Shown here one piece after another: positions 1-64,000 of a stretch of DNA of 64,000 nucleotides. The translations under genes and the position numbers were made by a program. The stretch is taken from NCBI RefSeq assembly GCF_017873555.1, contig NZ_JAGGKE010000014.1:1-64000 (forward strand), in the 5' to 3' direction. The stretch is from Halorubrum trapanicum. Its GTDB lineage: Archaea; Halobacteriota; Halobacteria; Halobacteriales; Haloferacaceae. Each line of letters opens with the position of its first letter. Position 1 is the first letter of the stretch. The notes beneath the pieces were generated by a model. That model saw only the letters and a list, made by a program, of their open reading frames with translations. It had not been told where the DNA came from and searched no databases.

Positions 1-62
1 TGCGACTAGCATGGCTAAATCGGATCCCAATAGCAATGGCCTCCGGCAGGATCAACCGGAAT
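1..62 (-). rRNA. 16S ribosomal RNA, 5' end only
   Basis: Read on the minus strand, the segment begins ATTCCGGTTGATCCTGCCGG and continues through GCCATGCTAGTCGCA, the highly conserved 5' end of archaeal 16S rRNA. Only the first 62 nt are present; the gene runs off the left edge, so the rest of the rRNA operon lies outside the window. The 5' boundary at 62 is set by homology to known mature 16S ends. Confidence 0.95.
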
Positions 63-357
63 GAATATCCTTCAGGCCTGATTCCCGGCCTGAAGAGGGT
101 GTTGGCGGGTGTCAACGTAGTGTTGACACACCATTGCATTGGTCTGTGTGGTGTCCGGAACCAACCAGCGGCTTGGATGGCACCGAACGACCACGGCTCA
201 CATCAGATCGCCGCTTACGCCGGAGCGCAGGGGGCGCGATCCTCATCTTTCGCGGACCTGAACGTACAGTTCGACGGGTCATAAACCCATCGGACTGGTT
301 CGGGTCCAGCGAAACCGGGCCGGGTTGAACGGCCCGAGTCCGCGATGCGTTCTTCGC
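63..357 (-). other. Leader of the rRNA primary transcript, with processing hairpins
   Basis: This is the transcribed spacer between the rRNA promoters and 16S. A perfect 9-bp hairpin (70..95, arms CTTCAGGCC/GGCCTGAAG) sits 7 nt before mature 16S. A second 8-bp hairpin (109..129, GTGTCAAC/GTTGACAC) follows upstream. A third (345..359, ATGCG/CGCAT) falls near the predicted 5' end of the longest transcript. In haloarchaea the 16S leader pairs with the 3' flank to form a bulge-helix-bulge processing stem; that partner is outside the window. Confidence 0.75.
275..296 (-). promoter_or_regulatory. Proximal rRNA operon promoter
   Basis: The minus strand reads CCGATGGGTTTATGACCCG, with a TATA-like GGGTTTATG core (about 281..289) preceded by a CGATGG block like that of the distal promoter. 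The two lie about 100 bp apart, as expected of the tandem promoters that drive haloarchaeal rRNA operons. The predicted start is near 255. Confidence 0.65.
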
Positions 358-372
358 ATTTCTTCAAATGCC

Positions 373-396
373 CCGGTTGTATTTAACCCCGTCGAA
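373..396 (-). promoter_or_regulatory. Distal rRNA operon promoter
   Basis: On the minus strand the segment reads TTCGACGGGGTTAAATACAA followed by CCGGGG. This matches the haloarchaeal rRNA promoter pattern of a TTCGACGG block leading into a TATA box (here TTAAATAC, about 379..387). Transcription should start near 357, where the ATGCG/CGCAT hairpin lies. Confidence 0.8.
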
Positions 397-578
397 CCAT
401 CTCCGCCACGTCATGCGGTTTCATGCCGAGAAGCAACGGACAACCGACCGGATCGGACCGAATCGGAGACCGTTTGTCTGAGATGGCATCTCTGCGCCGA
501 CACAGTGATCAAGCCCGAGACGTTCGGCTCGACGAGGACCGAAAACGAGAGATCGGAACCGGAGCGTTCGGATGGGAA

Positions 579-908
579 CTACTCCTCGTCGAGGTACTCG
601 ATACCCTGTTTTGAGACGTTGGCTTTCGTGATATCGCTGAGGTCGTTGAGCCAGAAGTCGTCGTCCGCCTCGTCGACCTCCGGGGCACTGTCCTTCCAAG
701 CCCAGCCTTCGTACTCGTGGACCTTTCGGGTCCCCTTTTCGCGGAGGCGGAGCGTCGTTCGCTGCGCCTCCTCCTCCGAAGGAGCCGGATCAAGCGTTCG
801 AGCCGCTTTGAGTGCCGCCTGACGCGGCATATTTCCCGAGAACTCGCTCGGTTCCGATCCGTCTTCCTCTCGAAGGGCAAAGTTTCGCTTACCGTCTTCA
901 CGTACCAT
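579..908 (-). CDS. MC1-family non-histone chromosomal protein
   Basis: This 109-residue basic/acidic protein binds and bends DNA as a monomer and acts in chromosome packaging. The MC1 fold is recognisable from the run RNFALREEDG (about 8-17), the PRQAALKAA helix (about 28-36), LRLREKGTRKVHEYEGW (about 53-69) and the C-terminal WLND...ANVSKQ segment, all as in Methanosarcina MC1. The start at 908 is preferred over an upstream ATG because a GGAGG ribosome-binding site lies 7 nt before it and the MC1 similarity begins there. The gene lies just upstream of the rRNA promoters on the same strand, so its transcript could run into them. Confidence 0.9.
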   Translation of the reverse strand: MVREDGKRNFALREEDGSEPSEFSGNMPRQAALKAARTLDPAPSEEEAQRTTLRLREKGTRKVHEYEGWAWKDSAPEVDEADDDFWLNDLSDITKANVSKQGIEYLDEE

Positions 909-943
909 GGTTTTGCCTCCGTGTGACTCCAGCACATAGTGTG

Positions 944-993
944 TAATAAATATATCGGGGAAATGAAAGCTGTCCGGCACAATATTTATATAC
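944..993 (-). promoter_or_regulatory. Promoter region of the MC1 gene, two TATA boxes
   Basis: Two AT-rich boxes appear on the minus strand: TATATTTATTA (about 946..956) and TATATAAATATT (about 980..991). The nearer one would start transcription near 925, giving a short leader carrying the GGAGG site. The farther one could be a second start or serve the opposite strand. Such AT-rich stretches stand out strongly in this G+C-rich DNA. Confidence 0.6.
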
Positions 994-1161
994 TACCTCG
1001 GTCGCTGGTAGCGGTTTTGGGTCCGACGTGAGAGGAACGACGATTCGGATCCGGCGCGGGTTCGCGGGACGTCGACGGCGTGCGAGACGACGAGTGAGAG
1101 GTAGTATCGGTAAACAACACTTATGTGTCTGCTATGGCGAACTGCGACAAGCACACCCGCG

Positions 1162-1365
1162 ATGGTCCGCAAAAAGAAGCTCAGCCCCAGTGGCGCCAAG
1201 GACGACGAGGGGGAGTATCACAACGTCCACGTGAACCTCCACGAAGACGAGCTCGCCGTCGCCGGCATGGACATCGGCGACGAGGTGTTCGTCCGGGTCC
1301 GAGACGGCAAGATAATCATCCAGAAGGCGGACGCCAACCCGGAGCAACTCGAACACGACTTCTGA
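1162..1365 (+). CDS. AbrB/SpoVT-type small DNA-binding protein
   Basis: This 67-residue protein resembles the haloarchaeal AbrB/MazE/SpoVT swapped-hairpin family, which includes transcription factors and antitoxin-like proteins. The pattern VHVNLHEDELAVAGMDIGDEVFVRVRDGKIIIQKA is typical of that beta-rich fold. The start at MVRKKKLSPSG is chosen because the extension upstream has no similarity and a TATA-like ACTTATG lies at about 1119..1126, implying a short leader. No toxin gene is adjacent, so a chromosomal regulator is more likely than a toxin-antitoxin pair. The target is unknown. Confidence 0.75.
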   Translation: MVRKKKLSPSGAKDDEGEYHNVHVNLHEDELAVAGMDIGDEVFVRVRDGKIIIQKADANPEQLEHDF

Positions 1366-1462
1366 CGCGGATCGCGGGAGTTCGCCGTATCTTCGCCGCC
1401 GAGCGACCGCGGCGCGGACCGCGGTCGGCGGATTGATTGTCGCTCGTGACGAGACTCAGACG

Positions 1463-2518
1463 ATGGGCGCGTACGATCTGTTGAAGCCGGCGCTGTTCCG
1501 GCTTCCGGCGGAGACCGCACACGGACTGATTCATCGACTGCTCGGCGGCGTCCAAGGAACGCCGGTCGCCGCCGCGCTCGCCGATCGATACGCCGTCGAC
1601 GACGAGCGGCTCGCGGTCGACGCGTTCGGATCGACGTTCCCGAATCCGGTCGGCGTCGCCGCCGGCTTCGACAAGAACGCCCACGTCCCGCGAGCGCTGG
1701 CCTCGCTCGGATTCGGGCACGTCGAAATCGGTGGGGTCACGGCCGAGCGCCAGCCCGGGAATCCGCGCCCCCGACTGTTTCGACTCCCGGAAGACGAGGC
1801 GCTCGTCAACCGGATGGGGTTCAACAACGAGGGCGCGGACCGGGTCGGGAGACGGCTCGACCGCGACCCACTACCGGACGTACCGGTCGGAATCAACATC
1901 GGGAAGTCGAAGTCGACGCCGCTCGCCGACGCCCCGGACGACTACCTGTACACGTACGAGCGCGTCGCGGACGCGGGCGACTACTTCGTGGTCAACGTCT
2001 CCAGCCCCAACACGCCCGGACTCCGGGAACTCCAGAACCGCGCCGCCTTGGAGCGCATCCTCGGAACGCTCGACGACGCCGGCGCCGATCCGCTGCTCGT
2101 GAAGCTCTCCCCGGACCTCCCGGAGCCGGCCGTCGCGGACGCACTGGGAGTCGTCGACGACCTCGACCTCGACGGCGTCATCGCGACCAACACGACCACG
2201 TCGCGGCCGGACTCGCTGCGAAACCACAACCGAGCCGAGCGCGGCGGTCTCTCCGGGAAGCCGATCGAGTCGCTCGCGACGGAGCGGGTTCGGTTCGTCG
2301 CGGAGCGCACCGACGTCCCGGTGATCGGCGTTGGCGGGATCTCCGACGCCGCGGGCGCCTACGAGAAGATACGAGCGGGCGCCTCGCTGGTCCAGCTGTA
2401 CACCGGACTCGTCTACGAGGGGCCGGGACTCGCGCGCGACATCAACGAGGGGGTTCTCGAACTGCTCGAACGGGACGGGTTCGACTCGGTGGAAGACGCC
2501 GTCGGGGCGGACCTGTGA
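1463..2518 (+). CDS. pyrD: Dihydroorotate dehydrogenase (quinone type, class 2)
   Basis: It oxidises dihydroorotate to orotate in pyrimidine synthesis, passing electrons to quinone at the membrane. The 351-residue length and motifs fit class 2: NPVGVAAGFDKNA (about 61), NRMGFNNEG (substrate and FMN contacts), NVSSPNTPGLR with the class 2 catalytic Ser (about 173-183), ATNTTT, and the FMN phosphate loop VIGVGGI...GASLVQLYTG near the C-terminus. The ATG at 1463 begins the N-terminal helix (MGAYDLLKPALFRL) that docks class 2 enzymes on the membrane; upstream in-frame residues lack similarity. It is transcribed toward valS, which converges from the other strand. Confidence 0.95.
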   Translation: MGAYDLLKPALFRLPAETAHGLIHRLLGGVQGTPVAAALADRYAVDDERLAVDAFGSTFPNPVGVAAGFDKNAHVPRALASLGFGHVEIGGVTAERQPGNPRPRLFRLPEDEALVNRMGFNNEGADRVGRRLDRDPLPDVPVGINIGKSKSTPLADAPDDYLYTYERVADAGDYFVVNVSSPNTPGLRELQNRAALERILGTLDDAGADPLLVKLSPDLPEPAVADALGVVDDLDLDGVIATNTTTSRPDSLRNHNRAERGGLSGKPIESLATERVRFVAERTDVPVIGVGGISDAAGAYEKIRAGASLVQLYTGLVYEGPGLARDINEGVLELLERDGFDSVEDAVGADL

Positions 2519-2548
2519 CCGGGTCGGAAAACGGAGAGAGAGGAACGA

Positions 2549-5248
2549 CTACGCCTCGTTGCGGACGATAACGACGACGTCGTCGGCCTGAAGCAGTTCG
2601 CCCTCGCCCTGGTACTGCCGCTCCTCCTCGACCGCGAACTCGTCGTCGACGAGCGTGACGCCCGCGACGTGAAGCTCGTCGCCGTCGAGTTCGTACTCGC
2701 CCTGCGCGAGCGCCGCCTCGATGTCGCCGACCTGGTCGCCGTACTTCGGGCCGACGGTGGCGTAATCCAGATCGATCCCCGTGATCACCGTCTCGACGGG
2801 CGCGTCGCCGTCGGGGTGGACCGCGAGGTCGTCGACGTGCATCACGCCGGTGATGTCGTCCTCGAAGCCGCGCACGTCGGCGTACACCTCGACCGCGTCG
2901 AGCGCCGCGGTGAGCGGGAGCTGGTTCTCGCTTTTGTACTTCCGGAGCGCGCCGACGACGGCCGTCGCGGCGGTCCCGGCGTCGCGGTCGGCCTCGACCC
3001 CCAGCGGCTCGGGCCAGTCCGTGAGGTGGATCGACTCGCTCGCGCCGTCGGCGAGAGGAGTCCCCTCAGCGGCGGAAGTGCCGGCGGCCGCGTCAGCCGC
3101 ATCGTCCGCGGCGTCCGCGTACATGTCGTGCCACAGCTCCTCGGTGACGTGCGCGAGGAGGGGCGCGAACAGCTTCAGGAACCGGCTGTGCGCGGTCCGG
3201 AGCGTGTACGCGGCCGCGTCGTCGTCGCGCTGTTTGGCGATCTCGAGGTAGTCATCACAGAACGTGTTCCAGAAGAAGCTCCGGAGCTGGTCCCGGGCCT
3301 TCGAGAACGCGCGGTCGTCGAGCAGCTCGGTGAGCCGCTCGACCTCGGCGTCGAGTTCGGCGAGGAGCCAGCGGTCGAGCTCGCGGAGTCCGTCTTCTGG
3401 CTCTGTCGGGAACGGCTCCGGCGCGAGCGACTCGACCAGCTTCGAGGCGTTCCACAGCTTCCGGATCAGTTTCTCGCCCGCGCGCAGGTCCTTCTCCTTG
3501 AACGGGAAGTCGTCGCCGACGGCGGTGCCGGCGGCCCAGTAGCGCGTGGCGTCGACCGGGAACTCCTCGAGGACGGCCTCCGGCTCGACGACGTTGCCGA
3601 CGGACTTCGACATCTTCTCGCGGTTCTCGTCGAGGACGTGCCCGTTGATCATCGTCTCCTCGAACGGGACCTCCCCGGTGTGCTCGTAGCACTTGACGAG
3701 CGTGTGGAACAGCCAGAAGCTGATGATGTCGTGGCCCTGCGGGCGGAGGTCGAACCGGTACAGCTCGGGATGTGCCATCGTGAACTCCTCGGCCGCCTCG
3801 TCCCAGTCCCAGCCGGCGTTGATGAGGGGGGTGAGACTGGAGGTGGCCCACGTGTCGAGCACGTCGTCCTCCGGCTCGAACTCGTCGTGGCCGCACTCGG
3901 GGCAGACCTCGACGGGCGGGTCGTCGGAGAGGGGGTCGACGGGCAGGTCGGCCTTCTCCGCGACGACGGTCTCTCCGCAGTCGTCGCAGTACCACACGGG
4001 GAACGGGATGCCGGAGGAGCGCTGGCGGGAGATGAGCCAGTCCCATTGGAGTCCCTCGACCCAGTGCTCGTACCGGGTGAACATCTTCTCGGGCGACCAC
4101 TCCATCTCTCGACCGACCTCGAGGTACTCCTCGGTCTTGTCGAGCATCTCGACGTACCACTGCTCGGTGACGAGGAACTCGACGCTCGTCCCGCAGCGCT
4201 CGTGGACGTTGACGGTGTGGGTGATGTCGCGGCGGTCGAGCAGCGCGCCCGCCTCGTCGAGGTCCTCGACGATGGCCTCGCCGGCCTCCGAGGAGTGCAT
4301 CCCCTCGTACCCTTCGGCGACCTCGGTCATGTGGCCGGACTCGTCGATTGCGACCCGGAGGTCCAGGTCGTGGACCTGGTACCACTCGATGTCGTTCTGG
4401 TCGCCGAACGTACAGCACATCACGATGCCGGAGCCGGTGTCGGTGTCGACGCGCTCGTCGGCGACGATCGGCACCTCGTGGCCGAACAGCGGGACCTCGG
4501 CGGATTCGCCGACCAAGTGTTGGTTCTCGTCGTCGTCGGGGTGAACGAAGACGGCGACGCAGGCCGGGAGAAGTTCGGGGCGCGTCGTCGAGATGACGAA
4601 CTCCTCGGCGTCGCCGCCGTCACCGCCCTCGCTCCCGGCGACGGTGAAGGCGATGTCGTTGAAGTGGCTCCCCTGCTCGTCGTCCTCGGTCTCGACCTGC
4701 GAGATGGCGGTCTCGCACTCGGGACACCAGATCGCGGGCGCCTTCTCGCGGTACTCGCGGCCCTGGTCGTAGAGGTCGACGAACGACAGCTGGGAGACCC
4801 GCTGGACCCGCGGCTCGATGGTCTGGTAGGTGTGGTCCCAGTCGACGGAGATCCCGAGCGACTGTACGTTCTCGGTGAACTGCTCCTCGTAGTCGGCGCA
4901 GACCTCGCGGCACTTCGCCTGGAACTCACGGCGCTCGAACTCCTGGTGCCGGATGTCGAGCTCGTTCTCCGTCAGGCGCTCGGAGGCGATGCCGTTGTCG
5001 TCGTAGCCGAACGGGAAGAACGTCTCGCCGCCGTTCATCCGCTCGAAGCGCGCGACGAAGTCCTGGAGGGTGAACCCGTACAGGTGGCCCATGTGGAGGC
5101 TCCCCGACACCGTCGGCGGGGGCGTGTCGATGGAGAAGACGGTGTTCGGGTCGACCGGGTCGTCGGGGTAGGCGTACGTCTCCTCGTCGACCCAGCGCCG
5201 CTGCCAACGCGGCTCGACGGCGTCGGGGTCGTACTCACCACTGGGCAT
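2549..5248 (-). CDS. valS: Valyl-tRNA synthetase
   Basis: It charges tRNA-Val and edits mischarged threonine. The class I signature HMGH sits near residue 52 within PPPTVSGSLHMGHLYGF and KMSKS near residue 546 (NREKMSKSVGNVVEPEA). CPEC (about 175) and the CDDC...CPEC pair belong to zinc-knuckle inserts of archaeal ValS, and the VFVHPDDD region is in the editing domain. The length (899 aa) is normal. A GTG nine bases upstream (5257) could also start the frame, but the TATA-like GTTAAGG at 5275..5282 lies 30 nt before the ATG at 5248, favouring a leaderless start there. The acidic stretch near residues 735-760 is typical halophilic padding. Confidence 0.96.
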   Translation of the reverse strand: MPSGEYDPDAVEPRWQRRWVDEETYAYPDDPVDPNTVFSIDTPPPTVSGSLHMGHLYGFTLQDFVARFERMNGGETFFPFGYDDNGIASERLTENELDIRHQEFERREFQAKCREVCADYEEQFTENVQSLGISVDWDHTYQTIEPRVQRVSQLSFVDLYDQGREYREKAPAIWCPECETAISQVETEDDEQGSHFNDIAFTVAGSEGGDGGDAEEFVISTTRPELLPACVAVFVHPDDDENQHLVGESAEVPLFGHEVPIVADERVDTDTGSGIVMCCTFGDQNDIEWYQVHDLDLRVAIDESGHMTEVAEGYEGMHSSEAGEAIVEDLDEAGALLDRRDITHTVNVHERCGTSVEFLVTEQWYVEMLDKTEEYLEVGREMEWSPEKMFTRYEHWVEGLQWDWLISRQRSSGIPFPVWYCDDCGETVVAEKADLPVDPLSDDPPVEVCPECGHDEFEPEDDVLDTWATSSLTPLINAGWDWDEAAEEFTMAHPELYRFDLRPQGHDIISFWLFHTLVKCYEHTGEVPFEETMINGHVLDENREKMSKSVGNVVEPEAVLEEFPVDATRYWAAGTAVGDDFPFKEKDLRAGEKLIRKLWNASKLVESLAPEPFPTEPEDGLRELDRWLLAELDAEVERLTELLDDRAFSKARDQLRSFFWNTFCDDYLEIAKQRDDDAAAYTLRTAHSRFLKLFAPLLAHVTEELWHDMYADAADDAADAAAGTSAAEGTPLADGASESIHLTDWPEPLGVEADRDAGTAATAVVGALRKYKSENQLPLTAALDAVEVYADVRGFEDDITGVMHVDDLAVHPDGDAPVETVITGIDLDYATVGPKYGDQVGDIEAALAQGEYELDGDELHVAGVTLVDDEFAVEEERQYQGEGELLQADDVVVIVRNEA

Positions 5249-5340
5249 TTCGGTCACACGTTCCGCCGGTTCCCCCTTAACGGACTCGGTTGTGTGGGGC
5301 GGAATTGCGCGGCAGCGCGGTTGGGCGCGTCCGAGCGCGA

Positions 5341-5595
5341 TCAGACGCGGTCGTCGAGGTCGTGTTCGGCCGCCATCTTCGACGCCTCCGCCGCGAACCG
5401 CTCGATTTCGTCGTCCGGACTCTCGCCGAGCGCGGTCTCCTCCACCTCGCGGCCGGCGGTGACCCCGTCGCCGGTGACGAGCCGCTGTTCGGCCAGCTCC
5501 TTCGTGTGCATCCGCTCGCCGTCCTCGGTGGCGTAGGTGAGCCGGACGAGTCCCTTCGAGTCGAACTGTCGGTCGACGAGCCAGACCGTGGTCAT
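5341..5595 (-). CDS. Conserved haloarchaeal small protein, function unknown
   Basis: This is an 84-residue acidic protein with no recognised catalytic motif. The N-terminal half (MTTVWLVDRQFDSKGLVRLTYATEDGERMHTKE) reads as alternating beta strands; the C-terminal half is helical and charged. A clear TATA box, CTTTTTAAG on the minus strand (5620..5629), stands about 27 nt before the ATG, predicting a leaderless mRNA and supporting a real gene. It lies between valS and a methyltransferase on the same strand but has its own promoter. Confidence 0.75.
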   Translation of the reverse strand: MTTVWLVDRQFDSKGLVRLTYATEDGERMHTKELAEQRLVTGDGVTAGREVEETALGESPDDEIERFAAEASKMAAEHDLDDRV

Positions 5596-5649
5596 ACGCG
5601 GCGATGGGTGCCTGCGACGCTTAAAAAGGACGGTCGGACCGTGGGCAGG

Positions 5650-6327
5650 TTAGGGAGCGACGCCGACCGTCAACAGCGTTCCCCACGTGCGGTAGCGGTC
5701 GACCATCGCTTCGCGCGTCTCGTAGTCCTCGGTCGGGAACTCGTCGGCGTCCGGAATCTCGACCTCCCGGTCCGGGATCGCGTCCTGCTCGGCGACGTAT
5801 AACCCGGCCTCGCGGAACGCCTCGCGGTACTCGGCGCGCGACCACAGGGTCATGTCCACCGAGATGTGCTCCTGCCACTCGTGGCTCGTCTCGCTCTCTT
5901 CGAAGAAGTTGACGGCGCAGTAGAAGGTGCCGCCCGGGCGCAGCACGCGCCGGACCTCTTCGAGCGTGTGGACCGGATCGCTCGCGTAATAAAAGGCCTC
6001 CATCGAGAACACGTGGTCGAGGGAGCCGTCGGCGAAGGGGAGAGAGTCGAAGTCACCGACGGTGAAGCCGACCGCGTCGTCGTCGGTGTACCGGCGGGCG
6101 TTGCGGGCCATCTCCGGGGCGCCATCGAGACCGTACCCGCGCCCGATGCCGCGCTCGCGGAGCGCGCGGAGCGCGTAGCCGGACCCGGTGCCCAGATCGA
6201 GGACGGCGTCGCCCGCCTCGACCGGCATCCGCGCTAAGACGTGTTTCGCGGTGTGCCAGTGGCGGTCTTCCATGCCGCGGTCCTTCCCCGTCGCCGCCCA
6301 CTCGTCGAACTCCTCGCGAACACTCAT
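5650..6327 (-). CDS. Class I SAM-dependent methyltransferase
   Basis: The 225-residue protein has the Rossmann methyltransferase motifs in order: motif I VLDLGTGSGYALRAL (about 42-56), the acidic end of strand 2 (GLDGAPEM), DFDSLPFADGSLDHVFSMEAFYY (motif IV region, about 92-114) and RVLRPGGTFYCAVNFF (about 127-142). It belongs to the broad UbiE/COQ5-like Methyltransf_11 group; methyl acceptor unknown. EDRHWHTAKHVLARMPV near the N-terminus is characteristic of a haloarchaeal subgroup. Neighbouring genes do not suggest a pathway. Confidence 0.85.
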   Translation of the reverse strand: MSVREEFDEWAATGKDRGMEDRHWHTAKHVLARMPVEAGDAVLDLGTGSGYALRALRERGIGRGYGLDGAPEMARNARRYTDDDAVGFTVGDFDSLPFADGSLDHVFSMEAFYYASDPVHTLEEVRRVLRPGGTFYCAVNFFEESETSHEWQEHISVDMTLWSRAEYREAFREAGLYVAEQDAIPDREVEIPDADEFPTEDYETREAMVDRYRTWGTLLTVGVAP

Positions 6328-6452
6328 ACGGGAGTCGACGGGCGGACGGGTGAAAATGCGTTCGGAGCGGGGCGGCGGTGAAGAACGCGCCCGCCGCCGT
6401 CACCGACCGCGAAGCGGGGACGTTTTATTCGCCGCCCGCGCGTGGACGTGGT

Positions 6453-6896
6453 ATGAAGCGGCCGAAGTCGCTCCGCCACCCGAAGTACCGGCTGGCGGAC
6501 TCCGCCCAGCAGGCCGTCGGGGGCTTCCTGCTCGCGGGGCCGTTCGTCGTCACCGAGGAGGTGTGGGTGCTGGCGGCCGGCATGCACTGGATTCAGGGCG
6601 TGGCGACCGCCGGGATCGTCGCCCTGATCGGCTACGCCGCGCTCTACCGCGCCGACACCGACCGGGACCCGGACGGCGAACAGGAGATCGCCGGCGTCCC
6701 CGCCCGGTTCCTCTCGCTGATGATCGTCGCGTTCGGCTCCGTGCTCCTGCTCGCGGTGCTGTTCGACGCGCCCGACACGTTCCTCATCGAGGAGGGCGTC
6801 GCCGGGCGGGAGCTGTGGGCGACGACGCTCAAGGCGGTCACCGTCGGCGCGGTGTTCAGCGTCGTCGGCGCGGCGACCGCCGACAGTGTGTTCTGA
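6453..6896 (+). CDS. DUF2391-like integral membrane protein
   Basis: A 147-residue membrane protein with about four hydrophobic segments: AVGGFLLAGPFVVTEEVWVLA, GVATAGIVALIGYAALY, LSLMIVAFGSVLLLAVLF and LKAVTVGAVFSVVGAAT. The segment after the first helix (FVVTEEVWVLAAGM) resembles the DUF2391 family of unknown function. The start at 6453 follows the TATA-like CGTTTTATTC (6421..6430) by about 25 nt, so the mRNA is probably leaderless. It converges on the MgtE-like pair. No enzymatic residues are evident. Confidence 0.7.
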   Translation: MKRPKSLRHPKYRLADSAQQAVGGFLLAGPFVVTEEVWVLAAGMHWIQGVATAGIVALIGYAALYRADTDRDPDGEQEIAGVPARFLSLMIVAFGSVLLLAVLFDAPDTFLIEEGVAGRELWATTLKAVTVGAVFSVVGAATADSVF

Positions 6897-6918
6897 AAGA
6901 GGAGTTCCCGGCGCGTCG

Positions 6919-7494
6919 TCACAGCACGACCGAGACGACCGCGAAGAGGATCAGCACCCCGGCGATGTCACAGAGGTTCGTCACCACGGGGATCGTCGTG
7001 TCGTCGGGGTTGAGTCCGACCCGATAGGAGATTTCGACCGCGGCGACGCTGGCGACGACCACGAGGACCGCGAGACACAGCCCGGAGACGAGCGATATCA
7101 GCAGGACGCGGCCGAGCGCGAGCGACCCGCCGAGCGCGAGTCCGATGGCCCACGCGGCGACGCCCACGGCGCCGAAGACGGTCGCCGCGAGTCCGAACAC
7201 CGCGCCCGCGTTGGCTCGGAGGGCGGGGTTCGAGGGACTGAGCTCGTAGGTCCCCAGGTACAGCTGGGTCGTGAGCCGCGAGCAGGTGATCGACGCGAGG
7301 TTGCCGGCCGTCCCGATCTGGACCGGGACTAAGACGAGAAGCGCCGGGTACCGCAGGAGGACCGCCTCGTACGTCTCCAAGACGGTCCCGGAGACGAGCT
7401 GTAACACCGACAGCGCGGCCAAAAGCGGGATCATCGTGCGGACGATCCGCCAGATCGACCACTCGTCGATCGCCGTCGATTCGGGGTCGGTCAC
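6919..7494 (-). CDS. MgtE-type cation transporter half, second subunit
   Basis: A 191-residue protein with about five transmembrane helices, resembling one MgtE/SLC41 membrane domain (divalent cation, usually magnesium, transport). The family signature shows in LVLVPVQIGTAGNLASITCSRLTTQLYLG (about 54-82) and in RVGLNPDDTTIPVVTNLCDIAGVLILF near the C-terminus, the P(D)xxxxPxxT..D pattern. It has neither the cytoplasmic MgtE_N nor CBS domain. Its GTG start overlaps the stop of the upstream half by 4 nt (GTGA), indicating translational coupling and probably a heterodimer. Confidence 0.85.
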   Translation of the reverse strand: MTDPESTAIDEWSIWRIVRTMIPLLAALSVLQLVSGTVLETYEAVLLRYPALLVLVPVQIGTAGNLASITCSRLTTQLYLGTYELSPSNPALRANAGAVFGLAATVFGAVGVAAWAIGLALGGSLALGRVLLISLVSGLCLAVLVVVASVAAVEISYRVGLNPDDTTIPVVTNLCDIAGVLILFAVVSVVL

Positions 7495-8063
7495 GACACC
7501 GCCCCCACGACGGCGACCCCGACGAGGAGGAAGAACACGCCGAACACGTCGCCGAGCGTCGTGACGACCGGCCCGATGACGTTGTCGGGGTCGAGTCCGC
7601 GCCGGTAGCCGACGAAGATGACTGAGATTAGCACCGTGATCATCAGCACCGCCGAGAGGAAGCCGGCGACGGCCATCACGCCGACGAGCTGGAACAGGCT
7701 CCCGCCGTCGCCGAACAGGACGAGCGCGAGGTAGGTGACGACCGCGATGAACACCGAGACGGTCATCCCGTTGAGAAAGGACGCGACGATCGCGTTCGTG
7801 AGCCGCCGGTCCAGCCGGAACCGCGGTTCGATGATCCCCTGATGTAGCCCCGTCGAGAGCCGGGCGCCGAGCGAGCCGTACACCCCGCCGCGAGTGGCGA
7901 GAAACGCCGGCAACAACAGGAGCAGTCCGGGGACCTCCGCGATGTTGGCGCGCATGGTCTCGGAGGCGAGTATCGTCCCCGCGAACAGCCCGGCGATCAG
8001 GCTGACCGCGATCACCGGGAGCGCCTGCCGGTAGATGTCGCGTGCGGAGTCGTGCCCGGGCAT
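7491..8063 (-). CDS. MgtE-type cation transporter half, first subunit
   Basis: A 190-residue membrane protein homologous to the downstream gene. MgtE-like motifs: LLLLPAFLATRGGVYGSLGARLSTGLHQG (about 51-79) and RRGLDPDNVIGPVVTTLGDVFGVFFLL (about 154-180). The ATG at 8063 is chosen over one nine codons upstream because a T-rich TATA-like box (about 8090..8097, minus strand) lies 28-30 nt before it. The two genes together supply the two membrane domains that classical homodimeric MgtE provides by dimerisation, but no regulatory CBS module, so magnesium gating must differ. Confidence 0.85.
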   Translation of the reverse strand: MPGHDSARDIYRQALPVIAVSLIAGLFAGTILASETMRANIAEVPGLLLLLPAFLATRGGVYGSLGARLSTGLHQGIIEPRFRLDRRLTNAIVASFLNGMTVSVFIAVVTYLALVLFGDGGSLFQLVGVMAVAGFLSAVLMITVLISVIFVGYRRGLDPDNVIGPVVTTLGDVFGVFFLLVGVAVVGAVS

Positions 8064-8191
8064 CGAACGCACCGACGGCGGGCGGGGCAAAAAAACCGAC
8101 CGCCGCGAGGGACTGCTGGAGGCGGGGTGCGGATCGGCGTCGCGTGCGTGTCACAATCTCCAGACGAAACGCCGGGGAGTTCCGAACGAGT

Positions 8192-8233
8192 GCGGACGAG
8201 CGGCGACCGAACGCGGACGAGCGGCGACCGAAC
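8192..8233. repeat. Two-copy 21-bp tandem repeat
   Basis: Two perfect copies of GCGGACGAGCGGCGACCGAA plus C lie head to tail (8192..8212 and 8213..8233) in the spacer before the 8316 gene. The copies look like a recent slippage duplication; no function is evident. Confidence 0.9.
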
Positions 8234-8315
8234 GCGGGGATCGACCCGCCAGCGTCCGACGGTCTCGGACGCGCCCGGCCCGCACCGTTAAGTCGATCCG
8301 GCGAGTTCCGATCCC

Positions 8316-8894
8316 ATGGACTACTCCCTCGCCGTCGAGAACGGGCCGGAAACGATACCGGGCGGGACCGGACTCCTGCTCGTCCACCCGAGCATCGGCG
8401 AGACCGACCGGATCGACACCGACTTCCTGAAGACCGACACCGACGCGTTCCTCGTCGTCTCGACCCGGACCACCGCCCGCGAGGTCGAACAGAAACTGGA
8501 GTACTACGACGTCGACGAGACGAAGGCGACCATCCTCGACACGCTCTCCGTCGAGCGCGGCTACTCGCGGCGCACCGCCGACGACGTCTACTACGTCTCC
8601 GCGCCCGATGACCTCGACGGCGTCGTCGACCGCGTCGAGCGGTTCCTCACCGAGAACGAGGGGAAGCGACGCGTCTCGGTCGACTCGCTCACCGAGATGG
8701 CCTACTACGCCGACGACGACGCGGTGTACGACGCCGCCGCCGATATCCTCGCCCTCTTAGAGGAGCACGACGCGGTCGGCATCTTCCACCTCTCCGAGGA
8801 GGTCCACGAGGTCGCGACGCTCGACCGGTTCCGCGAGCTGTTCGACGGCGTCATCGACCTCGACGGCGAGGGGAACGTCGTCGTCGACGTCTGA
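8316..8894 (+). CDS. Haloarchaeal RecA/KaiC-like protein without a P-loop
   Basis: This 192-residue acidic protein starts SLAVENGPETIPGGTGLLLVHPSIGETDRIDTDFL and continues with FLVVSTRTTAREVEQKLEYYDVDETKATILDTLSVERGYS. Strand/helix alternation and the DALLVVSTR-type segment recall the degenerate RecA/KaiC-like domains common in haloarchaea, but no Walker A GxxxxGKT is present, so ATPase activity is unlikely. The C-terminal half may hold a winged-helix-like region (AADILALLEEHDAVGIFHLSEEVHE). A CCGTTAAG TATA box about 25 nt upstream predicts a leaderless message. The assignment is structural inference. Confidence 0.7.
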   Translation: MDYSLAVENGPETIPGGTGLLLVHPSIGETDRIDTDFLKTDTDAFLVVSTRTTAREVEQKLEYYDVDETKATILDTLSVERGYSRRTADDVYYVSAPDDLDGVVDRVERFLTENEGKRRVSVDSLTEMAYYADDDAVYDAAADILALLEEHDAVGIFHLSEEVHEVATLDRFRELFDGVIDLDGEGNVVVDV

Positions 8895-8928
8895 GGAGGG
8901 GGTCCGCCGCGGCCTTCCCTGAGGTTCC

Positions 8929-9813
8929 CTACCCCTCGTCGTCGACGAGCGCCGCGAACGTCTTCTCCGCCCACGCGACGGCGTAGGGCGCGCCGCGCTC
9001 CCGGTACGCGACCGTGTCGAGTGCGCCGTACGGCGCCGGGAGGTCGAGTTCGTGTTTGACCGCCGAGCAGGCGTACTCCGTCGCGTCGGAGAAGTCGGTG
9101 TCGCCGCGCGCGACCTCGCCGGAGAGACCCCCGAGCCGACCGGCGAGTCGGTCGCCCGCGTCGACCCACGCGTCGAACAGGCGGGGGAACTCCCCGTCCC
9201 ACGACGCGAACTCGTCGCGGGCGTGGAGACCGACCCACGCGTCGAACAGCGCGTTCGCGACCTGGAAGACGTCTGTCGGCCCGAACCCCGTCGTCGACGC
9301 CCCCGTCTCCGGGTCGGGACGGCGGATCGCCGCGTCGAGGTCGCGGTAGCGCGCGCCGAAGAAGGGAAGGAACGACTCGGGAAGACCGGTCGAATTGTTG
9401 CCGTTCGCGGCGTCACCGCCACCGACAGCCGCCGGACCCGGCTCGCAGCCGATCTGGACCAGGCGCTCGGCGATGAGAAACGCGAGGAAGTCGTCGGGGG
9501 TCCCCTCCGCGCGCTGCTTGACGAGGACGGCCGGTGGATCGGTCTGTGCGGTCCGAACGACCGTCCCGTCACCGGGAAGCCCGATGGTGAACGCCGGACC
9601 GGCGTACTTCCGGAGCAGATCGGGTACTTCTGCCGGGAGCCACTCGGCCGGGTACGACGCGGGATCGAGCGCGTCGGCGAAGAGACCCAGATCCTCCGCG
9701 GCGGCCGGGGGGAGCGTCTCGAAGTCTGACTCGACGTCGAGGACGGGTGACCCCGGCGCGTACCGGTTGCGGACCGCCGCGAGGTCGTCGTCGAGCGACC
9801 GGGTCGAGAACAT
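8929..9813 (-). CDS. Conserved haloarchaeal protein, function unknown
   Basis: A 294-residue acidic protein with no recognised motif. It is largely helical, opening SLDDDLAAVRNRYAPGSPVLDVESDFETLPPAAAEDLGLFADAL. Family-like features are YPAEWLPAEVPDLLRKYAGPAFTIGLPGDGTVVRT and the C-terminal AYRERGAPYAVAWAEKTFAAL. An Asn/Gly-rich linker (GGGDAANGNNS, about residue 150) suggests two domains. Its ATG overlaps the stop of the 29-residue membrane peptide gene by one base (TGATG), so the two are probably translated together. Confidence 0.7.
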   Translation of the reverse strand: MFSTRSLDDDLAAVRNRYAPGSPVLDVESDFETLPPAAAEDLGLFADALDPASYPAEWLPAEVPDLLRKYAGPAFTIGLPGDGTVVRTAQTDPPAVLVKQRAEGTPDDFLAFLIAERLVQIGCEPGPAAVGGGDAANGNNSTGLPESFLPFFGARYRDLDAAIRRPDPETGASTTGFGPTDVFQVANALFDAWVGLHARDEFASWDGEFPRLFDAWVDAGDRLAGRLGGLSGEVARGDTDFSDATEYACSAVKHELDLPAPYGALDTVAYRERGAPYAVAWAEKTFAALVDDEG

Positions 9814-9902
9814 CAGCCGAGGACGTACGAGAGGATGATGAGCACCGAGAGGACGGCCGAGACGCCGACCGTGCCGACCACGATCTTGGTTGATTTGGAC
9901 AT
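9813..9902 (-). CDS. 29-residue single-span membrane peptide
   Basis: The frame encodes MSKSTKIVVGTVGVSAVLSV followed by LIILSYVLG. It has a short basic N-terminus and one hydrophobic helix, so it should insert in the membrane with the N-terminus inside. A TATA-like GATTTTAAC on the minus strand (about 9924..9933) lies about 27 nt before the ATG. The stop overlaps the next start as TGATG, which fits a true upstream cistron. No known family can be named; it may anchor or regulate the protein encoded downstream. Confidence 0.7.
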   Translation of the reverse strand: MSKSTKIVVGTVGVSAVLSVLIILSYVLG

Positions 9903-10060
9903 GGTCGTCCCTGCGTCCGCCGGTCGTTAAAATCAACCGGTCCGCGCCAACTGTGCGGCGCCGGTCGCGCGCGGAACCCTGTCGGGTGCGGCGACTGGGG
10001 GGCGACTGGGCGGCGACTGAGCGGCGGCGATTTTATGTCGCCGGACGAGAGTGCGGAGGT

Positions 10061-10504
10061 ATGCGAGTTCGCGACGCGGTCGAGACCGACGCCGCGGCCC
10101 TGGCGTCGATGACGGGGCGCCCCCGCGGCGTGGTCCGCGACATGATCCACGACCGGTCGGTGCGCGTCGCGACGACTGCCGAAGTCGCGTCCGCGGAGAG
10201 TGCCGACGACGGGGGGGCCGACACCCCCGCCGACGCGGTCGGCGGGTTCGTCGCGTTCGACGCCCGCGACGGGGTCGTCCACGTGACCAACGTCGAGGGC
10301 GACCCCGCCGCGGTCCGGCGGCTGTTCGAGGAGCCGGTACGGTTCGCGGCCCGGGAGGGAATGAGCGTCGAGGCCGTGCTCCCGACCGACGGGACCGCGG
10401 ACGGCGCGGCCGAGACCGTCGGGTTCGAGGCGGTCGGCTCCGGCCCGCGGATCGACGGCGCGTCGACGACGCGGTACCGGTTCGACCCGGACGAGAGCGA
10501 CTGA
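10061..10504 (+). CDS. GNAT-like N-acetyltransferase, degenerate
   Basis: A 147-residue protein opening MRVRDAVETDAAALASMTGRP, the usual first strand and helix of GNAT acetyltransferases. FVAFDARDGVVHVTNVEGDPAAVRRLFEEPVRFA would be strands 4-5 and the CoA-binding helix, but the classic Q/RxxGxG/A pyrophosphate loop is not clear, and the C-terminus (ETVGFEAVGSGPRIDGASTTRYRF) matches the usual GF-x-x-x-G ending. Acyl acceptor unknown. A CGATTTTATG box (about 10029..10038) 27 nt upstream marks a leaderless start. Confidence 0.65.
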   Translation: MRVRDAVETDAAALASMTGRPRGVVRDMIHDRSVRVATTAEVASAESADDGGADTPADAVGGFVAFDARDGVVHVTNVEGDPAAVRRLFEEPVRFAAREGMSVEAVLPTDGTADGAAETVGFEAVGSGPRIDGASTTRYRFDPDESD

Positions 10505-10522
10505 GAGCCGGGGGCGCTTCGG

Positions 10523-11704
10523 TCAGTCGAAGCGGCCCTGAACGATTTCGAGCGCCTCCTCGCGGTCGTCCCAGTCGACGAACACCGCGACGGAGGTGGC
10601 GCTCGTGATCAGGTCGATGATGTTGATGCCGGCGTCCGCGATGGGCGCGATGATCTCCTGAATGACGCCGGACTGGTTGGGGAGCTCGCCGCCCGTGACG
10701 CGGATGACGGCGATGGGGTCGGCGACGGTGACGGAGGAGAGCGCCTCGTCGGTGACGACGGACTCGTGGAGCAGCGCCTCGGCGGTCTCGGCGACGTCGA
10801 CGTCGACGTAGAAGGTGACCGAGTCCATCCCGGAGGCGACCGCGTCGATGTTGATCTCCTCGGCGCGGAGCGCGTTCGACAGCTCCGAGAGGATCCCCGG
10901 TCGGTTTCGGATCGCTCGGCCCGCGATGGTGAGACACGCGAGCGGCTCCTCGCGCATGTCGATCAGGCTCTCGAACTCGCCTTCGATCCGGGTTCCGCCC
11001 CGGAGCAGGTCGCCGTGCTGATAGTGGACGACGCGGACGTCGAGTCCCTCGTCCTTGTACGAGAGCGCGGAGGGCGCGACCACCTCGGCGCCGCGGAAGG
11101 AGAGGTTCCGCAGCTCGTCGACGGTGATCTGGCCGACGTTGCGCGCGCCCTCGACCACCCGCGGGTCGCCGGTCATCACGCCCTCCACGTCGGTGACGAT
11201 CACGACCTCGTCGGCGTCCATGTAGTTGCCGAGCATCACGGCGGTCGTGTCGGAGCCGCCGCGCCCGAGCGTGGTGACGTTGCCCTCGTGATCCTCGGCG
11301 AGGAACCCGGTGATGATCGGGACGACGCCGTCGAGCCGCGCCGCGATCTTCCGCGCTCGCCGCTTCGTCTCCGCGACGTCGACCTCGCCGCGCTCGTCCG
11401 TGACCACGGGCCAGTCCGGGTGGCCGGGTTCGAGAAAGACGGCGTCGACGTCCCGGACGGAGAGCGCGGCCTTCAGCATCCGGACGCTGGTGCGCTCGCC
11501 CATCGAGACGATCTCCGCGCGGTCGGCGTCGTCCGTCTCGAAGGTGATGTCGTCGAGCAGTTCGTCGGTGGTCGACCCCATCGCGCTCGCGACGACGGCT
11601 ATCTCGTGGCCGGCCGCGACCGCGCTCGCGACCGAGTCGGCGGCGCGCTCGATCCGGTCGCCGCTCCCGAGGCTCGTGCCGCCGAACTTCGCGACTACGC
11701 GCAT
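10523..11704 (-). CDS. lysC: Aspartate kinase
   Basis: It phosphorylates aspartate, the first step toward threonine, methionine and (where made) lysine. The kinase domain carries KFGGTSLGS (6-14), the VVASAMGSTTDELL segment, SMGERTSVRML and TTLGRGGSDTTAVML (about 144-158). The C-terminal third has two ACT domains (LTIAGRAIRNRPGILSELSNAL and IRVTGGELPNQSGVIQEII), implying feedback control by an amino acid. The length (393 aa) is normal for the monofunctional enzyme. ThrC, which ends the threonine branch, is encoded at 56.4 kb in this window. Confidence 0.95.
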   Translation of the reverse strand: MRVVAKFGGTSLGSGDRIERAADSVASAVAAGHEIAVVASAMGSTTDELLDDITFETDDADRAEIVSMGERTSVRMLKAALSVRDVDAVFLEPGHPDWPVVTDERGEVDVAETKRRARKIAARLDGVVPIITGFLAEDHEGNVTTLGRGGSDTTAVMLGNYMDADEVVIVTDVEGVMTGDPRVVEGARNVGQITVDELRNLSFRGAEVVAPSALSYKDEGLDVRVVHYQHGDLLRGGTRIEGEFESLIDMREEPLACLTIAGRAIRNRPGILSELSNALRAEEINIDAVASGMDSVTFYVDVDVAETAEALLHESVVTDEALSSVTVADPIAVIRVTGGELPNQSGVIQEIIAPIADAGINIIDLITSATSVAVFVDWDDREEALEIVQGRFD

Positions 11705-11722
11705 ACGGATACCTCGCTAAGG

Positions 11723-11746
11723 GACCGGGGAAGTCGATCCCCGGTC
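11723..11746. other. GC-rich inverted repeat upstream of lysC
   Basis: A perfect 9-bp stem, GACCGGGGA/TCCCCGGTC with a 6-nt loop, lies 19 bp before the lysC start. Being in the lysC leader it could influence lysC expression, or it could end transcripts arriving from the zinc-ribbon operon. No T-run follows on the minus strand. The remainder of 11747-12001 shows no gene or clear signal. Confidence 0.5.
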
Positions 11747-12001
11747 GGTCGACGTGGCGAGAACGAGACGGCGCGGCCCGGACCGGAGTCCCGGCCCGGT
11801 CGGCGGAAGCGATCGGTAAACATGCGACTCCGTAGCGGAGGAAGCCGGATAACAGTACCTTCTTCGACAAGGGTCGCCCGAACCGCCGAACCGCTCGAAG
11901 AGACGGGCGCACGGCGGCGAAAACGGAACGGACGATCACCGAGATCAGCAGCCGGCGGTCAGGCCGGGGGAGAGGACGGGTGCTGGAGGACGGGACGGCC
12001 G

Positions 12002-12715
12002 CTACTCGTCTTGGATGCCCCACGCGTCGGGCATCTCGATGACGTACCGGCCGTCCTCCTGGAGCGAGATGATGTACTCCTGTCGGTCGTACAGCTCCAT
12101 CAGGTTCAGCTCGTACTGCCCGGGGCTGACGATGCGGATGCTCTCGAACTGGTCGTTGAGCTCGTCGCGGAGCGCGTCGATTCCGGGTTGGGTCTCGTCG
12201 TCCGCCGGCGGCTCCGGGGTGTCGACCGCGTCGACCTCGCGGCTCGCGCGGTCGAGCTCGTCCGGCGACACCACCTCGGAGCGCGCGCTCGCCTGCGCGG
12301 TGTCCTCGTCGCTCCGGTCCGCGATCTGTTCCGTGCCGTCGGTTTCGGGCGACGGATCGGCGCTCGCTGGCGCGTCGCTCGGCGGGGAGTCCGCCGGGGT
12401 CGCGTCCGCGGGAGTGCCCGGAGTCGGGTCGGCGGCGCCGTCGTCCGGGACCGGCTGATCGTCCGGGGCCGGCTGATCGTCCGGGGCCGGCTGATCGTCC
12501 GGGGCCGGCTGATCGTCCGGGGCCGGCGGCGTCCGGTCGGACGCTTCGGGGGCGGACCCGGACGCCCGACCGGTCTCGCCGCCGGAGCCGGCGTCCTCGG
12601 TCGCGCCGGCGGGCTTGAACTGGAACTTGTTCCCGCCGCAGTCGGGACAGCCCGACAGCATCTCCTTGGAGCCGTCCGGGAACGTCCGCCCGCAGGAGGT
12701 ACACTGGTGGGGCAT
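12002..12715 (-). CDS. Origin-associated-type zinc-ribbon protein with PDDQPA repeats
   Basis: The 237-residue protein opens with a zinc ribbon, CTSCGRTFPDGSKEMLSGCPDCGG (two CxxC knuckles, residues 5-27). It continues through a disordered Pro/Asp/Ala-rich linker with four near-identical APDDQP units (about 64-90) and ends in a conserved domain (ALRDELNDQFESIRIVSPGQYELNLMELYDRQEYIISLQEDGRYVIEMPD, about 180-229). This matches the haloarchaeal Zn-ribbon (COG3364-like) protein often encoded beside the main orc1 origin. It is the last gene of an operon with a DUF2073 protein and an Era-like GTPase; its ATG directly abuts the upstream TAG. Molecular role unknown. Confidence 0.85.
   Translation of the reverse strand: MPHQCTSCGRTFPDGSKEMLSGCPDCGGNKFQFKPAGATEDAGSGGETGRASGSAPEASDRTPPAPDDQPAPDDQPAPDDQPAPDDQPVPDDGAADPTPGTPADATPADSPPSDAPASADPSPETDGTEQIADRSDEDTAQASARSEVVSPDELDRASREVDAVDTPEPPADDETQPGIDALRDELNDQFESIRIVSPGQYELNLMELYDRQEYIISLQEDGRYVIEMPDAWGIQDE
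12443..12528. repeat. 18-bp in-frame tandem repeat encoding PDDQPA units
   Basis: Four copies of the unit GTCCGGGGCCGGCTGATC (the first with one change) and a fifth partial copy run head to tail inside the zinc-ribbon gene. The unit length is a multiple of three, so copy number can change without breaking the frame. Near identity at the DNA level points to recent expansion of the flexible linker. Confidence 0.95.
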
Positions 12716-13129
12716 CTACTTGCGGGAGACGAGCGTGCTGATGAGGTTCTCGTCTTTGTGGAGTGTCTCGATGCGGTTCGCCGGGCCGATCACCGTGAGC
12801 TTCTGGGTCGACTCGCGGCCCATCAGCTTGTCGAGGAAGCTCTGGTCGCCCGCCTCGGCCTTCGGGTACGTCTCTATCTCGATGCCGGTGAAGTCGTCCG
12901 GGCTGATCTCCGTCATCGTCACCTCGATGAGCTTCGACTCTTCGTCCGGAGAGAGGCCCTCTTCGAGGATGACGATATTGCCGTCGCGGACGCCGTCGAG
13001 GATGAGCCGGATCTTCTCCATGCTCGTGAGCCCCTCCATCCGCGCGCCGCTTATCATGTCGATCCGGACGCCGTCGTCGGCGTCGTCCGGATCGTCCGCG
13101 GCGTCGACGTTGGCTTTCGGGCCGGGCAT
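12716..13129 (-). CDS. DUF2073-family protein of the origin-associated operon
   Basis: A 137-residue protein whose conserved core is VRIDMISGARMEGLTSMEKIRLILDGVRDGNIVILEEGLSPDEESKLIEVTMTEI, the DUF2073 signature, after an acidic N-terminal tail. The family is archaeal and is found beside the Era-like GTPase, as here: the start overlaps the GTPase stop by one base (TGATG). FTGIEIETYP and KLTVIGPANRIETLHKDENLISTLVSRK complete the domain. Function is not established; the gene order suggests a partner of the GTPase. Confidence 0.85.
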   Translation of the reverse strand: MPGPKANVDAADDPDDADDGVRIDMISGARMEGLTSMEKIRLILDGVRDGNIVILEEGLSPDEESKLIEVTMTEISPDDFTGIEIETYPKAEAGDQSFLDKLMGRESTQKLTVIGPANRIETLHKDENLISTLVSRK

Positions 13130-13770
13130 CAGCCGAAGTACTCCGCTATCTTGGTGTACACTTCGTCCATGTTGTCACCCTCCAGCGCGGACAGCGGGAT
13201 GGTCTCGTGTTGCGGGAAGGCGTTCGCGATCTGCTGGACGTCCGACCCGGGCAGGTCCGTCTTGTTCGCGAGGATGAGCGCGGGCAGGTCCTGCGACTCG
13301 ATGATCCCGATCAGCATGGTGTTCACCTGCGTGAACGGGTCCGTCGTGGAGTCGAGCACGTAGATGACGCCGTCGACGTCCTCGCGGAGCCAGTGCATCG
13401 CCTCCGCGACGCCCTCGGTCGCCTCGCGCGACCGGCGGACGGCGTCGTCCTTCTCCATGTCGTGGTCCAAGAACTCCTTGTAGTCGACCTTCGTCGTCAC
13501 CCCGGGGGTGTCGACGATGTCGATGGTGACCGTCCGCCCGTTGCGTTCGATCTCCACGCCCTCCTTCCGGCGGGCCCGGCGAGTCTCGTGGGGGATGTGG
13601 CTCTCTGGGCCGACGGCGTCACCCGTCCAGTCGCGTGCGATCCGGTTTGCGAGGGTCGTTTTACCGGCGTTCGGCGGTCCGTAGATCCCGATCCGCTTGG
13701 GCTCGTCGGCCGCGAACAGGCCGTCTGTGACCCGCGATATGCTGTCTCTGAGATTCGTGAGCAGTCCCAT
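13129..13770 (-). CDS. Era-like GTPase of the origin-associated operon
   Basis: A 213-residue small GTPase: G1 GPPNAGKTT (31-39), G3 DTPGV (about 90-94), G4 NKTDLPG (about 169-175) and a G5-like SALEG (about 195). There is no KH or membrane domain, so it is not a bacterial-type Era. Haloarchaeal genomes commonly pair this GTPase with DUF2073 and Zn-ribbon genes near an orc1 origin; here the nearest orc1 is about 12 kb away. A TATA-like TTCTTAAGTG (about 13884..13893) and a GGAGGT site 5 nt before the ATG point to a message with a leader of roughly 90 nt, unusual among its neighbours. Confidence 0.9.
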   Translation of the reverse strand: MGLLTNLRDSISRVTDGLFAADEPKRIGIYGPPNAGKTTLANRIARDWTGDAVGPESHIPHETRRARRKEGVEIERNGRTVTIDIVDTPGVTTKVDYKEFLDHDMEKDDAVRRSREATEGVAEAMHWLREDVDGVIYVLDSTTDPFTQVNTMLIGIIESQDLPALILANKTDLPGSDVQQIANAFPQHETIPLSALEGDNMDEVYTKIAEYFG

Positions 13771-13973
13771 CCTGACCTCCAGTCCGTGTGGTTTTCCCGA
13801 ACACCGCGTTCGTTTCTGCGACGCCGTTCGATCCGACGCTCGACGCCCGTTCGGGGAATTACGGTACGCTCCACGCCCCTCTCACTTAAGAACTGCGTCA
13901 GACATCCCCGATCCGGAGCGTCGACGCCGGACGAACCCGAAATTCGGGGGAGAAAGGGGATTCGGATCCGGGG

Positions 13974-14504
13974 TTATCCGTCGCGGCCCTCGCCGTCCCC
14001 GTCGTGGCCCTCGCCGTCCCCGTCGCGCCCGCGCTCCCCGTCGTGGCCCTCGCCGTCCCCGTCGCTCTCGGCCACCGCATCGCTCTCGCTCCCTTCGTCG
14101 CCCCCGCTCGCGGCGTCGAGGAAGACGACGGCGCCGCCGAGCAGCGCGAGGTTCTTCAGGAAGTTGATCTTGTTCCCGTGCCGCTCTTTTCCCTCCATCG
14201 TCCAGAAGTCGTGGATCGCGGGCGTCGTCCCGAGGAAGAAGACGACGAGCGCGCCCGCGGCCGCCCGCGGGAGCCGCCAGAGGACGATACCGAGGTTGGC
14301 GACGAACAGCATCCCGGTGACGAACGGGACGAGGAGGTCGGGCATCGGGACGCCCTTCTCCTCGGCGACGGCGACGCGCTTGTCGTTGTTCTTGAAGCCG
14401 TCGACGGCCATGTACGCGAGGACGCCGCCGTACAGCGACCGGCCGAGCAGGGAGGGGGCATCGTCGCTCCGGTCCGCATCTTCTGACGCGGATTCGTCCG
14501 CCAT
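13974..14504 (-). CDS. DoxX-family membrane protein with acidic glycine-rich tail
   Basis: A 176-residue protein of the DoxX/SURF4-like type. LLGRSLYGGVLAYMAVDGFKN (first helix), MPDLLVPFVTGMLFVANLGIVLW, AAAGALVVFFLGTTPAIHDFW and NFLKNLALLGGAVVFLDAAS give four transmembrane segments. The last 40 residues are a repeat of GDGEGHDG-type units, encoded by tandem CCCTCGCCGTCCCCGTC DNA repeats. The ATG directly follows the TGA of the upstream propeller gene, so they form an operon under the operator at 15596. A role in redox or quinone chemistry is typical of DoxX proteins but unproven. Confidence 0.8.
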   Translation of the reverse strand: MADESASEDADRSDDAPSLLGRSLYGGVLAYMAVDGFKNNDKRVAVAEEKGVPMPDLLVPFVTGMLFVANLGIVLWRLPRAAAGALVVFFLGTTPAIHDFWTMEGKERHGNKINFLKNLALLGGAVVFLDAASGGDEGSESDAVAESDGDGEGHDGERGRDGDGEGHDGDGEGRDG

Positions 14505-15566
14505 TCAGACCACCTCGATCCGGCTGACGTTCGCGTCGACGCGCCCGACCGTCTCGTAGGTCGGTCCGTCGTCGCCCTCGCCGTCGAGACGCCGCATGAT
14601 CCGGCCCGCAACGTCGTCGCGCTCGTCGGGCACGTCGAACAGGCCGGAGCCGCAGACCACGTCGCCGTCGTGGACCGCCCACGTCTCGATTATCTCGTGG
14701 GGCTCGCCGGGGAAGGAGACGCGCTCGAAGTCGCGGCCGAAGTTCGTCGACTCGAATAAGGCGACCTCGTGGTCGTCGTTCACCCACGCCGGGGGCGCCT
14801 CCTCGCCGCCGCAGAAGATCACCCGGCCGTCGTGGACGAACACCCGGCGGATGTACGAGAAGTCGCTGCCGACGTCGAGGCGGTCCCACGACTCGCCGGC
14901 GTCGGTCGTCCGCCACAGGCCGCCCTCGCCGACCGCGTGGCCGAGACCGAGGTTCTCCAGGTCGTGATCGAGGTAGCCGGTCGCCGCCAGCCACACGTCC
15001 TCCGAAATGGGGAGGACCTGGTGAACGTCGTCGACGATGGCGTCGCGGCGGTCGGACCACGTGCGGCCGCCGTCGCGGCTCACGTGGATCCCGCCGGCCT
15101 CGACGCCGGCGATCAGGTGCTCGGGGCGACCGGGGACCGCTTCCAGCGCGCGCAGCCGAGCGTAGTGCGGGTCGATCGGCGACTCCCAGTGGCCGCGCGA
15201 GGGGAGTTCGCGGAACCCCTTCTGTTCGGTCCACGTCTCCCCGCCGTCGACCGAGCGGAACACGTACGGGTCGTTGGTGCCGGCGTACAGCGCGCCGTCC
15301 GCGGTCTCGAGGATCGACCACACCTCGCTTTGCCCGGCGTGCCAGAACCGGTCGCCGAGCGGGACCGCCAGGTCGGTCCAGGTCTCGCCGCCGTCCAGCG
15401 AGCGGTACGCGCCCGTCGAGGAGGCGACGAACACGCCCTCGGTGTGGTCCCACGACTTCACCGCGGTGACGACCCCGCAGTCGAGGACGGGGTCGAGTTC
15501 GTCGCGCTCGAAGGGGACGTCGTCGGTTCGGTACAGACCGGAATCTGTCCCGATCAACAGTGTCAT
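14505..15566 (-). CDS. Asp-box (BNR) beta-propeller protein
   Basis: A 353-residue protein built of BNR/Asp-box repeats: SLDGGETWTDL, SVDGGETWTEQ, SRDGGRTWSDR, TTDAGESWDRL and STNFGRDFERV, spaced 45-60 residues apart as propeller blades. No signal peptide is seen, so it is probably cytoplasmic; the N-terminus MTLLIGTDSGLYRTDD begins directly with a blade strand. It resembles sialidase-fold and photosystem-assembly-type propellers without catalytic residues. A TATA box (about 15585..15595, minus strand) next to the 15596 palindrome places it in the predicted TetR regulon. Confidence 0.85.
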   Translation of the reverse strand: MTLLIGTDSGLYRTDDVPFERDELDPVLDCGVVTAVKSWDHTEGVFVASSTGAYRSLDGGETWTDLAVPLGDRFWHAGQSEVWSILETADGALYAGTNDPYVFRSVDGGETWTEQKGFRELPSRGHWESPIDPHYARLRALEAVPGRPEHLIAGVEAGGIHVSRDGGRTWSDRRDAIVDDVHQVLPISEDVWLAATGYLDHDLENLGLGHAVGEGGLWRTTDAGESWDRLDVGSDFSYIRRVFVHDGRVIFCGGEEAPPAWVNDDHEVALFESTNFGRDFERVSFPGEPHEIIETWAVHDGDVVCGSGLFDVPDERDDVAGRIMRRLDGEGDDGPTYETVGRVDANVSRIEVV

Positions 15567-15595
15567 ATCCGTGTGTCAGTCGGACGCATAATAAA

Positions 15596-15615
15596 GTTTT
15601 ACCAATCTGTAAAAC
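15596..15615. promoter_or_regulatory. Predicted TetR operator between divergent promoters
   Basis: The site is a perfect palindrome, GTTTTAC-CAATCT-GTAAAAC. It sits exactly between the leftward TATA box (AACTTTATTA, about 15585..15597, minus strand) and the rightward TATA box (CGCTAAG, about 15615..15621), so one bound dimer could block both. The core TTTAC-N6-GTAAA recurs at 19429 and 24702. Confidence 0.8.
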
Positions 15616-15645
15616 GCTAAGTGGCCGGGCCGCGACGGGGCGTTC

Positions 15646-16683
15646 ATGCCCGCGCCGCACGCCACGGTCCGCCCGACCGACGCCGCGTCCCTCGACGAGT
15701 CGCCCTCGGGGGCGGTCGGCGACCGCGAGTCGCCGCCCGAACTCCCGACAGAGCTGCTGAACATCCCGTGGATCGACCCGCACAACCACGCGCACACGCT
15801 CTCGTGGGAGGACCGCGAGCGGTACGCGCTCTCCGGCTGCCGGTCGATGGTGATGGTGTCCTCGGGGTACCACTGGACCCCCTACAAGCCCGTGGAGGCC
15901 AGCGACATCCGCTTTTTGTGGGACGACGCGATCAACCGCCGCGAAGCGATCGAGCGTAACCACTTCTTCGAGGCGAAACTGGGGCTGGGCGTCCACACCG
16001 GCGTCCGGATCGAGGACCCCGACGAGCTGCTGGCCGCGATGGACGACTACTGCGCGCTCGACGAGGTCGTCGCCGTCGGCGAGACGGGCGTGACCCCGAC
16101 CCAGCACGTCAAGCGCTGGGACGTGGACGAACAGCAGGCGGTCGTTCAGACGCAGATGGAACTGGCCGACGACCACGACCTCCCCGTCCTGCTCCACACG
16201 CCGAACACCACGCCCGAGGCGAAGCGCGAGTACCGCGACGACCTCGGCGTCACCCCCGGGTACGAGAAGAACGCCGGCCTCGGAACCGAGCCGGTCCTCG
16301 ACGGCGAGAACCCCGCGCTCGAAGCCGTGAAACGCGACGTCGAGGCCGCGCGCGACGCCGGGCTGGACGAGGAGCGCGTCGTCGCCTCGCACGCGGACGC
16401 GAACAACACCGCGTACCTCATGGAGGAGACGGACTGCTACCTGAGCTACACCATCGGCCACTCGTGGCTCGTGGGCGTCGACGCCGCCGACGTGGCGAAC
16501 GCCATCGACGAGTACGGTCCCGAGCGGATCATGATCGACACCGACACCGCGAACGTCCTCCGAACCGACCCGTACGCGGTGAAGCGCGCGGTCTTCGAGC
16601 TGTACCGCTACGGCATCGACGTCGACGACATCCGGACCGTCGTGTACGAGAACCCGCGCGACGTGTTCGGGCTGACGGAGTGA
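15646..16683 (+). CDS. TatD-like metal-dependent hydrolase (COG1099 type)
   Basis: A 345-residue TIM-barrel hydrolase. Metal ligands are visible in order: DPHNHAH (HxH, about 43-49), GETGVTP (Glu, about 145), LLHTP (about 180), ASHAD (about 247) and IDTDTAN (Asp, about 302). This is the TatD/amidohydrolase pattern; the HTLSWEDRERYALSGCRSMVMVS region resembles the archaeal COG1099 subgroup. Substrate unknown. The leaderless start lies about 28 nt after the TATA box adjoining the operator at 15596, so it is co-regulated with the divergent propeller-DoxX operon. Confidence 0.85.
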   Translation: MPAPHATVRPTDAASLDESPSGAVGDRESPPELPTELLNIPWIDPHNHAHTLSWEDRERYALSGCRSMVMVSSGYHWTPYKPVEASDIRFLWDDAINRREAIERNHFFEAKLGLGVHTGVRIEDPDELLAAMDDYCALDEVVAVGETGVTPTQHVKRWDVDEQQAVVQTQMELADDHDLPVLLHTPNTTPEAKREYRDDLGVTPGYEKNAGLGTEPVLDGENPALEAVKRDVEAARDAGLDEERVVASHADANNTAYLMEETDCYLSYTIGHSWLVGVDAADVANAIDEYGPERIMIDTDTANVLRTDPYAVKRAVFELYRYGIDVDDIRTVVYENPRDVFGLTE

Positions 16684-16690
16684 GGAGACT

Positions 16691-16925
16691 GCGGTGGCGC
16701 GTGCCTGCGAGCGGCCACAGGCCGCGAGTCGCACGCGCGAGGGAGTCAGTCGCCGGAGCGAAGCGACGGCGACTGACGAGGCTGGGGAGGCGTGAGGTGC
16801 TGTGCGGAGCGGTGCGGGGTGGGACTCAAAGGGGCAGTCGCGAGGCCGCCGCAGGCGAAGTAAGCACCGCAGAAGCGAGTGAAACGAGCGACGAGGAGCG
16901 CAGCGAGCGTGCGGCGGCCTCGCGG
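16691..16925 (+). repeat. Dispersed structured element, copy A
   Basis: It fills the spacer between two convergent genes. Helix P1: GCGCGTGC (16697..16704) pairs with GCACGCGC (16731..16738), with an inner stem GCGGCC-aca-GGCCGC (16711..16725) separated by a GA/GA internal loop. Then come the conserved linker GAGGGAGTC, helix P2 GTCAGTCGCCG/CGGCGACTGAC (16745..16777) closed by the 11-nt loop GAGCGAAGCGA, and the conserved stretch GACGAGGCTGGGGAGGCGTG. A third domain is closed by a 13-bp stem (16840..16852 with 16911..16923) and contains GCGAGTGAAACGAGC. No protein-coding signal is seen. Confidence 0.85.
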
Positions 16926-16935
16926 CTGGGGCTTT

Positions 16936-16948
16936 GGCGGTTTTTCTC
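16936..16948 (+). terminator. T-rich transcription terminator
   Basis: Right after the last stem of copy A, the plus strand reads TGGCGGTTTTTCTCTG. T-runs are the usual archaeal termination signal. This one would end transcripts from the TatD-like gene and copy A before they run into the convergent FAA-hydrolase gene. Confidence 0.55.
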
Positions 16949-17016
16949 TGCCGATTTCCGGTTAATCAGTTATAATCGAGCGATCGAGAGATTACGGTGG
17001 AGTCCGGTGTCGAGGA

Positions 17017-17940
17017 CTATTCCGTCTCGAACTCGCTCGTCAGTTCGCCGACGCCCTCGACGCCGATCGTGACCCTGTCGCCGTCCCCGAGCAGCACGGG
17101 CGGCTCCCGATAGACCCCCACACCGGGCGGCGTGCCGGTGAACACGAGGTCGCCGGGTTCGAGGGTGAACGCCCGACTACAGAAGGAGATCAGCTCGTCG
17201 ACGCCGAAGATCAGGTTCTCGGTCGACGACTCCTGAAGGCGCTCGCCGTTGACCTCGGCGAAGATGTTCAGATCGTGGGGGTCGCCCACCTCGTCGGTCG
17301 TGACGAGGTCGGGACCGGTCGGGGCGAACGTGTCGAGGCTCTTCCCGCGGACCCACTGGCCGTCGCCGTGCTGGAGGTCGCGCGCGGAGACGTCGTTGCC
17401 GACGGTGAAGCCCGCGACGTGGTCGAGGGCGTCCTCGGGGTCGACGCGGCGGGCGCGCTCGCCGATGACCGCGACCAGCTCGGCCTCGTAGTCCACCTTC
17501 TCGGTGTAGTCGGGGTCCCAGCGGACCGCGTCCTCGGGACCGACGACGGAGGTGGGGAACTTCGAGAAGAGGACCGGTTCGTCCGGAATCTCGTTGTCGC
17601 CCTCCTCGGCGTGGTCGCGGTAGTTCAGCCCGACGCAGACGACCTTCTGCGGGTCGTCGACGGGGGCGGCGCGGTCGAGGTCGGCGGGGTCGCGGAGACC
17701 GACGCCCGTCGACTCGGCGTACTCGACCGCGAGGTCGGCCTTGCGGCGCCACTCCCAGTCGGCCAGCAGGTCGCTGGTCTTCGGACCGATATCGACGCCG
17801 GCAGCGGCGCCGGCGGTCGCGAGGTCGACCACGCCGTCGTCGGTGGCGACGCCGACCCAGGGGTCGGTTCCGGCGGCGTCGGCCGTGGATTCGCTGTCTG
17901 TTCGCGTCGTGTCGCTGTCGGTGTATTGTCCGATTCGCAT
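17017..17940 (-). CDS. Fumarylacetoacetate hydrolase (FAA) family protein
   Basis: The 307-residue protein is of the FAH/HpcE/acylpyruvase type, which hydrolyse or decarboxylate beta-diketo acids or oxo acids in ring-degradation pathways. Family motifs: VVCVGLNYRDHAEE (about 108-121), PVLFSKFPTSVVGPED, DYEAELVAVIGE with the metal-binding ExE pattern (about 155-166), GNDVSARDLQ, GKSLDTFAPTGPDLVT and FTGTPPGVG. The N-terminal TDSDTTRTDSESTADAAGTD stretch is an acidic insertion. It lies 98 nt downstream of the amidohydrolase gene on the same strand and is probably in the same operon. Confidence 0.9.
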   Translation of the reverse strand: MRIGQYTDSDTTRTDSESTADAAGTDPWVGVATDDGVVDLATAGAAAGVDIGPKTSDLLADWEWRRKADLAVEYAESTGVGLRDPADLDRAAPVDDPQKVVCVGLNYRDHAEEGDNEIPDEPVLFSKFPTSVVGPEDAVRWDPDYTEKVDYEAELVAVIGERARRVDPEDALDHVAGFTVGNDVSARDLQHGDGQWVRGKSLDTFAPTGPDLVTTDEVGDPHDLNIFAEVNGERLQESSTENLIFGVDELISFCSRAFTLEPGDLVFTGTPPGVGVYREPPVLLGDGDRVTIGVEGVGELTSEFETE

Positions 17941-18038
17941 TGGGTGTCGTGTGAGTTGTCGTCGGGTCGGTGGCTCGGAAGGTTCGTCGGCGGACGGTTC
18001 CGCTGGACTCGAAACGGAGGGCGGACGCTCGGTGCGGG

Positions 18039-19394
18039 TTACGCGTCGATGCCGGCCTCGTCGAGCAGGCGCTCGCCGGAGGCGACGAACCGGTCGAACT
18101 CCTCGCGGACCTTCGGGTTCGTCAGCTCGCCGTCGCGCTTGACGACCTCGCCGTCGACGAGGACGGTGTCGATGTGCGAGGGGTCGGACTGGAACACGAC
18201 CGTCTGGACCGGGTTGTGGCAGGGCGCGGTCATGAAGTCGCTCGCGTCGAATACGACGAGGTCGGCGCGCTTGCCGGGCGTGATCGTCCCGATCTCGTCG
18301 TCGAGTCCGAGCGCCTTCGCGCCCTCGATGGTGGCCATTTCGAGGGTGTCGCGCGCGGAGATACTGACCTCGGTGACCTCCTCGTCGCCCTCCAGGACCG
18401 CCTGATTGTCGAACATGCGCTGGAGCTGCATGCCGATCCGCATCTGGGTGCCCATGTCGCCGCTGACGTTCGAGCAGACGTCGACGCCCCACGCCGGGCG
18501 GCCGCCGGCCTCGAGCACCTTCCCGGTGACGGGGATGCCGTGGCCCATCTGCATCTCGACCTCGGGGGTCGAGGAGAAGGAGACGCCCTGTTCGACGGCG
18601 TGGTCGATGTCCTCCTGCGAGAAGTGGTTCCCGTGGGCGACGTTGACGTCGGGACCGAGCATGTCCTCGATGGCGCCGAACCCCTGATAGTCGTCGCCGT
18701 ACACCGACGAGGGCCACAGCGCGGCCCCCATGTGGACCGTCGAGAGCGCGCCTAGGTCGCGCGCCAGTTCCAGGTCCGCGCGGGCAGTCTCGTCGGTACA
18801 GAAGTCGGGGCCGCGAAGCCCGAGCGCGAGGCTGAGCCGGTCGTCGTCGCGGATCGTCTCCTCGTGGAGCGCGCGGATGTTCTCCTCGGGGAGGCCGACG
18901 TCGCTCTCGAACCACCACTTCGCCGCGTCGTCGCCCGGCGGGCCGTAGGTGTACACCGCGCGCAGCCCGGTGTCCTGTAGCGCGTCGACGGCGCGCTCGC
19001 CGTGTTCGAGCGTGTTGGGGTACGACCAGTCCAGCGCCGTCGTCGTCCCCGTGTAGAGCTTCTCGAACGCGCCGAAGAGCCCGCCGAGATACATGTCTTC
19101 GGGCTGGTACAGCCCGGTGATGTTGCCGAGCATGTCGTCGAAGTACTCGCCCATGAGCGACCAGTCGCCGGCGATCCCGCGTACCTGGGTCTGCGCGAGG
19201 TGGATGTGCGAATCGACGAACCCGGGGACGACGATCTTGCCGGCGGCGTCGATCTCCTCGGCGTTCGACGCCGACAGTCCGGTCCCGACCTCGATTATCT
19301 CGCCGTCCTCGATCAGGACGTCGGCCTCGTCGAACTCCCCCACGTCCGGGTCGAGCGAGACCACGGTCCCGTTTCGCACGATCGTTTGTGTCAT
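18039..19394 (-). CDS. AtzA/TrzA-type amidohydrolase (deaminase-like)
   Basis: A 451-residue metal-dependent hydrolase of the cytosine/guanine deaminase, chlorohydrolase superfamily. VDSHIHLAQTQVRG carries the HxH ligands (about 62-64), TVHMGAAL the third histidine (about 219), NVAHGNHFS (about 252-259) the fourth, and WGVDVCSN (about 307-314) the catalytic Asp. IVRNGTVVSLDPD opens the small composite beta domain. The substrate could be a purine, triazine-like or other cyclic amide. The TATA box (about 19421..19430, minus strand) overlaps two palindromes, so it should be controlled by the TetR protein encoded divergently. Confidence 0.88.
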   Translation of the reverse strand: MTQTIVRNGTVVSLDPDVGEFDEADVLIEDGEIIEVGTGLSASNAEEIDAAGKIVVPGFVDSHIHLAQTQVRGIAGDWSLMGEYFDDMLGNITGLYQPEDMYLGGLFGAFEKLYTGTTTALDWSYPNTLEHGERAVDALQDTGLRAVYTYGPPGDDAAKWWFESDVGLPEENIRALHEETIRDDDRLSLALGLRGPDFCTDETARADLELARDLGALSTVHMGAALWPSSVYGDDYQGFGAIEDMLGPDVNVAHGNHFSQEDIDHAVEQGVSFSSTPEVEMQMGHGIPVTGKVLEAGGRPAWGVDVCSNVSGDMGTQMRIGMQLQRMFDNQAVLEGDEEVTEVSISARDTLEMATIEGAKALGLDDEIGTITPGKRADLVVFDASDFMTAPCHNPVQTVVFQSDPSHIDTVLVDGEVVKRDGELTNPKVREEFDRFVASGERLLDEAGIDA

Positions 19395-19408
19395 GTTCGA
19401 TAATAGGG

Positions 19409-19426
19409 TTTGACCAAGAGGTTAAA
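19409..19426. promoter_or_regulatory. Second, imperfect palindrome at the amidohydrolase promoter
   Basis: TTTGACC-AAGA-GGTTAAA is an inverted repeat with one mismatch that covers the predicted TATA box and start of the leftward amidohydrolase gene. It resembles the TTTAC-N6-GTAAA operator with one extra base in each arm, so it may be a weaker TetR site. Confidence 0.45.
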
Positions 19427-19428
19427 AG

Positions 19429-19444
19429 TTTACCGGGCGGTAAA
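19429..19444. promoter_or_regulatory. Predicted TetR operator, amidohydrolase/tetR intergenic region
   Basis: TTTACC-GGGC-GGTAAA is a perfect palindrome at the upstream edge of the amidohydrolase TATA box and about 20 bp upstream of the TATA-like CGTATTATGT (about 19465..19474) of tetR. It could repress the catabolic operon and tetR itself. Confidence 0.8.
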
Positions 19445-19496
19445 GAAACTGCGATCGGAGCAACCGTATTATGTACCTCAGGCGTAGAGTGTCGGT

Positions 19497-20210
19497 ATGA
19501 GCGAATCACAGGGCGGCGTCGACGAGGCCGGCGTCGACGAGACCGCCGCCGACGAGACCGCCGCCGACGAGGAGGGTTCCGAGACCGGCGCCGACGGGGA
19601 CTCCTCCAATGGGACGGTGTCCTCCAAGGACACGAAGGAGGTGATCATGGAGGCGACGTTCCGCGCGCTGAGCAAACACGGGTACAAGGACCTCCGGATG
19701 CGCGACATCGGCGAGGAGATGGACCTCACGCGGCAGGTGATCCACTACCACTTCGACGGGAAGTACGACCTCATGTCCTCGTTCCTCGAACACATCATCG
19801 ACCAGTACGAGGGGAGCGTGGTCGTCGAGGGCGACGCGGACCCGCGGACCGAGCTCCGCGCCCGCGTCGACCAGTGTCTGTTCGGTCCCGAGTTCGAGGA
19901 GTTCAGCCACTGGGACCGGATGAAGGTGTACCACGAGCTGTACACGCACGCGCAAAACGACGGCGAGCACCGCGAGGTGTTCAACGAGCACTACGAGCGG
20001 CTCCGCGGCAGCATCGTCGAGGTCGTCGAGGAGGGGATCGAGGAGGGGGTTTTCCGCGACGTCGACGCCGAACGGATGGGGCAGCTGGTGACCGACGTCA
20101 TCCACGCGGCCCGCGGTCGTCGGATCTCGCTCGGCCACGAGGACGCGCCCGAGGAGGCCCGGAAGGCGATAGACGAGTTCATCTTCGAATCGCTCGAACG
20201 GACCGAGTAG
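19497..20210 (+). CDS. TetR/AcrR-family transcriptional regulator
   Basis: A 237-residue regulator. After an acidic N-terminal tail with VDETAADE-type repeats (residues 8-40), the TetR helix-turn-helix spans about 45-92: TKEVIMEATFRALSKHGYKDLRMRDIGEEMDLTRQVIHYHFDGKYDLMSSFL. The C-terminal ligand-binding domain includes WDRMKVYHELYTHAQNDGEHREVF. It is divergent from the amidohydrolase operon. The TTTAC-N6-GTAAA palindrome at this intergenic region and at two other promoters of the island makes it the likely local repressor; the inducer is unknown. Confidence 0.9.
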   Translation: MSESQGGVDEAGVDETAADETAADEEGSETGADGDSSNGTVSSKDTKEVIMEATFRALSKHGYKDLRMRDIGEEMDLTRQVIHYHFDGKYDLMSSFLEHIIDQYEGSVVVEGDADPRTELRARVDQCLFGPEFEEFSHWDRMKVYHELYTHAQNDGEHREVFNEHYERLRGSIVEVVEEGIEEGVFRDVDAERMGQLVTDVIHAARGRRISLGHEDAPEEARKAIDEFIFESLERTE

Positions 20211-20274
20211 GATTCACCCGGCGGGGTTCGGGACGGAGCGACGCCGTGAGGGGAAAACAGAGAGATACGGCAGA

Positions 20275-21432
20275 TTAGAGCGGGACGACGGCCACCAAGA
20301 TCTTCGCGTAGATCACCATCGCGAGGAGGGCGAACGGGTAGGTGTTCCCGTACCCCGCTGCGACCTCGTCGGCGCCAGTCGCGTCGATGGCCGCAGCGAG
20401 ACCCTTCGTGTCGGTGTGCCCGCCGGTGATGCCGCCGGCGGCGTGGATCCAGTCCATCTCCCAGACGAACCTGGTGACGACCAGTCCGACGACGATGGCT
20501 GCGACGCTGTTGACTCCGGCGGTCACGACGATCTCGACGCCGTACTCAGCGATCGTGTCGACCAGCCCGGATCCCGCGTCGATCCCGACCACGGCGAGGA
20601 ACATCGCGAGCGTGAACGCGCGGATCTCCGAGAGGATCGTCGTTTCCATGCGCATGGTGACCGGGCCGACCGTTCCGAGATACCCGAGGACGAGCGCGGT
20701 GATGAGCACGCCGCCGGTCGTTCCGAGAGTGATCACGCCGATCGGGCCGAGCGGGATCGGAACGCTTCCGAGAACCGACCCCACGGCCAGCACGAGCGCG
20801 AAGCCGAGCACGCTGAACGCGACCGTCTCGACGTCGGTCTCCTCCTCGGCGATGTCGCTCACCTTCTCGGAGAAGCGCCGCTTCTCGTCGTCGAGGTCCA
20901 TCCCGCTCAGCTTCGGGTAGAGCTGCTGGAACATCACGATAATGAGCACTCCGATCACGTAGCCGACCGAGTGGCCGATCTGGTACTGCTGTGCGGCCGC
21001 CTCCGGGAGCGCCTCGACCGCCGATCCGAGGCCCGGGCTGCTCGTCAGCGCCCCCGAGAACGAGCCCATGATCAGTCCGGTCGACGCGTCGGGGAACACG
21101 AGGACCGTCCACACGTAGGTGAGAATCACCGCGATCGTCGGCATCAGCACCGAGATCGCGACGAAGTTGAGTCCGTACGTCTTGACCGTGCCCTCGATCT
21201 CGTGGGCCGCGATCAGTCCCACCGCGGCGACGAACAGCGCGAGCGTGAGTCCCGAGTACGCGCTCGGGACCGTGAATCCGAAGTGACCGAGCACCAGTCC
21301 CGCGAACAGCGGCCCGGCGACGCCGAACTTGATCCCGCGACCGAAGTCGATGCGGCCGAACGCCATCCCCACGACGACCGCGAGGAACATCACGAAGACC
21401 CCGCTGCCGAGGAGGGAGTCGACGAAGGTCAC
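20275..21432 (-). CDS. AAEx-family (AspT/YidE-like) permease, short form
   Basis: The 385-residue membrane protein has about 11 helices. Two signatures identify the aspartate:alanine exchanger family: GSFSGALTSSPGLGSAVEALPEAAAQQYQIGHSVGYVIG (about 123-161) and the C-terminal GGITGGHTDTKGLAAAIDATGADEVAAGYGNTYPFALLAMVIYAKIL. Family members usually exceed 500 residues and carry TrkA_C domains between the membrane halves; here that region shrinks to a 40-residue acidic linker (LDDEKRRFSEKVSDIAEEETDVET). The GTG start has GGTGA nearby. It probably imports or exchanges an organic acid for the island. The 284-bp spacer upstream shows no operator. Confidence 0.8.
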   Translation of the reverse strand: MTFVDSLLGSGVFVMFLAVVVGMAFGRIDFGRGIKFGVAGPLFAGLVLGHFGFTVPSAYSGLTLALFVAAVGLIAAHEIEGTVKTYGLNFVAISVLMPTIAVILTYVWTVLVFPDASTGLIMGSFSGALTSSPGLGSAVEALPEAAAQQYQIGHSVGYVIGVLIIVMFQQLYPKLSGMDLDDEKRRFSEKVSDIAEEETDVETVAFSVLGFALVLAVGSVLGSVPIPLGPIGVITLGTTGGVLITALVLGYLGTVGPVTMRMETTILSEIRAFTLAMFLAVVGIDAGSGLVDTIAEYGVEIVVTAGVNSVAAIVVGLVVTRFVWEMDWIHAAGGITGGHTDTKGLAAAIDATGADEVAAGYGNTYPFALLAMVIYAKILVAVVPL

Positions 21433-21716
21433 GGGGAGGTCACCCCCCGCGAACCGGTACGGTTCGGTTGCGTCGCACTCACCCGTCGTCTCGGACGCGT
21501 TTTCGCCGTGTCGGACATTGACGTGAGGGTTCTCAGTTGCGGGAGTCGTCTCCGAACCGACGCGTGACTATCGGCCCGATACACCGGACTTCACAGTCGG
21601 CGGTTCGGCCGTCCAGAAAGTATCTTTTGCTCGCGTTCCCGGAAGCCGATAAGCCCGAACCGGCGGCCAAGGGTGTCGGCGACGGATCCCCACGGCCGTC
21701 TGGGTGAGACCGTGAG

Positions 21717-22100
21717 TTACGGATCCTCGACGGCGACGAGCCGGGGATCGGTTCGATCGCGGCCCTCGCGGAGTCGGTGGGAGCCGTCGAACCGCACCGA
21801 GTCGCCGGGAGAGAGGTCGCCGTCGGCGGCCTGCGCGATCAGTCGGACCCCGTCGAACCGGATCAGCGCGAGGTGGTTCGGCGCGCGGACGTCGGGCGGC
21901 GTGGTCTCGACGGTCGTCGTCGCGACGACCGCCCCCGTTTCGAGTCGAACCGCCGAGGCGTCCGCCGACGAGCGACCGCAGTCCGGGCAGCTGCGCCGGT
22001 CGTAGTACCAGCGCCGACCGCAGTCGTCGCAGACGAAGGCGTGGTCGGCGGGGAGGCCGTCATCGGTCGAACCGCGCACCCCCTGGTTCGAGACCGTCAC
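21717..22100 (-). CDS. DUF35 OB-fold / zinc-ribbon protein, thiolase partner
   Basis: A 127-residue protein with an N-terminal rubredoxin-like zinc ribbon, CDDCGRRWYYDRRSCPDCG (about 26-44), and an OB-fold half (VRLETGAVVATTTVETTPPDVRAPNHLALIRFDGVRLIAQ). This is the DUF35 (acyl-CoA-associated OB) architecture, which in other organisms binds CoA thioesters and forms complexes with thiolases. Its GTG start overlaps the thiolase stop by 4 nt (GTGA). Partnership with the thiolase is inferred from that coupling and from family knowledge. Confidence 0.88.
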   Translation of the reverse strand: MTVSNQGVRGSTDDGLPADHAFVCDDCGRRWYYDRRSCPDCGRSSADASAVRLETGAVVATTTVETTPPDVRAPNHLALIRFDGVRLIAQAADGDLSPGDSVRFDGSHRLREGRDRTDPRLVAVEDP

Positions 22101-23335
22101 GCGCGCAACACCGTACAGACGCTGTTGTTCCCGAAGCCGGCGACATTGATCGCGAATCCCGTTTCCGCGCCGTCGACGCGCCGGGTCTCGGGGAGGTCGC
22201 CGCGCAGTTGCCACACGAGTTCGACGATCTGCGAGAGTCCGGTCGCACCGAGGGGGTGGCCGCGGGCCTTGAGTCCGCCGCCGGGGTTGACTGGGAGGTC
22301 ACCGTCGAGCGCGGTGTCGCCGTCGAGCGTCGCCTCCCAGGCGGTTCCCGTCTCGTAGAAGCCCAGCTCCTCGAGTTCGATCAGTTCGAGAACCGTGAAC
22401 GCGTCGTGGATACAGGCGACGTCGACGTCGTCGGGGCGGATCCCGGCGCGGTCGAAGACGCGGTCGCCCGCCGTCCGCACGGAGTCGATGGCGAGTGGGT
22501 CGGGTCGTTCGGCGACGGCGTGGGTCCCCGTCGCGCTCGCGATGCCGGCGACGCGGGGGGCACGGAAGGTCTCGGAGTCCGGGTCGGCCGCGTCCGCGAC
22601 GGACTCGTCGTCACCCCGATCGCCTCCCCGCGTCAGAACGACCGCGGCGGCGCCGTCGGACATCGGACAGCAGTCGTACAGCCGAAGCGGCGCGGCGACG
22701 ACCGGGGAGTCGAGCGCGTCGGCCACGTCGATCGGCTTGCGGAACTGCGCGACTGGGTTGTCGACCGCGTTGCCGTGGTTCTTCGCCGCGACCGCGGCGA
22801 GGGCTTCTCTGGGTGCGTCGTGGCGGCCGAGGTAGGCGCCCGCGGCGAGTCCGCCGAAGGAGGGGAGCGTGATCCCCTGCGCGTACTCGCGGCGGTGGAC
22901 GAGTCGACTGATCGCCTCGGTGACGTCGCTCGTGTCGCCTGCGGACATCTTCTCTGCGCCGACGACGAGCGCGACGTCGGTGCGATCGCTCTCCGCACCT
23001 CCCGCGGCGCCGCCTTCGATGCCTTCGACCCCGCGGTGGAAGGCGCTCGCACCGGTCGCGCTCGTGTTCTCGATCCGGTCCGCGGACGCGCCGTCGAGAC
23101 CGAGGGCGGCCGCGAGCGCGTTCGCGAGGCCCGCGCTCTCGTCGAGCGCCTCGGCGAGAGCGTTGCCGAAGTGGAGCGCGTCGACGTCCGCGGGGTCGAC
23201 CGCGGCGTCCGCGAGGGCGCGCTCGGCGGCCGCGGCGGCGAGGTCGGTGAGCGAGCGCCCGGAGTCGCTCTCGAACGGAGTCATCCCGACGCCGGCGACG
23301 CGGACGCCGGTGGAGCCGGTCGCGCTCGGGTCCAT
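22097..23335 (-). CDS. Thiolase-family protein (SCP2/lipid-transfer type)
   Basis: A 412-residue thiolase-fold enzyme for acyl-CoA cleavage or condensation. VRVAGVGMTPFESDSGRSLTDLAAAAAERAL opens the fold. The usual nucleophile loop is represented by IENTSATGASAFHRGVEG (about 86-103), with Ser/Thr-Ala-Thr-Gly where degradative thiolases have Cys, as in SCP2-like members; ACIHDAFTV (about 315) and NPGGGLKARGHPLGATGLSQI (about 355-375) carry the His and HPxGATG motif. The start overlaps the CoA-transferase stop (TGATG). Without the nucleophilic Cys, activity may depend on the DUF35 partner or be altered. Confidence 0.88.
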   Translation of the reverse strand: MDPSATGSTGVRVAGVGMTPFESDSGRSLTDLAAAAAERALADAAVDPADVDALHFGNALAEALDESAGLANALAAALGLDGASADRIENTSATGASAFHRGVEGIEGGAAGGAESDRTDVALVVGAEKMSAGDTSDVTEAISRLVHRREYAQGITLPSFGGLAAGAYLGRHDAPREALAAVAAKNHGNAVDNPVAQFRKPIDVADALDSPVVAAPLRLYDCCPMSDGAAAVVLTRGGDRGDDESVADAADPDSETFRAPRVAGIASATGTHAVAERPDPLAIDSVRTAGDRVFDRAGIRPDDVDVACIHDAFTVLELIELEELGFYETGTAWEATLDGDTALDGDLPVNPGGGLKARGHPLGATGLSQIVELVWQLRGDLPETRRVDGAETGFAINVAGFGNNSVCTVLRA

Positions 23336-24648
23336 CAGCTGTCGCCGTCCGCGTCCGCTTCGTTACCGTCGGCGTTCGTGTCGTCCGCTTCGTCGCCGAA
23401 CACGCCGAGTTCCGCGAGGCGGTCGATCTCCGCCTCGGAGTAGCCGCGTTCGCGGAACACCTCGCGGTTGTGTTCGCCGAGCAGCGGCGGCGGGAGTTCG
23501 AAGCCGCTCTCGGCGTTGCGGAACTTGAGCGGGTGTTCGATCACCGGCACCTCGCCGAGCTCGGGGTGTTCGATCTCGGTGACGGTGCCGCGGGCCTCGA
23601 TCTGCGGGCTGTCGAGCGCCTCCTCGACGCTGTACACCGGACCGGCGGGGACGCCGGCGTCCTCGGCGATGACCTCGATCCACTCGTCGGTCGTCTTGTC
23701 CGCGAGGGTGGTTTCGATTTCGGTCTCCAGCTCGTCGAGGTGTTCCACGCGGTCGGCGTTCTGCTCGAACCGGTCGTCCTCGGGGAGATCCGGGCGGTCG
23801 AGCGCCTCGCAGAGCTCGCCCCAGAGCTTCTCGTTGAGGATACAGATGTTGATGAACCCGTCTTTCGTCTCGAACGTCTGGTACGGGGCGAGAACGGGGT
23901 CTTTCGTCCCCATGCGCTTCGTCTCCTCGCCCGCGAACACCATCCCGGCCTGCTTGGTGAGCCACGGCAGCGTGGCTTCGAGCATCCCGAGGTCGATGTA
24001 CTCGCCCTCGCCGGTCAGTTCGCGCCGGTACAGCGCGGTCGTCGCGCCGAAGGCGGCCCACATCGCCGTGATCAGGTCCGTCATCGGCAGGCCGACCTTC
24101 ACCGGCTGCCGGTCCGCTTCCCCCGTGACGCTCATGATCCCGCTCATTCCCTGAATGAGGAGGTCGTATCCGGACCGCTCACGCCACGGGCCGGTCTGTC
24201 CGAACGCCGAGATCGCGAGGTAGATCAGGTCCTCGTTGTGTTCGGTGAGCGTCTCGTAGTCGACGTCGAGCCGCTCCGCGGTGCCCGGGCGGAAGTTCTG
24301 GATGAAGATGTCCGCCTCCTCGACCAGCTCGTACAGCGCCTCCAGGGCGTCGTCGTTCTTCAAGTCGAGTTCGAGGCTCTTCTTCCCGTAGCTCAGCGTC
24401 CAGTAGTACGGGGACTCGCCCTTGATGAACGGGGGACCGGAGTGACGGACCGCGTCGCCGTAGCCGGGCTGTTCGATCTTGACGACCTCCGCGCCCTGAT
24501 TCGCCAGCATCGCCGAGCAGAAGCCGCCGGTGACGAACGTCGAGAGGTCGAGGACGGTGATGCCCTCCAGGATCTTCCCGCCGCCTGCGGGGTCGCCGGT
24601 TTCCCCGTTGCTGAAGCCGTCGGTACCGGTACCGTCGGTGTCGGTCAC
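23335..24648 (-). CDS. Class III CoA-transferase (CaiB/BaiF family)
   Basis: A 437-residue enzyme that moves CoA between carboxylic acids. The family hallmarks are ILEGITVLDLSTFVTGGFCSAMLANQGAEVVKIEQPGYGD (about 28-67), NFRPGTAERLDVDYETL (about 117-133), GQTGPWRERSGYDLLIQGMSGIMSVTG (about 149-175), and LGEHNREVFRERGYSEAEIDRL near the end. The catalytic Asp is expected in the YIDLGMLEATLPWL segment. It starts at a GTG preceded by GGGGTGA. It leads an operon with the thiolase and DUF35 genes and has a palindromic operator about 55-70 nt upstream. Confidence 0.92.
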   Translation of the reverse strand: MTDTDGTGTDGFSNGETGDPAGGGKILEGITVLDLSTFVTGGFCSAMLANQGAEVVKIEQPGYGDAVRHSGPPFIKGESPYYWTLSYGKKSLELDLKNDDALEALYELVEEADIFIQNFRPGTAERLDVDYETLTEHNEDLIYLAISAFGQTGPWRERSGYDLLIQGMSGIMSVTGEADRQPVKVGLPMTDLITAMWAAFGATTALYRRELTGEGEYIDLGMLEATLPWLTKQAGMVFAGEETKRMGTKDPVLAPYQTFETKDGFINICILNEKLWGELCEALDRPDLPEDDRFEQNADRVEHLDELETEIETTLADKTTDEWIEVIAEDAGVPAGPVYSVEEALDSPQIEARGTVTEIEHPELGEVPVIEHPLKFRNAESGFELPPPLLGEHNREVFRERGYSEAEIDRLAELGVFGDEADDTNADGNEADADGDS

Positions 24649-24701
24649 CGAATCACCCCGCCTGACGTGGGTATTCGTCTCATGCGTGTACGCACAGTTT
24701 G

Positions 24702-24717
24702 TTTACCGGATGGTAAA
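24702..24717. promoter_or_regulatory. Predicted TetR operator upstream of the CoA-transferase operon
   Basis: TTTACC-GGAT-GGTAAA, a perfect 6-bp-arm palindrome, lies 54 bp before the GTG start of the CoA-transferase gene. Arms and spacing match the site at 19429 and the core of the one at 15596. Position relative to the promoter is uncertain because no unmistakable TATA box is seen between it and the start. Confidence 0.75.
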
Positions 24718-24798
24718 ACTATCGGCGTCGACCGTGACATTCCTCGGTTCGGCGGGCTACCCGATTCGACTGGTTACTCGGCTCGGCAAGCTACTCGC

Positions 24799-24849
24799 TT
24801 CGGCGAGGTTTGGGGTTCGGCGAGGTTTGGGGTTCGGCGAGGCTTGGTG
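24799..24849. repeat. Three-copy 17-bp tandem repeat beside the origin
   Basis: TTCGGCGAGGTTTGGGG occurs three times head to tail (24799, 24816, 24833; the last with changes), ending about 55 bp before ORB1. The G-rich, T-containing strand bias is striking. It may be part of the origin or a simple slippage product. Confidence 0.9.
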
Positions 24850-24904
24850 GCAACCGTCGGTTCCGATGGACAGCGGTTGTGACGGGTCGGCGTCCGTCGA
24901 GGCT

Positions 24905-24935
24905 CCTCCCCCACCCCCTTGTTTCGACTGGAACC
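24905..24935 (-). promoter_or_regulatory. Origin recognition box ORB1
   Basis: On the minus strand it reads GGTTCCAGTCGAAACAAGGG followed by GGTGGGGGAGG. This is the haloarchaeal ORB pattern: TTCCA-nn-GAAAC dyad half, AAGGGGTG block, and terminal G-string. It faces away from the orc1 gene, inverted relative to ORB2. Confidence 0.88.
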
Positions 24936-25136
24936 CGGAGATACCGTGGGTGGTCGGCTGCTGTCTGAGGGAGGTCCGCGCAGTAGTTCTAAATATCGCT
25001 GTACACACAGACAAAAACAACAATTCCTCTACTAATATAATCCCGAGAGGATTATCAAGGGTACTATTCAAAGGACTTTGTATTAAAACCACCGGTACCA
25101 ATAACCCGCCCACAGCCCCCACCCCACCTATTCTCC

Positions 25137-25167
25137 GTTCCACCCGAAACAAAGGGGTGTGGGGGTC
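25137..25167 (+). promoter_or_regulatory. Origin recognition box ORB2
   Basis: The plus strand reads GTTCCACCCGAAACAAAGGG then GTGTGGGGGTC. It aligns base for base with ORB1 over the GAAACAA-GGGG-TG core and has the G-string, in the opposite orientation across the AT-rich element. Confidence 0.9.
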
Positions 25168-25667
25168 CATCGGATCGACACGATCCATCCGACGGGACAA
25201 CGGTACGGAAGCCGGACGACCTGACGGGAATAACCGACGGCAGGACGGATCGGGGACGCCGAACCGGAGAACGAGATGAATCCGAGGGCAACGACACACG
25301 ACCGCGGGAACGGCCCGATCGCGACTTCCGTGACGGGGGGAACACCACGTACCGCGAAAGTCGGCCGACTCGCGGCGTCGTTCCACCGGAAACTCTCCCG
25401 TCGTTCCTGTTCCTTCGTCGATCGACACGCGCCGTCGATCGGTCTGAATACCCCTCAATAGGTCCGGACACCTCCCTATCGACTGGAATCTGCCCGGAAG
25501 TAGGACGACGCTGGGCGGAAGAGGACCGTTTCAACTCCAGAGAGGAACACTTTTGTACCGTCTCTTCATCTGCTTCGAGTGTATCAACTGGACGTGGTCG
25601 GTCTCCGATTCGACCACTGGTCCGTATTTCCGACCGGAGACGGCGTGAGAACCGACTTACCTGGCTG

Positions 25668-25692
25668 TCTCCACCTGAAACGGAGGGGTTCA
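25668..25692 (+). promoter_or_regulatory. ORB3 overlapping the orc1 ribosome-binding site
   Basis: TCTCCACCTGAAACGGAGGG followed by GTTCA ends one base before the orc1 ATG. The GGAGGGG part of the ORB also sits at ribosome-binding distance. Binding of Orc1 here could repress its own transcription, an arrangement inferred from position. Confidence 0.75.
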
Positions 25693-25693
25693 C

Positions 25694-27649
25694 ATGGACG
25701 AAGGCGATCACACACCGCGGGCTGACGACGGCACCGAACCGGACGACGGCGACGGCCCAGATCATCGCAACGACTCCGGGACCAGCGACGCCGCGGTCGG
25801 AGACCGCGATTCCGACGGTCCGACTGAAACCGAACTTGACCGCGGTGACGACACTAACCTCGTCGCCGATTCCGACCTCGACGCCGATTCCGACCTCGAC
25901 GCCGACTCCGATCTCGACGCCGACTCCGATCTCGACGCCGACCCCAACTCCGACTCCGGTCTCGATACCGACCTCGACGTCGAGGTGGGGTCGGATCTCG
26001 ATTCCTCGAACATCGAACCCGTCGGATCCGACGCGCCGTCGTCCACCGGGGCGAACGACCGCTTCGACGCCGATTCCGATTCCGATTCCGATTCCGATTC
26101 CGATCCCTCGTCCGATTCCGATTCCGATTCCGATCCCTCGTCCGATGCCGCACCCGAAACGACGGGGATCGACAACGGTGGACGCGACCGGTCTTCTCCC
26201 GACGTCGACCTCGACGAGGTCGTTCTCGACGACGACGACGAGAATCAGGGGCTGTTCGACGACCTCCTCTCCGGCGAGCCGATCTTCGAGAACAAGGAGG
26301 TACTCCGACCCTCTTACACGCCGCACGAACTCCCGCACCGCAACGACCAGATCAACCGGATGGCGACGATCCTCGTCTCCGCGCTCCGCGGTGAGACCCC
26401 TTCGAACATCCTCATCTACGGGAAGACGGGGACCGGAAAGACCGCCTCGGCGAAATTCGTCTCACAGGAACTGGAGTCCACGTCCCAGAAGTACGACGTC
26501 CCCTGCGAGGTCGAGTACATCAACTGCGAGGTGACCGACACCCAGTACCGCGTCCTCGCCCAGCTCGCGAACACGTTCATCGAGGAGAACCAGAGAGTGA
26601 TCTCCGACCGTCTCGACCGCCTCGAAGGCCTCCGCGACGACGCGACGGACGCCGACGGAGACCCGGGCGGCGACGCGACCGCCGCCCTCACCGGCACCGA
26701 GTTCGACTCGGTCGAGAAACTCGACGACCGCATCGAGACGCTGGAAGAGGACGCCGACGAGATGGAGGAGGTCCCGATGACCGGCTGGCCCACCGACCGC
26801 GTCTACTCGACGTTCTTCGAGGCGGTCGACTACCACGAGCGCGTGGTCGTGATCATGCTCGACGAGATCGACAAGCTCGTCGAGAAGAGCGGCGACGACA
26901 CGCTGTATAACCTCTCGCGGATGAACTCCGAGCTCGACCGCTCGCGCATCTCGATCATGGGTATCTCGAACGACCTGAAGTTCACCGACTTCCTCGACCC
27001 CCGCGTGAAATCGAGCCTCGGCGAGGAGGAGATCGTCTTCCCGCCGTACGACGCCAACCAGCTCCGGGACATCCTCCAGCACCGCGCCGACACCGCGTTC
27101 AAGCCCGACGCCCTCACCGACGACGTGATCCCGCTTTGCGCGGCGTTCGCGGCGCAGGAGCACGGCGACGCCCGCCGCGCGCTCGACCTCCTCCGGACCG
27201 CCGGCGAACTCGCCGAGCGCTCGCAGGCCGAAATCGTCGCGGAGAAGCACGTTCGGCAGGCGCAGGACAAGATCGAACTCGACCGTGTCGTCGAGGTCGT
27301 CCGGACCCTCCCCACCCAGAGCAAGATCGTCTTGTTCGCCGTGATCCTCTTGGAGAAGAACGGCGTCCACAACATCAACACCGGCGAGGTGTTCAACATC
27401 TACAAGCGGCTCTGCGAGGAGATAGACGCCGACGTGTTGACCCAGCGGCGCGTCACCGACCTGATCAGCGAACTCGACATGCTCGGGATCGTCAACGCGG
27501 TCGTCGTCTCGAAGGGCCGCTACGGGCGGACGAAGGAGATGGGCCTCTCGGTCCCCGTCGAGGAGACCGAGGCGGTCCTCCTGTCGGACTCGCGGCTCGG
27601 CGACATCGAGAACGCGCAGCCGTTCGTTCAGGCGCGGTTCGATAACTGA
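25694..27649 (+). CDS. orc1: Orc1/Cdc6 replication initiator with long acidic N-terminus
   Basis: It binds ORBs at the adjacent origin and loads MCM. The first ~195 residues are low-complexity acidic sequence with (DSDLDA)n and (DS)n runs; the AAA+ core follows with Walker A YGKTGTGKTASAKF (about 240-253), Walker B VVIMLDEIDKL (about 384-394), sensor 1 IMGISND (about 420) and arginine-rich sensor 2 (QEHGDARRALDLLR, about 490). The C-terminal winged helix spans about 535-640. At 651 residues it is longer than usual because of the N-terminus and an acidic insert after Walker A. ORB3 at its start suggests autoregulation. Confidence 0.95.
   Translation: MDEGDHTPRADDGTEPDDGDGPDHRNDSGTSDAAVGDRDSDGPTETELDRGDDTNLVADSDLDADSDLDADSDLDADSDLDADPNSDSGLDTDLDVEVGSDLDSSNIEPVGSDAPSSTGANDRFDADSDSDSDSDSDPSSDSDSDSDPSSDAAPETTGIDNGGRDRSSPDVDLDEVVLDDDDENQGLFDDLLSGEPIFENKEVLRPSYTPHELPHRNDQINRMATILVSALRGETPSNILIYGKTGTGKTASAKFVSQELESTSQKYDVPCEVEYINCEVTDTQYRVLAQLANTFIEENQRVISDRLDRLEGLRDDATDADGDPGGDATAALTGTEFDSVEKLDDRIETLEEDADEMEEVPMTGWPTDRVYSTFFEAVDYHERVVVIMLDEIDKLVEKSGDDTLYNLSRMNSELDRSRISIMGISNDLKFTDFLDPRVKSSLGEEEIVFPPYDANQLRDILQHRADTAFKPDALTDDVIPLCAAFAAQEHGDARRALDLLRTAGELAERSQAEIVAEKHVRQAQDKIELDRVVEVVRTLPTQSKIVLFAVILLEKNGVHNINTGEVFNIYKRLCEEIDADVLTQRRVTDLISELDMLGIVNAVVVSKGRYGRTKEMGLSVPVEETEAVLLSDSRLGDIENAQPFVQARFDN
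25855..26145. repeat. Coding micro-repeats in the orc1 N-terminus
   Basis: Units of 18 bp such as GACTCCGATCTCGACGCC recur about five times (25862..25940), and two blocks of GATTCC hexamers ending in CCCTCGTCC follow (26070..26145). They encode DSDLDA and DSDSDPSS runs. All units are multiples of three, so length can vary without frameshift. Confidence 0.9.
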
Positions 27650-27652
27650 CCC

Positions 27653-27703
27653 CCCTCGCGAGCGTTACGTCGCTGATCTCCCTCGCGAGCGTTACGTCGC
27701 TGA
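27653..27703. repeat. 24-bp direct repeat after orc1
   Basis: Two perfect copies of CCCTCGCGAGCGTTACGTCG plus CTGA begin at 27653 and 27680, 27 bp apart, just after the orc1 stop. No ORB core is present. Too few copies for a CRISPR; function unknown. Confidence 0.9.
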
Positions 27704-27720
27704 CGACCCTTCGACGAGTG

Positions 27721-28803
27721 CTACGCCGGAGCGGACGAAACGAGTCCCGATTCCGCCGCCGGAAGGCCGCTTCCGACCGCCCCCGTTATCGCCTCGTTCA
27801 GCTCCACCTGCCCAGTCGCGATCAGGCGGATGTACCCGAGATACGGGACCCGGAGGCGGGCCACCCCGTCGACCCACTCGGCCCTGACCGGCGGCGAGAG
27901 ACCGCTGGCCTGGTCGTAGGCTCCGTTGTTGTCGCCGAGCGTGACGTACCCGTCGTGGGGCGCCGGACAGTTGGCGAGCGATTCGCAGTCGACGGCGTTG
28001 TGGTACTCCTCGTCGGCGCGGTCGTACCAGTTCTCTCCTTCGGTAACGTGGAACATGGCCCGGTGGATGATCGGCGACCCGGTCCGCCCCGGCGGCGTGT
28101 ATATCATGACGGAGCCGTAGGATCCGAACGTCCGGTAGTCGACCGTCTCCCCGGCCTCGTGAGTCACGACGCCGACGCCGTTTTCGGCCGCGTCCGGCGC
28201 GAGCCGTCCGGGTTCGGTGACGAACACCAGATCGCCGACCTGCATGTTCGGCTCCATGCTACCCGACTCGACGGCCACCATCGGCGGCCAGACGCCGCTG
28301 ACGCCGAACAGCAGCAGCCCGACCAGCAGGACGACGCCGACGCTCGAGAGCATCTCCCGGAGCCACATCAACGCGCCGTCGCGGTCGTGACGGAACCGGT
28401 ACAGCAGCGACTCGTCGGCACCGTTCTCCGACGCTTCGGAACCCCCAGATCGCCTCTCGGGAACGGTTTCTCCCCCGATGTCCGAGGAAGCGTCGTCGAC
28501 GTCGGAGGGTCTGTCGTCAGGTTCTACCTCCTCCGCGTCGGATCCGGACTCCGCCGCGAGGTCCGGTTCGTCTCGCTCCTCGGTCGGGTCATCCGGCTCG
28601 CCGACCGGCCCGGTCTCGGCCGCGGCGTCGACCTCGCGGTCACCGTCGGGAACCCTGTCGTCAGATCCGTCTGGCGCCTCGCTGTTCGATCCGTCTGGCG
28701 TCTCGCTGTTCGATTCCTCGCGACTCTTCTCGGACCCGCCTTCCGTCCGCTCGTCTCGACCGGCCGACTCGTCCGCGTCCGTCGGCCGATCCCCTTCGTC
28801 CAT
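27721..28803 (-). CDS. Signal peptidase I (S26 family, archaeal type)
   Basis: It cleaves signal peptides at the outer membrane face. The 360-residue protein begins with a ~130-residue acidic, disordered tail, then one transmembrane helix (SSVGVVLLVGLLLFGVSGVW, about 153-172), the catalytic Ser in VESGSMEPNMQVGDLV (Ser about 182), the archaeal His in SPIIHRAMFHV where bacteria have Lys, and the GDNNGAYDQ acid motif. The long cytoplasmic tail is unusual. A GCTTATGAAC TATA box about 30 nt upstream suggests a leaderless mRNA. It converges on orc1 and is divergent from the PolD gene. Confidence 0.92.
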   Translation of the reverse strand: MDEGDRPTDADESAGRDERTEGGSEKSREESNSETPDGSNSEAPDGSDDRVPDGDREVDAAAETGPVGEPDDPTEERDEPDLAAESGSDAEEVEPDDRPSDVDDASSDIGGETVPERRSGGSEASENGADESLLYRFRHDRDGALMWLREMLSSVGVVLLVGLLLFGVSGVWPPMVAVESGSMEPNMQVGDLVFVTEPGRLAPDAAENGVGVVTHEAGETVDYRTFGSYGSVMIYTPPGRTGSPIIHRAMFHVTEGENWYDRADEEYHNAVDCESLANCPAPHDGYVTLGDNNGAYDQASGLSPPVRAEWVDGVARLRVPYLGYIRLIATGQVELNEAITGAVGSGLPAAESGLVSSAPA

Positions 28804-28933
28804 TACGACGGCATTGGCGGGTTTCGTTCATAAGCTTCCGGGTGCGGAGGCCGACCTCGATTCCGGATCACGACCGGCGACCCAGTCCGACGCCTCCGGA
28901 ACGGTTTTGGCTGCGACCCCCGTTTCGAGTAGC

Positions 28934-30583
28934 GTGCCGCTGGAGTCGAACGCCCGCATCGCGAAAGCCCTCGCCGAGCGCGGCTACAACGCCGAGCGCG
29001 AGGCGATCACCCTGCTCGCGGGCGCGGCCGACCCGGCCGCCGCCGTCGCGGCCGCGGTCGACCACGCCCCGGACGAGGCCCTCCGGATCACCGCCGACCA
29101 CGTCCGCGAGGCCACCGTTGACACCGAGAGATCCGCGGCTTCACCCGCGGAAACCGGACAATCTCCAGTCGAAACGAAGGGGTCTACGGATCACGGAGTC
29201 GGAGGGACCGAGACGGCCTCCGCGGCCGCGACGGCGGACGGCGAAACTGCTGCGGCCGCCGAATCGCCCGATTCCACGGCTCCCGACGCCTCCGCGACTG
29301 CCGACCCCGAAACTACTGACTCTCTCGCCGCCAATCCCGAACGCTCTCGCGACTCCGAACCTCCCCGCAATCCCGACCTGCGCGACCTGGAAGTCGGCAA
29401 CGACATGACCGGGCACAGCACGGGAACCGGCGAGTACTCTGACTTCGTCACGACGTTCCGCGACCGCTACGAGCGGCTCTCGAAGATCCTCCGCGGCCGC
29501 GTCAACCACCGGCCCGCCGAGGCGATCGCGAACATGCCCGGCGGCAGCGACGCCGCGATGATCGGGCTGGTCAACGACGTGCGCTCCACCAAATCCGGCC
29601 ACTGGCTCGTCGAGCTGGAGGACACCACCGGAACGTTCCCCGCCCTCGTGATGAAGGACAAGGGCCTCGCCGACGTCGTCGACGAGATCCTGCTCGACGA
29701 GTGTCTCGCGGTCGAGGGGACCCTCGCCGACGACGCCGGCATCCTCTTCGCCGACTCGCTCCACTTCCCCGACGTGCCCCGAACCCACCGCCCCGGCGGG
29801 GCGGACCGCCATGTCCAGGCCGCGCTGATCTCCGACGTCCACGTCGGCAGCGACGAGTTCATGGCCGACGCGTGGCACTCCTTCACCGACTGGCTCCACA
29901 CGTCCGAGGCCAACCCGGTCGAGTACCTCCTGCTCGCGGGCGACATGGTCGAGGGCGTCGGCGTCTACCCCGACCAGGACGAGGAGCTGGAGATCGTCGA
30001 CATCTACGAGCAGTACGAGGCCTTCGCGGAACTCCTCAAGGAGGTGCCCGCGGACACGGAGATCGTGATGATCCCGGGCAACCACGACGCGGTCCGCCTC
30101 GCCGAGCCGCAGCCCGGGTTCAACGACGAGATCCGGTCGATTATGGACGTCCACGACGCGCAGATCGTCTCGAACCCCGCCACCGTCTCGGTCGAGGGCG
30201 TCGAGGTGCTGATGTACCACGGCGTCTCGCTCGACGAGGTGATCGCGGAGCTGCCCGAGGAGAAGGCGAGCTACGACGAGCCGCACAAGGCGATGTACCA
30301 GCTCCTCAAGAAGCGCCACGTCGCGCCGCAGTTCGGCGGCCACACCCGCGTCGCGCCGGAGGAGCGCGACTACCTCGTCATGGAGGACGTGCCCGACGTG
30401 TTCCACACCGGCCACGTCCACAAGCTCGGGTGGGGAAAGTACCACAACGTCCTCGCGGTCAACTCCGGCTGCTGGCAGGCCCAGACCGACTTCCAGAAGT
30501 CTGTCAACATCGACCCCGACGCCGGCTACGCGCCCATCCTCGACCTCGACACCCTCGACATGACGGTTCGGAAGTTCTCGTAG
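28934..30583 (+). CDS. polD1: DNA polymerase D small (exonuclease) subunit, DP1
   Basis: The proofreading subunit of the archaeal replicative polymerase D. The 549-residue protein has an N-terminal helical domain (LESNARIAKALAERGYNAEREAITLLA), a ~100-residue low-complexity linker, an OB fold (VNHRPAEAIANMPGGSDAAMIGLVNDVRSTKSGHWLVELEDTTG), and a calcineurin-like phosphoesterase domain: ISDVHVGS (about 299), LAGDMVEG, IPGNHDAVR (about 383), HGVS and FHTGHVHKLG (about 492). GTG at 28934 is chosen since the domain begins there and a CGGTTTTGG box lies about 30 nt upstream. An ORB-like sequence lies inside its linker (29160..29186). Confidence 0.93.
   Translation: MPLESNARIAKALAERGYNAEREAITLLAGAADPAAAVAAAVDHAPDEALRITADHVREATVDTERSAASPAETGQSPVETKGSTDHGVGGTETASAAATADGETAAAAESPDSTAPDASATADPETTDSLAANPERSRDSEPPRNPDLRDLEVGNDMTGHSTGTGEYSDFVTTFRDRYERLSKILRGRVNHRPAEAIANMPGGSDAAMIGLVNDVRSTKSGHWLVELEDTTGTFPALVMKDKGLADVVDEILLDECLAVEGTLADDAGILFADSLHFPDVPRTHRPGGADRHVQAALISDVHVGSDEFMADAWHSFTDWLHTSEANPVEYLLLAGDMVEGVGVYPDQDEELEIVDIYEQYEAFAELLKEVPADTEIVMIPGNHDAVRLAEPQPGFNDEIRSIMDVHDAQIVSNPATVSVEGVEVLMYHGVSLDEVIAELPEEKASYDEPHKAMYQLLKKRHVAPQFGGHTRVAPEERDYLVMEDVPDVFHTGHVHKLGWGKYHNVLAVNSGCWQAQTDFQKSVNIDPDAGYAPILDLDTLDMTVRKFS
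29160..29186 (+). promoter_or_regulatory. ORB-like site inside polD1
   Basis: AATCTCCAGTCGAAACGAAG then GGGTCTA matches the ORB core (TCCAGTCGAAAC plus AAGGGGT) but lacks the terminal G-string. It falls in the linker-coding part of the DNA polymerase D small-subunit gene, 3.5 kb from the origin. Confidence 0.6.
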
Positions 30584-30601
30584 ACCGATTTCTTGACCGC
30601 G

Positions 30602-31234
30602 TCAGCGGTCGATGTCGACCCGTCCGCTCGTGGCGTCGTTGAGCCGCTCGCGGAGCGCCTCGACCTCCGCGACCGGAACCCGGAGGTCGAACCGGACCCG
30701 CTCGCCGTAGTCGGCGTCGAACTCGACGCCCGTCGACTCGATCACGCCCCGGACCGTCCCCGAGTCGTCGTACTCGGTCTCGACGACGAGGGTGCGGTGC
30801 GGGCGCTCCTCGATCACGCCGGCCTCGTCGACTGCCTCTTTCACCGCGCGCGAGTAGGCGCGCGCCAGCCCGCCGACCCCGAGGTTCGTCCCGCCGTAGT
30901 ACCTGGTCACGACCGCGACGACGTTCCGGACCTCGCGCTGCTGGAGGACGTTCAGCGCGGGCTTGCCCGCCGAGCCGGTCGGCTCGCCGTCGTCCGACGA
31001 GTACTCCCTGAGCATCGGCTCCGACCCCGGTGCGCGCTCCGACGGCTCGCCCGCGGGGACCCGGTACGCGGGCACGTTGTGGGTCGCGTCGGCGTACTCG
31101 CCCCGAACCGCCTCGACGAACGCCTCCGCCGCCTCGACCGTGTCGACGGGCGCGACGTGCCCGAAGAACTCCGACCCCTGGACCTCGAACCGCGCGGTCG
31201 CGCGCTCGGCGACCGTCCGGTACGCGTCGGTCAC
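30602..31234 (-). CDS. YigZ/IMPACT-family protein
   Basis: The 210-residue protein has the UPF0029/IMPACT fold: ERATARFEVQGSEFFGHVAPVDTVEAAEAFVEAVRGEYADATHNVPAYRV (N-terminal), DDGEPTGSAGKPALNVLQQREVRNVVAVVTRYYGGTNLGVGGLARAYSRAV (the hallmark, about 90-140), and a C-terminal ferredoxin-like domain. Family members relate to translation regulation, but the archaeal role is unknown. The GTG start overlaps the stop of the upstream membrane-protein gene by 4 nt (GTGA). Confidence 0.9.
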   Translation of the reverse strand: MTDAYRTVAERATARFEVQGSEFFGHVAPVDTVEAAEAFVEAVRGEYADATHNVPAYRVPAGEPSERAPGSEPMLREYSSDDGEPTGSAGKPALNVLQQREVRNVVAVVTRYYGGTNLGVGGLARAYSRAVKEAVDEAGVIEERPHRTLVVETEYDDSGTVRGVIESTGVEFDADYGERVRFDLRVPVAEVEALRERLNDATSGRVDIDR

Positions 31235-31728
31235 GGCGCCTCCTCCCCTCGTTTCTCCTTCTCTTCCGCTCTCTTCTCCGCCACCTCTGCGTCGTCCTCC
31301 CGCTGGCGCTCGACGACGACGCTCGTCGGCGGCGCCAGCCGGTACAGCGCGAGGTAGGCGCCGACGCCGACGACCTCGACGACCGCCGCGGCGACCGCCA
31401 GCGGCTCCGCGGCGAGCGCCGCGGCCGCGCCCGTCCCGTGCCACGCGAGGAACCCGCCGAGGAACGTCCCGAGCGTGCCCGCGCCGAGCGCGTACAGCCG
31501 GCGGTACTCACCCGCGCGTAGCGTCGCGACGGCGACCGCAACCGCGAGCGCGCTCCCCGCGATGAAGAAGTAGGGGCGCGCGTCCGGCGGGGACCCGAGC
31601 CGCGGCCACGCCCACAGCAGGTGGACCGCCGCGGCGACGACCGCGGTCTGGACCGCGATCCCGCGGAGGATCCGCTTTCTCGGCGTGTTCCGTCCCTCTG
31701 ACGCCTCTCTCGCGGACTCACCCGTCAT
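31231..31728 (-). CDS. Four-helix membrane protein, unknown function
   Basis: A 165-residue protein with helices at IAVQTAVVAAAVHLLWAW, YFFIAGSALAVAVAVATL, LYALGAGTLGTFLGGFLAW and LAVAAAVVEVVGVGAYLALY, then a charged C-terminal tail rich in Glu and Lys (QREDDAEVAEKRAEEKEKRGEE). The N-terminal RNTPRKRILRG run is basic and should face the cytoplasm. It is translationally coupled to the YigZ gene. No family can be named. Confidence 0.75.
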   Translation of the reverse strand: MTGESAREASEGRNTPRKRILRGIAVQTAVVAAAVHLLWAWPRLGSPPDARPYFFIAGSALAVAVAVATLRAGEYRRLYALGAGTLGTFLGGFLAWHGTGAAAALAAEPLAVAAAVVEVVGVGAYLALYRLAPPTSVVVERQREDDAEVAEKRAEEKEKRGEEAP

Positions 31729-31761
31729 TCCCGTGACCCCTCGTTCCCGCGCCGCGACATC

Positions 31762-32367
31762 TTATTCCCACGGGTGGTTACCGCGCGCGTCGGGCCACAG
31801 CGGGTACCAGTAGGACTCGTCGTCCTCCAGGCCCAGCTCGCCGTCGAGGACCGACTGGAGCTTGAACTCGACCTGCTGGTTCCGGTCGCTCGTCCCCTTC
31901 GGGGAGAACGGGTAGTACGCCCCGCGCCGGAACGAGTAGATCCAGTAGGCGTCCGTACCGTCGCGCTCGAAGCCGAAGACGGCGGCGAGCAGCCGCGACC
32001 CGAACCCATCCTCGATGAACTGGTCGGCCGCGAAGTGGACGCTCGTCACCAGGTCCTCGGGGTCGTCGTCTTCGAGGACGAACCACTGGTAGCCGTGGTC
32101 GTCCTCGTGGCGGTGGAACCCCGTCCCGGTGTCGATCTCGCCGGCCTCTAAGATCGCCTCGACGGTTCCGACCGCGTCGTCGAAACGGGTGCTGTCCACG
32201 CCCGAGAAACACAGCGCGGCCTCGCCGCAGTGGTCGTAGCCGAGGTCCGCCTCCATCGTCATGTACGCGGTCGACATCCCGAAGAGGTCCTCGGGGTCCG
32301 CCTCGCGGGTCGCGTCGGTCTCGGCGCTGGTCCCGAGCACGGCCCGGATCGTGTCGAAGATGCCCAT
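31762..32367 (-). CDS. pspAB: PspA-associated protein PspAB
   Basis: A 201-residue protein matching the PspAB family: GIFDTIRAVLGTSAETDATREADPEDLFGMSTAYMTMEADLGYDHCGEAALCF (about 2-54), HHEDDHGYQWFVLEDDDPEDLVTSVHFAADQFIEDGFGSRLLAAVFGF and a tyrosine/tryptophan-rich end (YWIYSFRRGAYYPFSPKG...SYWYPLWPDARGN). In other species it neighbours pspA or htpX and is linked to membrane stress; neither partner is adjacent here. A CCTAAACC TATA-like box lies 27 nt before the ATG. Confidence 0.85.
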   Translation of the reverse strand: MGIFDTIRAVLGTSAETDATREADPEDLFGMSTAYMTMEADLGYDHCGEAALCFSGVDSTRFDDAVGTVEAILEAGEIDTGTGFHRHEDDHGYQWFVLEDDDPEDLVTSVHFAADQFIEDGFGSRLLAAVFGFERDGTDAYWIYSFRRGAYYPFSPKGTSDRNQQVEFKLQSVLDGELGLEDDESYWYPLWPDARGNHPWE

Positions 32368-32464
32368 CTGGGTGGGGCTACGGGCGGCGGGGTTTAGGGC
32401 GTTTCTCTCGACGGGTCCGCGTCGCCGCCGCGTCTCGCCGGACCGCCGCGTCGCCGCCGGCGAG

Positions 32465-33379
32465 TCACTCCTCGTCGTCCACGCGGTCGAGGTACGTCAA
32501 CACGCCGCGCGTGTTCAGGCTCGTGTTCGCGCGCGCCCGCTCCGGGTTCCAGTAGTCGATGTCGCGGCTCGCCGCCTCGAAGTGGTCGACGACCGCCTCG
32601 TCGTCGTCGAGTTCGGCGCGCTTCTCTCGGACTCGTTCGACCCACTCGACGTACGCCCGCTTCGCCTCGCCGATCAGGTCCGCGTCGCAGTCCCGCGGTC
32701 CGAAGTGGCCGAAACAGACGGTATCGGGGTCGAGGTCCTCGATCAGGCGGATGTCGTCGAGACACTGCTCGAAGTCGAACTGCGGCGGCGGCGAGGTCGG
32801 AGTCACCGCGTCGATCTCGGGGACGTAGATCCCCGCGGCGTCGGCCGAGAACACGACCTCCGCGTCGGGATCGTGGTAGACCGCGTGGTGGGGGGCGTGG
32901 CCGGGCGCCTCGTGGACGACGAGCTTGCGGTCGCCCAGATCGATCCGATCGCCCTCGCTCACCCCCTCGATCCGGTCGTCGGGGACCGGCTTCGGCTCCG
33001 CGTAGTACTCCCACTGCTCTTCGACCGCCGACTTGGTGCCGGCGACGAGGGCCCCGGGGTCGACGAGGTGGCGGACGCCCTTTTCGGGCACTCGAACTGC
33101 CGCGTTCGGGTAGCGCTCCGCGAGGTACCCCGTCCCCCCGGCGTGGTCGAGGTGAGCGTGGGTCGGGAGGATCCACGCGAGCTCCTCGCGGTCGATTCCG
33201 ATCGCCTCGATGGTCTCGAAGAGGGCCTCCCGGTTCGCGCCCGTCCCGGTGTCGATCACGATCGGTCGCTCGGCGTCGTACACGTAGACGGCGCCGTACT
33301 CGTCGGTGTCGAACATGCCGGTGTCGTGGACGTACAGGTCGTCGACGCCGCGAACCGGTTCGAACTCGCCTGCGCGCAT
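32465..33379 (-). CDS. Metallo-beta-lactamase-fold hydrolase
   Basis: The 304-residue protein carries the zinc-binding THAHLDHAGG motif (about 74-83), the VIDTGTG strand before it, VVHEAPGHAPHHAVYHD (third histidine), VVFSADAAG (bridging Asp) and FGHFG (final His). This is the glyoxalase II-like branch of the superfamily; substrate unknown, possibly a thioester or lactone. The ATG at 33379 is chosen because the conserved region starts there. It is divergent from the SDR gene at 33474, with a 94-bp intergenic region. Confidence 0.88.
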   Translation of the reverse strand: MRAGEFEPVRGVDDLYVHDTGMFDTDEYGAVYVYDAERPIVIDTGTGANREALFETIEAIGIDREELAWILPTHAHLDHAGGTGYLAERYPNAAVRVPEKGVRHLVDPGALVAGTKSAVEEQWEYYAEPKPVPDDRIEGVSEGDRIDLGDRKLVVHEAPGHAPHHAVYHDPDAEVVFSADAAGIYVPEIDAVTPTSPPPQFDFEQCLDDIRLIEDLDPDTVCFGHFGPRDCDADLIGEAKRAYVEWVERVREKRAELDDDEAVVDHFEAASRDIDYWNPERARANTSLNTRGVLTYLDRVDDEE

Positions 33380-33473
33380 ACCGGACGAGGAACCCGGGGG
33401 CACTTCTAGCGATCGGTCCGCGAGCCGATCCGCGCGGGCAGGGGCTTATTGTCGTCCCGTCCGAGGGAACGGT

Positions 33474-34418
33474 ATGCGAGTGCTCGTCACCGGCGCGACC
33501 GGGTTCGTCGGGAGCCGACTCGTCCCGACGCTCCTCGCGCGCGGCCACGACGTGGTCGCGCTCGTCCGCGACGCCGACGGCTACGCGGCACCCGACGGCG
33601 TCACCGTCGTCGAGGGCGACCTCCTGGAACCGGAGACGCTTCCGCCCGCGTTCGAGATCGACGGAGAGCCGGTCGACGCCGCGTACTACCTCGTCCACTC
33701 GATGGACGGCGGCCCGGGGTACGAGGAGCGCGACCGCAACTGCGCGAGGAACTTCGCCGAGGCCGCGTCGGCCGCGGGGATCGACCGGCTCGTCTACCTC
33801 GGCGGGCTGGGCGAGGACCGCGAGGACCTCTCCGAACACCTCCGGTCCCGGCGCGAGGTCGAACGGATCCTCGGGGAGGGAACCCCGGCGCTCACGACGC
33901 TCCGGGCCGCGATCATCATCGGGGCCGGCAGCGCCAGCTTCGAGGTCATCGCCGGGCTGGCGCGGCGGCTCCCGGTGATGGTCACCCCGAAGTGGGTCGA
34001 CACGCTGTGCCAGCCGATCGCGATAGCCGACGTGGTCGCGTACCTCGCCGGGGTCCTCGGCGTCCCCGAGACCGCGGGCGAGACCTTCGAGATCGGCGGC
34101 CCGGAGGTGTTGACCTACGCCGAGATCCTCCGCCGGACCCGGCGACAGCTCGGCGGCGGGCTCCGGATCGTCAGGGTGCCGGTGTTGAGTCCGGAGCTGT
34201 CGGCCCGGTGGCTCAGACTCGTCACCGACGTGAACCCCTACCTCGCCCGCTCGCTGGTGGAGGGGCTCCGGAACACCGTGATCGTCGAGGACGACCGGAT
34301 CCGGGAGCTCGTGTCCGTCGACCGCACTCCGTTCGAACTCGCGGTCGCACGGGCGCTGACCGAGTCGCGCAACGCCGAGAAGTCGCGGCTGAGCGCGCTG
34401 CCCGGGGTCTCACCGTGA
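33474..34418 (+). CDS. NAD(P)-binding SDR-type protein (NmrA/NDUFA9-like)
   Basis: A 314-residue extended/atypical SDR with the nucleotide loop TGATGFVGSRL (about 6-16), VTVVEGDLLEP, AYYLVHSMDGG (the atypical VHSM motif) and RLVYLGGLG (about 105-113). It resembles the NDUFA9-like or ubiquinone-associated SDRs, which often act on lipids or quinones rather than sugars. A GGCTTATTG box lies 27 nt upstream. Its stop overlaps the GTG of the membrane protein gene by 4 nt, suggesting the two act together at the membrane. Confidence 0.88.
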   Translation: MRVLVTGATGFVGSRLVPTLLARGHDVVALVRDADGYAAPDGVTVVEGDLLEPETLPPAFEIDGEPVDAAYYLVHSMDGGPGYEERDRNCARNFAEAASAAGIDRLVYLGGLGEDREDLSEHLRSRREVERILGEGTPALTTLRAAIIIGAGSASFEVIAGLARRLPVMVTPKWVDTLCQPIAIADVVAYLAGVLGVPETAGETFEIGGPEVLTYAEILRRTRRQLGGGLRIVRVPVLSPELSARWLRLVTDVNPYLARSLVEGLRNTVIVEDDRIRELVSVDRTPFELAVARALTESRNAEKSRLSALPGVSP

Positions 34419-35095
34419 GCCGCGACTACGGCGAGACGTGGGTGTACGAGAGCCTCGTCGGCGGGATCCCCGGACTCGGTATCTCCCGCACCTTGGCGGT
34501 CGCGCTCCAGTTCGCGATCTTTGAGGTCGGCGTGGTGGCGCTCGGCTGGTACTACGGGACCTGGGACGCCGTGGCCGCCGGGACGGTCGCGGTCGTCGTC
34601 GCGGCGGTCGGTAGCGTCGAGATGCACCGGCTCGGAGCCAAAAACCGGCTGCTCGGGACGCCGGCGGAACACAAGCGCCTGCTGTTCGGGTCGAGCATCG
34701 AGATCGTGTTGGGCGTGCTGGCGTTCATCGCGCTGGTGACGTACCTGTTCGCGTGGGACGGGGCCGCGGGACCGACGCTCATCGACCGGCTGTTCGGGCC
34801 GGAGCCGCCGCTCCCCGTCGTCTACCTCACCCTGCTCGTCCTCTGGGACCTGACGTACCGCATCGGCACCTCGTGGTGGAGCGCCGTCGTCGCGCTGTGG
34901 CGCGCGGTCCACGTCGACCTTCCGCCCGACGAGCGGGCGACGGTCAGGCGGCTCGACGCCGAGAACATCGGCTTCTCGGCGGTCCAACTCGCGCTCGTGC
35001 CGTTCCTGCTCACCGAACCCGTGCTGCTCGGTGCGGTCGTCGGCCACGTCGCCGCTGTCGCGGTCGTCTGTACGGTGGCGATCTGGCTCACCTAA
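34415..35095 (+). CDS. Polytopic membrane protein coupled to the SDR gene
   Basis: A 226-residue protein with about six hydrophobic segments (LQFAIFEVGVVALGWYYG, AAGTVAVVVAAVGSVEM, EIVLGVLAFIALVTYLFAW, VVYLTLLVLWDLTYRIG, VQLALVPFLLTEPVLLGAVVGHV, AAVAVVCTVAIWLT). RLGAKNRLLGTPAEHKRLLFG is a conserved-looking cytoplasmic loop. The GTG start overlaps the SDR stop (GTGA). No family is recognised; the gene pairing suggests lipid or quinone metabolism. Confidence 0.75.
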   Translation: MSRDYGETWVYESLVGGIPGLGISRTLAVALQFAIFEVGVVALGWYYGTWDAVAAGTVAVVVAAVGSVEMHRLGAKNRLLGTPAEHKRLLFGSSIEIVLGVLAFIALVTYLFAWDGAAGPTLIDRLFGPEPPLPVVYLTLLVLWDLTYRIGTSWWSAVVALWRAVHVDLPPDERATVRRLDAENIGFSAVQLALVPFLLTEPVLLGAVVGHVAAVAVVCTVAIWLT

Positions 35096-35223
35096 GCGCC
35101 GTCGCTCGTGAGAGCCGTCGCTACCCGCGCGTCGTCGCGGTCGGCAGCCGAGCCGCCTTCGCGACGCGTCGCTATCCGGGTTTCGAGAACGGAGTCAGAA
35201 GGCGCGGCGTCGCCGCGGCCGCG

Positions 35224-35397
35224 TCACTTCCCCTGAAGCTCTTCGAACTTGTCGAGGAGTGCCTCCGTGGAGTCGCCCGAGTCGTAGGTCAAGGAACCGG
35301 AGTACTCGGGCCGCTCCGCGTCGAAGTCGGCGTCGACTTCGCTGGTCTTCTTCTCGCGACGCTCGTGTTCGGCCTCGTCATAGGCACCCATTGACAT
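35224..35397 (-). CDS. DUF5786-like haloarchaeal small protein
   Basis: The frame encodes 57 residues: MSMGAYDEAEHERREKKTSE, then VDADFDAERPEYSGSLTYDS and GDSTEALLDKFEELQGK. The pattern of a short N-terminal GxYDE, an acidic middle with a G-S-L-T-Y-D strand, and the C-terminal STEALLDKFEEL helix matches the DUF5786 family of very small haloarchaeal proteins. A good TATA box (GGTATATAACA, about 35424..35434, minus strand) lies about 32 nt upstream. The second Met at residue 3 is an alternative start. Function unknown. Confidence 0.82.
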   Translation of the reverse strand: MSMGAYDEAEHERREKKTSEVDADFDAERPEYSGSLTYDSGDSTEALLDKFEELQGK

Positions 35398-35516
35398 GGT
35401 ACACCCACACTTGGCCGTTTCCTGTTATATACCTGTCGGCAAAAGTATCATAAGCCGTGAACGATTCCCCTCCGTTCACCGGATCGATTAACCTCGCGGC
35501 GTGACACCGTACGCCC

Positions 35517-36566
35517 GTGGCACAACCGCTCCGCTTCAGGCGCTCGCCCGGCCGGTGGAGTCCGGACCGCGTCCGGTCGCAGATCGGCCGCCCCCTCGAC
35601 GAGAACCTCGGAGCGGCCGCCGGCGACCCGTGGTTCGCGCCGCCGCCGGACTACGAGGCGCGCCGGTTCGACATGGACGACGGGTCGTTCGCGCTGTTCT
35701 GCTGGACCGACGACGACGCCGACCCCCCGCCCGGCGCCGACGGCGGGCCGGTCGGATACTGGCTCGGGAACACGGAGACGCCGAGCGAGCTGTGGCGGAC
35801 GGAGAAGTACGGGTTCGACGAGGCGCCGTACCCGGTCTCGCGGTGGGCACAGCGGGAGCTACTCGCCGGACTCCACGACGACGAGCCGTGGCTGACCGAC
35901 TACCCACACGTCTCGTGGTACTTCCTCCCCGTGTTCTGCTCGAAGGACGGCGCGGCGACGAGCCGGGCGTTCTTTCGCGACCACGCAGCCGGGTTCCCGG
36001 ACGCGACCCGCGAGGCCGGGACCGGATTCGTCGAGAAGACGCTGCGGCCGGGGGTGCTCGACGACTACCGCGAGACGATGGCCGGGAAGCTCGGCACCTC
36101 CGCCTCGACGGATCTCGTCCGGATGAGCGCGGCCATCGCCGAGTTCACCGCGGCCCGGATCCTCACGGAGGCGGGGTACGATATCACTCCCGAAATCGAA
36201 GTGACGACCGGGCACTCGCTCGACTTCCGCGCGACCGACCCCGAGACGGGCGCCGGCGAACTCGTCGAGGTGACGCGCCCGCAGCCGACCTCGGGGCGCT
36301 CGGCGAACGACCCCGTCGCGGCCGTCCGCGACACCGCCGAGACGAAGACGAGCGGACAGCTCGCGGCCCACGCCGGCGGCGTCACCCTGTTCGTCGACTG
36401 CTCGTCGTTCCCGACGGACGAGTGGGCCGCGGTGCGCGCGGCCGAACCCGCGGTCCGTCACAAGCCCGCGGTCGTGTACCGCGCCGAGCCGGACGGTTCG
36501 GTCGAGGGGTATCGAAAGGGGTCCGTCCCGCTCGACCTCTCCGGCGTCGTCGACGGCCTCTCGTAG
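35517..36566 (+). CDS. DUF5784-family haloarchaeal protein
   Basis: The 349-residue protein matches the DUF5784 pattern: PLRFRRSPGRWSPDRVRSQIGRPLDENLGA at the start, FDMDDGSFALFCWTDDD, GYWLGNTETPSELWRTEKYGFDEAPYPVSRWAQREL, YPHVSWYFLPVFCSKDG and FFRDHAAGFPDA. A C-terminal half (IEVTTGHSLDFRATDPETGAGELVEVTRPQP) resembles a restriction-endonuclease-like fold, but catalytic residues cannot be assigned with certainty. It starts at GTG about 29 nt after a GATTAACC box. Function unknown. Confidence 0.85.
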   Translation: MAQPLRFRRSPGRWSPDRVRSQIGRPLDENLGAAAGDPWFAPPPDYEARRFDMDDGSFALFCWTDDDADPPPGADGGPVGYWLGNTETPSELWRTEKYGFDEAPYPVSRWAQRELLAGLHDDEPWLTDYPHVSWYFLPVFCSKDGAATSRAFFRDHAAGFPDATREAGTGFVEKTLRPGVLDDYRETMAGKLGTSASTDLVRMSAAIAEFTAARILTEAGYDITPEIEVTTGHSLDFRATDPETGAGELVEVTRPQPTSGRSANDPVAAVRDTAETKTSGQLAAHAGGVTLFVDCSSFPTDEWAAVRAAEPAVRHKPAVVYRAEPDGSVEGYRKGSVPLDLSGVVDGLS

Positions 36567-36569
36567 CCT

Positions 36570-36591
36570 CGCGGAGCGGCGGCGCTCCGCG
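36570..36591. terminator. GC-rich hairpin after the DUF5784 gene
   Basis: A 9-bp stem CGCGGAGCG/CGCTCCGCG with a 4-nt loop begins 4 nt after the stop codon. It lies between two converging genes. No T-run follows, so a terminator role is tentative. Confidence 0.4.
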
Positions 36592-36638
36592 GTCGGGCTT
36601 CGAAAGAACGGTGTGCGGACTCCGCGCGGTTCGCGGCG

Positions 36639-36923
36639 TCAGAACGAGACCGGCGAGGGTCCGTCCTCCGCGTCGGTGGTCGGGTCGCGGTCCGAGTAGA
36701 ACCGCCGACCGACGCCGCGGTGACAGACGCCGGCCCGGAGCGTGGTGAACACGTCCTCCGCGTCCTCGAACGTCTGGTCGCCGAACCGCTCTAAGACGTC
36801 GCCGAGCCGCTCGGACCCGTTCGCGAGCTCTACGGTCGCGTTGCCGTGAGCCGCGATGATCTCCTCAGAGGTGGTCGGGTACTGGTGCCGTTCGAGTCGG
36901 TCGTCGACGCCGTTCAAGCGCAT
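36639..36923 (-). CDS. DUF5789-family small protein
   Basis: A 94-residue protein with the DUF5789 (DUF2795-like) arrangement: MRLNGVDDRLERHQYPTTSEEIIAAHGNATVELANGSERLGDVLERFGDQTFEDAEDVFTTLRAGVCHRGVGRRFYSDRDP. Such domains form a compact helical fold of unknown role. The start is chosen by the TATA-like CATTAAGAACC (about 36949..36958) 28 nt upstream. Further upstream, AT-rich boxes (GGTATAAGG and CAATATAAGG, about 36989..37015) could drive a longer transcript. Confidence 0.82.
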   Translation of the reverse strand: MRLNGVDDRLERHQYPTTSEEIIAAHGNATVELANGSERLGDVLERFGDQTFEDAEDVFTTLRAGVCHRGVGRRFYSDRDPTTDAEDGPSPVSF

Positions 36924-37067
36924 CAACGAGTGGAAACCGCCGATGGTTCTTAATGATTGTCCATGTACGACCTTAGTCGGAGGGGATACCTTATACCGCC
37001 TTATATTGGACCGAACGGCTCGCTCCGAACCGCCGCCGCTTAGTGTCGGGCACGCCTGTTCACGTCT

Positions 37068-37949
37068 ATGTCCGCCGATTCCGCCCCTCCCGACGGTCCC
37101 GTCGTCGCCGACCTCCACGCGCACACGACCGTTTCGGACGGCACGCTGACCCTCGACGAGGTGCCGGCCGCGGCGCGCGAGGCCGACGTCGACTGGGTCG
37201 CCGTCACCGACCACGACCGGATCCACCCGGGTCTCGACGCGCCGGTCGTCGAGCGCGACGGCGTCCGGATCGTCCGCGGGATCGAACTCCGGGTCGACGC
37301 CGGCTTCGAGCGGCTCGACCTCCTCGGCTACGGCGTCGAACACACCGACGCGCTCGACGCGGAGACCGACCGCCTCCAGCGCGACCGCCGGGAGCGCGGC
37401 GCCGCCATCCTCGACGCGGTCGAGGAGCGGCTCGGTGTCGACCTCGACCTCGAACCCCGGGCCGGCCTCGGGCGACCGCACATCGCCCGGGCCATCGACG
37501 AGTCCGACGCGCCGTACGACTACGCGGGGGCGTTCGACGAGCTGATCGGGAACGACGGTCCCTGCTACGTCGCGCGCGAGGTGACGCCGCTCGACGAGGG
37601 CCTCGACCTGCTCGCGGACGCCTGCGCGCTCGTCGGACTCGCCCACCCGTTCCGGTACGAGCGCGTCGACGAGGCGCTCGCCGTCGCCCGTGAGTCGCCC
37701 GCCATCGACGCGGTCGAGCGCTTCTACCCGTACGGCCGCGCCGTCGACGACGCGCGGATCGACCGCGTCGCCGCCGAGAGCGACCTGCTCAGGACGGGCG
37801 GGACGGACGCCCACGAGCGGACGCTCGGCGAGGCGGGGCTGACGAGGTCGGCGTTCGAACCCGTCCGCGAGCGACTGCCCGAGCCGGTCTCGGTCGAGGA
37901 GTTCGCGGCCGAGGACGCCCCCGCCGCGGCGCCCGACGAACAGCGTTAA
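37068..37949 (+). CDS. PHP-domain phosphoesterase
   Basis: The 293-residue PHP metalloenzyme carries motif I VADLHAHTTVSDG (about 13-25), motif II AVTDHDRIH (about 45-53), RGIELRVD (about 73), ALVGLAHPFR (about 187) and TGGTDAHER (about 243). This is the TrpH-like branch, which includes 5'-3' exonucleases acting on short RNA/DNA and nucleoside 3',5'-bisphosphate phosphatases. Substrate cannot be decided from sequence. A CTTAGTG box about 27 nt upstream marks a leaderless start. Confidence 0.88.
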   Translation: MSADSAPPDGPVVADLHAHTTVSDGTLTLDEVPAAAREADVDWVAVTDHDRIHPGLDAPVVERDGVRIVRGIELRVDAGFERLDLLGYGVEHTDALDAETDRLQRDRRERGAAILDAVEERLGVDLDLEPRAGLGRPHIARAIDESDAPYDYAGAFDELIGNDGPCYVAREVTPLDEGLDLLADACALVGLAHPFRYERVDEALAVARESPAIDAVERFYPYGRAVDDARIDRVAAESDLLRTGGTDAHERTLGEAGLTRSAFEPVRERLPEPVSVEEFAAEDAPAAAPDEQR

Positions 37950-37974
37950 GCCCGCGCCGGCCGGAGTGTCGCGC

Positions 37975-38139
37975 ATGCGGTGTCACTACTGCGACCGGGA
38001 GGCCACGTACGAGGCGGAGCAGCGCGGCGTGGTCGTCGGGCTCTGCGAGACCCACTTCAAACAGCGGGTCGAGGAGCTCGCGGAGTCGGACGAGCTCGCG
38101 GAGCTTCGCGACCGGATCGACATCGAGTCGTCGGAGTAG
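37975..38139 (+). CDS. 54-residue zinc-finger microprotein (DUF6757-like)
   Basis: The frame encodes MRCHYCDREATYEAEQRGVV then VGLCETHFKQRVEELAES and DELAELRDRIDIESSE. CHYC (residues 3-6) and CETH (24-27) make a CxxC...CxxH zinc finger, followed by an acidic helix. Haloarchaea encode many such microproteins, and this one resembles the DUF6757 group. A CGTTAAGC box (about 37944..37951) 27 nt before the ATG supports a leaderless gene. It lies between the PHP and hemB genes on the same strand. Confidence 0.82.
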   Translation: MRCHYCDREATYEAEQRGVVVGLCETHFKQRVEELAESDELAELRDRIDIESSE

Positions 38140-38240
38140 CGCGGCGGCTGGCTCCCCTCCGCCGAGCGACCTCCGGGCCGGGCCGAGTCGCTTGCGACCG
38201 AGACGAACGCTAAAAGTCCGCCCGGGACCAACCGGTCGGC

Positions 38241-39221
38241 ATGGACCTCACCGACCGGCCGCGCCGACTCCGGACCGACGGCGTTCGCCCGCTCGTCGCC
38301 GAGACCGACCTCTCGGCGTCGGACCTCGTCGCGCCCGTCTTCGTCGACGCGACGACCGACGAGCACGTTCCCATCGAGACGATGCCCGGCCACGAGCGCG
38401 TCCCGGTCGACGAGGCGGTCGACCGCGTCGCCGAGATCCGCGAGACGGGCGTCGAGTCCGTCATCCTCTTCGGCGTCCCCGAGTCGAAGGACGCGTCCGG
38501 GAGCCGGGCGTACGCCGACGACGGCGTCGTCCAGCGCGCGATCCGGCGGATCGACGCGGAGACGGACGCCACCGTCATCGGCGACGTCTGCCTCTGCGAG
38601 TACACCGACCACGGTCACTGCGGCGTCATCGAGGAGACCGCCGAGTCGGACCCGACGCTCACCGTCAAGAACGACGAGACGCTCGACCTGCTCGCGCGCA
38701 CCGCGGTCTCGCAGGCCGCCGCGGGCGCGGACGTGGTCGCCCCCTCGGCGATGACCGACGGACAGGTGAAGGCGATCCGCGAGGCGCTCGACGCCGCGGG
38801 CCACGAGGACGTGGCCATCCTGAGCTACGCCGCGAAGTACGAGTCCGCCTTCTACGGCCCGTTCCGCGACGCGGCCGACGGCGCGCCCGCGTTCGGCGAC
38901 CGCCGGCACTACCAGATGGACCCCGCGAACCGCCGCGAGGCGCTCCGGGAGGCCCGACTCGACGCCGAGCAGGGCGCCGACGTGCTGATGGTGAAGCCCG
39001 GCCTCCCGTACCTCGACATCGTCGGCGACCTGCGCCGGGAGTTCGACCGCCCCATCGCCGCGTACAACGTCTCCGGTGAGTACGCGATGCTCCACGCCGC
39101 CGCGGAGAAGGGGTGGCTCGACCTGGAGGCGACCGCCCTCGAATCGCTCACCGCGCTCAAGCGCGCGGGCGCGGACCTGATCATCACCTACTTCGCCGAG
39201 GACGTGGCCGAACACCTATAA
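38241..39221 (+). CDS. hemB: Porphobilinogen synthase (delta-aminolevulinate dehydratase)
   Basis: It condenses two 5-aminolevulinates in heme synthesis. The 326-residue protein has the zinc-site cysteines in VIGDVCLCEYTDHGHCG (about 114-130), the Schiff-base lysines in LSYAAKYESAFYGPFRDA (about 195-212) and DVLMVKPGLPYLDIV (about 248-262), and the C-terminal AYNVSGEYAM signature. The Cys-rich site indicates a zinc-dependent rather than magnesium-only enzyme. A GCTAAAAG TATA box 27 nt upstream implies a leaderless mRNA. Structured element copy B begins about 45 nt after the stop. Confidence 0.96.
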   Translation: MDLTDRPRRLRTDGVRPLVAETDLSASDLVAPVFVDATTDEHVPIETMPGHERVPVDEAVDRVAEIRETGVESVILFGVPESKDASGSRAYADDGVVQRAIRRIDAETDATVIGDVCLCEYTDHGHCGVIEETAESDPTLTVKNDETLDLLARTAVSQAAAGADVVAPSAMTDGQVKAIREALDAAGHEDVAILSYAAKYESAFYGPFRDAADGAPAFGDRRHYQMDPANRREALREARLDAEQGADVLMVKPGLPYLDIVGDLRREFDRPIAAYNVSGEYAMLHAAAEKGWLDLEATALESLTALKRAGADLIITYFAEDVAEHL

Positions 39222-39263
39222 ATCGAACCGAGCGGGAGTCGACGCGCTCGTTTATTTATCCAC

Positions 39264-39507
39264 TATGGCGCGTGCCGGTGAGCGCCCGAAGGGCGCGAAC
39301 CGCACGCGCGAGGGAGTCGCGAGCGGTGCGAGGTGCGAGCGAAGCGAGCACCTCGATCGCGAGCGGTGAAACCGCGAGCAGCGAGCGACGAGGCTGGGGA
39401 GGCGTGAGGTGCTGTGCGGAGCGGTGCGTTCCCGCGGGAGGGACCGAAGGTCCCTCTGGCAGCCGGCGCGAAGCGCCGGCGACGAACCCAGCGGGAGCAC
39501 CGGAGTC
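39264..39507 (+). repeat. Dispersed structured element, copy B
   Basis: P1 pairs GCGCGTGC (39268..39275) with GCACGCGC (39302..39309), continues as GGT/ACC, has a GA/GA internal loop, and an inner stem GCGCCC-gaa-GGGCGC. P2 is CGAGGTGC/GCACCTCG (39329..39355) with the same 11-nt loop GAGCGAAGCGA as copy A. A GCGGT-gaa-ACCGC hairpin and the conserved GACGAGGCTGGGGAGGCGTG follow. The 3' domain has two hairpins (GAGGGACC/GGTCCCTC; GCCGGCGC/GCGCCGGC) enclosed by TCCCGC/GCGGGA and GTGC/GCAC. A TTTATTTATC box lies just upstream. Confidence 0.85.
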
Positions 39508-39589
39508 GCCGCCGACCCGTTTTCACACCCGCTGAAGCTCCGCGCCGCTCGTCGTCACCGCTTTGTATCGGCTCGCCGAACCGGGAGCC

Positions 39590-39832
39590 ATGTACGTCGA
39601 GTTCGACCGCGACACCTGCGTCGGGATGTTCCAGTGCGTCGCCGAGTGGGACGCCTTCGAGAAGGACCTGAACGACGGGAAGGCCGACTTAAACGGGAGC
39701 GAGGAGGAATCGGAGGACCTGTTCGTCGTCGAGGTACCCGACGACGAGGAACTCGACGCGAAGTTCGCGGCGCGCTCGTGCCCGGTCGACGCCATCGAGG
39801 TGTACGAGGACGACGGCGAACAGGTGGTGTGA
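39590..39832 (+). CDS. Small ferredoxin-like protein with three cysteines
   Basis: An 80-residue acidic protein that opens YVEFDRDTCVGMFQCVAEW and later has AARSCPVDAIEVYEDD. This is the half-ferredoxin pattern: a CxxxxxC pair and a distant CP(V)DAI. Only three cysteines are seen (about residues 9, 15 and 64), so a 3Fe-4S cluster, or a cluster with an outside ligand, is more likely than a classical 4Fe-4S. The middle 30 residues are an acidic insertion (DLNDGKADLNGSEEESED). It lies between structured element copies B and C, which point in opposite directions. Redox partner unknown. Confidence 0.8.
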   Translation: MYVEFDRDTCVGMFQCVAEWDAFEKDLNDGKADLNGSEEESEDLFVVEVPDDEELDAKFAARSCPVDAIEVYEDDGEQVV

Positions 39833-39904
39833 GCGCTTCCGTGCGATCGGTTAGTTGCTGACAAACCGGTGCTGGTGTATCGATCCGGGTGAACGCCGTC
39901 GAAG

Positions 39905-40058
39905 CCCCGCCTCCCGGCCGCCCCTTCGGATCCCGCCCCGCACGGCGACCGCACCTCACACCTCCCCAACCTCGTCGGCCTCCCTCCGGTCGGCCGACTC
40001 CCTCGCACGCGCTCCTCGCGCCCGCCGGGGGCGGCCGCTCGGAGGCGCGCGCCACCGC
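39905..40058 (-). repeat. Dispersed structured element, copy C (inverted)
   Basis: On the minus strand, GCGCGCGC pairs with GCGCGTGC (one G-U pair), then TCC/GGA, a GA/GA loop and CCGCC-ccc-GGCGG. The linker GAGGGAGTC follows, P2 is TCGGCC/GGCCGA (39975..39997) with an 11-nt loop GACCGGAGGGA, and then GACGAGGTTGGGGAGGTGTG. Compared with copies A and B the linkers are kept but the stems differ with pairing preserved. The 3' domain is short (GGCGGGATCCGAAGGGGCGG). Confidence 0.82.
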
Positions 40059-40169
40059 GGATCGGTTTATAAGATGTACGTCGCCGTCGACGGTCGCGGC
40101 CGCGCCCACTCGCTCCCCTCACCGCCGTGTTCCGACGGTTTAAATCGGGTCGGCGCCCAGGCTCCGGTA

Positions 40170-42629
40170 ATGGAACCGAGTTCGCTTGCCGGCCTCCCCG
40201 CGGGCGTCGGCGAGGCGCTCGAAGCGGAGGGCGTCGCGGAGCTGTACCCGCCCCAGGAGGCGGCCGTCGAGGCGGGCGTGGCCGACGGCGAGAGCCTCGT
40301 CGCGGCGGTCCCGACGGCCTCCGGCAAGACGCTGATCGCCGAGCTGGCGATGCTCTCCTCCATCGAGCGCGGCGGCAAGGCCCTCTACATCGTCCCGCTA
40401 CGCGCGCTCGCCAGCGAGAAGAAGGCCGAGTTCGAGCGCTGGGAGGAGTTCGGCGTCACGGTCGGCGTCTCCACCGGCAACTACGACTCCGACGGCGAGT
40501 GGCTCGCGAGCCGCGACGTCATCGTCGCCACCTCGGAGAAGGTGGACTCGCTGATCCGCAACGGCGCGCCGTGGATCGACGACCTCACCTGCGTCGTCAG
40601 CGACGAGGTCCACCTCGTCGACGACTCGCACCGCGGTCCCACCCTCGAAGTCACCCTCGCGAAGCTCCGCAAGGTGAACCCCGGACTCCAGACCGTCGCG
40701 CTCTCGGCGACCGTCGGCAACGCGGACGTCATCGCCGACTGGCTCGATGCCGAGCTCGTCGAGTCCGACTGGCGCCCCATCGAACTCCGGACGGGCGTCC
40801 ACTTCGGCAACGCGATCAACTTCGACGACGGGAGCCAGCGCGAGGTGCCCGTCGAGCGCGGCGCGGATCAGACCGCGAAGCTCGTCGCCGACGCCCTCGA
40901 CACGGAGGAGGACGGGCAGGGCGGCTCCTCGCTCGTCTTCGTCAACTCCCGGCGCAACGCGGAGTCGTCGGCCCGGAAGCTGGGCGAGGTCACCGCCCCC
41001 AGACTGACCGGCGACGAGCGTGACCGCCTCCGCGACCTCGCCGAGGAGATCCGCGGCGTCTCCGACACCGACACCTCCGAGGACCTCGCGGACGCGGTCG
41101 AGCAGGGGTCGGCGTTCCACCACGCCGGCCTCGCGAGCGAGCACCGGAGCCTGATCGAGGACGCGTTCCGCGACCGGCTGATCAAGTGCGTCTCCGCGAC
41201 GCCGACGCTCGCCGCCGGCGTCAACACGCCCGCCCGCCGGGTGATCGTGCGCGACTGGCGCCGCTACGACGGTGAGTTCGGCGGCATGAAACCGCTCGAC
41301 GTGCTCGAAGTCCACCAGATGTGCGGCCGCGCGGGCCGCCCCGGACTCGACCCCTACGGCGAGGCGGTGCTGCTCGCGAACGACGCCGACACGCAGGAGG
41401 AGCTGTTCGACCGGTACGTCTGGGCCGAGGCCGAACCGGTCCGTTCGAAGCTCGCGGCCGAACCCGCCCTCCGGACCCACGTTCTCGCCACCGTCGCCTC
41501 CGGCTTCGCCGCCACCCGCGAGGGGCTGCTCTCCTTCCTCGATAACACCCTCTACGCGGCCCAGACCGACGACGAGGGCCGCCTCGCCGCGGTCACCGAC
41601 ACCGTCCTCGACTACCTCGAAGTCAACGGCTTCGTCGAGCGCGACCGCGACGGGGGGAGCGAGGGCCTCGCCGCGACCGGGATCGGCCACACGGTCTCGC
41701 GGCTCTACCTCGACCCGATGAGCGCGGCCGAGATACTCGACGGGCTCCGGACCGTCGTCGACGGCGCGGGCGCGACACCCGACGCCGAAGGCGGCGACTT
41801 CGTTCCGGCGGACGACGCTGCGGCCGACGGCGAGGACGCCGGATTCACGACGTACACCCGAACGGGCGACGAGGCGGGCGACGCCGACGGGGATACCGGG
41901 GAGGCGGAATCCGGCGACCCCAACACCGGTCCCGCGGTCACCCCCCTCGGTCTCTACCACCTCGTCAGCCGGACCCCGGACACCTACGAGCTGTACCTCA
42001 AGTCCGGCGACCGCGAGGAGTACACCGAGGTCTGCTACGAGCGCGAGACGGAGTTCCTCGGCGACGTGCCCTCCGAGTACGAGGACGTGCGGTTCGAGGA
42101 CTGGCTCGCCGCGCTGAAGACGGCCCGGCTCCTCGAAGACTGGGCGAACGAGGTGGACGAAGACCGGATCGCGGAGCGCTACGGTGTCGGCCCGGGCGAC
42201 ATCCGCGGGAAGGTCGACACCGCCGAGTGGCTCCTCCGGGCGGCGGAGACGCTCGCGGGCGACGTCGAGGGTATCGACGGCGACGTGGTCGTTCAGGTGC
42301 GCGAGGCCCGCAAGCGGCTGGAGTACGGGGTCCGCGAGGAGCTGCTCGATCTGGCGGGCGTCCGGAACGTCGGTCGCAAGCGCGCCCGCCGCCTCTACGA
42401 GGCCGGCATCGAGAGCCGCGCGGACCTCCGGGAGGCCGACAAGGCGGTCGTGCTGGGCGCACTCCGCGGCCGCGAGCGCACCGCCGAGCGGATCCTGGAG
42501 AACGCCGGCCGCGAGGACCCCTCGCTCGACGGCGTCGACCCCGATCGGTCGGCCTCGGCGGCGGCGACCGCCGGCGCGGACGCCGACGGCGACGGCGACG
42601 GACAGGCCAGTCTGGGTGATTTCGGGTGA
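40170..42629 (+). CDS. hel308: Hel308-family DNA helicase with C-terminal PIP-like motif
   Basis: An SF2 3'-5' helicase acting at stalled forks. The 819-residue protein has motif [15 protein letters not shown] (about 45-58), motif II SDEVHL (DEVH, about 145-149), motif [23 protein letters not shown] (motif IV), and motif [13 protein letters not shown]. The C-terminal helix-hairpin-helix ([23 protein letters not shown]) is typical. The last eight residues, QASLGDFG, resemble a PCNA-interacting peptide. An acidic insertion of about 50 residues (around 530-590) is a halophile feature. A GGTTTAAATC box (about 40137..40146) lies about 28 nt upstream. Its stop overlaps the cgi121 GTG. Confidence 0.95.
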
Positions 42630-43219
42630 CGGACCTTCCGGTCGACGCCGACGGGGCGCCGGCGCCCGACCCCGCGGTCCGCCTCGTCGCCGGAACCTTC
42701 GCGATCGACGACCTCGACGCGTTCCTCGCCGACCTCGACGAGGTCGCCGCGGAGACCGGCGCGGTCGTCCAGGCGTTCGACGCCGATCTCGTCGTCTCGG
42801 CGACGCAGCTCCGCGAGGCGGCGCGCCTCGCCGCGCGGGCGATCGCTCGCAGCGAGGCGGTCGCGCGCGACCCCGGCGTCGAGATCATGCTGTACGCGGC
42901 CGGGAGCCGGCAGATAGACCGCGCCCTCGAACTCGGCGTCTCGGAGGGCGAGCGCGCCGCGGTCGTTCTCCTCGCCGACTTCGGCGACGTGTCCGGCTCC
43001 GACCGATCGGCCGCGGACCTCGACGCGGCGAGCGAGGCGATCCACGCGCTCGCCGTCGATTCGGCTGACGACTCCGACGGCGACGCGATCGGAGTCGGAT
43101 TCGACGAGACCCGCGTCCGCGAGTTCTACGGCGTCACCGACCGCGAACTCGCCGCGACGAACGGCGACCTCGCCGATCTGGTTCGCGAGCGCGTCGCGCT
43201 GCTGGACGTCGAGAAGTGA
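42626..43219 (+). CDS. cgi121: KEOPS complex subunit Cgi121
   Basis: It is the tRNA-recruiting subunit of KEOPS, which makes t6A in tRNAs. The 197-residue protein has the family core [59 protein letters not shown] (about 45-103) and a C-terminal [33 protein letters not shown]. The GTG start overlaps the hel308 stop (GTGA); the hel308-cgi121 pairing is common in archaea. The middle contains an acidic insertion ([14 protein letters not shown]). Confidence 0.92.
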
Positions 43220-43240
43220 CGACGGGTTCGCGAACCGACG

Positions 43241-43269
43241 GCCCACACCCCTTCGTTTCAACTGGAAAC
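43241..43269 (-). promoter_or_regulatory. ORB-like site between cgi121 and tRNA-Gln
   Basis: The minus strand reads GTTTCCAGTTGAAACGAAGG then GGTGTGGGC. It contains the full ORB plan including the GTGTGGG tract and matches ORB2 from GAAAC onward except for one base. It is 18 kb from the origin, with no orc1 gene nearby and no AT-rich region. Confidence 0.7.
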
Positions 43270-43319
43270 CGCGGGACAGGGGCACCTATCGGTTCCAGCC
43301 GAAGCGAAGACGGCAGAAG

Positions 43320-43392
43320 TAGTCCATCCTGGATTCGAACCAGGGTCGTTGCCCCCAGAAGGCAACAGGATTGGCCACTACCCCAATGGACT
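43320..43392 (-). tRNA. tRNA-Gln (CTG anticodon)
   Basis: The minus strand folds as a cloverleaf: acceptor stem AGTCCAT/ATGGACT, D arm GGGTAGTGG with CCA, anticodon stem TTGCC/GGCAA around the loop TTCTGGG (anticodon CTG, decoding CAG), and T arm CTGGTTCGAATCCAGG. The discriminator base is A at 43320 and CCA is not encoded. No intron interrupts it. A TATA-like GCTTACAAAC box lies at about 43418..43427, 25-35 nt before the 5' end. Confidence 0.96.
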
Positions 43393-43602
43393 GCGTACTC
43401 ACCGATAGCCAGTACGTGTTTGTAAGCGTTGCGCGTTGCGGCCGCCGTGCGATCGGTTGACGGTGTCGCCCCGCGCCGGCGGTGGCCGTCGCTGTCGAGG
43501 TCGCGGTCGCCTCGCCGGCGACCCGATCGAACCGCGCCGCCGTCGGATCGCGTTCGTGCGTACATCGATGCGCTTTACACGACCCAATCCGCACGAAGCT
43601 GT

Positions 43603-44196
43603 ATGTACGTCGGACGATTCGTCGTCGTCGCGCCCGGGATCGGCGGCTATCGCGTCTCCTCGCGCTCGTTCCCGAACCGCCGCGTCCGCGACCGCGGCGG
43701 GACGCTCACCGTCGGCCCGACGCCGGACGCGCCGGAGACCGACAACCCCTACGTCTCGTACAACTGCGCGCGAGCGGTCGAGACCCCGACCGGGGAGCCG
43801 CTGGCGGTCCTCGGAAACGGCTCGCACGTCGACCCGATCGCGGAGAAGCTCGAACGGGGGTACCCCGCCCGCGACGCGCTCGCGTCGGCGCTGCTCGCGC
43901 TCGACTTCGAGAAGGACGACTACGACACGCCCCGCGTCGCCGGCGTCGTCGGCGCGGAGTCGGCGACGATCGGCACCGTCCGCCGCGACGCGCTGCTCGT
44001 CGAGACCGTCGACGAGCCGACCGTGGTCGCGACCTACGAGACCGACTCCCCCGAGCCGTACGACCTCACCGCGACCGACGCCGCGTCGGTCGCGACCGAA
44101 CTGCTGGGCGCCGACCTCGAACACCCGGTCTGTGCCGCGGGCGCGACCGTCGACACCGACGGCGTCTCGCTCGCGTTCGACAACGGCGACGACTGA
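43603..44196 (+). CDS. purO: IMP cyclohydrolase, archaeal type (PurO)
   Basis: It performs the last ring-closing step to IMP. The 197-residue protein opens [26 protein letters not shown] and has [14 protein letters not shown] (about 47-60), [16 protein letters not shown] and [21 protein letters not shown], all characteristic of archaeal PurO, unrelated to bacterial PurH. A CGCTTTACAC box 28 nt upstream gives a leaderless start. It neighbours tRNA-Gln divergently and the S9 peptidase gene downstream. Confidence 0.93.
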
Positions 44197-44280
44197 CCGC
44201 CGCCGAACCGCCCCGTCGGCACCGCCCGTCCGCCTTTCCGGCTCCCGACGCCTTTTGACTCCCCCGTCCGACTGACGCGC

Positions 44281-46386
44281 ATGGAGCGCGTCACCGCGGC
44301 CGACTACCACGACATCGCGGTCCCGTCCGACCCCCGAATCTCGCCGGACGGCGACCGAGTCGCCTTCGTGCGCCGACAGCCGAACGACGACGACAGCTAC
44401 GAGACGACGGTGTACCTCGTCGACGCCGCGGGCGACGGCGACCCGCGCCGACTCACCCTTCCCGAGGGGTCCGACGCCGAGCCGCGCTGGAGTCCCTCCG
44501 GCGACCGGATCGCGTTCACCTCCACCCGCGGCGCGGACGACGACCGCCAGCAGCTGTGGGTCCTCCCGGTCGACGGCGGCGAGGCGCGCCGCGTCACCGA
44601 CGTGGTCGGCGGCGTCTCGTCGATCGCGTGGTCGCCCGACGGCGAGCGGATCGCGTTCGTCCAGTCGGTGACCGCCGACGATCGGGAGGCCGACCGCGAC
44701 CTCGCCGTGCCGGACGACTACGAGCCGGAGGAGCACCCGGACCCGCGCGTCATCGACCGGACGGTCTACCGGGCCGCCGAGCGCTACTTCGACGGCCGGC
44801 GCCCCGGCGTGTACGTCGTCGACGCGGACGCGACCGTCGGGGGCGTCACGGACCCCGACCCGGCCGAGTCGGGGGCGGTCACGCGGGTCACCGACCGCGA
44901 CGCCGACTTCGCCGCCCCGTCGTGGGGCGACGCCGACACGCTGTACTACACCGAGGCGGTCGGCGACGACCCCGACGACTCCGTCGAGATCGCGATCCGC
45001 GCCCACGACCTCGCGACCGGCGAGACCGAGCGCGTCCACACCACGACCGGCTGGGGCGCCGACCTCGCGGCGACGGCCGACGGCCGCGTCGCGTTCACCC
45101 ACGCCGAGCCGGACCAGGTGTCGATGCAGCCGACGGACCTCCGCGTCCTCGACGCGGACTCGGGGGACGTAATCGACCTCACCGGCGACCTCGACCGCGG
45201 CCTCGGCCGGGGGACGGCGCCGCAGTGGGGACCGGCCGACGAGACGCTGTACTTCGCGACGCCCGACGAGGGGAAGACTGCGCTGTGGCACGTCCCCGCC
45301 GACGGGAGCCGAGAGCCGGAGCGCCTGCTCCGGCCCGGCACAGTTTCGAGTGCGACCGTCGGGGGCGAGACCGACGCCGGTCCCGAGTCGGTGACGGTCG
45401 CCTTCGCCGCCAGCGAGTGGGACCACCCGGGCGACGCGTTCGCCTACGACGCCGCGGCCGACGAGACGGCCCGCCTGACCGAGCTGAACGCCGACTACCT
45501 CGGCGAGCGGACGATCGGCGAACCCGAGGAGCTCCGGTTCGAGTCCGACGGCGTCGAGATCCAGGGGTGGCTGCTGACGCCGCCGGAATCAGCTACTGAT
45601 ACCGACGACCCGTACCCGCTCGCGGTCGAGATCCACGGCGGCCCGCACGCGATGTGGTCGACCGCGGGGACGATGTGGCACGAGTTCCAGACGCTCGCGG
45701 CCCGCGGCTACGCCGTCTTCTGGTCGAATCCGCGCGGCTCGACCGGCTACGGCGAGGCGTTCACGCAAGCGATCGAGCGCGACTGGGGCGCGGTCACCGC
45801 GCGCGACGTGATGGCGGGCGTCGAGACGGTCGCCGACCGCCCGGAGATCGACGCGTCCAACGCCTTCGTCACCGGCGGCTCCTTCGGCGGCTTCATGACC
45901 GCGTGGATGGTCGGCCAGACGGACTACTTCCGCGCGGCCGTCTCCCAGCGCGGCGTCTACGACCTCACGGGCTTCTACGGCTCGACCGACGCGGCCTACA
46001 AGCTCGTCGAGGGCGACTTCGACACGGTCCCGTCCGAGGAGCCGGCGTGGCTCTGGGAGCAGTCGCCGACCGGCCACGCCGACGCGGTCGACACGCCCAC
46101 CCTCCTGATCCACTCCGAGGACGACACGCGGACCCCGATCTGTACGGCGGAGCTGTACCACCGGATCCTCCGCAAGAACGGCGTCGACACGCGCTTCGTC
46201 CGGTACCCCCGCGAGGGCCACGAGCTGTCTCGCTCCGGCGAGCCGGCGCATATCGTCGACCGCATCGAGCGCATCGCCCGCTGGTTCGACGGCTACTCCG
46301 AGCACCACGACGCCGAGCGCGCGCTCGACCGCCCCGAGGACGACGGGCTGACCGCGGGCGAGGAGTCGGACGAGGCGGAGGAATAG
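44281..46386 (+). CDS. S9 family serine peptidase (acylaminoacyl-peptidase-like)
   Basis: The 701-residue protein has an N-terminal beta-propeller with WSPSGDRIAFTS- and WSPDGERIAFVQ-type blades (TolB-like) and a C-terminal alpha/beta hydrolase domain: VEIHGGPHAMW, GGSFGGFMTAWMVG (nucleophile Ser, about 533), HSEDDTRTPI (Asp, about 617) and YPREGHELSRSG (His, about 648). No signal peptide is seen, so it is cytoplasmic; the propeller filters small peptides. TATA box CGCCTTTTG lies about 28 nt upstream. The usual activity is removal of N-acylated residues or oligopeptide trimming. Confidence 0.93.
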   Translation: MERVTAADYHDIAVPSDPRISPDGDRVAFVRRQPNDDDSYETTVYLVDAAGDGDPRRLTLPEGSDAEPRWSPSGDRIAFTSTRGADDDRQQLWVLPVDGGEARRVTDVVGGVSSIAWSPDGERIAFVQSVTADDREADRDLAVPDDYEPEEHPDPRVIDRTVYRAAERYFDGRRPGVYVVDADATVGGVTDPDPAESGAVTRVTDRDADFAAPSWGDADTLYYTEAVGDDPDDSVEIAIRAHDLATGETERVHTTTGWGADLAATADGRVAFTHAEPDQVSMQPTDLRVLDADSGDVIDLTGDLDRGLGRGTAPQWGPADETLYFATPDEGKTALWHVPADGSREPERLLRPGTVSSATVGGETDAGPESVTVAFAASEWDHPGDAFAYDAAADETARLTELNADYLGERTIGEPEELRFESDGVEIQGWLLTPPESATDTDDPYPLAVEIHGGPHAMWSTAGTMWHEFQTLAARGYAVFWSNPRGSTGYGEAFTQAIERDWGAVTARDVMAGVETVADRPEIDASNAFVTGGSFGGFMTAWMVGQTDYFRAAVSQRGVYDLTGFYGSTDAAYKLVEGDFDTVPSEEPAWLWEQSPTGHADAVDTPTLLIHSEDDTRTPICTAELYHRILRKNGVDTRFVRYPREGHELSRSGEPAHIVDRIERIARWFDGYSEHHDAERALDRPEDDGLTAGEESDEAEE

Positions 46387-46410
46387 ACGTCCTCGCTCCC
46401 TGAAACGGAC

Positions 46411-46785
46411 TCAGCGCTCGTCGGGGTCGAACGCGTCGATGGCGTCGTGGACGTCCGCGACCCACTCGTCGAGGGCGTCGTGGAGGCGCCGCTTGGCCTC
46501 CGGGACCGGAATTGCGGTGTACTGGTAGACGTAGCCGCCGGAGTCGAGCAGTCGGCGGCGACGCTCGACGAGTCCCTTCTCGCGGAGCGTCGACAGCGAC
46601 CGGTTCACGTTCGACCGGTCCCGGTCGAGGGCGTCGGCGAGCTCGGAGACGGTGCTGCCCGGGTACTCCAACAGCGCGAGATATGCGCGGCTCTCGTGGT
46701 CGCGCACGCCGAAGACACAGGAGAGGACGTGCTCGAACGAGGGAGACCGGTCGCCGACGAGGTCCTCGATTTCGGGGTCGCTCAT
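46411..46785 (-). CDS. TrmB-like winged-helix transcriptional regulator
   Basis: A 124-residue protein whose central part is a winged helix: VLSCVFGVRDHESRAYLALLEYPGSTVSELADALDRDRSNVNRSLSTLREKGLVERRRRLLDSGGYVYQYTA (about 19-91). It resembles the stand-alone TrmB/GbsR-like DNA-binding domains abundant in haloarchaea, with no sugar-binding domain. The C-terminal AKRRLHDALDEWVADVHDAIDAF is a likely dimerisation coiled coil. It converges on the S9 peptidase gene. An ATTTAACC TATA box is 29 nt upstream. Confidence 0.85.
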   Translation of the reverse strand: MSDPEIEDLVGDRSPSFEHVLSCVFGVRDHESRAYLALLEYPGSTVSELADALDRDRSNVNRSLSTLREKGLVERRRRLLDSGGYVYQYTAIPVPEAKRRLHDALDEWVADVHDAIDAFDPDER

Positions 46786-46840
46786 GGCGATCGGTTCGCC
46801 CGCGGCGAGGTTAAATGTCGGTTTCCGTCCGTCGGTCGCG

Positions 46841-47080
46841 TCACTCCTCGGTCGCGTATCCCATCTGGTCGATACAGCCCCGCATCCCCGACTCGTCGGC
46901 GTGCCGGTGGAGGTTCGTCGGCGTGTCGCAGTGGTACGTCTCCCCGTCGTACCGCAGGGCGACCTCGTGGGTGGCGCCGGCGACCTCGACGTCGACGAGG
47001 ATCCGCTGCCCGTCGTTGAGTTCGTCGATGAGTTCGTCGACGGACAGCTCGCCCGCCTCGACCCGGAGTACCTCGCTCAT
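46841..47080 (-). CDS. Conserved haloarchaeal small protein, unknown function
   Basis: A 79-residue acidic protein: MSEVLRVEAGELSVDELIDE, then a beta-rich RILVDVEVAGATHEVALRYDGETYHCDTPTNLH and a C-terminal GMRGCIDQMGYA. Three cysteine/histidine clusters (HC, H, C) are too sparse for a standard zinc finger. A GCTAAAAAC box about 30 nt upstream supports it as a gene. Part of a minus-strand run of three small uncharacterised genes. Confidence 0.75.
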   Translation of the reverse strand: MSEVLRVEAGELSVDELIDELNDGQRILVDVEVAGATHEVALRYDGETYHCDTPTNLHRHADESGMRGCIDQMGYATEE

Positions 47081-47152
47081 GGCTTCGGTTCGGTGGCCGA
47101 CGAGCTAAAAACGACCGGTACGGCGCGCCCGCGGCCGCCAGCCTCGCCCCCG

Positions 47153-47839
47153 TCACGTCGTCGTCGAGTCCGGGCCGCCCTCCTCGGCGGGCGGCTCGAC
47201 GCCCTCGGCGGCCGCGACGTCGTCGGTCCGCTTCTCGGTCTCGACGTGCCAGCGGTCGATCTCGGACTCGTAGTCGTCGAGCACGTCCGACACCTCTCCT
47301 TTCAGCTCGTCGTCGTTGACGTTCACCTCGAAGACGAACGTCTCGCCGTCCTCGGCGCGGGCGACCTCCTGGATGTTGGCGCTGACGAGCTCGTTGTCGA
47401 AGTAGTACGGCGCCATCTGGGTCATCACGTTGCGGTAGACGGCGTCCTCCACCTTCCGGAGCGCCTTCCGGCTGGCCGAGTCGGCCGCGCGGGCGACGTG
47501 TTCGATCGACTCGCCCCAGCTCTCGCGGGCGCTCTCGGTGTCGTTCTCCTCGACCTTCTCGTAGGACTCCGTGAGCTTCTCGCCGGCCGTCTGGAGGTCG
47601 TCGCCGGGCGACTGCCCCGCGCGCTCGCCTTCCCCCTCGTCGACGGACGCCTGCGCCGCGGTCTTCTCCGAGACGTCCTCGTCGATGCGCTCGTGGGTCT
47701 TGGGGCGCCACTCGTCGAACTCGTAGTAGGCGTCGCCGTCGACGCCGACCTCCCGGAGCGCGAGGGCGATCCGCTCGCCGTGCTCGACGACGTCGCCCCA
47801 GTCGCCGCGCACCTTGAAGCCGGAGATGCTCTCTTCCAT
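47153..47839 (-). CDS. DUF5828-family haloarchaeal protein
   Basis: The 228-residue acidic protein opens MEESISGFKVRGDWGDVVEH, the DUF5828 pattern, followed by GERIALALREVGVDGDAYYEFDEWRPKTHERIDEDVSEKTA. The mid-section is a long charged helix (LTESYEKVEENDTESARESWGESIEHVARAADSASRKALRKVEDAVYRNV). The C-terminal QEVARAEDGETFVFEVNVNDDELKGEVSDVLDDYESEIDRW is beta-alpha. A CGTATAAG box lies 28 nt upstream. Function unknown. Confidence 0.8.
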   Translation of the reverse strand: MEESISGFKVRGDWGDVVEHGERIALALREVGVDGDAYYEFDEWRPKTHERIDEDVSEKTAAQASVDEGEGERAGQSPGDDLQTAGEKLTESYEKVEENDTESARESWGESIEHVARAADSASRKALRKVEDAVYRNVMTQMAPYYFDNELVSANIQEVARAEDGETFVFEVNVNDDELKGEVSDVLDDYESEIDRWHVETEKRTDDVAAAEGVEPPAEEGGPDSTTT

Positions 47840-47918
47840 CGGTTGCCCCAGTTACGGCACGAACGCGTATAAGTTCCCTCGAACCGGCGTGCGCCGCGAG
47901 ACGCGTCGTCGGGACGGG

Positions 47919-48182
47919 TCAGTTCCGGTACGCGATCCGTCGACCCAGCTCGTCGAGTCGTTCCTTGAGGTCGCCGAGGACCCCCGCCGGCGAGACGCGT
48001 CGGACCGACGACTCGTCGACCTCGATTCGCTCGCCCGCAAACGGGTCGCGCTCGGCCCGTTCCTCGAGGGACTGCTCGTTCGCCACCGCCCCGACGACGG
48101 TGGACATCGAGCAGCGGCCGCACGCCTCTACCTCGATCGTTTCGTCGGAAGCGCGGTCCGACCGGCTCGACTCTTCTGTCAT
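47919..48182 (-). CDS. Small CxxC protein, unknown function
   Basis: An 87-residue protein with one CGRC motif (about 21-24) after an acidic N-terminus and a basic helical end (GVLGDLKERLDELGRRIAY). One CxxC alone is not a full zinc site, so it might bind metal as a dimer or act in redox. A TGTTAAAACC-type box (about 48208..48217, minus-strand reading GGTTTTAACA) about 30 nt upstream predicts a leaderless mRNA. No family recognised. Confidence 0.7.
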   Translation of the reverse strand: MTEESSRSDRASDETIEVEACGRCSMSTVVGAVANEQSLEERAERDPFAGERIEVDESSVRRVSPAGVLGDLKERLDELGRRIAYRN

Positions 48183-48335
48183 GTCTCTCGCCGTGCGATA
48201 CGGTACCGCAGATGTTAAAACCGCGTCTCACGCGCGACGCTTCGAACCCCGATCCGTCGCGAGCGCCTCGCTGCGCCGGCGAACCCCCGCTCCGCTCCCG
48301 ACGACCTTTTCACCCGCTCCGTGGAACGTGTTCAC

Positions 48336-48734
48336 ATGGGATATCGCGTCGTCGACGCGGACGCCGTCGAGCCGGAACCGGACCGCCCCTGCGAGTGTCG
48401 AAAGCTGTCCGATCCCGGCGACCTCGACGCCGCGGCGATCAACCGGTTCCGGGCGGCGCCCGGCGAACAGCTCCCGCTCGCGTACCACTATCACGAGACC
48501 CAACAGGAGGCGTTCTACGTGCTCGACGGGACGCTCGCCGTCGAGACGCCCGAGCGCACCTACGAGGTCTCGGCGGACGACCTGTTCGTCGTCGACCCCG
48601 AGAGCCCGCAGCGGGCGCACAACCCGGCCGACGCCGACGTCCCCGTGACCGTGCTGGCGATCGGCGCGCCGCCGGCCGACGGCGACGCGGTCGCGTACGA
48701 TCCCGACGAGTCTGCGGCCGCCGACGATGAGTGA
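48336..48734 (+). CDS. Cupin-domain protein
   Basis: The 132-residue single cupin carries motif 1, YHYHETQQEAFYVLDGTLAVE (G(X)5HXH-like, His at about 51 and 53, Glu about 58), and motif 2, DLFVVDPESPQRAHNPADADVPVTVLAIG (His about 97), giving a 3-His/1-Glu metal site. The conserved N-terminus CECRKLSDPGDLDAAAINRFRAAPGEQLPLA is like haloarchaeal cupins of unknown substrate. It overlaps the next gene by 8 nt. A CTTTTCACC box 27 nt upstream supports ATG at 48336 over an earlier GTG. Confidence 0.85.
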   Translation: MGYRVVDADAVEPEPDRPCECRKLSDPGDLDAAAINRFRAAPGEQLPLAYHYHETQQEAFYVLDGTLAVETPERTYEVSADDLFVVDPESPQRAHNPADADVPVTVLAIGAPPADGDAVAYDPDESAAADDE

Positions 48735-49359
48735 GAACGCGGCACCCGGCGAGGCCCCGCGCCGCGACCCCGAGGAGCTGCCGGACGAGATCTGCGAGGC
48801 CGTCCCCGACTACGACGACGAGTACCTCGACCGCGTCTCCGACCGGCTGATGTACAGCTACGACCTCGACCGCGACGTCGTCGTCGCCGGCGAGCGGTTC
48901 GAGATGACCGCCGAGATGCGGGTGCGAAACCAGAAGCAGTTCCTCCACCCCTCGCTGAGCTACGCGGACCACGACATGATGGAGCACGTCTTCGCGCGGC
49001 GGGCGTCGACGCCGAGCGTCGACGGCCTGGAGCGGCTGGTGGCGTTCGCCCACGACGTCGCAGACGAGCGAGTGGAGGCCCACGAGGAGCACTACGGCAC
49101 CGACGTCACCGTCGCGCTCGTCGTCGACCGGATCCCCGACGACGTCGCCGCGTTCGTCGACGGGTTCCGCGACCGGACGCTCCTGAAGTTCGGCTACTAC
49201 GGCCACTACGAGGTGAACCTCGTCGTCGTCGCGCCCGACCGCCAGGACCTCGTCGCCAGCGAGAACGCCGACACCGCGGCCGCCTTCCGCCTGTGGGAGC
49301 GGGTCGACCCGCCGGACGAGGGACTCCTCTCGCGGTTCGCGAAGCGCTTCTGGCGCTGA
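48727..49359 (+). CDS. Conserved haloarchaeal protein coupled to the cupin
   Basis: A 210-residue acidic protein with ELPDEICEAVPDYDDEYLDRVSDRLMYSYDLDRDVVVAGERFEMTAEMRVRNQKQFLHPSLSYADHDMMEHVF in the first half and VTVALVVDRIPDDVAAFVDGFRDRTLLKFGYYGHYEVNLVVVAPD in the second, which reads as a beta-alpha-beta unit. No catalytic motif can be named. The 8-nt overlap with the cupin gene suggests a common function. Confidence 0.75.
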   Translation: MSENAAPGEAPRRDPEELPDEICEAVPDYDDEYLDRVSDRLMYSYDLDRDVVVAGERFEMTAEMRVRNQKQFLHPSLSYADHDMMEHVFARRASTPSVDGLERLVAFAHDVADERVEAHEEHYGTDVTVALVVDRIPDDVAAFVDGFRDRTLLKFGYYGHYEVNLVVVAPDRQDLVASENADTAAAFRLWERVDPPDEGLLSRFAKRFWR

Positions 49360-49422
49360 GGGTCGCGACTCGGTCGCTTTCGCGCAAAAATCGGAGGAAC
49401 CGCGGACCGACGTGGCCGCCGG

Positions 49423-51327
49423 TCAGTCGTCGCTCGGTTCGACCGCCGGCTCGCTGTCGCCCCGCGCGCTCGTGATGTTACCGTAGCCGATCCGCACCAG
49501 CGACAGCGCGAGGTAGATGAGCACGAACGCGAGCGCGGTCTGGACGACGAGCGATATCTGGGCGCCCAGGTTCGCCGCACCGCCCTGGAGCAGCCCGCTG
49601 TAGATGTTCTCGTAGAACGCGATCCAAGACAGGCCGAGGACGGTGATAGTGACCATGATGGCCATCGGCACGCCCGTCGAGACGAGCTGCTTGGACTTGT
49701 TCCAGTTCGCGAGCCAGACCGTCCCGGTCAGCAGCGCGAGCGCTGCGAGGAGCTGGTTGGCGCCCGCGAAGAGCCCCCACAGCGTCAGCCACTCGCCCGA
49801 GATGACCAGCACGTACGCGATGAGGCACTGGATGATCGGATTCGTGTAACGGCCGCGAGCGAAGGAGCTGGCTCCGCCGCCGAACCCGCTCTCGGTGCCG
49901 CTCCCCTGTATCCCGACGATGTCCTCCATCATGTAGCGGCCGAGGCGCGCGGCCGTGTCGGTCGAGGTGAGCAGGAAGCTCACGAGCACGAGCGCCATGA
50001 ACGGCGCTCCGAAGCTGGCGGGAATGCTGAGACTCGTGAGGATGATGCCGCCGCCCGTCGCGAAGTTCGGGAGCGCGCCGCCGATGCCCCCGCCCGCCTC
50101 GATCACCGTGGACCCGAGTCCGGCGACGGCGAGCGTCGCCAGCGCGACGGACGCGAGCAGTCCCTCACCGAGCATACCGCCGTAGCCGATGAGGCGGGCG
50201 TCGCTCTCCTTGTTGAGCTGTTTCGCCGTCGTTCCGGAGGAGACCAGCGAGTGGAAGCCGCTGATCGTCCCGCACGCGATGGTGATGAACAGCATCGGGA
50301 AGAGCGGGTAGACGCCCGGGCGGCTCTCTATCCCCCAGAATCCGCTGAACGCGCTGATGCTGTCGGAGACGACGAGCGGTTCGGTGGGCGTGATGGATCC
50401 GATGCCGGCGGCCGACCCGACCGTCCCGAGGACGATCGCGAGGAGCGCGCCGCCGACGCCGGAGTACAGCAGGAACGACGACAGGTAGTCGCGCGGCTGT
50501 AGCAGCACCCACACCGGGAGCGCGCTGGCGGCCGCGGCGTAGAGGAGGATGACCGGCACCCAGCCGGCGACGTTCGGCGTGAGGGTCGCGGCCGGATCCA
50601 TCACGGCGCCGGGCAGCCACGCCCCGTTCCCCAGGAAGCCGAGCAGGATGATCGTCCCGTCCGGGTACGCGCCGGTCTCGACGGCCGGGAACAGCGCGAT
50701 CGGGTTGTTGACGCCGACCCAGACGGCCGCGAACACGCCCGCGACGAACAGGACGGTCCCGAGGACGAACGGGCCGTTGAGCTGGTAGAGGTAGACGCCG
50801 AACAGCAGCGCGAGCGCGATGTAGATCAGGCTCGCGGTCGCGGCGGACGGGAACGCGTTCAGCACGATGCCAACGACCAAGGCGAACACCGCGACCACGA
50901 GGATGATGGTGATGAACGCGAACCACAGCAGCATGTTCTTCCCGCGCTCGCCGACGTACTCGCCGATGATGTAGCCGATCGACTTCCCCTCGTGTCGCAT
51001 CGAACCCGACAGGGAGATGAAGTCGTGAACCGCTCCCATCAACGGGTTCCCGATGGCGACCCACAAAAGCGCCGGGACCCAGCCCCAGATCGCCCCGGCG
51101 GTGATCGGTCCGACGATCGGCGCCCCGCCCGCGATACTTGAGAAGTGATGCCCCAGTAACACCGGCTTCTTCGCCGGTACGTACTCTTGACCGTCCTCGT
51201 ACTTGTGCGCCGGCGTCTCCCGGTCGTCGTCGAGTTCGACGAACTGAGAGAGGTACCTCGAATACCCCATGTATCCGACGGTGAACGTGCCGAGCACGGC
51301 GACGACGATCCAAATTACACTTGTCAT
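49423..51327 (-). CDS. cstA: Carbon starvation protein A (peptide/pyruvate transporter)
   Basis: The 634-residue polytopic protein matches CstA: GHHFSSIAGGAPIVGPITAGAIWGWVPALLWVAIGNPLMGAVHDF (about 59-104), SMRHEGKSIGYIIGEYVG, LLQPRDYLSSFLLYSG (about 270), GTISGFHSLVSSGTTAKQLNKESDARLIGYGGMLGEGLLA (about 345-384) and SFLLTSTDTAARLGRYMMEDI. About 16 helices are predicted. CstA proteins move peptides or pyruvate during carbon limitation. A C-terminal acidic tail replaces the CstA_5TM extension's end. The promoter carries an inverted repeat (see 51356). Confidence 0.93.
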   Translation of the reverse strand: MTSVIWIVVAVLGTFTVGYMGYSRYLSQFVELDDDRETPAHKYEDGQEYVPAKKPVLLGHHFSSIAGGAPIVGPITAGAIWGWVPALLWVAIGNPLMGAVHDFISLSGSMRHEGKSIGYIIGEYVGERGKNMLLWFAFITIILVVAVFALVVGIVLNAFPSAATASLIYIALALLFGVYLYQLNGPFVLGTVLFVAGVFAAVWVGVNNPIALFPAVETGAYPDGTIILLGFLGNGAWLPGAVMDPAATLTPNVAGWVPVILLYAAAASALPVWVLLQPRDYLSSFLLYSGVGGALLAIVLGTVGSAAGIGSITPTEPLVVSDSISAFSGFWGIESRPGVYPLFPMLFITIACGTISGFHSLVSSGTTAKQLNKESDARLIGYGGMLGEGLLASVALATLAVAGLGSTVIEAGGGIGGALPNFATGGGIILTSLSIPASFGAPFMALVLVSFLLTSTDTAARLGRYMMEDIVGIQGSGTESGFGGGASSFARGRYTNPIIQCLIAYVLVISGEWLTLWGLFAGANQLLAALALLTGTVWLANWNKSKQLVSTGVPMAIMVTITVLGLSWIAFYENIYSGLLQGGAANLGAQISLVVQTALAFVLIYLALSLVRIGYGNITSARGDSEPAVEPSDD

Positions 51328-51355
51328 GAGTCCCCTGCCTCGTGGTACCGATTCA

Positions 51356-51389
51356 CTATGTTGAACTTAAATATTGCTTTTGTTCATGA
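51356..51389 (-). promoter_or_regulatory. cstA promoter with flanking inverted repeat
   Basis: A strong AT-rich box (AATATTTAAG, about 51366..51375, minus strand) lies about 40 nt before the cstA start. It is bracketed by ATCATGAAC and GTTCAACAT, an inverted repeat with 5-bp perfect arms (TGAAC/GTTCA). A regulator binding there would cover the TATA box, which suits a nutrient-controlled gene. Nothing else is seen in 51328-51582. Confidence 0.5.
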
Positions 51390-51582
51390 TGTTTATCGGC
51401 GATACCAGGCGGACACTTCCGGCTCACCGCAGCGATCTGGTTTTTACCACTTCTTATCGGTGAAAACATCTCGGATCGGCGGGCGATCGGTCGCACGCGC
51501 GGTCGCTCCGCACCGCTCCGCTCTCGGCGGTTCCTCGCCTTCTCGGCGACGGGAGCGTCGCGGCGTCTCGCGTCCGCCCGCC

Positions 51583-52536
51583 TCAGGTTTCCACGTCGAG
51601 GGACTCGGCGACGTCGGCGAGGACGTCGCCCCGGACCTCCGTGGTGCGCGACTCGATCTCGGCGACGAGCGGCGGCTCGAACCCCTCGCGGACCTGCGCG
51701 AGGCGGTCGCGTTCGGTTTCGGCCTTCTCCCGGAGGTAGCGCGCCCCCCTCCCCGTCTCGTCGTCGTCGGGCGAGGGCGTGAGCTTGTTCGCGATGAGGC
51801 CGCGGACGCGCAGGTCGCGCTCGGTGAATCCCTCGATCGCGCGCGCCGTCTCGTTGACCGACAGCTGATCGGGGTTAAACACGAGGTAGAAGGCGGCCTC
51901 GGTCCGCATCGTCTCGCCCGCGAACTCGAAGAACTCCTTGCGGCGCTGGAGCCGTTCCAAGACCGGGTCACCCTCCAGCAGCCGCCGCGGCTCCCTGTCG
52001 CCGATCGCGGCCTTCTCGAACAGGTCGATCGACTGCTTCCGCTTGTACAGCAGCCGGTCGATCCAGTCGCCGAGGAACTCCGGCAGCCCGAGCAGGCGCA
52101 GCGTCGATCCCGTGGGCGCGGTGTCGAACACCACCCGGTCGTACGGCTCGCTCTCCTCGCGCATCACGTCGACGAACGCGTCGAACAGCGCCGCCTCGTA
52201 CGCGCCCGGCGTCCCGTGCGACATCTCCAGCTGGCGGTTGATCTCCGAGACCATCGCCGCCGACACCTGCTCCGAGAGCGACTCGCGGATCTCCTGGAGG
52301 TGCCGTTGCATCTCGTCTTCGGGGTCGATCTCCATCGCGTCGAGTCCGTCGAGACCCTCCACCGGCTCGGGCGCGTCGCCGAACTCCTGATCGAACACGT
52401 CCGACACCGAGTGCGCCGGGTCCGTCGAGACGACGAGCGTCCGCACCCCGTCGCGCGCGCAGCGGTGCGCGTACGCACACGAGACGGTGGTCTTTCCGAC
52501 TCCGCCCTTCCCCCCGAAGAAGACGAACTGCTCCAT
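51583..52536 (-). CDS. ArsA/Get3-family ATPase
   Basis: The 317-residue protein has the deviant Walker A GGKGGVGKTTVS (about 8-19), switch I VVSTDPAHSVSDVF, and switch II FDTAPTGSTLRLLGLPEF (about 138-155), with a single ATPase copy as in Get3/TRC40. NPDQLSVNETARA and VRGLIANKLTP are family motifs. Methionine-rich hydrophobic helices around MVSEINRQLEMSHG could form the tail-anchored-protein groove. No arsenic genes are adjacent, so membrane protein targeting is a more likely role than arsenite export. It starts 28 nt after the stop of an associated small gene. Confidence 0.9.
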   Translation of the reverse strand: MEQFVFFGGKGGVGKTTVSCAYAHRCARDGVRTLVVSTDPAHSVSDVFDQEFGDAPEPVEGLDGLDAMEIDPEDEMQRHLQEIRESLSEQVSAAMVSEINRQLEMSHGTPGAYEAALFDAFVDVMREESEPYDRVVFDTAPTGSTLRLLGLPEFLGDWIDRLLYKRKQSIDLFEKAAIGDREPRRLLEGDPVLERLQRRKEFFEFAGETMRTEAAFYLVFNPDQLSVNETARAIEGFTERDLRVRGLIANKLTPSPDDDETGRGARYLREKAETERDRLAQVREGFEPPLVAEIESRTTEVRGDVLADVAESLDVET

Positions 52537-52564
52537 CACTCCTCCGAGAGATGTCGTCCGGCCA

Positions 52565-52861
52565 TCAGAAGTGGTACTGCTGGCCCTTTCGTTCGATGAG
52601 GCTCTGGCGGTCCCACAGCCGCCGCTCCCACGCCTCGAACTCGTCTTCGAGGTACGGGAGCAGCTCGGCGGTGTAGTACGACACCGGCGAGGGAATTCCG
52701 AAGGCGTCCGGGAAACACGCCAGCATGAACTCGTCTTCGGTGTCTTCGGCCTCCTTCTCGATCTTCTCGTAGGCCGGGTGCGTGACCATGCCGTGGTACA
52801 GGCCACGGATCCACTCCTTGAGGACCGCCCGGAACCGTTCGATCCGATCGGCTACTGTCAT
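52565..52861 (-). CDS. Conserved small protein upstream of the Get3-like ATPase
   Basis: A 98-residue protein: MTVADRIERFRAVLKEWIRG then LYHGMVTHPAYEKIEKEAEDTEDEFMLACFPDAFGIPSPVSYYTAELLPYLEDEFEAWERRLWDRQSLIERKGQQYHF. The FGIPSPVSYYTAELLPYLEDE segment looks strongly conserved. A CAGCTTTTAGC TATA box about 27 nt upstream sits beside three 11-bp repeats (GCGGTCGGGTC, 52899..52931). The tight gap to the ATPase gene suggests an operon; it might be a partner or regulator. Confidence 0.8.
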   Translation of the reverse strand: MTVADRIERFRAVLKEWIRGLYHGMVTHPAYEKIEKEAEDTEDEFMLACFPDAFGIPSPVSYYTAELLPYLEDEFEAWERRLWDRQSLIERKGQQYHF

Positions 52862-52898
52862 CGTCCTTCATGATATCCCTCGCGTGCTAAAAGCTGTC

Positions 52899-52931
52899 GC
52901 GGTCGGGTCGCGGTCGGGTCGCGGTCGGGTC
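52899..52931. repeat. Three-copy 11-bp tandem repeat
   Basis: GCGGTCGGGTC occurs three times without spacing just upstream of the 52565 gene promoter. It is probably slippage in G+C-rich spacer DNA. Confidence 0.9.
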
Positions 52932-52964
52932 GCGAGGGTCGGGTCGCCGCCGGGACGCAGAGCG

Positions 52965-53168
52965 TCAGGCGGTGTTGCCGTCCGGGAGTTCGCTCGACGC
53001 CTCGTCGGCGTCCTCGGTGTCGTCCAGTTCCGGTCGGTCCCCGTTGTCGGGACTCGGGCTGTGGATGTCGCTGTCGAGCGCTCCCCAGACGAGATACAGC
53101 ATCGCGACGACCATCAGCACCGTCATCGTGATGCTGACCAGCGAGACGGCGGCGGCGGACAGAACCAT
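52965..53168 (-). CDS. Single-span membrane protein with acidic tail
   Basis: The frame encodes 67 residues: MVLSAAAVSLVSITMTVLMV, VAMLYLVWGALDSDIHSPSP and an acidic end (DNGDRPELDDTEDADEASSELPDGNTA). One hydrophobic helix (about 5-30) precedes a strongly acidic C-terminus. No TATA box is compelling, so the gene is moderately supported by coding character and the ATG only. It is divergent from the CobW GTPase gene. Confidence 0.55.
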   Translation of the reverse strand: MVLSAAAVSLVSITMTVLMVVAMLYLVWGALDSDIHSPSPDNGDRPELDDTEDADEASSELPDGNTA

Positions 53169-53285
53169 GTGCCGAGTTCGACGACCACTGCCTATCAACG
53201 TATCGGCTCGGAGCGGCCTCGACGCGCCCGGGTCCCTCGCGGACGCTGCCGGGGGCTTGAAGAGCGTCGTGGCCCACCCGAGCGT

Positions 53286-54557
53286 ATGAACGATCGGATC
53301 CCGGTGACCGTGCTCTCCGGTGGTCTCGGCGCCGGCAAGACGACCCTGTTGAACCACCTCCTCCGGAACGCCGGCGACCGCGATATCGCGGTCCTCGTCA
53401 ACGACATGGGCGACGTCAACGTCGACGCGGGGCTGATCGCCGAGGAGTCCGAAGTGGACGTCGAGGGCGTCACCGAGCTGTCGAACGGCTGTATCTGCTG
53501 TGAGCTTCAGGACGACCTCGAGTCGGCGGTCGTCCGGCTCGCCGACTCCCGCGAGTTCGACGCGCTGGTCGTCGAGTCCTCCGGCATCTCCGAGCCGGCG
53601 CCTGTCGCGCGGCTGTTCACCGCGGAGTCGCGCGCCGCCGCCCGGTACCGGGTCGACGCGCTCGTCACCGTCGTCGACACCCGCCGGTTCCTCGACGCGT
53701 TCGGCGGCGAGGCGACGCCGGAGCGGCGCGGCGCGGCCGCCGACGAGGACCGACCGCTCTCGGACCTCCTCGTCGAGCAGGTGGAGGTGTCGAACCTCGT
53801 CGTCTGTAACAAGGCCGACCGCTGTTCCGACGCGGAACTGGACGAGGCGGTCGACCTCGTCGGCGCGCTCCAGCCCGACGCGGAGACGGTCGTCACGGAG
53901 TTCTCCGCGGTCGACCCCGACCGACTCCTCGGCGTCGGCCTGTTCGACGAGCGCGAACTCGGCGACCTCCCGGGCTGGAAGCGAGCGCTGGCCGAAGCCG
54001 CCGCAGACGACGAAGCCGTGGCCGACGACGAAGGCGATCATGACCCCGACGCGGACGAGGGCGGCCACGCCCACCGCCACCCCGACGAGGTGTACGGCGT
54101 CGACTCCTTCACCTACCGCCGGCGCCGACCGTTCCACCCCGAGCGGATCGCTGCGGTTCTCCGCGACCTCCCGCCGGGCGTGGTCCGGTCGAAGGGCACC
54201 CTCTGGGTGGCGGGCACCGAACAGCGTCAGCAGGTCGGGCAGGCGGGGCGGTCGGTCCGCGTCACCGCGCTCGGCCCGTGGATCGCGAGCCTCCCCGCGG
54301 TCGAGCGCGACATGCTGCGCTCGAACCGCCCCGACCTCGACTGGGACGACGAGCACGGCGACCGCCGGACCGAGTTCGTCGTCATCGGCAGGGGGGTCGA
54401 CGAGGCGGCGCTCGTCGACCGACTCGACGACGCGCTCCTGACCGACGCCGAACTCGCGGACCTCGGCAACCCGGCCGTCGGCGACGATCCGGTCGCCGTC
54501 GACCCCGCTCCCTTCCCGACCGAACAGGGCGACGAGGTCGCGCTCCGCGAGCCCTGA
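53286..54557 (+). CDS. CobW/COG0523-family GTPase metallochaperone
   Basis: The 423-residue protein has Walker A GGLGAGKTTLLNH (about 11-23), the metal-binding CxCC motif in NGCICCELQDDL (about 68-79), ESSGISEPAPVARLF and G4 NKADRC. A His/Asp-rich loop (DHDPDADEGGHAHRHPDEVYGV, about 252-273) precedes the CobW_C domain (FTYRRRRPFHPERIAAVLRDLPPGVVRSKGTLWVAG). Such GTPases deliver zinc or cobalt to enzymes; the histidine loop suggests zinc. The target is unknown; no obvious metal client is adjacent. Confidence 0.92.
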   Translation: MNDRIPVTVLSGGLGAGKTTLLNHLLRNAGDRDIAVLVNDMGDVNVDAGLIAEESEVDVEGVTELSNGCICCELQDDLESAVVRLADSREFDALVVESSGISEPAPVARLFTAESRAAARYRVDALVTVVDTRRFLDAFGGEATPERRGAAADEDRPLSDLLVEQVEVSNLVVCNKADRCSDAELDEAVDLVGALQPDAETVVTEFSAVDPDRLLGVGLFDERELGDLPGWKRALAEAAADDEAVADDEGDHDPDADEGGHAHRHPDEVYGVDSFTYRRRRPFHPERIAAVLRDLPPGVVRSKGTLWVAGTEQRQQVGQAGRSVRVTALGPWIASLPAVERDMLRSNRPDLDWDDEHGDRRTEFVVIGRGVDEAALVDRLDDALLTDAELADLGNPAVGDDPVAVDPAPFPTEQGDEVALREP

Positions 54558-54609
54558 CCGCGGCGCGGCGACGGCTTCGCTCGGGGCGATCGGCCGGGCG
54601 TCGGCCGGT

Positions 54610-54873
54610 TCAGCAGGCGCAGTCGCTCCCGGTCGTGCGCTCGAAGCGCATCGCGTTGCCGCAGTCGGGACGGGCCGGCGTCTCCTCGGCGTCGCGGTCG
54701 AACTCCTCGTCGTCGACGTCGCGGACGCGGACGCCGCAGTCGTCACACCAGTCCGACCCCTCCGAGCCGTCGTCGCCCGCCCTTCCCGGCGCGCGCTGCG
54801 TCGACCGGCTCGCCGCGGCGGCTGCGGAGGCGGGGCGGATCGACCATGCTTCCCGTGCGCGACGGACGGACAA
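54610..54873 (-). CDS. Small zinc-ribbon-like protein with a missing cysteine
   Basis: This frame starts at TTG, with no in-frame ATG or GTG in the coding part; an ATG in another frame overlaps (54850). The C-terminal half reads WCDDCGVRVRDVDDEEFDRDAEETPARPDCGNAMRFERTTGSDCAC. The first knuckle CDDCG is intact, but the second is RPDCG where zinc ribbons usually have CPDCG. The tail CAC may supply another ligand. The first 35 residues are low complexity. Either a divergent zinc ribbon or a decaying gene. Confidence 0.5.
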   Translation of the reverse strand: MSVRRAREAWSIRPASAAAAASRSTQRAPGRAGDDGSEGSDWCDDCGVRVRDVDDEEFDRDAEETPARPDCGNAMRFERTTGSDCAC

Positions 54874-54905
54874 GAGCTAAGTGGCACACAGCCGCCAATC
54901 GGCGT

Positions 54906-55166
54906 ATGAACGACGGCGGAGGGAGCGACGGCGGCGAAGCCGACGACGGGGACGCCGCCGACGGTCGCGGGATCCAGGAGGGCCTCGAGCGCTCGTCGGG
55001 GGACCCGCGAGTGTTGCTCGCAATGAACGCCGTGCTCTCGACGTGGTTCGCTTGGATCGTCGTCTGGGGACTCGACCTGCTGGGCACGGCCGCCTTCTCC
55101 GCGCGCAACGTCGCGACGCTGGCGATACTCCTCTTCGCGCTGACGTACGTGACCGTGCTTCGGTAG
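54906..55166 (+). CDS. Small two-helix membrane protein
   Basis: An 86-residue protein with an acidic, glycine-rich N-terminus ([19 protein letters not shown]) and two hydrophobic segments, [24 protein letters not shown] (about 41-64) and [21 protein letters not shown] (about 66-86). A GAGCTAAG box (about 54873..54880) 28 nt before ATG supports a leaderless gene. No family recognised. Confidence 0.72.
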
Positions 55167-55179
55167 CGGCGAGCGCAGC

Positions 55180-55245
55180 CGGTCGCGCGTTTCGGTGCCG
55201 TCGGTCGCGAGTTTCGGTGCCGCCGGTCGCGCGTTTCGACGCTGG
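55180..55245. repeat. Three-copy 22-bp tandem repeat
   Basis: Three head-to-tail copies of about 22 bp, based on CGGTCGCGCGTTTCGGTGCC plus two bases, fill the spacer before upp. The copies differ by one to four bases. No gene is encoded there. Confidence 0.9.
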
Positions 55246-55320
55246 CGGGGTGAGGCGAACGACCGCGCTGGCCTCCCGATTCGCCACGTTTTAAGACCGT
55301 TCCGGGCTGGATTTCGGACA

Positions 55321-55998
55321 ATGACGATCGAAGACCGCGACGACGCGCACCTCATCACGCACGCGCTGGCGACGGACACCCTCTCGCGGCTGCGCGACGT
55401 CGAGACCGAGCAGGTCGCGTTCCGAAAGGGGCTGGTGAAGCTCGGCCGCATCTGCGGCTACGAGATCATCGACGGCGCGATGGAGACGGAGTACGTCCCC
55501 GTCGAGACCCCCTTAGAGGAGACGACCGGCGAGCGCGTGAAGGGACTCGACGACGTGGTTATCATCAACGTCCTCCGCGCCGCGACCCCGTTCGTCGAGG
55601 GACTCCTGAAGGCGTTCCCCCGCGCGAAACAGGGCGTCATCTCCGCCGGCCGCGACGAGGAGGCGGGGATGACCGACGACGGGGAGTTCCCGATCACCAT
55701 CGACTACGTGAAGCTCCCCGAGATCCGACCGGAGGACACCGTGATCGTCGCCGACCCGATGCTCGCCACCGGCTCGACGATGTGCGCCGTCCTCGACCAC
55801 GTCCTCGACGAGGCCGACGACTTCGAGGACCTGTTCGTCCTCTCGGCGGTCTCCGCGCCCGAGGGACTCGTGCGCGTGAGCGAGTCGGTCTCCGACGCCG
55901 ACCTGTTAACGGTCGCCATCGACGACCACCTCGACGACGACGGGTTCATCGTCCCCGGACTCGGCGACGCCGGCGACCGGGCGTTCCGGACGGTGTGA
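55321..55998 (+). CDS. upp: Uracil phosphoribosyltransferase
   Basis: It salvages uracil to UMP with PRPP. The 225-residue protein has the uracil-PRTase features: [17 protein letters not shown] (N-terminal helix and loop), [18 protein letters not shown] (about 79-96), [10 protein letters not shown], and the PRPP loop [21 protein letters not shown] (about 142-162); the C-terminal [16 protein letters not shown] binds uracil. A CACGTTTTAAG box (about 55286..55294) gives a leaderless start. With pyrD it indicates both de novo and salvage pyrimidine routes. Confidence 0.95.
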
Positions 55999-56071
55999 GG
56001 GCGAGTCGACGGCCGCGACCCTCCGACTTCGCCGACGTACTTTTAAGAGCCGCGGCCGCGACCGGGACGAC

Positions 56072-56287
56072 ATGAGCGACGCGCCGACGACCGAACCCTG
56101 CGACGCCTGCGGCGAGCCGACGACGGACGCGCTCTCGCGTACCGTCCGGCTGAGCGTCGACCGGGCGAACATCGACACCCAGCGCCTCTGTCCCGACTGC
56201 TTCGCCGACTGGATCCAGCGCTACCAGGACCGCCTCGGCTCCGGTGACGACGGGGGCGACGACAGCTCCGAGATCATCGTCGACTGA
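56072..56287 (+). CDS. Small zinc-finger protein
   Basis: The 71-residue protein has two CxxC knuckles, CDACGEP (about 10-16) and CPDCFADW (about 40-47), 29 residues apart, forming one zinc site, then an acidic Gly/Asp tail (GSGDDGGDDSSEIIVD). ACTTTTAAGAGC TATA box about 29 nt upstream supports a leaderless start. It belongs to the many haloarchaeal two-CxxC microproteins of unknown role. Confidence 0.82.
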   Translation: MSDAPTTEPCDACGEPTTDALSRTVRLSVDRANIDTQRLCPDCFADWIQRYQDRLGSGDDGGDDSSEIIVD

Positions 56288-56405
56288 GGTCGACGACCGC
56301 CCGGTCCCTTCGCTTCCGCCGTCGACGGCCGAACACCTTCGTTTCGGCCGGCAACGTCCGTTCCGACCGCCCGTCTTAAGCCGCGGCGGAACGGACCTCG
56401 ACGTA

Positions 56406-57689
56406 ATGGATCTCGCCATCGACGCCCCGGTCCCGGCGGCGCCCGACTGCGCCGTCGACGGGACGTGGCTCGCCTGTATCGAGTGCGACGAGACGTTCGC
56501 GCCCTTCGAGGCGGTCCGGTACACCTGCGACGAGTGCGGCGGCCTGCTCGAAGCGCGGTACGACGACCCGCCGACGTTCGACGAGTTCGGGTCCGGCGCG
56601 CCCTCGGAGGGTCCCGACCGCGGCGTCTGGCGCTACCGCGAGGCGCTCCCCTTCGACCTCGGCGTCACGCTCCCCGAGGGCGACACCCCGCTCCACCGCG
56701 TCCCTCGGATCGAGGAGTCGGTCGGCGTCGACGCGCTCCGGATCAAACACGAGGGGATGAACCCCACCGGCTCGTTCAAGGACCGCGGGATGACGGTCGG
56801 CGTCCGCGTCGCGAAGGAGTTGGGCGTCGGCGCGCTCGCGTGCGCCTCCACGGGCAACACCTCGGCCGCGCTCGCCGCGTACGGCGGTCGCGGCGGCATG
56901 GAGACGCTGGTGCTCCTCCCGGAGGGGAAGGTCGCCGCCGGGAAGATCGCGCAGGCGAGCCTCCACGGCGCGCGGATCCTCGAGGTCGACGGTAACTTCG
57001 ACGCCTGCCTCGACATCGTACAGGAGCTGGCCGCCCGCGGCGAGGCGTACCTGCTCAACTCCCTGAACCCGTTCCGCCTGGAGGGCCAGAAGACGATCGG
57101 CTTCGAGATACTCGAGGAGTTCCACGCCGACTACGGCGACTTCCCCGACCGGATCGTCCTCCCCGTCGGCAACGCCGGCAACACCGCGGCGCTGTACAAG
57201 GGGTTCCGCGAACTCGTCGGGTCGGGCGCGCTCGACGTCGACGAGGTCCCCAAGCTCACCGGCGTCCAGGCCGAGGGGGCCGCGCCGATGGTCGAGGCGA
57301 TCGAGGAAGGGAACGACGAGGTCCGGCGCTGGGAGGAGGTCGAGACGCGCGCGACCGCGATCCGCATCGGCAACCCCGTCAACGCGCCGAAGGCGATCCC
57401 CGGCATCCGCAACACCGGCGGCACCGCCGTCGCCGTGAGCGACGAGGCGATCACCGACGCGCAGCGCGACCTCGCCGAGGAGGGCGTCGGCGTCGAGCCC
57501 GCCTCCGCCGCGAGCCTCGCGGGCCTCAGGAAGCTCCGCCGCGAGGGCGTCGTCGCCGACGACGAGCAGGTCGTCTGCCTAACGACGGGCCACCTCCTGA
57601 AGGACCCCGACGCCGCCTACGAGGCGGGCGGCGACCCCGAGCCGGTCCCGAACGACGCCGACGCGGTCCTCGACCACATCAGAGGGTGA
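56406..57689 (+). CDS. thrC: Threonine synthase
   Basis: It converts phosphohomoserine to threonine with PLP. The 427-residue protein has an N-terminal zinc-knuckle-like CIECDETF...CDECGGLLE (about 19-48), the PLP lysine in GMNPTGSFKDRGMTVG (Lys about 127), CASTGNTSAALAAYGGRGG (about 144-162) and the phosphate loop LPVGNAGNTAALYKG (about 253-267). It is leaderless behind a GTCTTAAGCC box about 30 nt upstream. SerA converges from the other strand. A half ORB-like CCTTCGTTTCGGCCGG lies upstream at about 56335. Confidence 0.94.
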   Translation: MDLAIDAPVPAAPDCAVDGTWLACIECDETFAPFEAVRYTCDECGGLLEARYDDPPTFDEFGSGAPSEGPDRGVWRYREALPFDLGVTLPEGDTPLHRVPRIEESVGVDALRIKHEGMNPTGSFKDRGMTVGVRVAKELGVGALACASTGNTSAALAAYGGRGGMETLVLLPEGKVAAGKIAQASLHGARILEVDGNFDACLDIVQELAARGEAYLLNSLNPFRLEGQKTIGFEILEEFHADYGDFPDRIVLPVGNAGNTAALYKGFRELVGSGALDVDEVPKLTGVQAEGAAPMVEAIEEGNDEVRRWEEVETRATAIRIGNPVNAPKAIPGIRNTGGTAVAVSDEAITDAQRDLAEEGVGVEPASAASLAGLRKLRREGVVADDEQVVCLTTGHLLKDPDAAYEAGGDPEPVPNDADAVLDHIRG

Positions 57690-57751
57690 CCGTCACCCGA
57701 AACGTCGACGACTTCGAGCCGTTCGTCCCGGTCGCCGCGTACTAACGCGGA

Positions 57752-59356
57752 CTACTCGTCCGCGCGGCCGTCGGCGCCGTCCAGCGTGATCTCGGTGATC
57801 TCGACGATCCGGTCGTCCGCGAGCAGCTCCTCGAGCGCGGCGTCGGGGACGGCCGAGTCGAGGTTGTAGACGGTGAGCGCCTCCCCGCCCTGCGTCTCGC
57901 GGCCGTTGAACATCCCGGCGATGTTCACGTCGTGGTCGCCGAGGACGGTGCCGATGAGCCCGATGACGCCCGGCTCGTCGGTGTTGCGCGCGACGAGCAT
58001 GTGGCCGTACGGGACCGCGTCGACCCGGAACCCGTCGATCCGGACGATACGAGCGTCCTCGCCCGCGAACAGCGTCCCCTCGACCGCGATCTCGTCGGTG
58101 CCGTTGCGCACGGTGACGCGGACGAGGCTCTGGAAGTCGTCGGTCTGTCGGGTCTTCGACTCCGTCACCTCGATGCCGCGCTCCTCGGCGAGCCGCGGCG
58201 CGTTCACCGCGTTCACCTGCCACTCCAGGGGTTCGAAGACGCCTTTGAGGGCCGACGCCGTGACGAGGTCAACCTCCTCCGCGGCGATGTCGCCCTCGTA
58301 GGTCGTCTCCACCTCCGTGATCCGGCCGTCGAGCAGCTGCGCGGCGACCTTCCCGGCGGTCTCGGCCACGTCGATGTACGGCTCGATCCGCGGGAACGCG
58401 GTCTCGTCGACGGAGGGCGCGTTGAGCGCGGTCAGGACCGGCTCGTCGTCGAACGCCGCGAGCACCGCCTCCGCGGTGTCGACCGCGACGTTCTCCTGGG
58501 CCGCCTCCGTCGAGGCGCCGAGGTGCGGCGTCAAGACGATCTCCTCGACGTCGAGCAGCGGCGAGTCCTCGGGGAGCGGCTCCTCCGCGAAGGAGTCGAG
58601 CGCGGCGCCCGCGAGGACGCCGTCGTCGACCGCCTCTGCGAGCGCGTCCTCGTCGACGATGCCGCCGCGGGCGCAGTTGATCAGGTAGCCCCCTTCGAGC
58701 TGGGCCAGCTCGGTCTCCCCGATCATCCCCTCCGTCTCCGGGAGGAGCGGAGTGTGGATCGTCGCGAAGTCGCCGGCCGCGAGCGCGTCGTGGAGGTCCT
58801 CGACGAGTTCGGCGCCCATCCGCTCGGCGCGCTCCTCGGAGATGTACGGGTCGTAGACGACGAGATCCATCCCGAGCGAGTCGAGCCGCTTGGCGACCTC
58901 CTGGCCGACGCGGCCGAGGCCGACGATGGTGAGCGTCTTGTTGTTCACCTCGGTGCCGAGGAACTCCCCTTTCGCCCACTCCCCGCCGACGAGGCGGCCG
59001 TGCGCCTGCGGGATCGAGCGCGCGACGGCGAACGTCATCGCGACGGTGTGTTCGGCGGCGGCGCGGACGTTGCCCTCGGGCGCGTTCGCGACGATGACGC
59101 CGTGGTCGGTGGCGGCCTCGATGTCGATGTTGTCGACGCCGATGCCGGCGCGGCCGACGATGACGAGGTCGGTCGCGGCCTCGAAGACGGCCTCGTTCAC
59201 GTCGGTTCCGGACCGCACGATCAGCGCGTTGGCGTCGGCGACGGCGGCGAGCAGCGCGTCGCCCTCGGCTTCGTAGTCGGTGACGACCTCGTGGCCGGCG
59301 TCTCGGAGTCGGTCCAACCCCGCGTCCGCGATGGGGTCGGTCACGAGTACCTTCAT
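57752..59356 (-). CDS. serA: D-3-phosphoglycerate dehydrogenase
   Basis: First enzyme of serine synthesis. The 534-residue protein has the catalytic and NAD domains (VGRAGIGVDNIDIEAAT, LTIVGLGRVGQEVAKRL (about 143-159), NCARGGIVDEDAL, LTPHLGAST with catalytic His), an allosteric substrate-binding domain, and a C-terminal ACT domain (NTDEPGVIGLIGTVLGDHDVNIAGMFNGRE, about 457-486) for serine feedback. This is the long SerA type. The ATG at 59356 is 26 nt after a CGTTAAC box, favouring it over an upstream in-frame start. Confidence 0.95.
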   Translation of the reverse strand: MKVLVTDPIADAGLDRLRDAGHEVVTDYEAEGDALLAAVADANALIVRSGTDVNEAVFEAATDLVIVGRAGIGVDNIDIEAATDHGVIVANAPEGNVRAAAEHTVAMTFAVARSIPQAHGRLVGGEWAKGEFLGTEVNNKTLTIVGLGRVGQEVAKRLDSLGMDLVVYDPYISEERAERMGAELVEDLHDALAAGDFATIHTPLLPETEGMIGETELAQLEGGYLINCARGGIVDEDALAEAVDDGVLAGAALDSFAEEPLPEDSPLLDVEEIVLTPHLGASTEAAQENVAVDTAEAVLAAFDDEPVLTALNAPSVDETAFPRIEPYIDVAETAGKVAAQLLDGRITEVETTYEGDIAAEEVDLVTASALKGVFEPLEWQVNAVNAPRLAEERGIEVTESKTRQTDDFQSLVRVTVRNGTDEIAVEGTLFAGEDARIVRIDGFRVDAVPYGHMLVARNTDEPGVIGLIGTVLGDHDVNIAGMFNGRETQGGEALTVYNLDSAVPDAALEELLADDRIVEITEITLDGADGRADE

Positions 59357-59438
59357 GCCGAAACGCACCCGCGGCGCGGGGTTAACGCTTTCCGAATCGC
59401 GCCGTTTTGCCGCTCGGACGGATCCGCGCTCGTGGGTA

Positions 59439-59464
59439 TCGACCCCTCCGTTTCCGGTGGAGAG
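59439..59464 (-). promoter_or_regulatory. ORB-like site between serA and the CNNM/CBS gene
   Basis: The minus strand reads CTCTCCACCGGAAACGGAGG then GGTCGA. It matches ORB3 at orc1 at nearly every base through GGAGGGGT. A hairpin (GGAGAGTG/CACTCTCC, 59459..59486) overlaps its edge. It lacks a terminal G-string. Confidence 0.55.
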
Positions 59465-59549
59465 TGCGCGTTCGTGTACACTCTCCGCGTCGGTCCTGTG
59501 TTCCCTCTCCGTCGGTACTGCCTTTTATACGCGGCCGCATGTCCGGGAC

Positions 59550-60854
59550 ATGGACCTCACGATCGCGTTCGTCGGCGTCGGCGCCATCCTCGCGCTGACC
59601 GCGGTGAGCGCCTTCTTCTCCAGCTCGGAACTCGCGGTGTTCTCCGTGCCGACCCACCGGATCGACTCGCTCGTCGCGACAGACGTCCCGGGCGCCCGGG
59701 CGCTGTCGGCGCTGCGCGACGACTCGCACCGCTTCCTCGTCACCGCCCTGGTGAGCAACAACGTCGCCAACATCGCGGCCGCGTCGGTCGCGACCGCGGT
59801 GTTCGTCCGGTTCGGCTTCTCCGGCGGGGAGGCGGCCACGGGGTCGACGCTCGTCACCTCGCTTTTCGTCATCGTCTTCGGCGAGATCGCGCCGAAGTCG
59901 TACGCGGTCGCCAACGCGGAGCGACACGCCCTCCGCGTCTCGCGGATCGTCGTCGCGATCCAGCGCGTCCTTCGTCCCGTGCTGTACGTGTTCGAGGCGC
60001 TCTCCGGCGTCGTCAACCGGTTCACGGGCGGCGAGTCCGCGATCGAGTCGTACCTCACCCGCGAGGAGATCGCGACGCTCGTGCGCTCGGGCGAGGCCGC
60101 GGGCGCGCTCGACCCCGACGAGGGCGCGATGATCCGCGGCGTCCTCGATCTGGAGACCACGACCGTCGCCGCGGTGATGGTCCCCCGGACCGACGTGGTC
60201 GCGCTCCCGGACACGGCGACGCCCGCGGACGCGCTCTCGCGGGCCGCGAGCGAGGGCGTCACCCGGATGCCCGTCTACGGCGAGAACCGCGACGACGTGG
60301 TCGGGACCGTCGACGTGCGCGACGCGATCCGCGCCGACGAGACCGGCGCCGACCTCGCGAGCGCGCTGCGGGAGCCGACGTTCGTCCCCGAGACGAAACC
60401 CCTCGACGAGCTGTTCGCGGAGATGCGCGCGAGCGAGGCGCGGATGGTGATCGTCGTCGACGAACACGGCGCTGTCGTCGGGATCGCGACGCTGGAGGAC
60501 CTCTTCGAGGAGGTGGTCGGCGAGCTGGTCGGGCGGTGGGAGACGGACGCCGTCGACGTCGTCGCGTCCGACGCCGCGGTCGTTCACGGCTGGACGACGG
60601 TGTCGCACCTCAACGAGACGCTCGGTCTCTCGCTCCCCGCGGCGGCGGGCGCCGAGACCGTCGCGGGACTCGTCACCCGACAGCTCGGCCGGCTCCCCGC
60701 CGAGGGCGACCGCGTCGCGGTCGGCGACGTCACGCTCACCGTCACCGGCGCGACCGCGACGCGGGTCACCCGTGTCAGGGTCGAACACGCCGACGAGAAG
60801 GGGTTCGCCGCCGACATCGACGGATCCGACGACGGATCGGGCGACCTCGCGTGA
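59550..60854 (+). CDS. CNNM/CorC-type transporter with CBS pair
   Basis: The 434-residue membrane protein has the DUF21/CNNM domain (ILALTAVSAFFSSSELAVFSVPTHRI, FLVTALVSNNVANIAAASVATAVFVR, VFGEIAPKSYAVANAERHAL, about 10-150), two CBS domains (VMVPRTDVVALPDTATPADALSRAASEGVTRMPVYG and PTFVPETKPLDELFAEMRASEARMVIVVDEHGAVVGIATLEDLFEEVVGEL, about 210-325) and a CorC_HlyC domain at the end. Such proteins carry out magnesium export or sodium-coupled transport. A CCTTTTATACG box (59521..59529) 25 nt upstream gives a leaderless start. Confidence 0.93.
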   Translation: MDLTIAFVGVGAILALTAVSAFFSSSELAVFSVPTHRIDSLVATDVPGARALSALRDDSHRFLVTALVSNNVANIAAASVATAVFVRFGFSGGEAATGSTLVTSLFVIVFGEIAPKSYAVANAERHALRVSRIVVAIQRVLRPVLYVFEALSGVVNRFTGGESAIESYLTREEIATLVRSGEAAGALDPDEGAMIRGVLDLETTTVAAVMVPRTDVVALPDTATPADALSRAASEGVTRMPVYGENRDDVVGTVDVRDAIRADETGADLASALREPTFVPETKPLDELFAEMRASEARMVIVVDEHGAVVGIATLEDLFEEVVGELVGRWETDAVDVVASDAAVVHGWTTVSHLNETLGLSLPAAAGAETVAGLVTRQLGRLPAEGDRVAVGDVTLTVTGATATRVTRVRVEHADEKGFAADIDGSDDGSGDLA

Positions 60855-60969
60855 TCGTCTTCTCCCGCGCGACCGTCGCCGCCGTCGCGGTCGACGAACA
60901 CGGTAACAACATACACATAACACAACATACATGTGTCTCCGACGGGTCCCCGCAGACACGTTCTCGATC

Positions 60970-61800
60970 ATGGTGAGCCGTTGGGCGTGTGGCCGATGCG
61001 ATTTCGTCGCGTGGACGCGGGACCGCTCGGAGATGGCCGAAGTGACGGGGTCGCACCTGCTCGCCCACCACTCGGACGCGCTCTCGAAGTCCGACTTCCG
61101 CGTGAGCTGGGACTGCCCGTACTGCGCCACCGCCAAGACCGCCTACGACACCGACGGCGCGGTCGCCGAGTTCAAGTCGCACCTCCACGACCACGTGGCC
61201 GATCGGATCGCCGACGGGGTTCACGTGGCGGACCAGATGGGGTGGGACGGGGTCGTCCGCGTCGACGCCCCGCCGACCGGCGGCGAGGCCGACGCGCTCC
61301 GGTCGCACTTCCACGGCGCCGCGGGACTCGTCGTCGCCGTGACGCCGACGCCGGAGCGGCTGGTCCGTACGCTCGACGAGCGCCTCGCGTCGTGGCCCCG
61401 CCGGACGGTGATCGTCAGCACCGGCGAGTACGACTTCGAGGCGACCCCCGACGTCGACTTCGAGGATCTCGACGTCGAGATCGTCGAACTCGACCCCCGC
61501 CTCTCCCCCGACGAGGTCGGCGAGACCGTCTCGCGGATCCTCGACGCCAACCACGAGTCCGGCGAGCGCGTCTCGCTGGAGGTGAGCGTCTTCCACCAGA
61601 TCGTCGCCGCCTTCGACGTCGAGCGCGCGGTCGCCTTCGTCCGCATGCTCGCCGCGCGCCTCGACGATGCCGGCGGCGTGTTACAGCTGTACGTCGACGC
61701 TGACGCGGACCGCAACGTCGCCACCGTCCTGAACTTCCTCGACGAGACGATCGACCTGACGGTCGCCGTCGACGACGGTCGGTTCGTCCGTCGGCCGTAG
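60970..61800 (+). CDS. Zinc-finger plus RecA-like haloarchaeal protein
   Basis: A 276-residue protein: zinc knuckles WACGRCDFVAWTRDR (about 5-19) and WDCPYCATAKTAYDTD (about 48-63), with histidine-rich GSHLLAHHSD and FKSHLHDHVADRIA, then a DUF7504-like region (DAPPTGGEADALRSHFHGAAGLVVAVTPTPERLVRTLDERLASWPRRTVIVSTG). A Walker A lysine is not evident. ATG at 60970 begins the zinc domain; an upstream ATG at 60931 is possible, since an ACAACATAC stretch lies upstream. It may regulate or anchor a partner. Confidence 0.72.
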   Translation: MVSRWACGRCDFVAWTRDRSEMAEVTGSHLLAHHSDALSKSDFRVSWDCPYCATAKTAYDTDGAVAEFKSHLHDHVADRIADGVHVADQMGWDGVVRVDAPPTGGEADALRSHFHGAAGLVVAVTPTPERLVRTLDERLASWPRRTVIVSTGEYDFEATPDVDFEDLDVEIVELDPRLSPDEVGETVSRILDANHESGERVSLEVSVFHQIVAAFDVERAVAFVRMLAARLDDAGGVLQLYVDADADRNVATVLNFLDETIDLTVAVDDGRFVRRP

Positions 61801-61838
61801 GCGCCGCCGCTCGGACGCTCTGCCGCCCCGCCCCCCGC

Positions 61839-63296
61839 CTACCCTTCGTAGCTCTCCGTGTAGTCCGCGGGCCAGCGAACGTAGACGTACTCGACGTGGC
61901 GGTCCGCGGCCGCCTCCACGACCGCCCGCTTGAACCGTCGTAACACCGCTCTGGCGCGCTCGCGCGCGCTCTCGGAGACCGTCCCGTCGCTCGCGAGCGA
62001 CCGGAGCTTTCGCTCGACGTCGACGCCGAGCGATGACTCGGCCGCGCCGTCCGGTGGGGCCTCCTCGGCTGGAGTCTCTCCGACCGCGTCTTCCGAGACG
62101 ATCCGCGGCAGGTACGCGGCGGCGAGGTCAGCCACCAGTCGGTCCCGGTGATCGAGCGCGTCGACCACCCACTCGACCGCGGCCGACCGGTCGGCGGCGG
62201 CCGGGTCCGCGGCCTCGAGGAGTTCGCAGTACAGCCACGCCGCGTACCGCCTGGTCTCGGCGTCGACGCGCTCCCGCGACCCGGGGGTCGCACCCCCGTT
62301 CCCTCCCGCCCGGTCGCCAGCGGTTCGCTCCGTCGCGACCGATCGGAACACGGCGAGCAGGCCGTCGGCTTCGAAGGGCCGCTCGGTGAGGAGGCGGTCG
62401 CGCACGTCGCCCGCGGGAACTGCCCCCGCCTTGGCGATCACCGTGGCGACGGATCTCGCGGCCGTCCGCCGCACCGCCTCCGAGGGGTCCCGTAGCGCCC
62501 CGATCAGTACCCCGGTCGCGTCCCGTCGGTCGAGTTCTCCCAGCCGGTCGACGACGGTGAGGCGAAGCCGCTCGTTGCCGCGCCGCGCCGCGAGCGCGAG
62601 CAGTTCGACCGCCTCGTCGGTGTCCATCGCGACGAGCGCGTCGGCCGCGGCGCCGCGCACGAGGTCGTTCGGCGCGTTCACCAGCGGCCGGACCGCCTCG
62701 ACCGCCTCGCCGCCGACCCGCGCGTACCCCCTGACGGCCCGGGCGCGGACCCGCGCGTCGTCGTCGTCGAACGCCTCGCGGAGCCTGGGTGCGGCGCCCT
62801 CACCGCCGGCGGCCGCCAGCCCGGTCGCCCCGACCATCCGATACGCGGCCCGGTCGTGTTCCAGCCACCGAGCGAACGTCTCGACTGCCCCGCGTCTCGC
62901 CTCCCGCTTCCCGTCTCCGTCGTCGGGACCTCGCCGTTCGGCGATCCGCCGCGCCAGTCGGTCGACGTGGTCGTCGCCGTGGAAGTACAGCGACTCGATC
63001 GCCGCCGCGCGGACGGCCTCGTCGGGGTCGTCGAGCGCGATCTCGAACAGCTCTTCGACGATCCGACCCGCGTCGGCGCTCATCGAACTGGAGGGATTAC
63101 CGAGCGCCTCGGCCGCCTCGCGCCGCGTCGACGCGTCGAACCGCCGGTCGAGCCGCGCCAGCGCCGGGGGGCGACCCCCGTCCGTGCGACCGCGGTCGGA
63201 ACCGCCGTCGCGGTCGGGACCGTCGTTCCGGCCGCGTTCGGCTCCGCCGCTCTTCGCCGACCCCGCACCTCCCGCCGTTCGCGGCCCGTCGTCCAT
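61839..63296 (-). CDS. HEAT-repeat protein
   Basis: A 485-residue protein of tandem helical repeats: VRAAAIESLYFHGDDHVDRLARRIAERRG, YRMVGATGLAAAGGEGAAPRLREAFDDDDARVRARAVRGYARVGGEAVEAVRPLVNAPNDLVRGAAADALVAMDTDEAVELL and others spaced about 30 residues (roughly 60-330). The first 50 residues are disordered (DRDGGSDRGRTDGGRPP). The ATG at 63296 is 28 nt after a CGTTTAACG box, favouring it over one at 63311. HEAT arrays usually bind proteins or phycobilin-like cofactors; partner unknown. Confidence 0.85.
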   Translation of the reverse strand: MDDGPRTAGGAGSAKSGGAERGRNDGPDRDGGSDRGRTDGGRPPALARLDRRFDASTRREAAEALGNPSSSMSADAGRIVEELFEIALDDPDEAVRAAAIESLYFHGDDHVDRLARRIAERRGPDDGDGKREARRGAVETFARWLEHDRAAYRMVGATGLAAAGGEGAAPRLREAFDDDDARVRARAVRGYARVGGEAVEAVRPLVNAPNDLVRGAAADALVAMDTDEAVELLALAARRGNERLRLTVVDRLGELDRRDATGVLIGALRDPSEAVRRTAARSVATVIAKAGAVPAGDVRDRLLTERPFEADGLLAVFRSVATERTAGDRAGGNGGATPGSRERVDAETRRYAAWLYCELLEAADPAAADRSAAVEWVVDALDHRDRLVADLAAAYLPRIVSEDAVGETPAEEAPPDGAAESSLGVDVERKLRSLASDGTVSESARERARAVLRRFKRAVVEAAADRHVEYVYVRWPADYTESYEG

Positions 63297-63385
63297 CTGT
63301 GAACCCCTCACCGATCCGGCACGTTAAACGTACGGCCGCGGCTATCAGCGGTGAGAATCTCTCGGGAGGCGAAGGCCGCCTCGGC

Positions 63386-63970
63386 TCATCCGAGACCGAA
63401 CTCTCGGACGACGGCGTACTCCGGTCCCGACTCGGTCAGCGTCGACTTCACCAGTCGGATCTCGTCGACCGAGAACGACCCGATCTCGGGTTCCTCCCCG
63501 TCGAGCGCGTCCCGGACCGCCTCGGCCCCGGCCGCGTTCTCGACCCGCGCCAGCGTGACGTGTGGCGTGAAGTCGTGATCCTCCGGGTCAACGCCGAGCG
63601 CGGTCGTCTCCGCTTCGAGGGCCTCGTGGAGCGCGGCGAGTTCGTCGCCGCCGCGGTCGACCCCGGCCCAGACGACGGAGATGTACTCCCGGTTCGGGAA
63701 GACGCCGAGGCCGGCGACAGCGCATTTAAAAGGGTCGACGCCGGCGCGGTCGACCGCGCGCTCGCCGGCTTCGATCACGTCGTCGACCGTGGGGGCGTCC
63801 GGGGTGTCGTCCTCGTCGCCCTCCGCGACGTCGCCAAGGAACTTCAGCGTCACGTGCGCCTGCTCGGGGTCGACGGGGTTGACGCCGGGCGCGTCCGCGA
63901 ACGGGGCCTGCGCGTCCGCGACGGCCGGCGCGAGCGAGTCCGGGAGGTCGACGGCGAAGAACGCTCGCAT
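63386..63970 (-). CDS. thpR: RNA 2',3'-cyclic phosphodiesterase (ThpR)
   Basis: The 194-residue 2H phosphoesterase has both HxTx motifs: AHVTLKFLG (about 38-46) and PHVTLARV (about 142-149). MRAFFAVDLPDSLAPAV and FPNREYISVVWAGV complete the LigT/ThpR core. It opens 2',3'-cyclic phosphates, presumably at RNA ends. It ends near the window edge; a TAAATCGC box (63992..64000) lies about 27 nt upstream, so the gene and its promoter are complete or nearly so. Confidence 0.93.
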   Translation of the reverse strand: MRAFFAVDLPDSLAPAVADAQAPFADAPGVNPVDPEQAHVTLKFLGDVAEGDEDDTPDAPTVDDVIEAGERAVDRAGVDPFKCAVAGLGVFPNREYISVVWAGVDRGGDELAALHEALEAETTALGVDPEDHDFTPHVTLARVENAAGAEAVRDALDGEEPEIGSFSVDEIRLVKSTLTESGPEYAVVREFGLG

Positions 63971-64000
63971 TACGAATATGAGATTGGGAGAGGCGATTTA

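Follow-up and report, generated by a model that had tools for sequence, protein, structure and literature searches.

The locus at 16691–16937 raises the question of what kind of element would carry the same tandem G·A module in its stems, and whether this module marks an RNA bound by the protein L7Ae. The window referred to here is the whole 64,000-nucleotide stretch of DNA that was analyzed, which is part of a contig (C14) of the 3.08-Mb assembly of Halorubrum trapanicum. The first-pass annotation had quoted two examples of the module, and both strings are present in the window, with GCGAGTGAAACGAGC at 16875–16889 and GCGAGCGGTGAAACCGCGAGC at 39359–39379. The recurrence of the module within copies was also borne out, and the tandem G·A modules are both conserved and strand-specific.

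The module belongs to a repeat of approximately 250 nt, found mostly in intergenic regions, which is composed of three hairpins (P1, P2, and P3). On the plus strand, the 5′ part runs from TGCGGTGGCGCG through P1 to GCGAGGGA, followed by P2 and the core GAGGCTGGGGAGGCGTGAGG, after which come a G-rich linker of variable length, the motif GGGACTC, and P3. This last hairpin is laid out as a CAAAG/CTTTG clamp, GGG opposite GGG, and a long stem, which ends in 2-bp helices that alternate with GA/GA loops. Two covariance models were used, R2 for the 5′ domain and R1 for P3, and the features of the three copies in the window are as follows.

16691–16937, plus strand: copy A, full element, with 133.8 bits for R2 and 124.8 bits for R1, copy A being one of the 30 rows from which the covariance models were built.
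16691–16827 and 16823–16937, plus strand: the 5′ domain and the P3 domain of copy A, respectively.
16697–16738, plus strand: P1 of copy A, from sequence and covariation, with GCGCGTG/CACGCGC, a conserved C, and a variable short helix, and in its upper part GA/GA (16709–10, 16726–27), an upper stem, and the triloop ACA (16717–19).
16745–16777, plus strand: P2 of copy A, from sequence and covariation, with an 11-bp stem, GA/GA (16756–57, 16765–66), and a GC-GAA-GC mini-hairpin.
16778–16797, plus strand: core of copy A, nearly invariant, also among the copies that were not picked by the core pattern.
16827–16936, plus strand: P3 of copy A, from covariation, with the clamp CAAAG/CTTTG (16827–31, 16932–36), GGG opposite GGG (16832–34, 16929–31), and the terminal GA/GA ladder with the module at 16875–16889.
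39262–39431, plus strand: copy B, from the R2 score (76.5 bits) and the fold, a 5′ domain with an enlarged, branched P2 that holds the module at 39359–39379; no P3 was found with R1.
39438–39480, plus strand: two-hairpin cassette beside copy B, recognized by eye, GAGGGACC-GAA-GGTCCCTC and GCCGGCGC-GAA-GCGCCGGC.
39928–40058, minus strand: 5′ domain of copy C (R2, 88.2 bits).
About 39895–39932: P3 of copy C, a short CGAAG...CTTCG remnant, recognized by eye.

Perfect hairpin pairs of the type seen in the cassette beside copy B appear by eye to be a second family, located in or beside the stems of the element, and they were also noted at five other loci (L012, L025, L156, L189, and L198).

The enrichment of the module was assessed by scanning for 2 bp, GA, 2–5 bp, a loop of 3–4 nt, 2–5 bp, GA, and 2 bp. 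Copies A, B, and C (the last on the minus strand, 39928–40058) each contain two modules, a number reached by 2, 1, and 0 of 500 dinucleotide shuffles, respectively, with shuffle means of 0.04–0.07. In 32 copies from the same genome, 47 modules lie in the sense orientation and one in the antisense, where 2.1 are expected. Applied to the whole 64-kb window, this loose scan recovered 35 matches (shuffle mean 22.9, maximum 37 in 40 shuffles), a count inside the shuffle range, so that the enrichment belongs to the elements, and not clearly to the window at large. In the wider alignments, conservation at the GA positions is 0.88–1.00 in P1 and P3 and 0.82–0.92 in P2, with many paired columns at 0.5–0.8. 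The module had been described as present in all P1 and P2 stems, but variants among these stems do not have it; the GA/GA internal loop proposed for P2 is found in copy A itself, and most P2 hairpins have a 3 × 3 GGA/GGA loop instead.

The three copies in the window are members of a large family. In the same genome, R2 recovered at least 132 matches at E ≤ 2.6e-7 and at least 146 at E ≤ 0.01, and R1 at least 132 rows at E ≤ 0.01, which represent about 123 places, nine of them matching on both strands; these counts are lower bounds, given that 150 candidates were scored per search (of 8,518 for R2). The elements thus account for approximately 1% of the genome (132 × ~250 nt in 3.08 Mb). At E ≤ 1e-6, there are 124 matches in one relative (G201) and 69 in another (G148), and the size of the family is roughly 70 to 130 copies per genome. 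At E ≤ 1e-8, R2 matched 49 of 292 genomes of the class, including all 35 of the Halorubrum genomes sampled (that of the window among them), in which 10 of the 10 scored candidates matched; the other 14 genomes are weak, with 1–7 matches each. In the named collection, the matches listed are mostly from Halorubrum, with others from Haloparvum, Halosimplex, Halorussus, Halobellus, and metagenome-assembled genomes (MAGs).

A sister type is found in Haloparvum and, by sequence, also in Halosimplex and Halorussus. Seen by eye, the Haloparvum and Halosimplex copies keep P1, P2, a variant of the core, the GGG/GGG base of P3, and the tail repeats, and differ at the tip of P3 (CTATCNGCG...GAGAG...GATAT), and many Halorussus-like copies have this P3 with no recognizable 5′ domain within 300 nt. 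The pattern of the sister tip occurs in eight of 292 genomes, from three genera, and its reversed control in a single match. At loci L231–L260, this tip reads CTATC[C/T/G]GCGC-GGGCGGTGCGGAGA-GCGC[G/A/C]GATAT, in which one pair is compensating and the 14-nt loop is conserved.

At the gathering threshold, Rfam 15 returned no match in the whole window except for an SSU rRNA at its edge, where positions 1–62 of the minus strand match the 5′ end of the archaeal 16S rRNA (model positions 1–62), and a lax search of 16600–17000 recovered a single chance match of 15 bits. A resemblance of GGTGGCGCGTGCCTG to SRP/Alu was dismissed, being without Rfam support. No published name, description, or transcript of the element was found in the literature searched, which lay mostly outside subscription journals; the text examined of one paper that names vesicles of Hrr. 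lacusprofundi (PMC10927574) contains no such repeat.

Across species, the copies are retained at the same positions, and they are seldom found on plasmids. The site of copy A (site A) is occupied, according to the models, in 18 of 29 relatives. For the site of copy B (site B), a pattern search found 20 of 29 relatives to be occupied, with one further occupied locus by model (L187), whereas the sequence of L199 ends at the gene; the two sets are the best 30 loci, the window's own included, of 31 (A) and 51 (B) matching genomes among 52 searched. A match was found in three of 72,556 plasmid records, including a plasmid of Halorubrum salinarum, in a collection from which records of close relatives may be missing. 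No match was found in 50,697 phages, and no viral contig contained the exact 20-mer searched, in collections that may omit records near the genome of the window. In G148, 68 copies lie on contig C1 and one on C2, and in G201, all 124 lie on C3. The neighboring genes of 111 copies are convergent in 31 cases, tandem in 25 and 22, and divergent in 20, with one side unknown in 13; gene calling relied on a simple GC3 criterion, and the 21 distances with a negative value probably reflect spurious ORFs.

Many copies share the three-hairpin architecture, with fixed unpaired landmarks and stems that change freely in sequence yet remain paired. In 30 P3 domains from a single genome (alignment A2), 22 of 35 pairs have changed on both sides, and 97.6% of the cells are paired, compared with 83.9% in shuffled alignments and 26–47% in slid registers. 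The corresponding values for the 5′ domain (A1) are 13 of 32 pairs and 92.7% versus 86.9%. Both alignments have 30 rows, from which odd or inverted copies were left out (the L013 copy and the plus copy of L025 in A1; the second L012 copy and the L024 copy in A2). Orthologues that share a single site likewise keep their pairing, given that at site A the two-sided changes amount to 25 of 35 pairs in P3, with 97.7% paired (17 rows that represent 16 loci, L157 being present on both strands), and to 19 of 31 in the 5′ domain, with 93.8% paired (19 rows). Among copies selected by a model match or by their position, 25 of 35 pairs in P3 (32 rows, 96.3% paired) and 25 of 31 in the 5′ domain (36 rows, 94.9% paired) have changed on both sides. 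Alignments A3–A8, including A5 with its two L157 rows, were fitted to the models, and lean towards structure.

The G-tracts are nearly invariant, with the core GGGG and both P3 GGGG tracts present in 30 of 30 rows of A1 and A2. This conservation is partly built in, because the copies of A1–A4 were gathered by their likeness to copy A or by the core pattern, and those of A2 also by patterns of the P3 base. In the copies that were not picked by the core, the core is present within one error in 32 of 36 and its GGGG in 35 of 36, the two GGGG tracts of the P3 base in 31 and 30 of 32, and the linker GGG-N-GGG in 32 of 36.

The hairpins do not always travel with the rest of the copy. A comparison of 158 distinct copies, drawn from several species, yielded 102 different P2 hairpins with a length of 24 nt or more; 16 of these hairpins are shared, and one 35-nt P2 is found in 11 distinct copies. 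Within the genome of the window, pairs of copies with an identical P2 have P1 and P3 similarities of 0.755 (14 pairs) and 0.726 (16 pairs), versus 0.767 (392) and 0.748 (419) for the other pairs; across all species, same-P2 pairs are slightly more alike (P1, +0.018; P3, +0.025). Two relatives have at site A a 41-nt P2 that another relative has at site B, and the interior of P3 is inverted in at least eight copies, in which the best R1 strand is opposite to that of the adjoining R2. The presence of an identical P2 in otherwise unrelated copies shows that hairpins are exchanged between copies, with P2 behaving as a cassette.

Following P3, 16 of 32 copies have one or two tail units, in which the sequence of the 3′ strand at the base of P3 recurs. 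The period of these units is a multiple of three in 77 of 80 cases, mainly from Halorubrum (48 to 87), and is 75 in all six Haloparvum cases, and it is not a multiple of three in three of 11 Halorussus-like and Halosimplex-like cases. A coding origin of the tail repeats was rejected, given that, for the three forward frames, 25, 23, and 37 of the 79 units contain a stop. The tail set, like the hairpin-loop set considered below, also includes six loci from outside Halorubrum (L127, L129, L132, L135, L141, and L143) and three from MAGs (L049, L050, and L123).

A cruciform formed by both strands should tolerate G·T and A·C mismatches equally, and an excess of G·T thus points to folding of the plus strand. 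In the paired columns, G·T outnumbers A·C by 104 to 30 under a symmetric filter (83 of 88 rows and 84 of 104 rows retained) and by 124 to 71 in the unfiltered columns. The rows are related to one another, and p-values for the filtered counts are thus no more than indicative; a count from an asymmetric filter (103 versus 19) was not relied on. The tolerated mismatches, together with the GA loops, single out the plus strand.

Whether this strand acts as RNA or as single-stranded DNA (ssDNA) is a question on which the evidence is divided. A TATA-like, AT-rich box has its main peak 19 nt before P1 and a weaker one at 50 nt; it was found by a simple pattern in 60 of 135 copies, and is also visible in a Halorussus locus (L077). 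This box at −19 suggests a promoter, and hence an RNA. The usual archaeal spacing between box and start would place the transcription start from the −19 box inside P1. The GNRA loop is the favored RNA tetraloop, and the G..A tetraloops of the element comprise 18 GNYA versus one GNRA, an avoidance stronger than would be expected under the rules for DNA or for RNA. In the hairpin loops of P1 and P3, GNA triloops make up 63 of 160 (P3, 44/74; P1, 19/86), and other triloops 62 of 160, mostly in P1 (46/86), so that the argument for DNA loops rests on P3 and P2. As described in the available text of PMC4686876, GNA and GNNA loops form extraordinarily stable DNA mini-hairpins, with a Tm of 78 °C for GCGAAGC, and it is this motif and other GNA loops that recur at the tips of P2 and P3. 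Unlike the isolated d(GNA)/d(GNNA) mini-hairpins, the loops of the element are parts of a larger conserved genomic fold, GNRA-type loops are avoided, and the P1 tips are mostly other triloops. Because of these loop types, we lean slightly towards ssDNA, and not a transcript, as the form of the active strand.

Given this, the explanation that we favor, with a likelihood that falls a little short of even, is that the element represents a REP-like family of large repeats that is old, intergenic, and bound to the chromosome, and whose members would act as a folded single plus strand, either RNA or ssDNA. The constant parts, that is, the core, GGG/GGG, the G·A ladders, and the GNA loops, would form the recognition surface of a host factor, which would require the shape and not the sequence of the stems. 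The hairpin sequences would thus be free to drift by exchange, through ectopic gene conversion across the conserved linkers, with selection presumably keeping the fold at most sites. As an alternative to selection at each site, conversion from a few functional copies could maintain the structure. Some gain still happens, as indicated by a lineage-specific insert of approximately 775 bp with a copy in one relative (G038). The combination of free hairpin sequence, fixed shape, and hairpin exchange makes the family a testable case of selection on the fold alone, and a folded copy used as bait would be a direct route to the putative binding protein.

REP families come with a RAYT transposase (TnpA-REP), and have a conserved tetranucleotide beside the hairpin. 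In contrast with REP/RAYT, the hairpin cassettes of the element swap, and there is no consistent Y1 transposase. At E ≤ 1e-5, PF01797 (the Y1 transposase) is present in 81 of 116 genomes of the class, and was found in none of four element-bearing genomes of the same genus (G006, G009, G011, and G015), and a link with REP/RAYT was rejected because the transposase is missing from these four. The resemblance to REP/BIME lies in the high-copy palindromic repeats, which fold, lie between genes on the chromosome, and number about a hundred per genome, REPs being present in more than 100 copies per genome according to the available text of PMC2817692. Unlike REP/BIME, the element is much larger, comprises three domains that covary, and has a long core that is conserved and unpaired.

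A second explanation, possible and yet clearly on the unlikely side, is that the copies are structured non-coding RNA genes, transcribed from the AT box, bound by protein, and acting in trans or in cis. This would account for the TATA-like box at 19 nt (and, more weakly, at 50 nt), for its presence in the Halorussus locus, and for the G·T excess, and covariation with conserved unpaired landmarks is found in structured RNAs, just as the presence of all neighbor orientations is typical of independent units. The main box, however, is too near P1 for a normal archaeal start, on the spacing given above, and is present in only 60 of 135 copies, and the tetraloops are GNYA rather than GNRA. The large structured RNAs OLE, ROOL, and GOLLD, of unknown function, are present in a single or few copies per genome. 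The element is like them in its size, its covariation, and its conserved unpaired blocks, but occurs in tens to over a hundred copies and has no Rfam match; the literature searched likewise contains no published transcript, which also counts against an RNA gene.

The family may, alternatively, be a non-autonomous mobile element, either a MITE or IS200/IS605-like, which spread once and is now mostly fixed, with its structure kept by homogenization, although this appears unlikely. The dispersal of the copies, the patchy occupancy of the sites, the tandem tail units duplicated within single copies, the inverted P3 interiors, and the rearrangement breakpoints at copies would all be consistent with mobility, as would the lineage-specific insertion in G038. 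That insertion is an extra copy in a segment absent from the genome of the window and from three relatives, but in this single insertion examined, neither clear borders nor a clear target-site duplication could be seen by eye. In addition, in contrast with MITE and IS200-IS605 derivatives, the element has hardly spread onto the plasmids and viruses of the collections searched, being rare on the former and absent from the latter, Y1 (the transposase family searched) is not tied to the repeat, and the paired structure is intact at old sites.

More doubtful still is the idea of a new class of archaeal element, anchored by G-tracts that may form a potassium G-quadruplex, with interchangeable hairpin cassettes traded among approximately 100 chromosomal sites. 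The tracts of the quadruplex would be the core GGGG, the linker GGG-N-GGG, and the GGG opposite GGG at the P3 base, and it is speculation that these near-invariant tracts adopt such a structure in a potassium-rich (molar-KCl) cell. The DNA-type GNA tips and the G·A ladders would provide a sequence-independent recognition surface, and the trade in cassettes would proceed through a dedicated or a gene-conversion process.

The GA loops had initially been read as kink-turn cores and targets of L7Ae. The element does resemble kink-turns in its tandem G·A pairs inside a helix, predicted from sequence, and GA opposite GA is real, but a kink-turn has a three-nucleotide bulge beside the G:A pairs (PMC8191799), and the covarying loops, which were checked for this bulge, are 2 × 2, 3 × 3, or one nucleotide unequal, and recur as a ladder of GA modules. 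Registers resembling a k-turn are found 41 + 23 times in 34 copies, compared with 19.7 in mononucleotide shuffles, and belong mostly to a single register, in which the 5′ strand of P1 (GCC-NNN-GA-GCG) is set against the core CGTGAGG. This alternative register includes a 3-nt bulge and is compatible with 62 of 82 copies, each with at least one G·U, but with none of the 82 by Watson–Crick pairs alone. It also excludes P1, which covaries, the core does not follow where the P1 side reads GGC (14 copies), and several copies of the Halosimplex type do not, by eye, retain the core GTGAGG. The P1/core register was set aside for want of covariation, and a kink-turn RNA bound by L7Ae is a highly improbable explanation of the family.

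Some minor observations concern the arrangement of the copies on the chromosome. The strand order of the copies in G201 looks random (65 runs against a mean of 61.7, with 123 of 124 copies used), and a replication-strand bias was rejected. Copies that lie close together (300–2500 bp) are nearly always convergent, with their tails facing each other and one or a few housekeeping genes between them, as seen in nine of 11 cases in the genome of the window, seven of eight in G201, and, by eye, about five of six in G148. Composite mobile units with cargo were also rejected, given that the genes in between (SRP54, MsrA, peroxiredoxin, and others) look, by eye, like housekeeping genes.

A block of approximately 34 kb (5645–39900 of the window) is inverted relative to all four of the relatives G038, G153, G206, and G148. 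One breakpoint region of this block holds copies B and C, and the other joint holds a copy of the element in three of the four relatives, G148 being the exception. Copies at a rearrangement breakpoint bear on the evolution of haloarchaeal genomes, and the presence of element copies at the inversion joints matches the pattern expected from recombination between copies.
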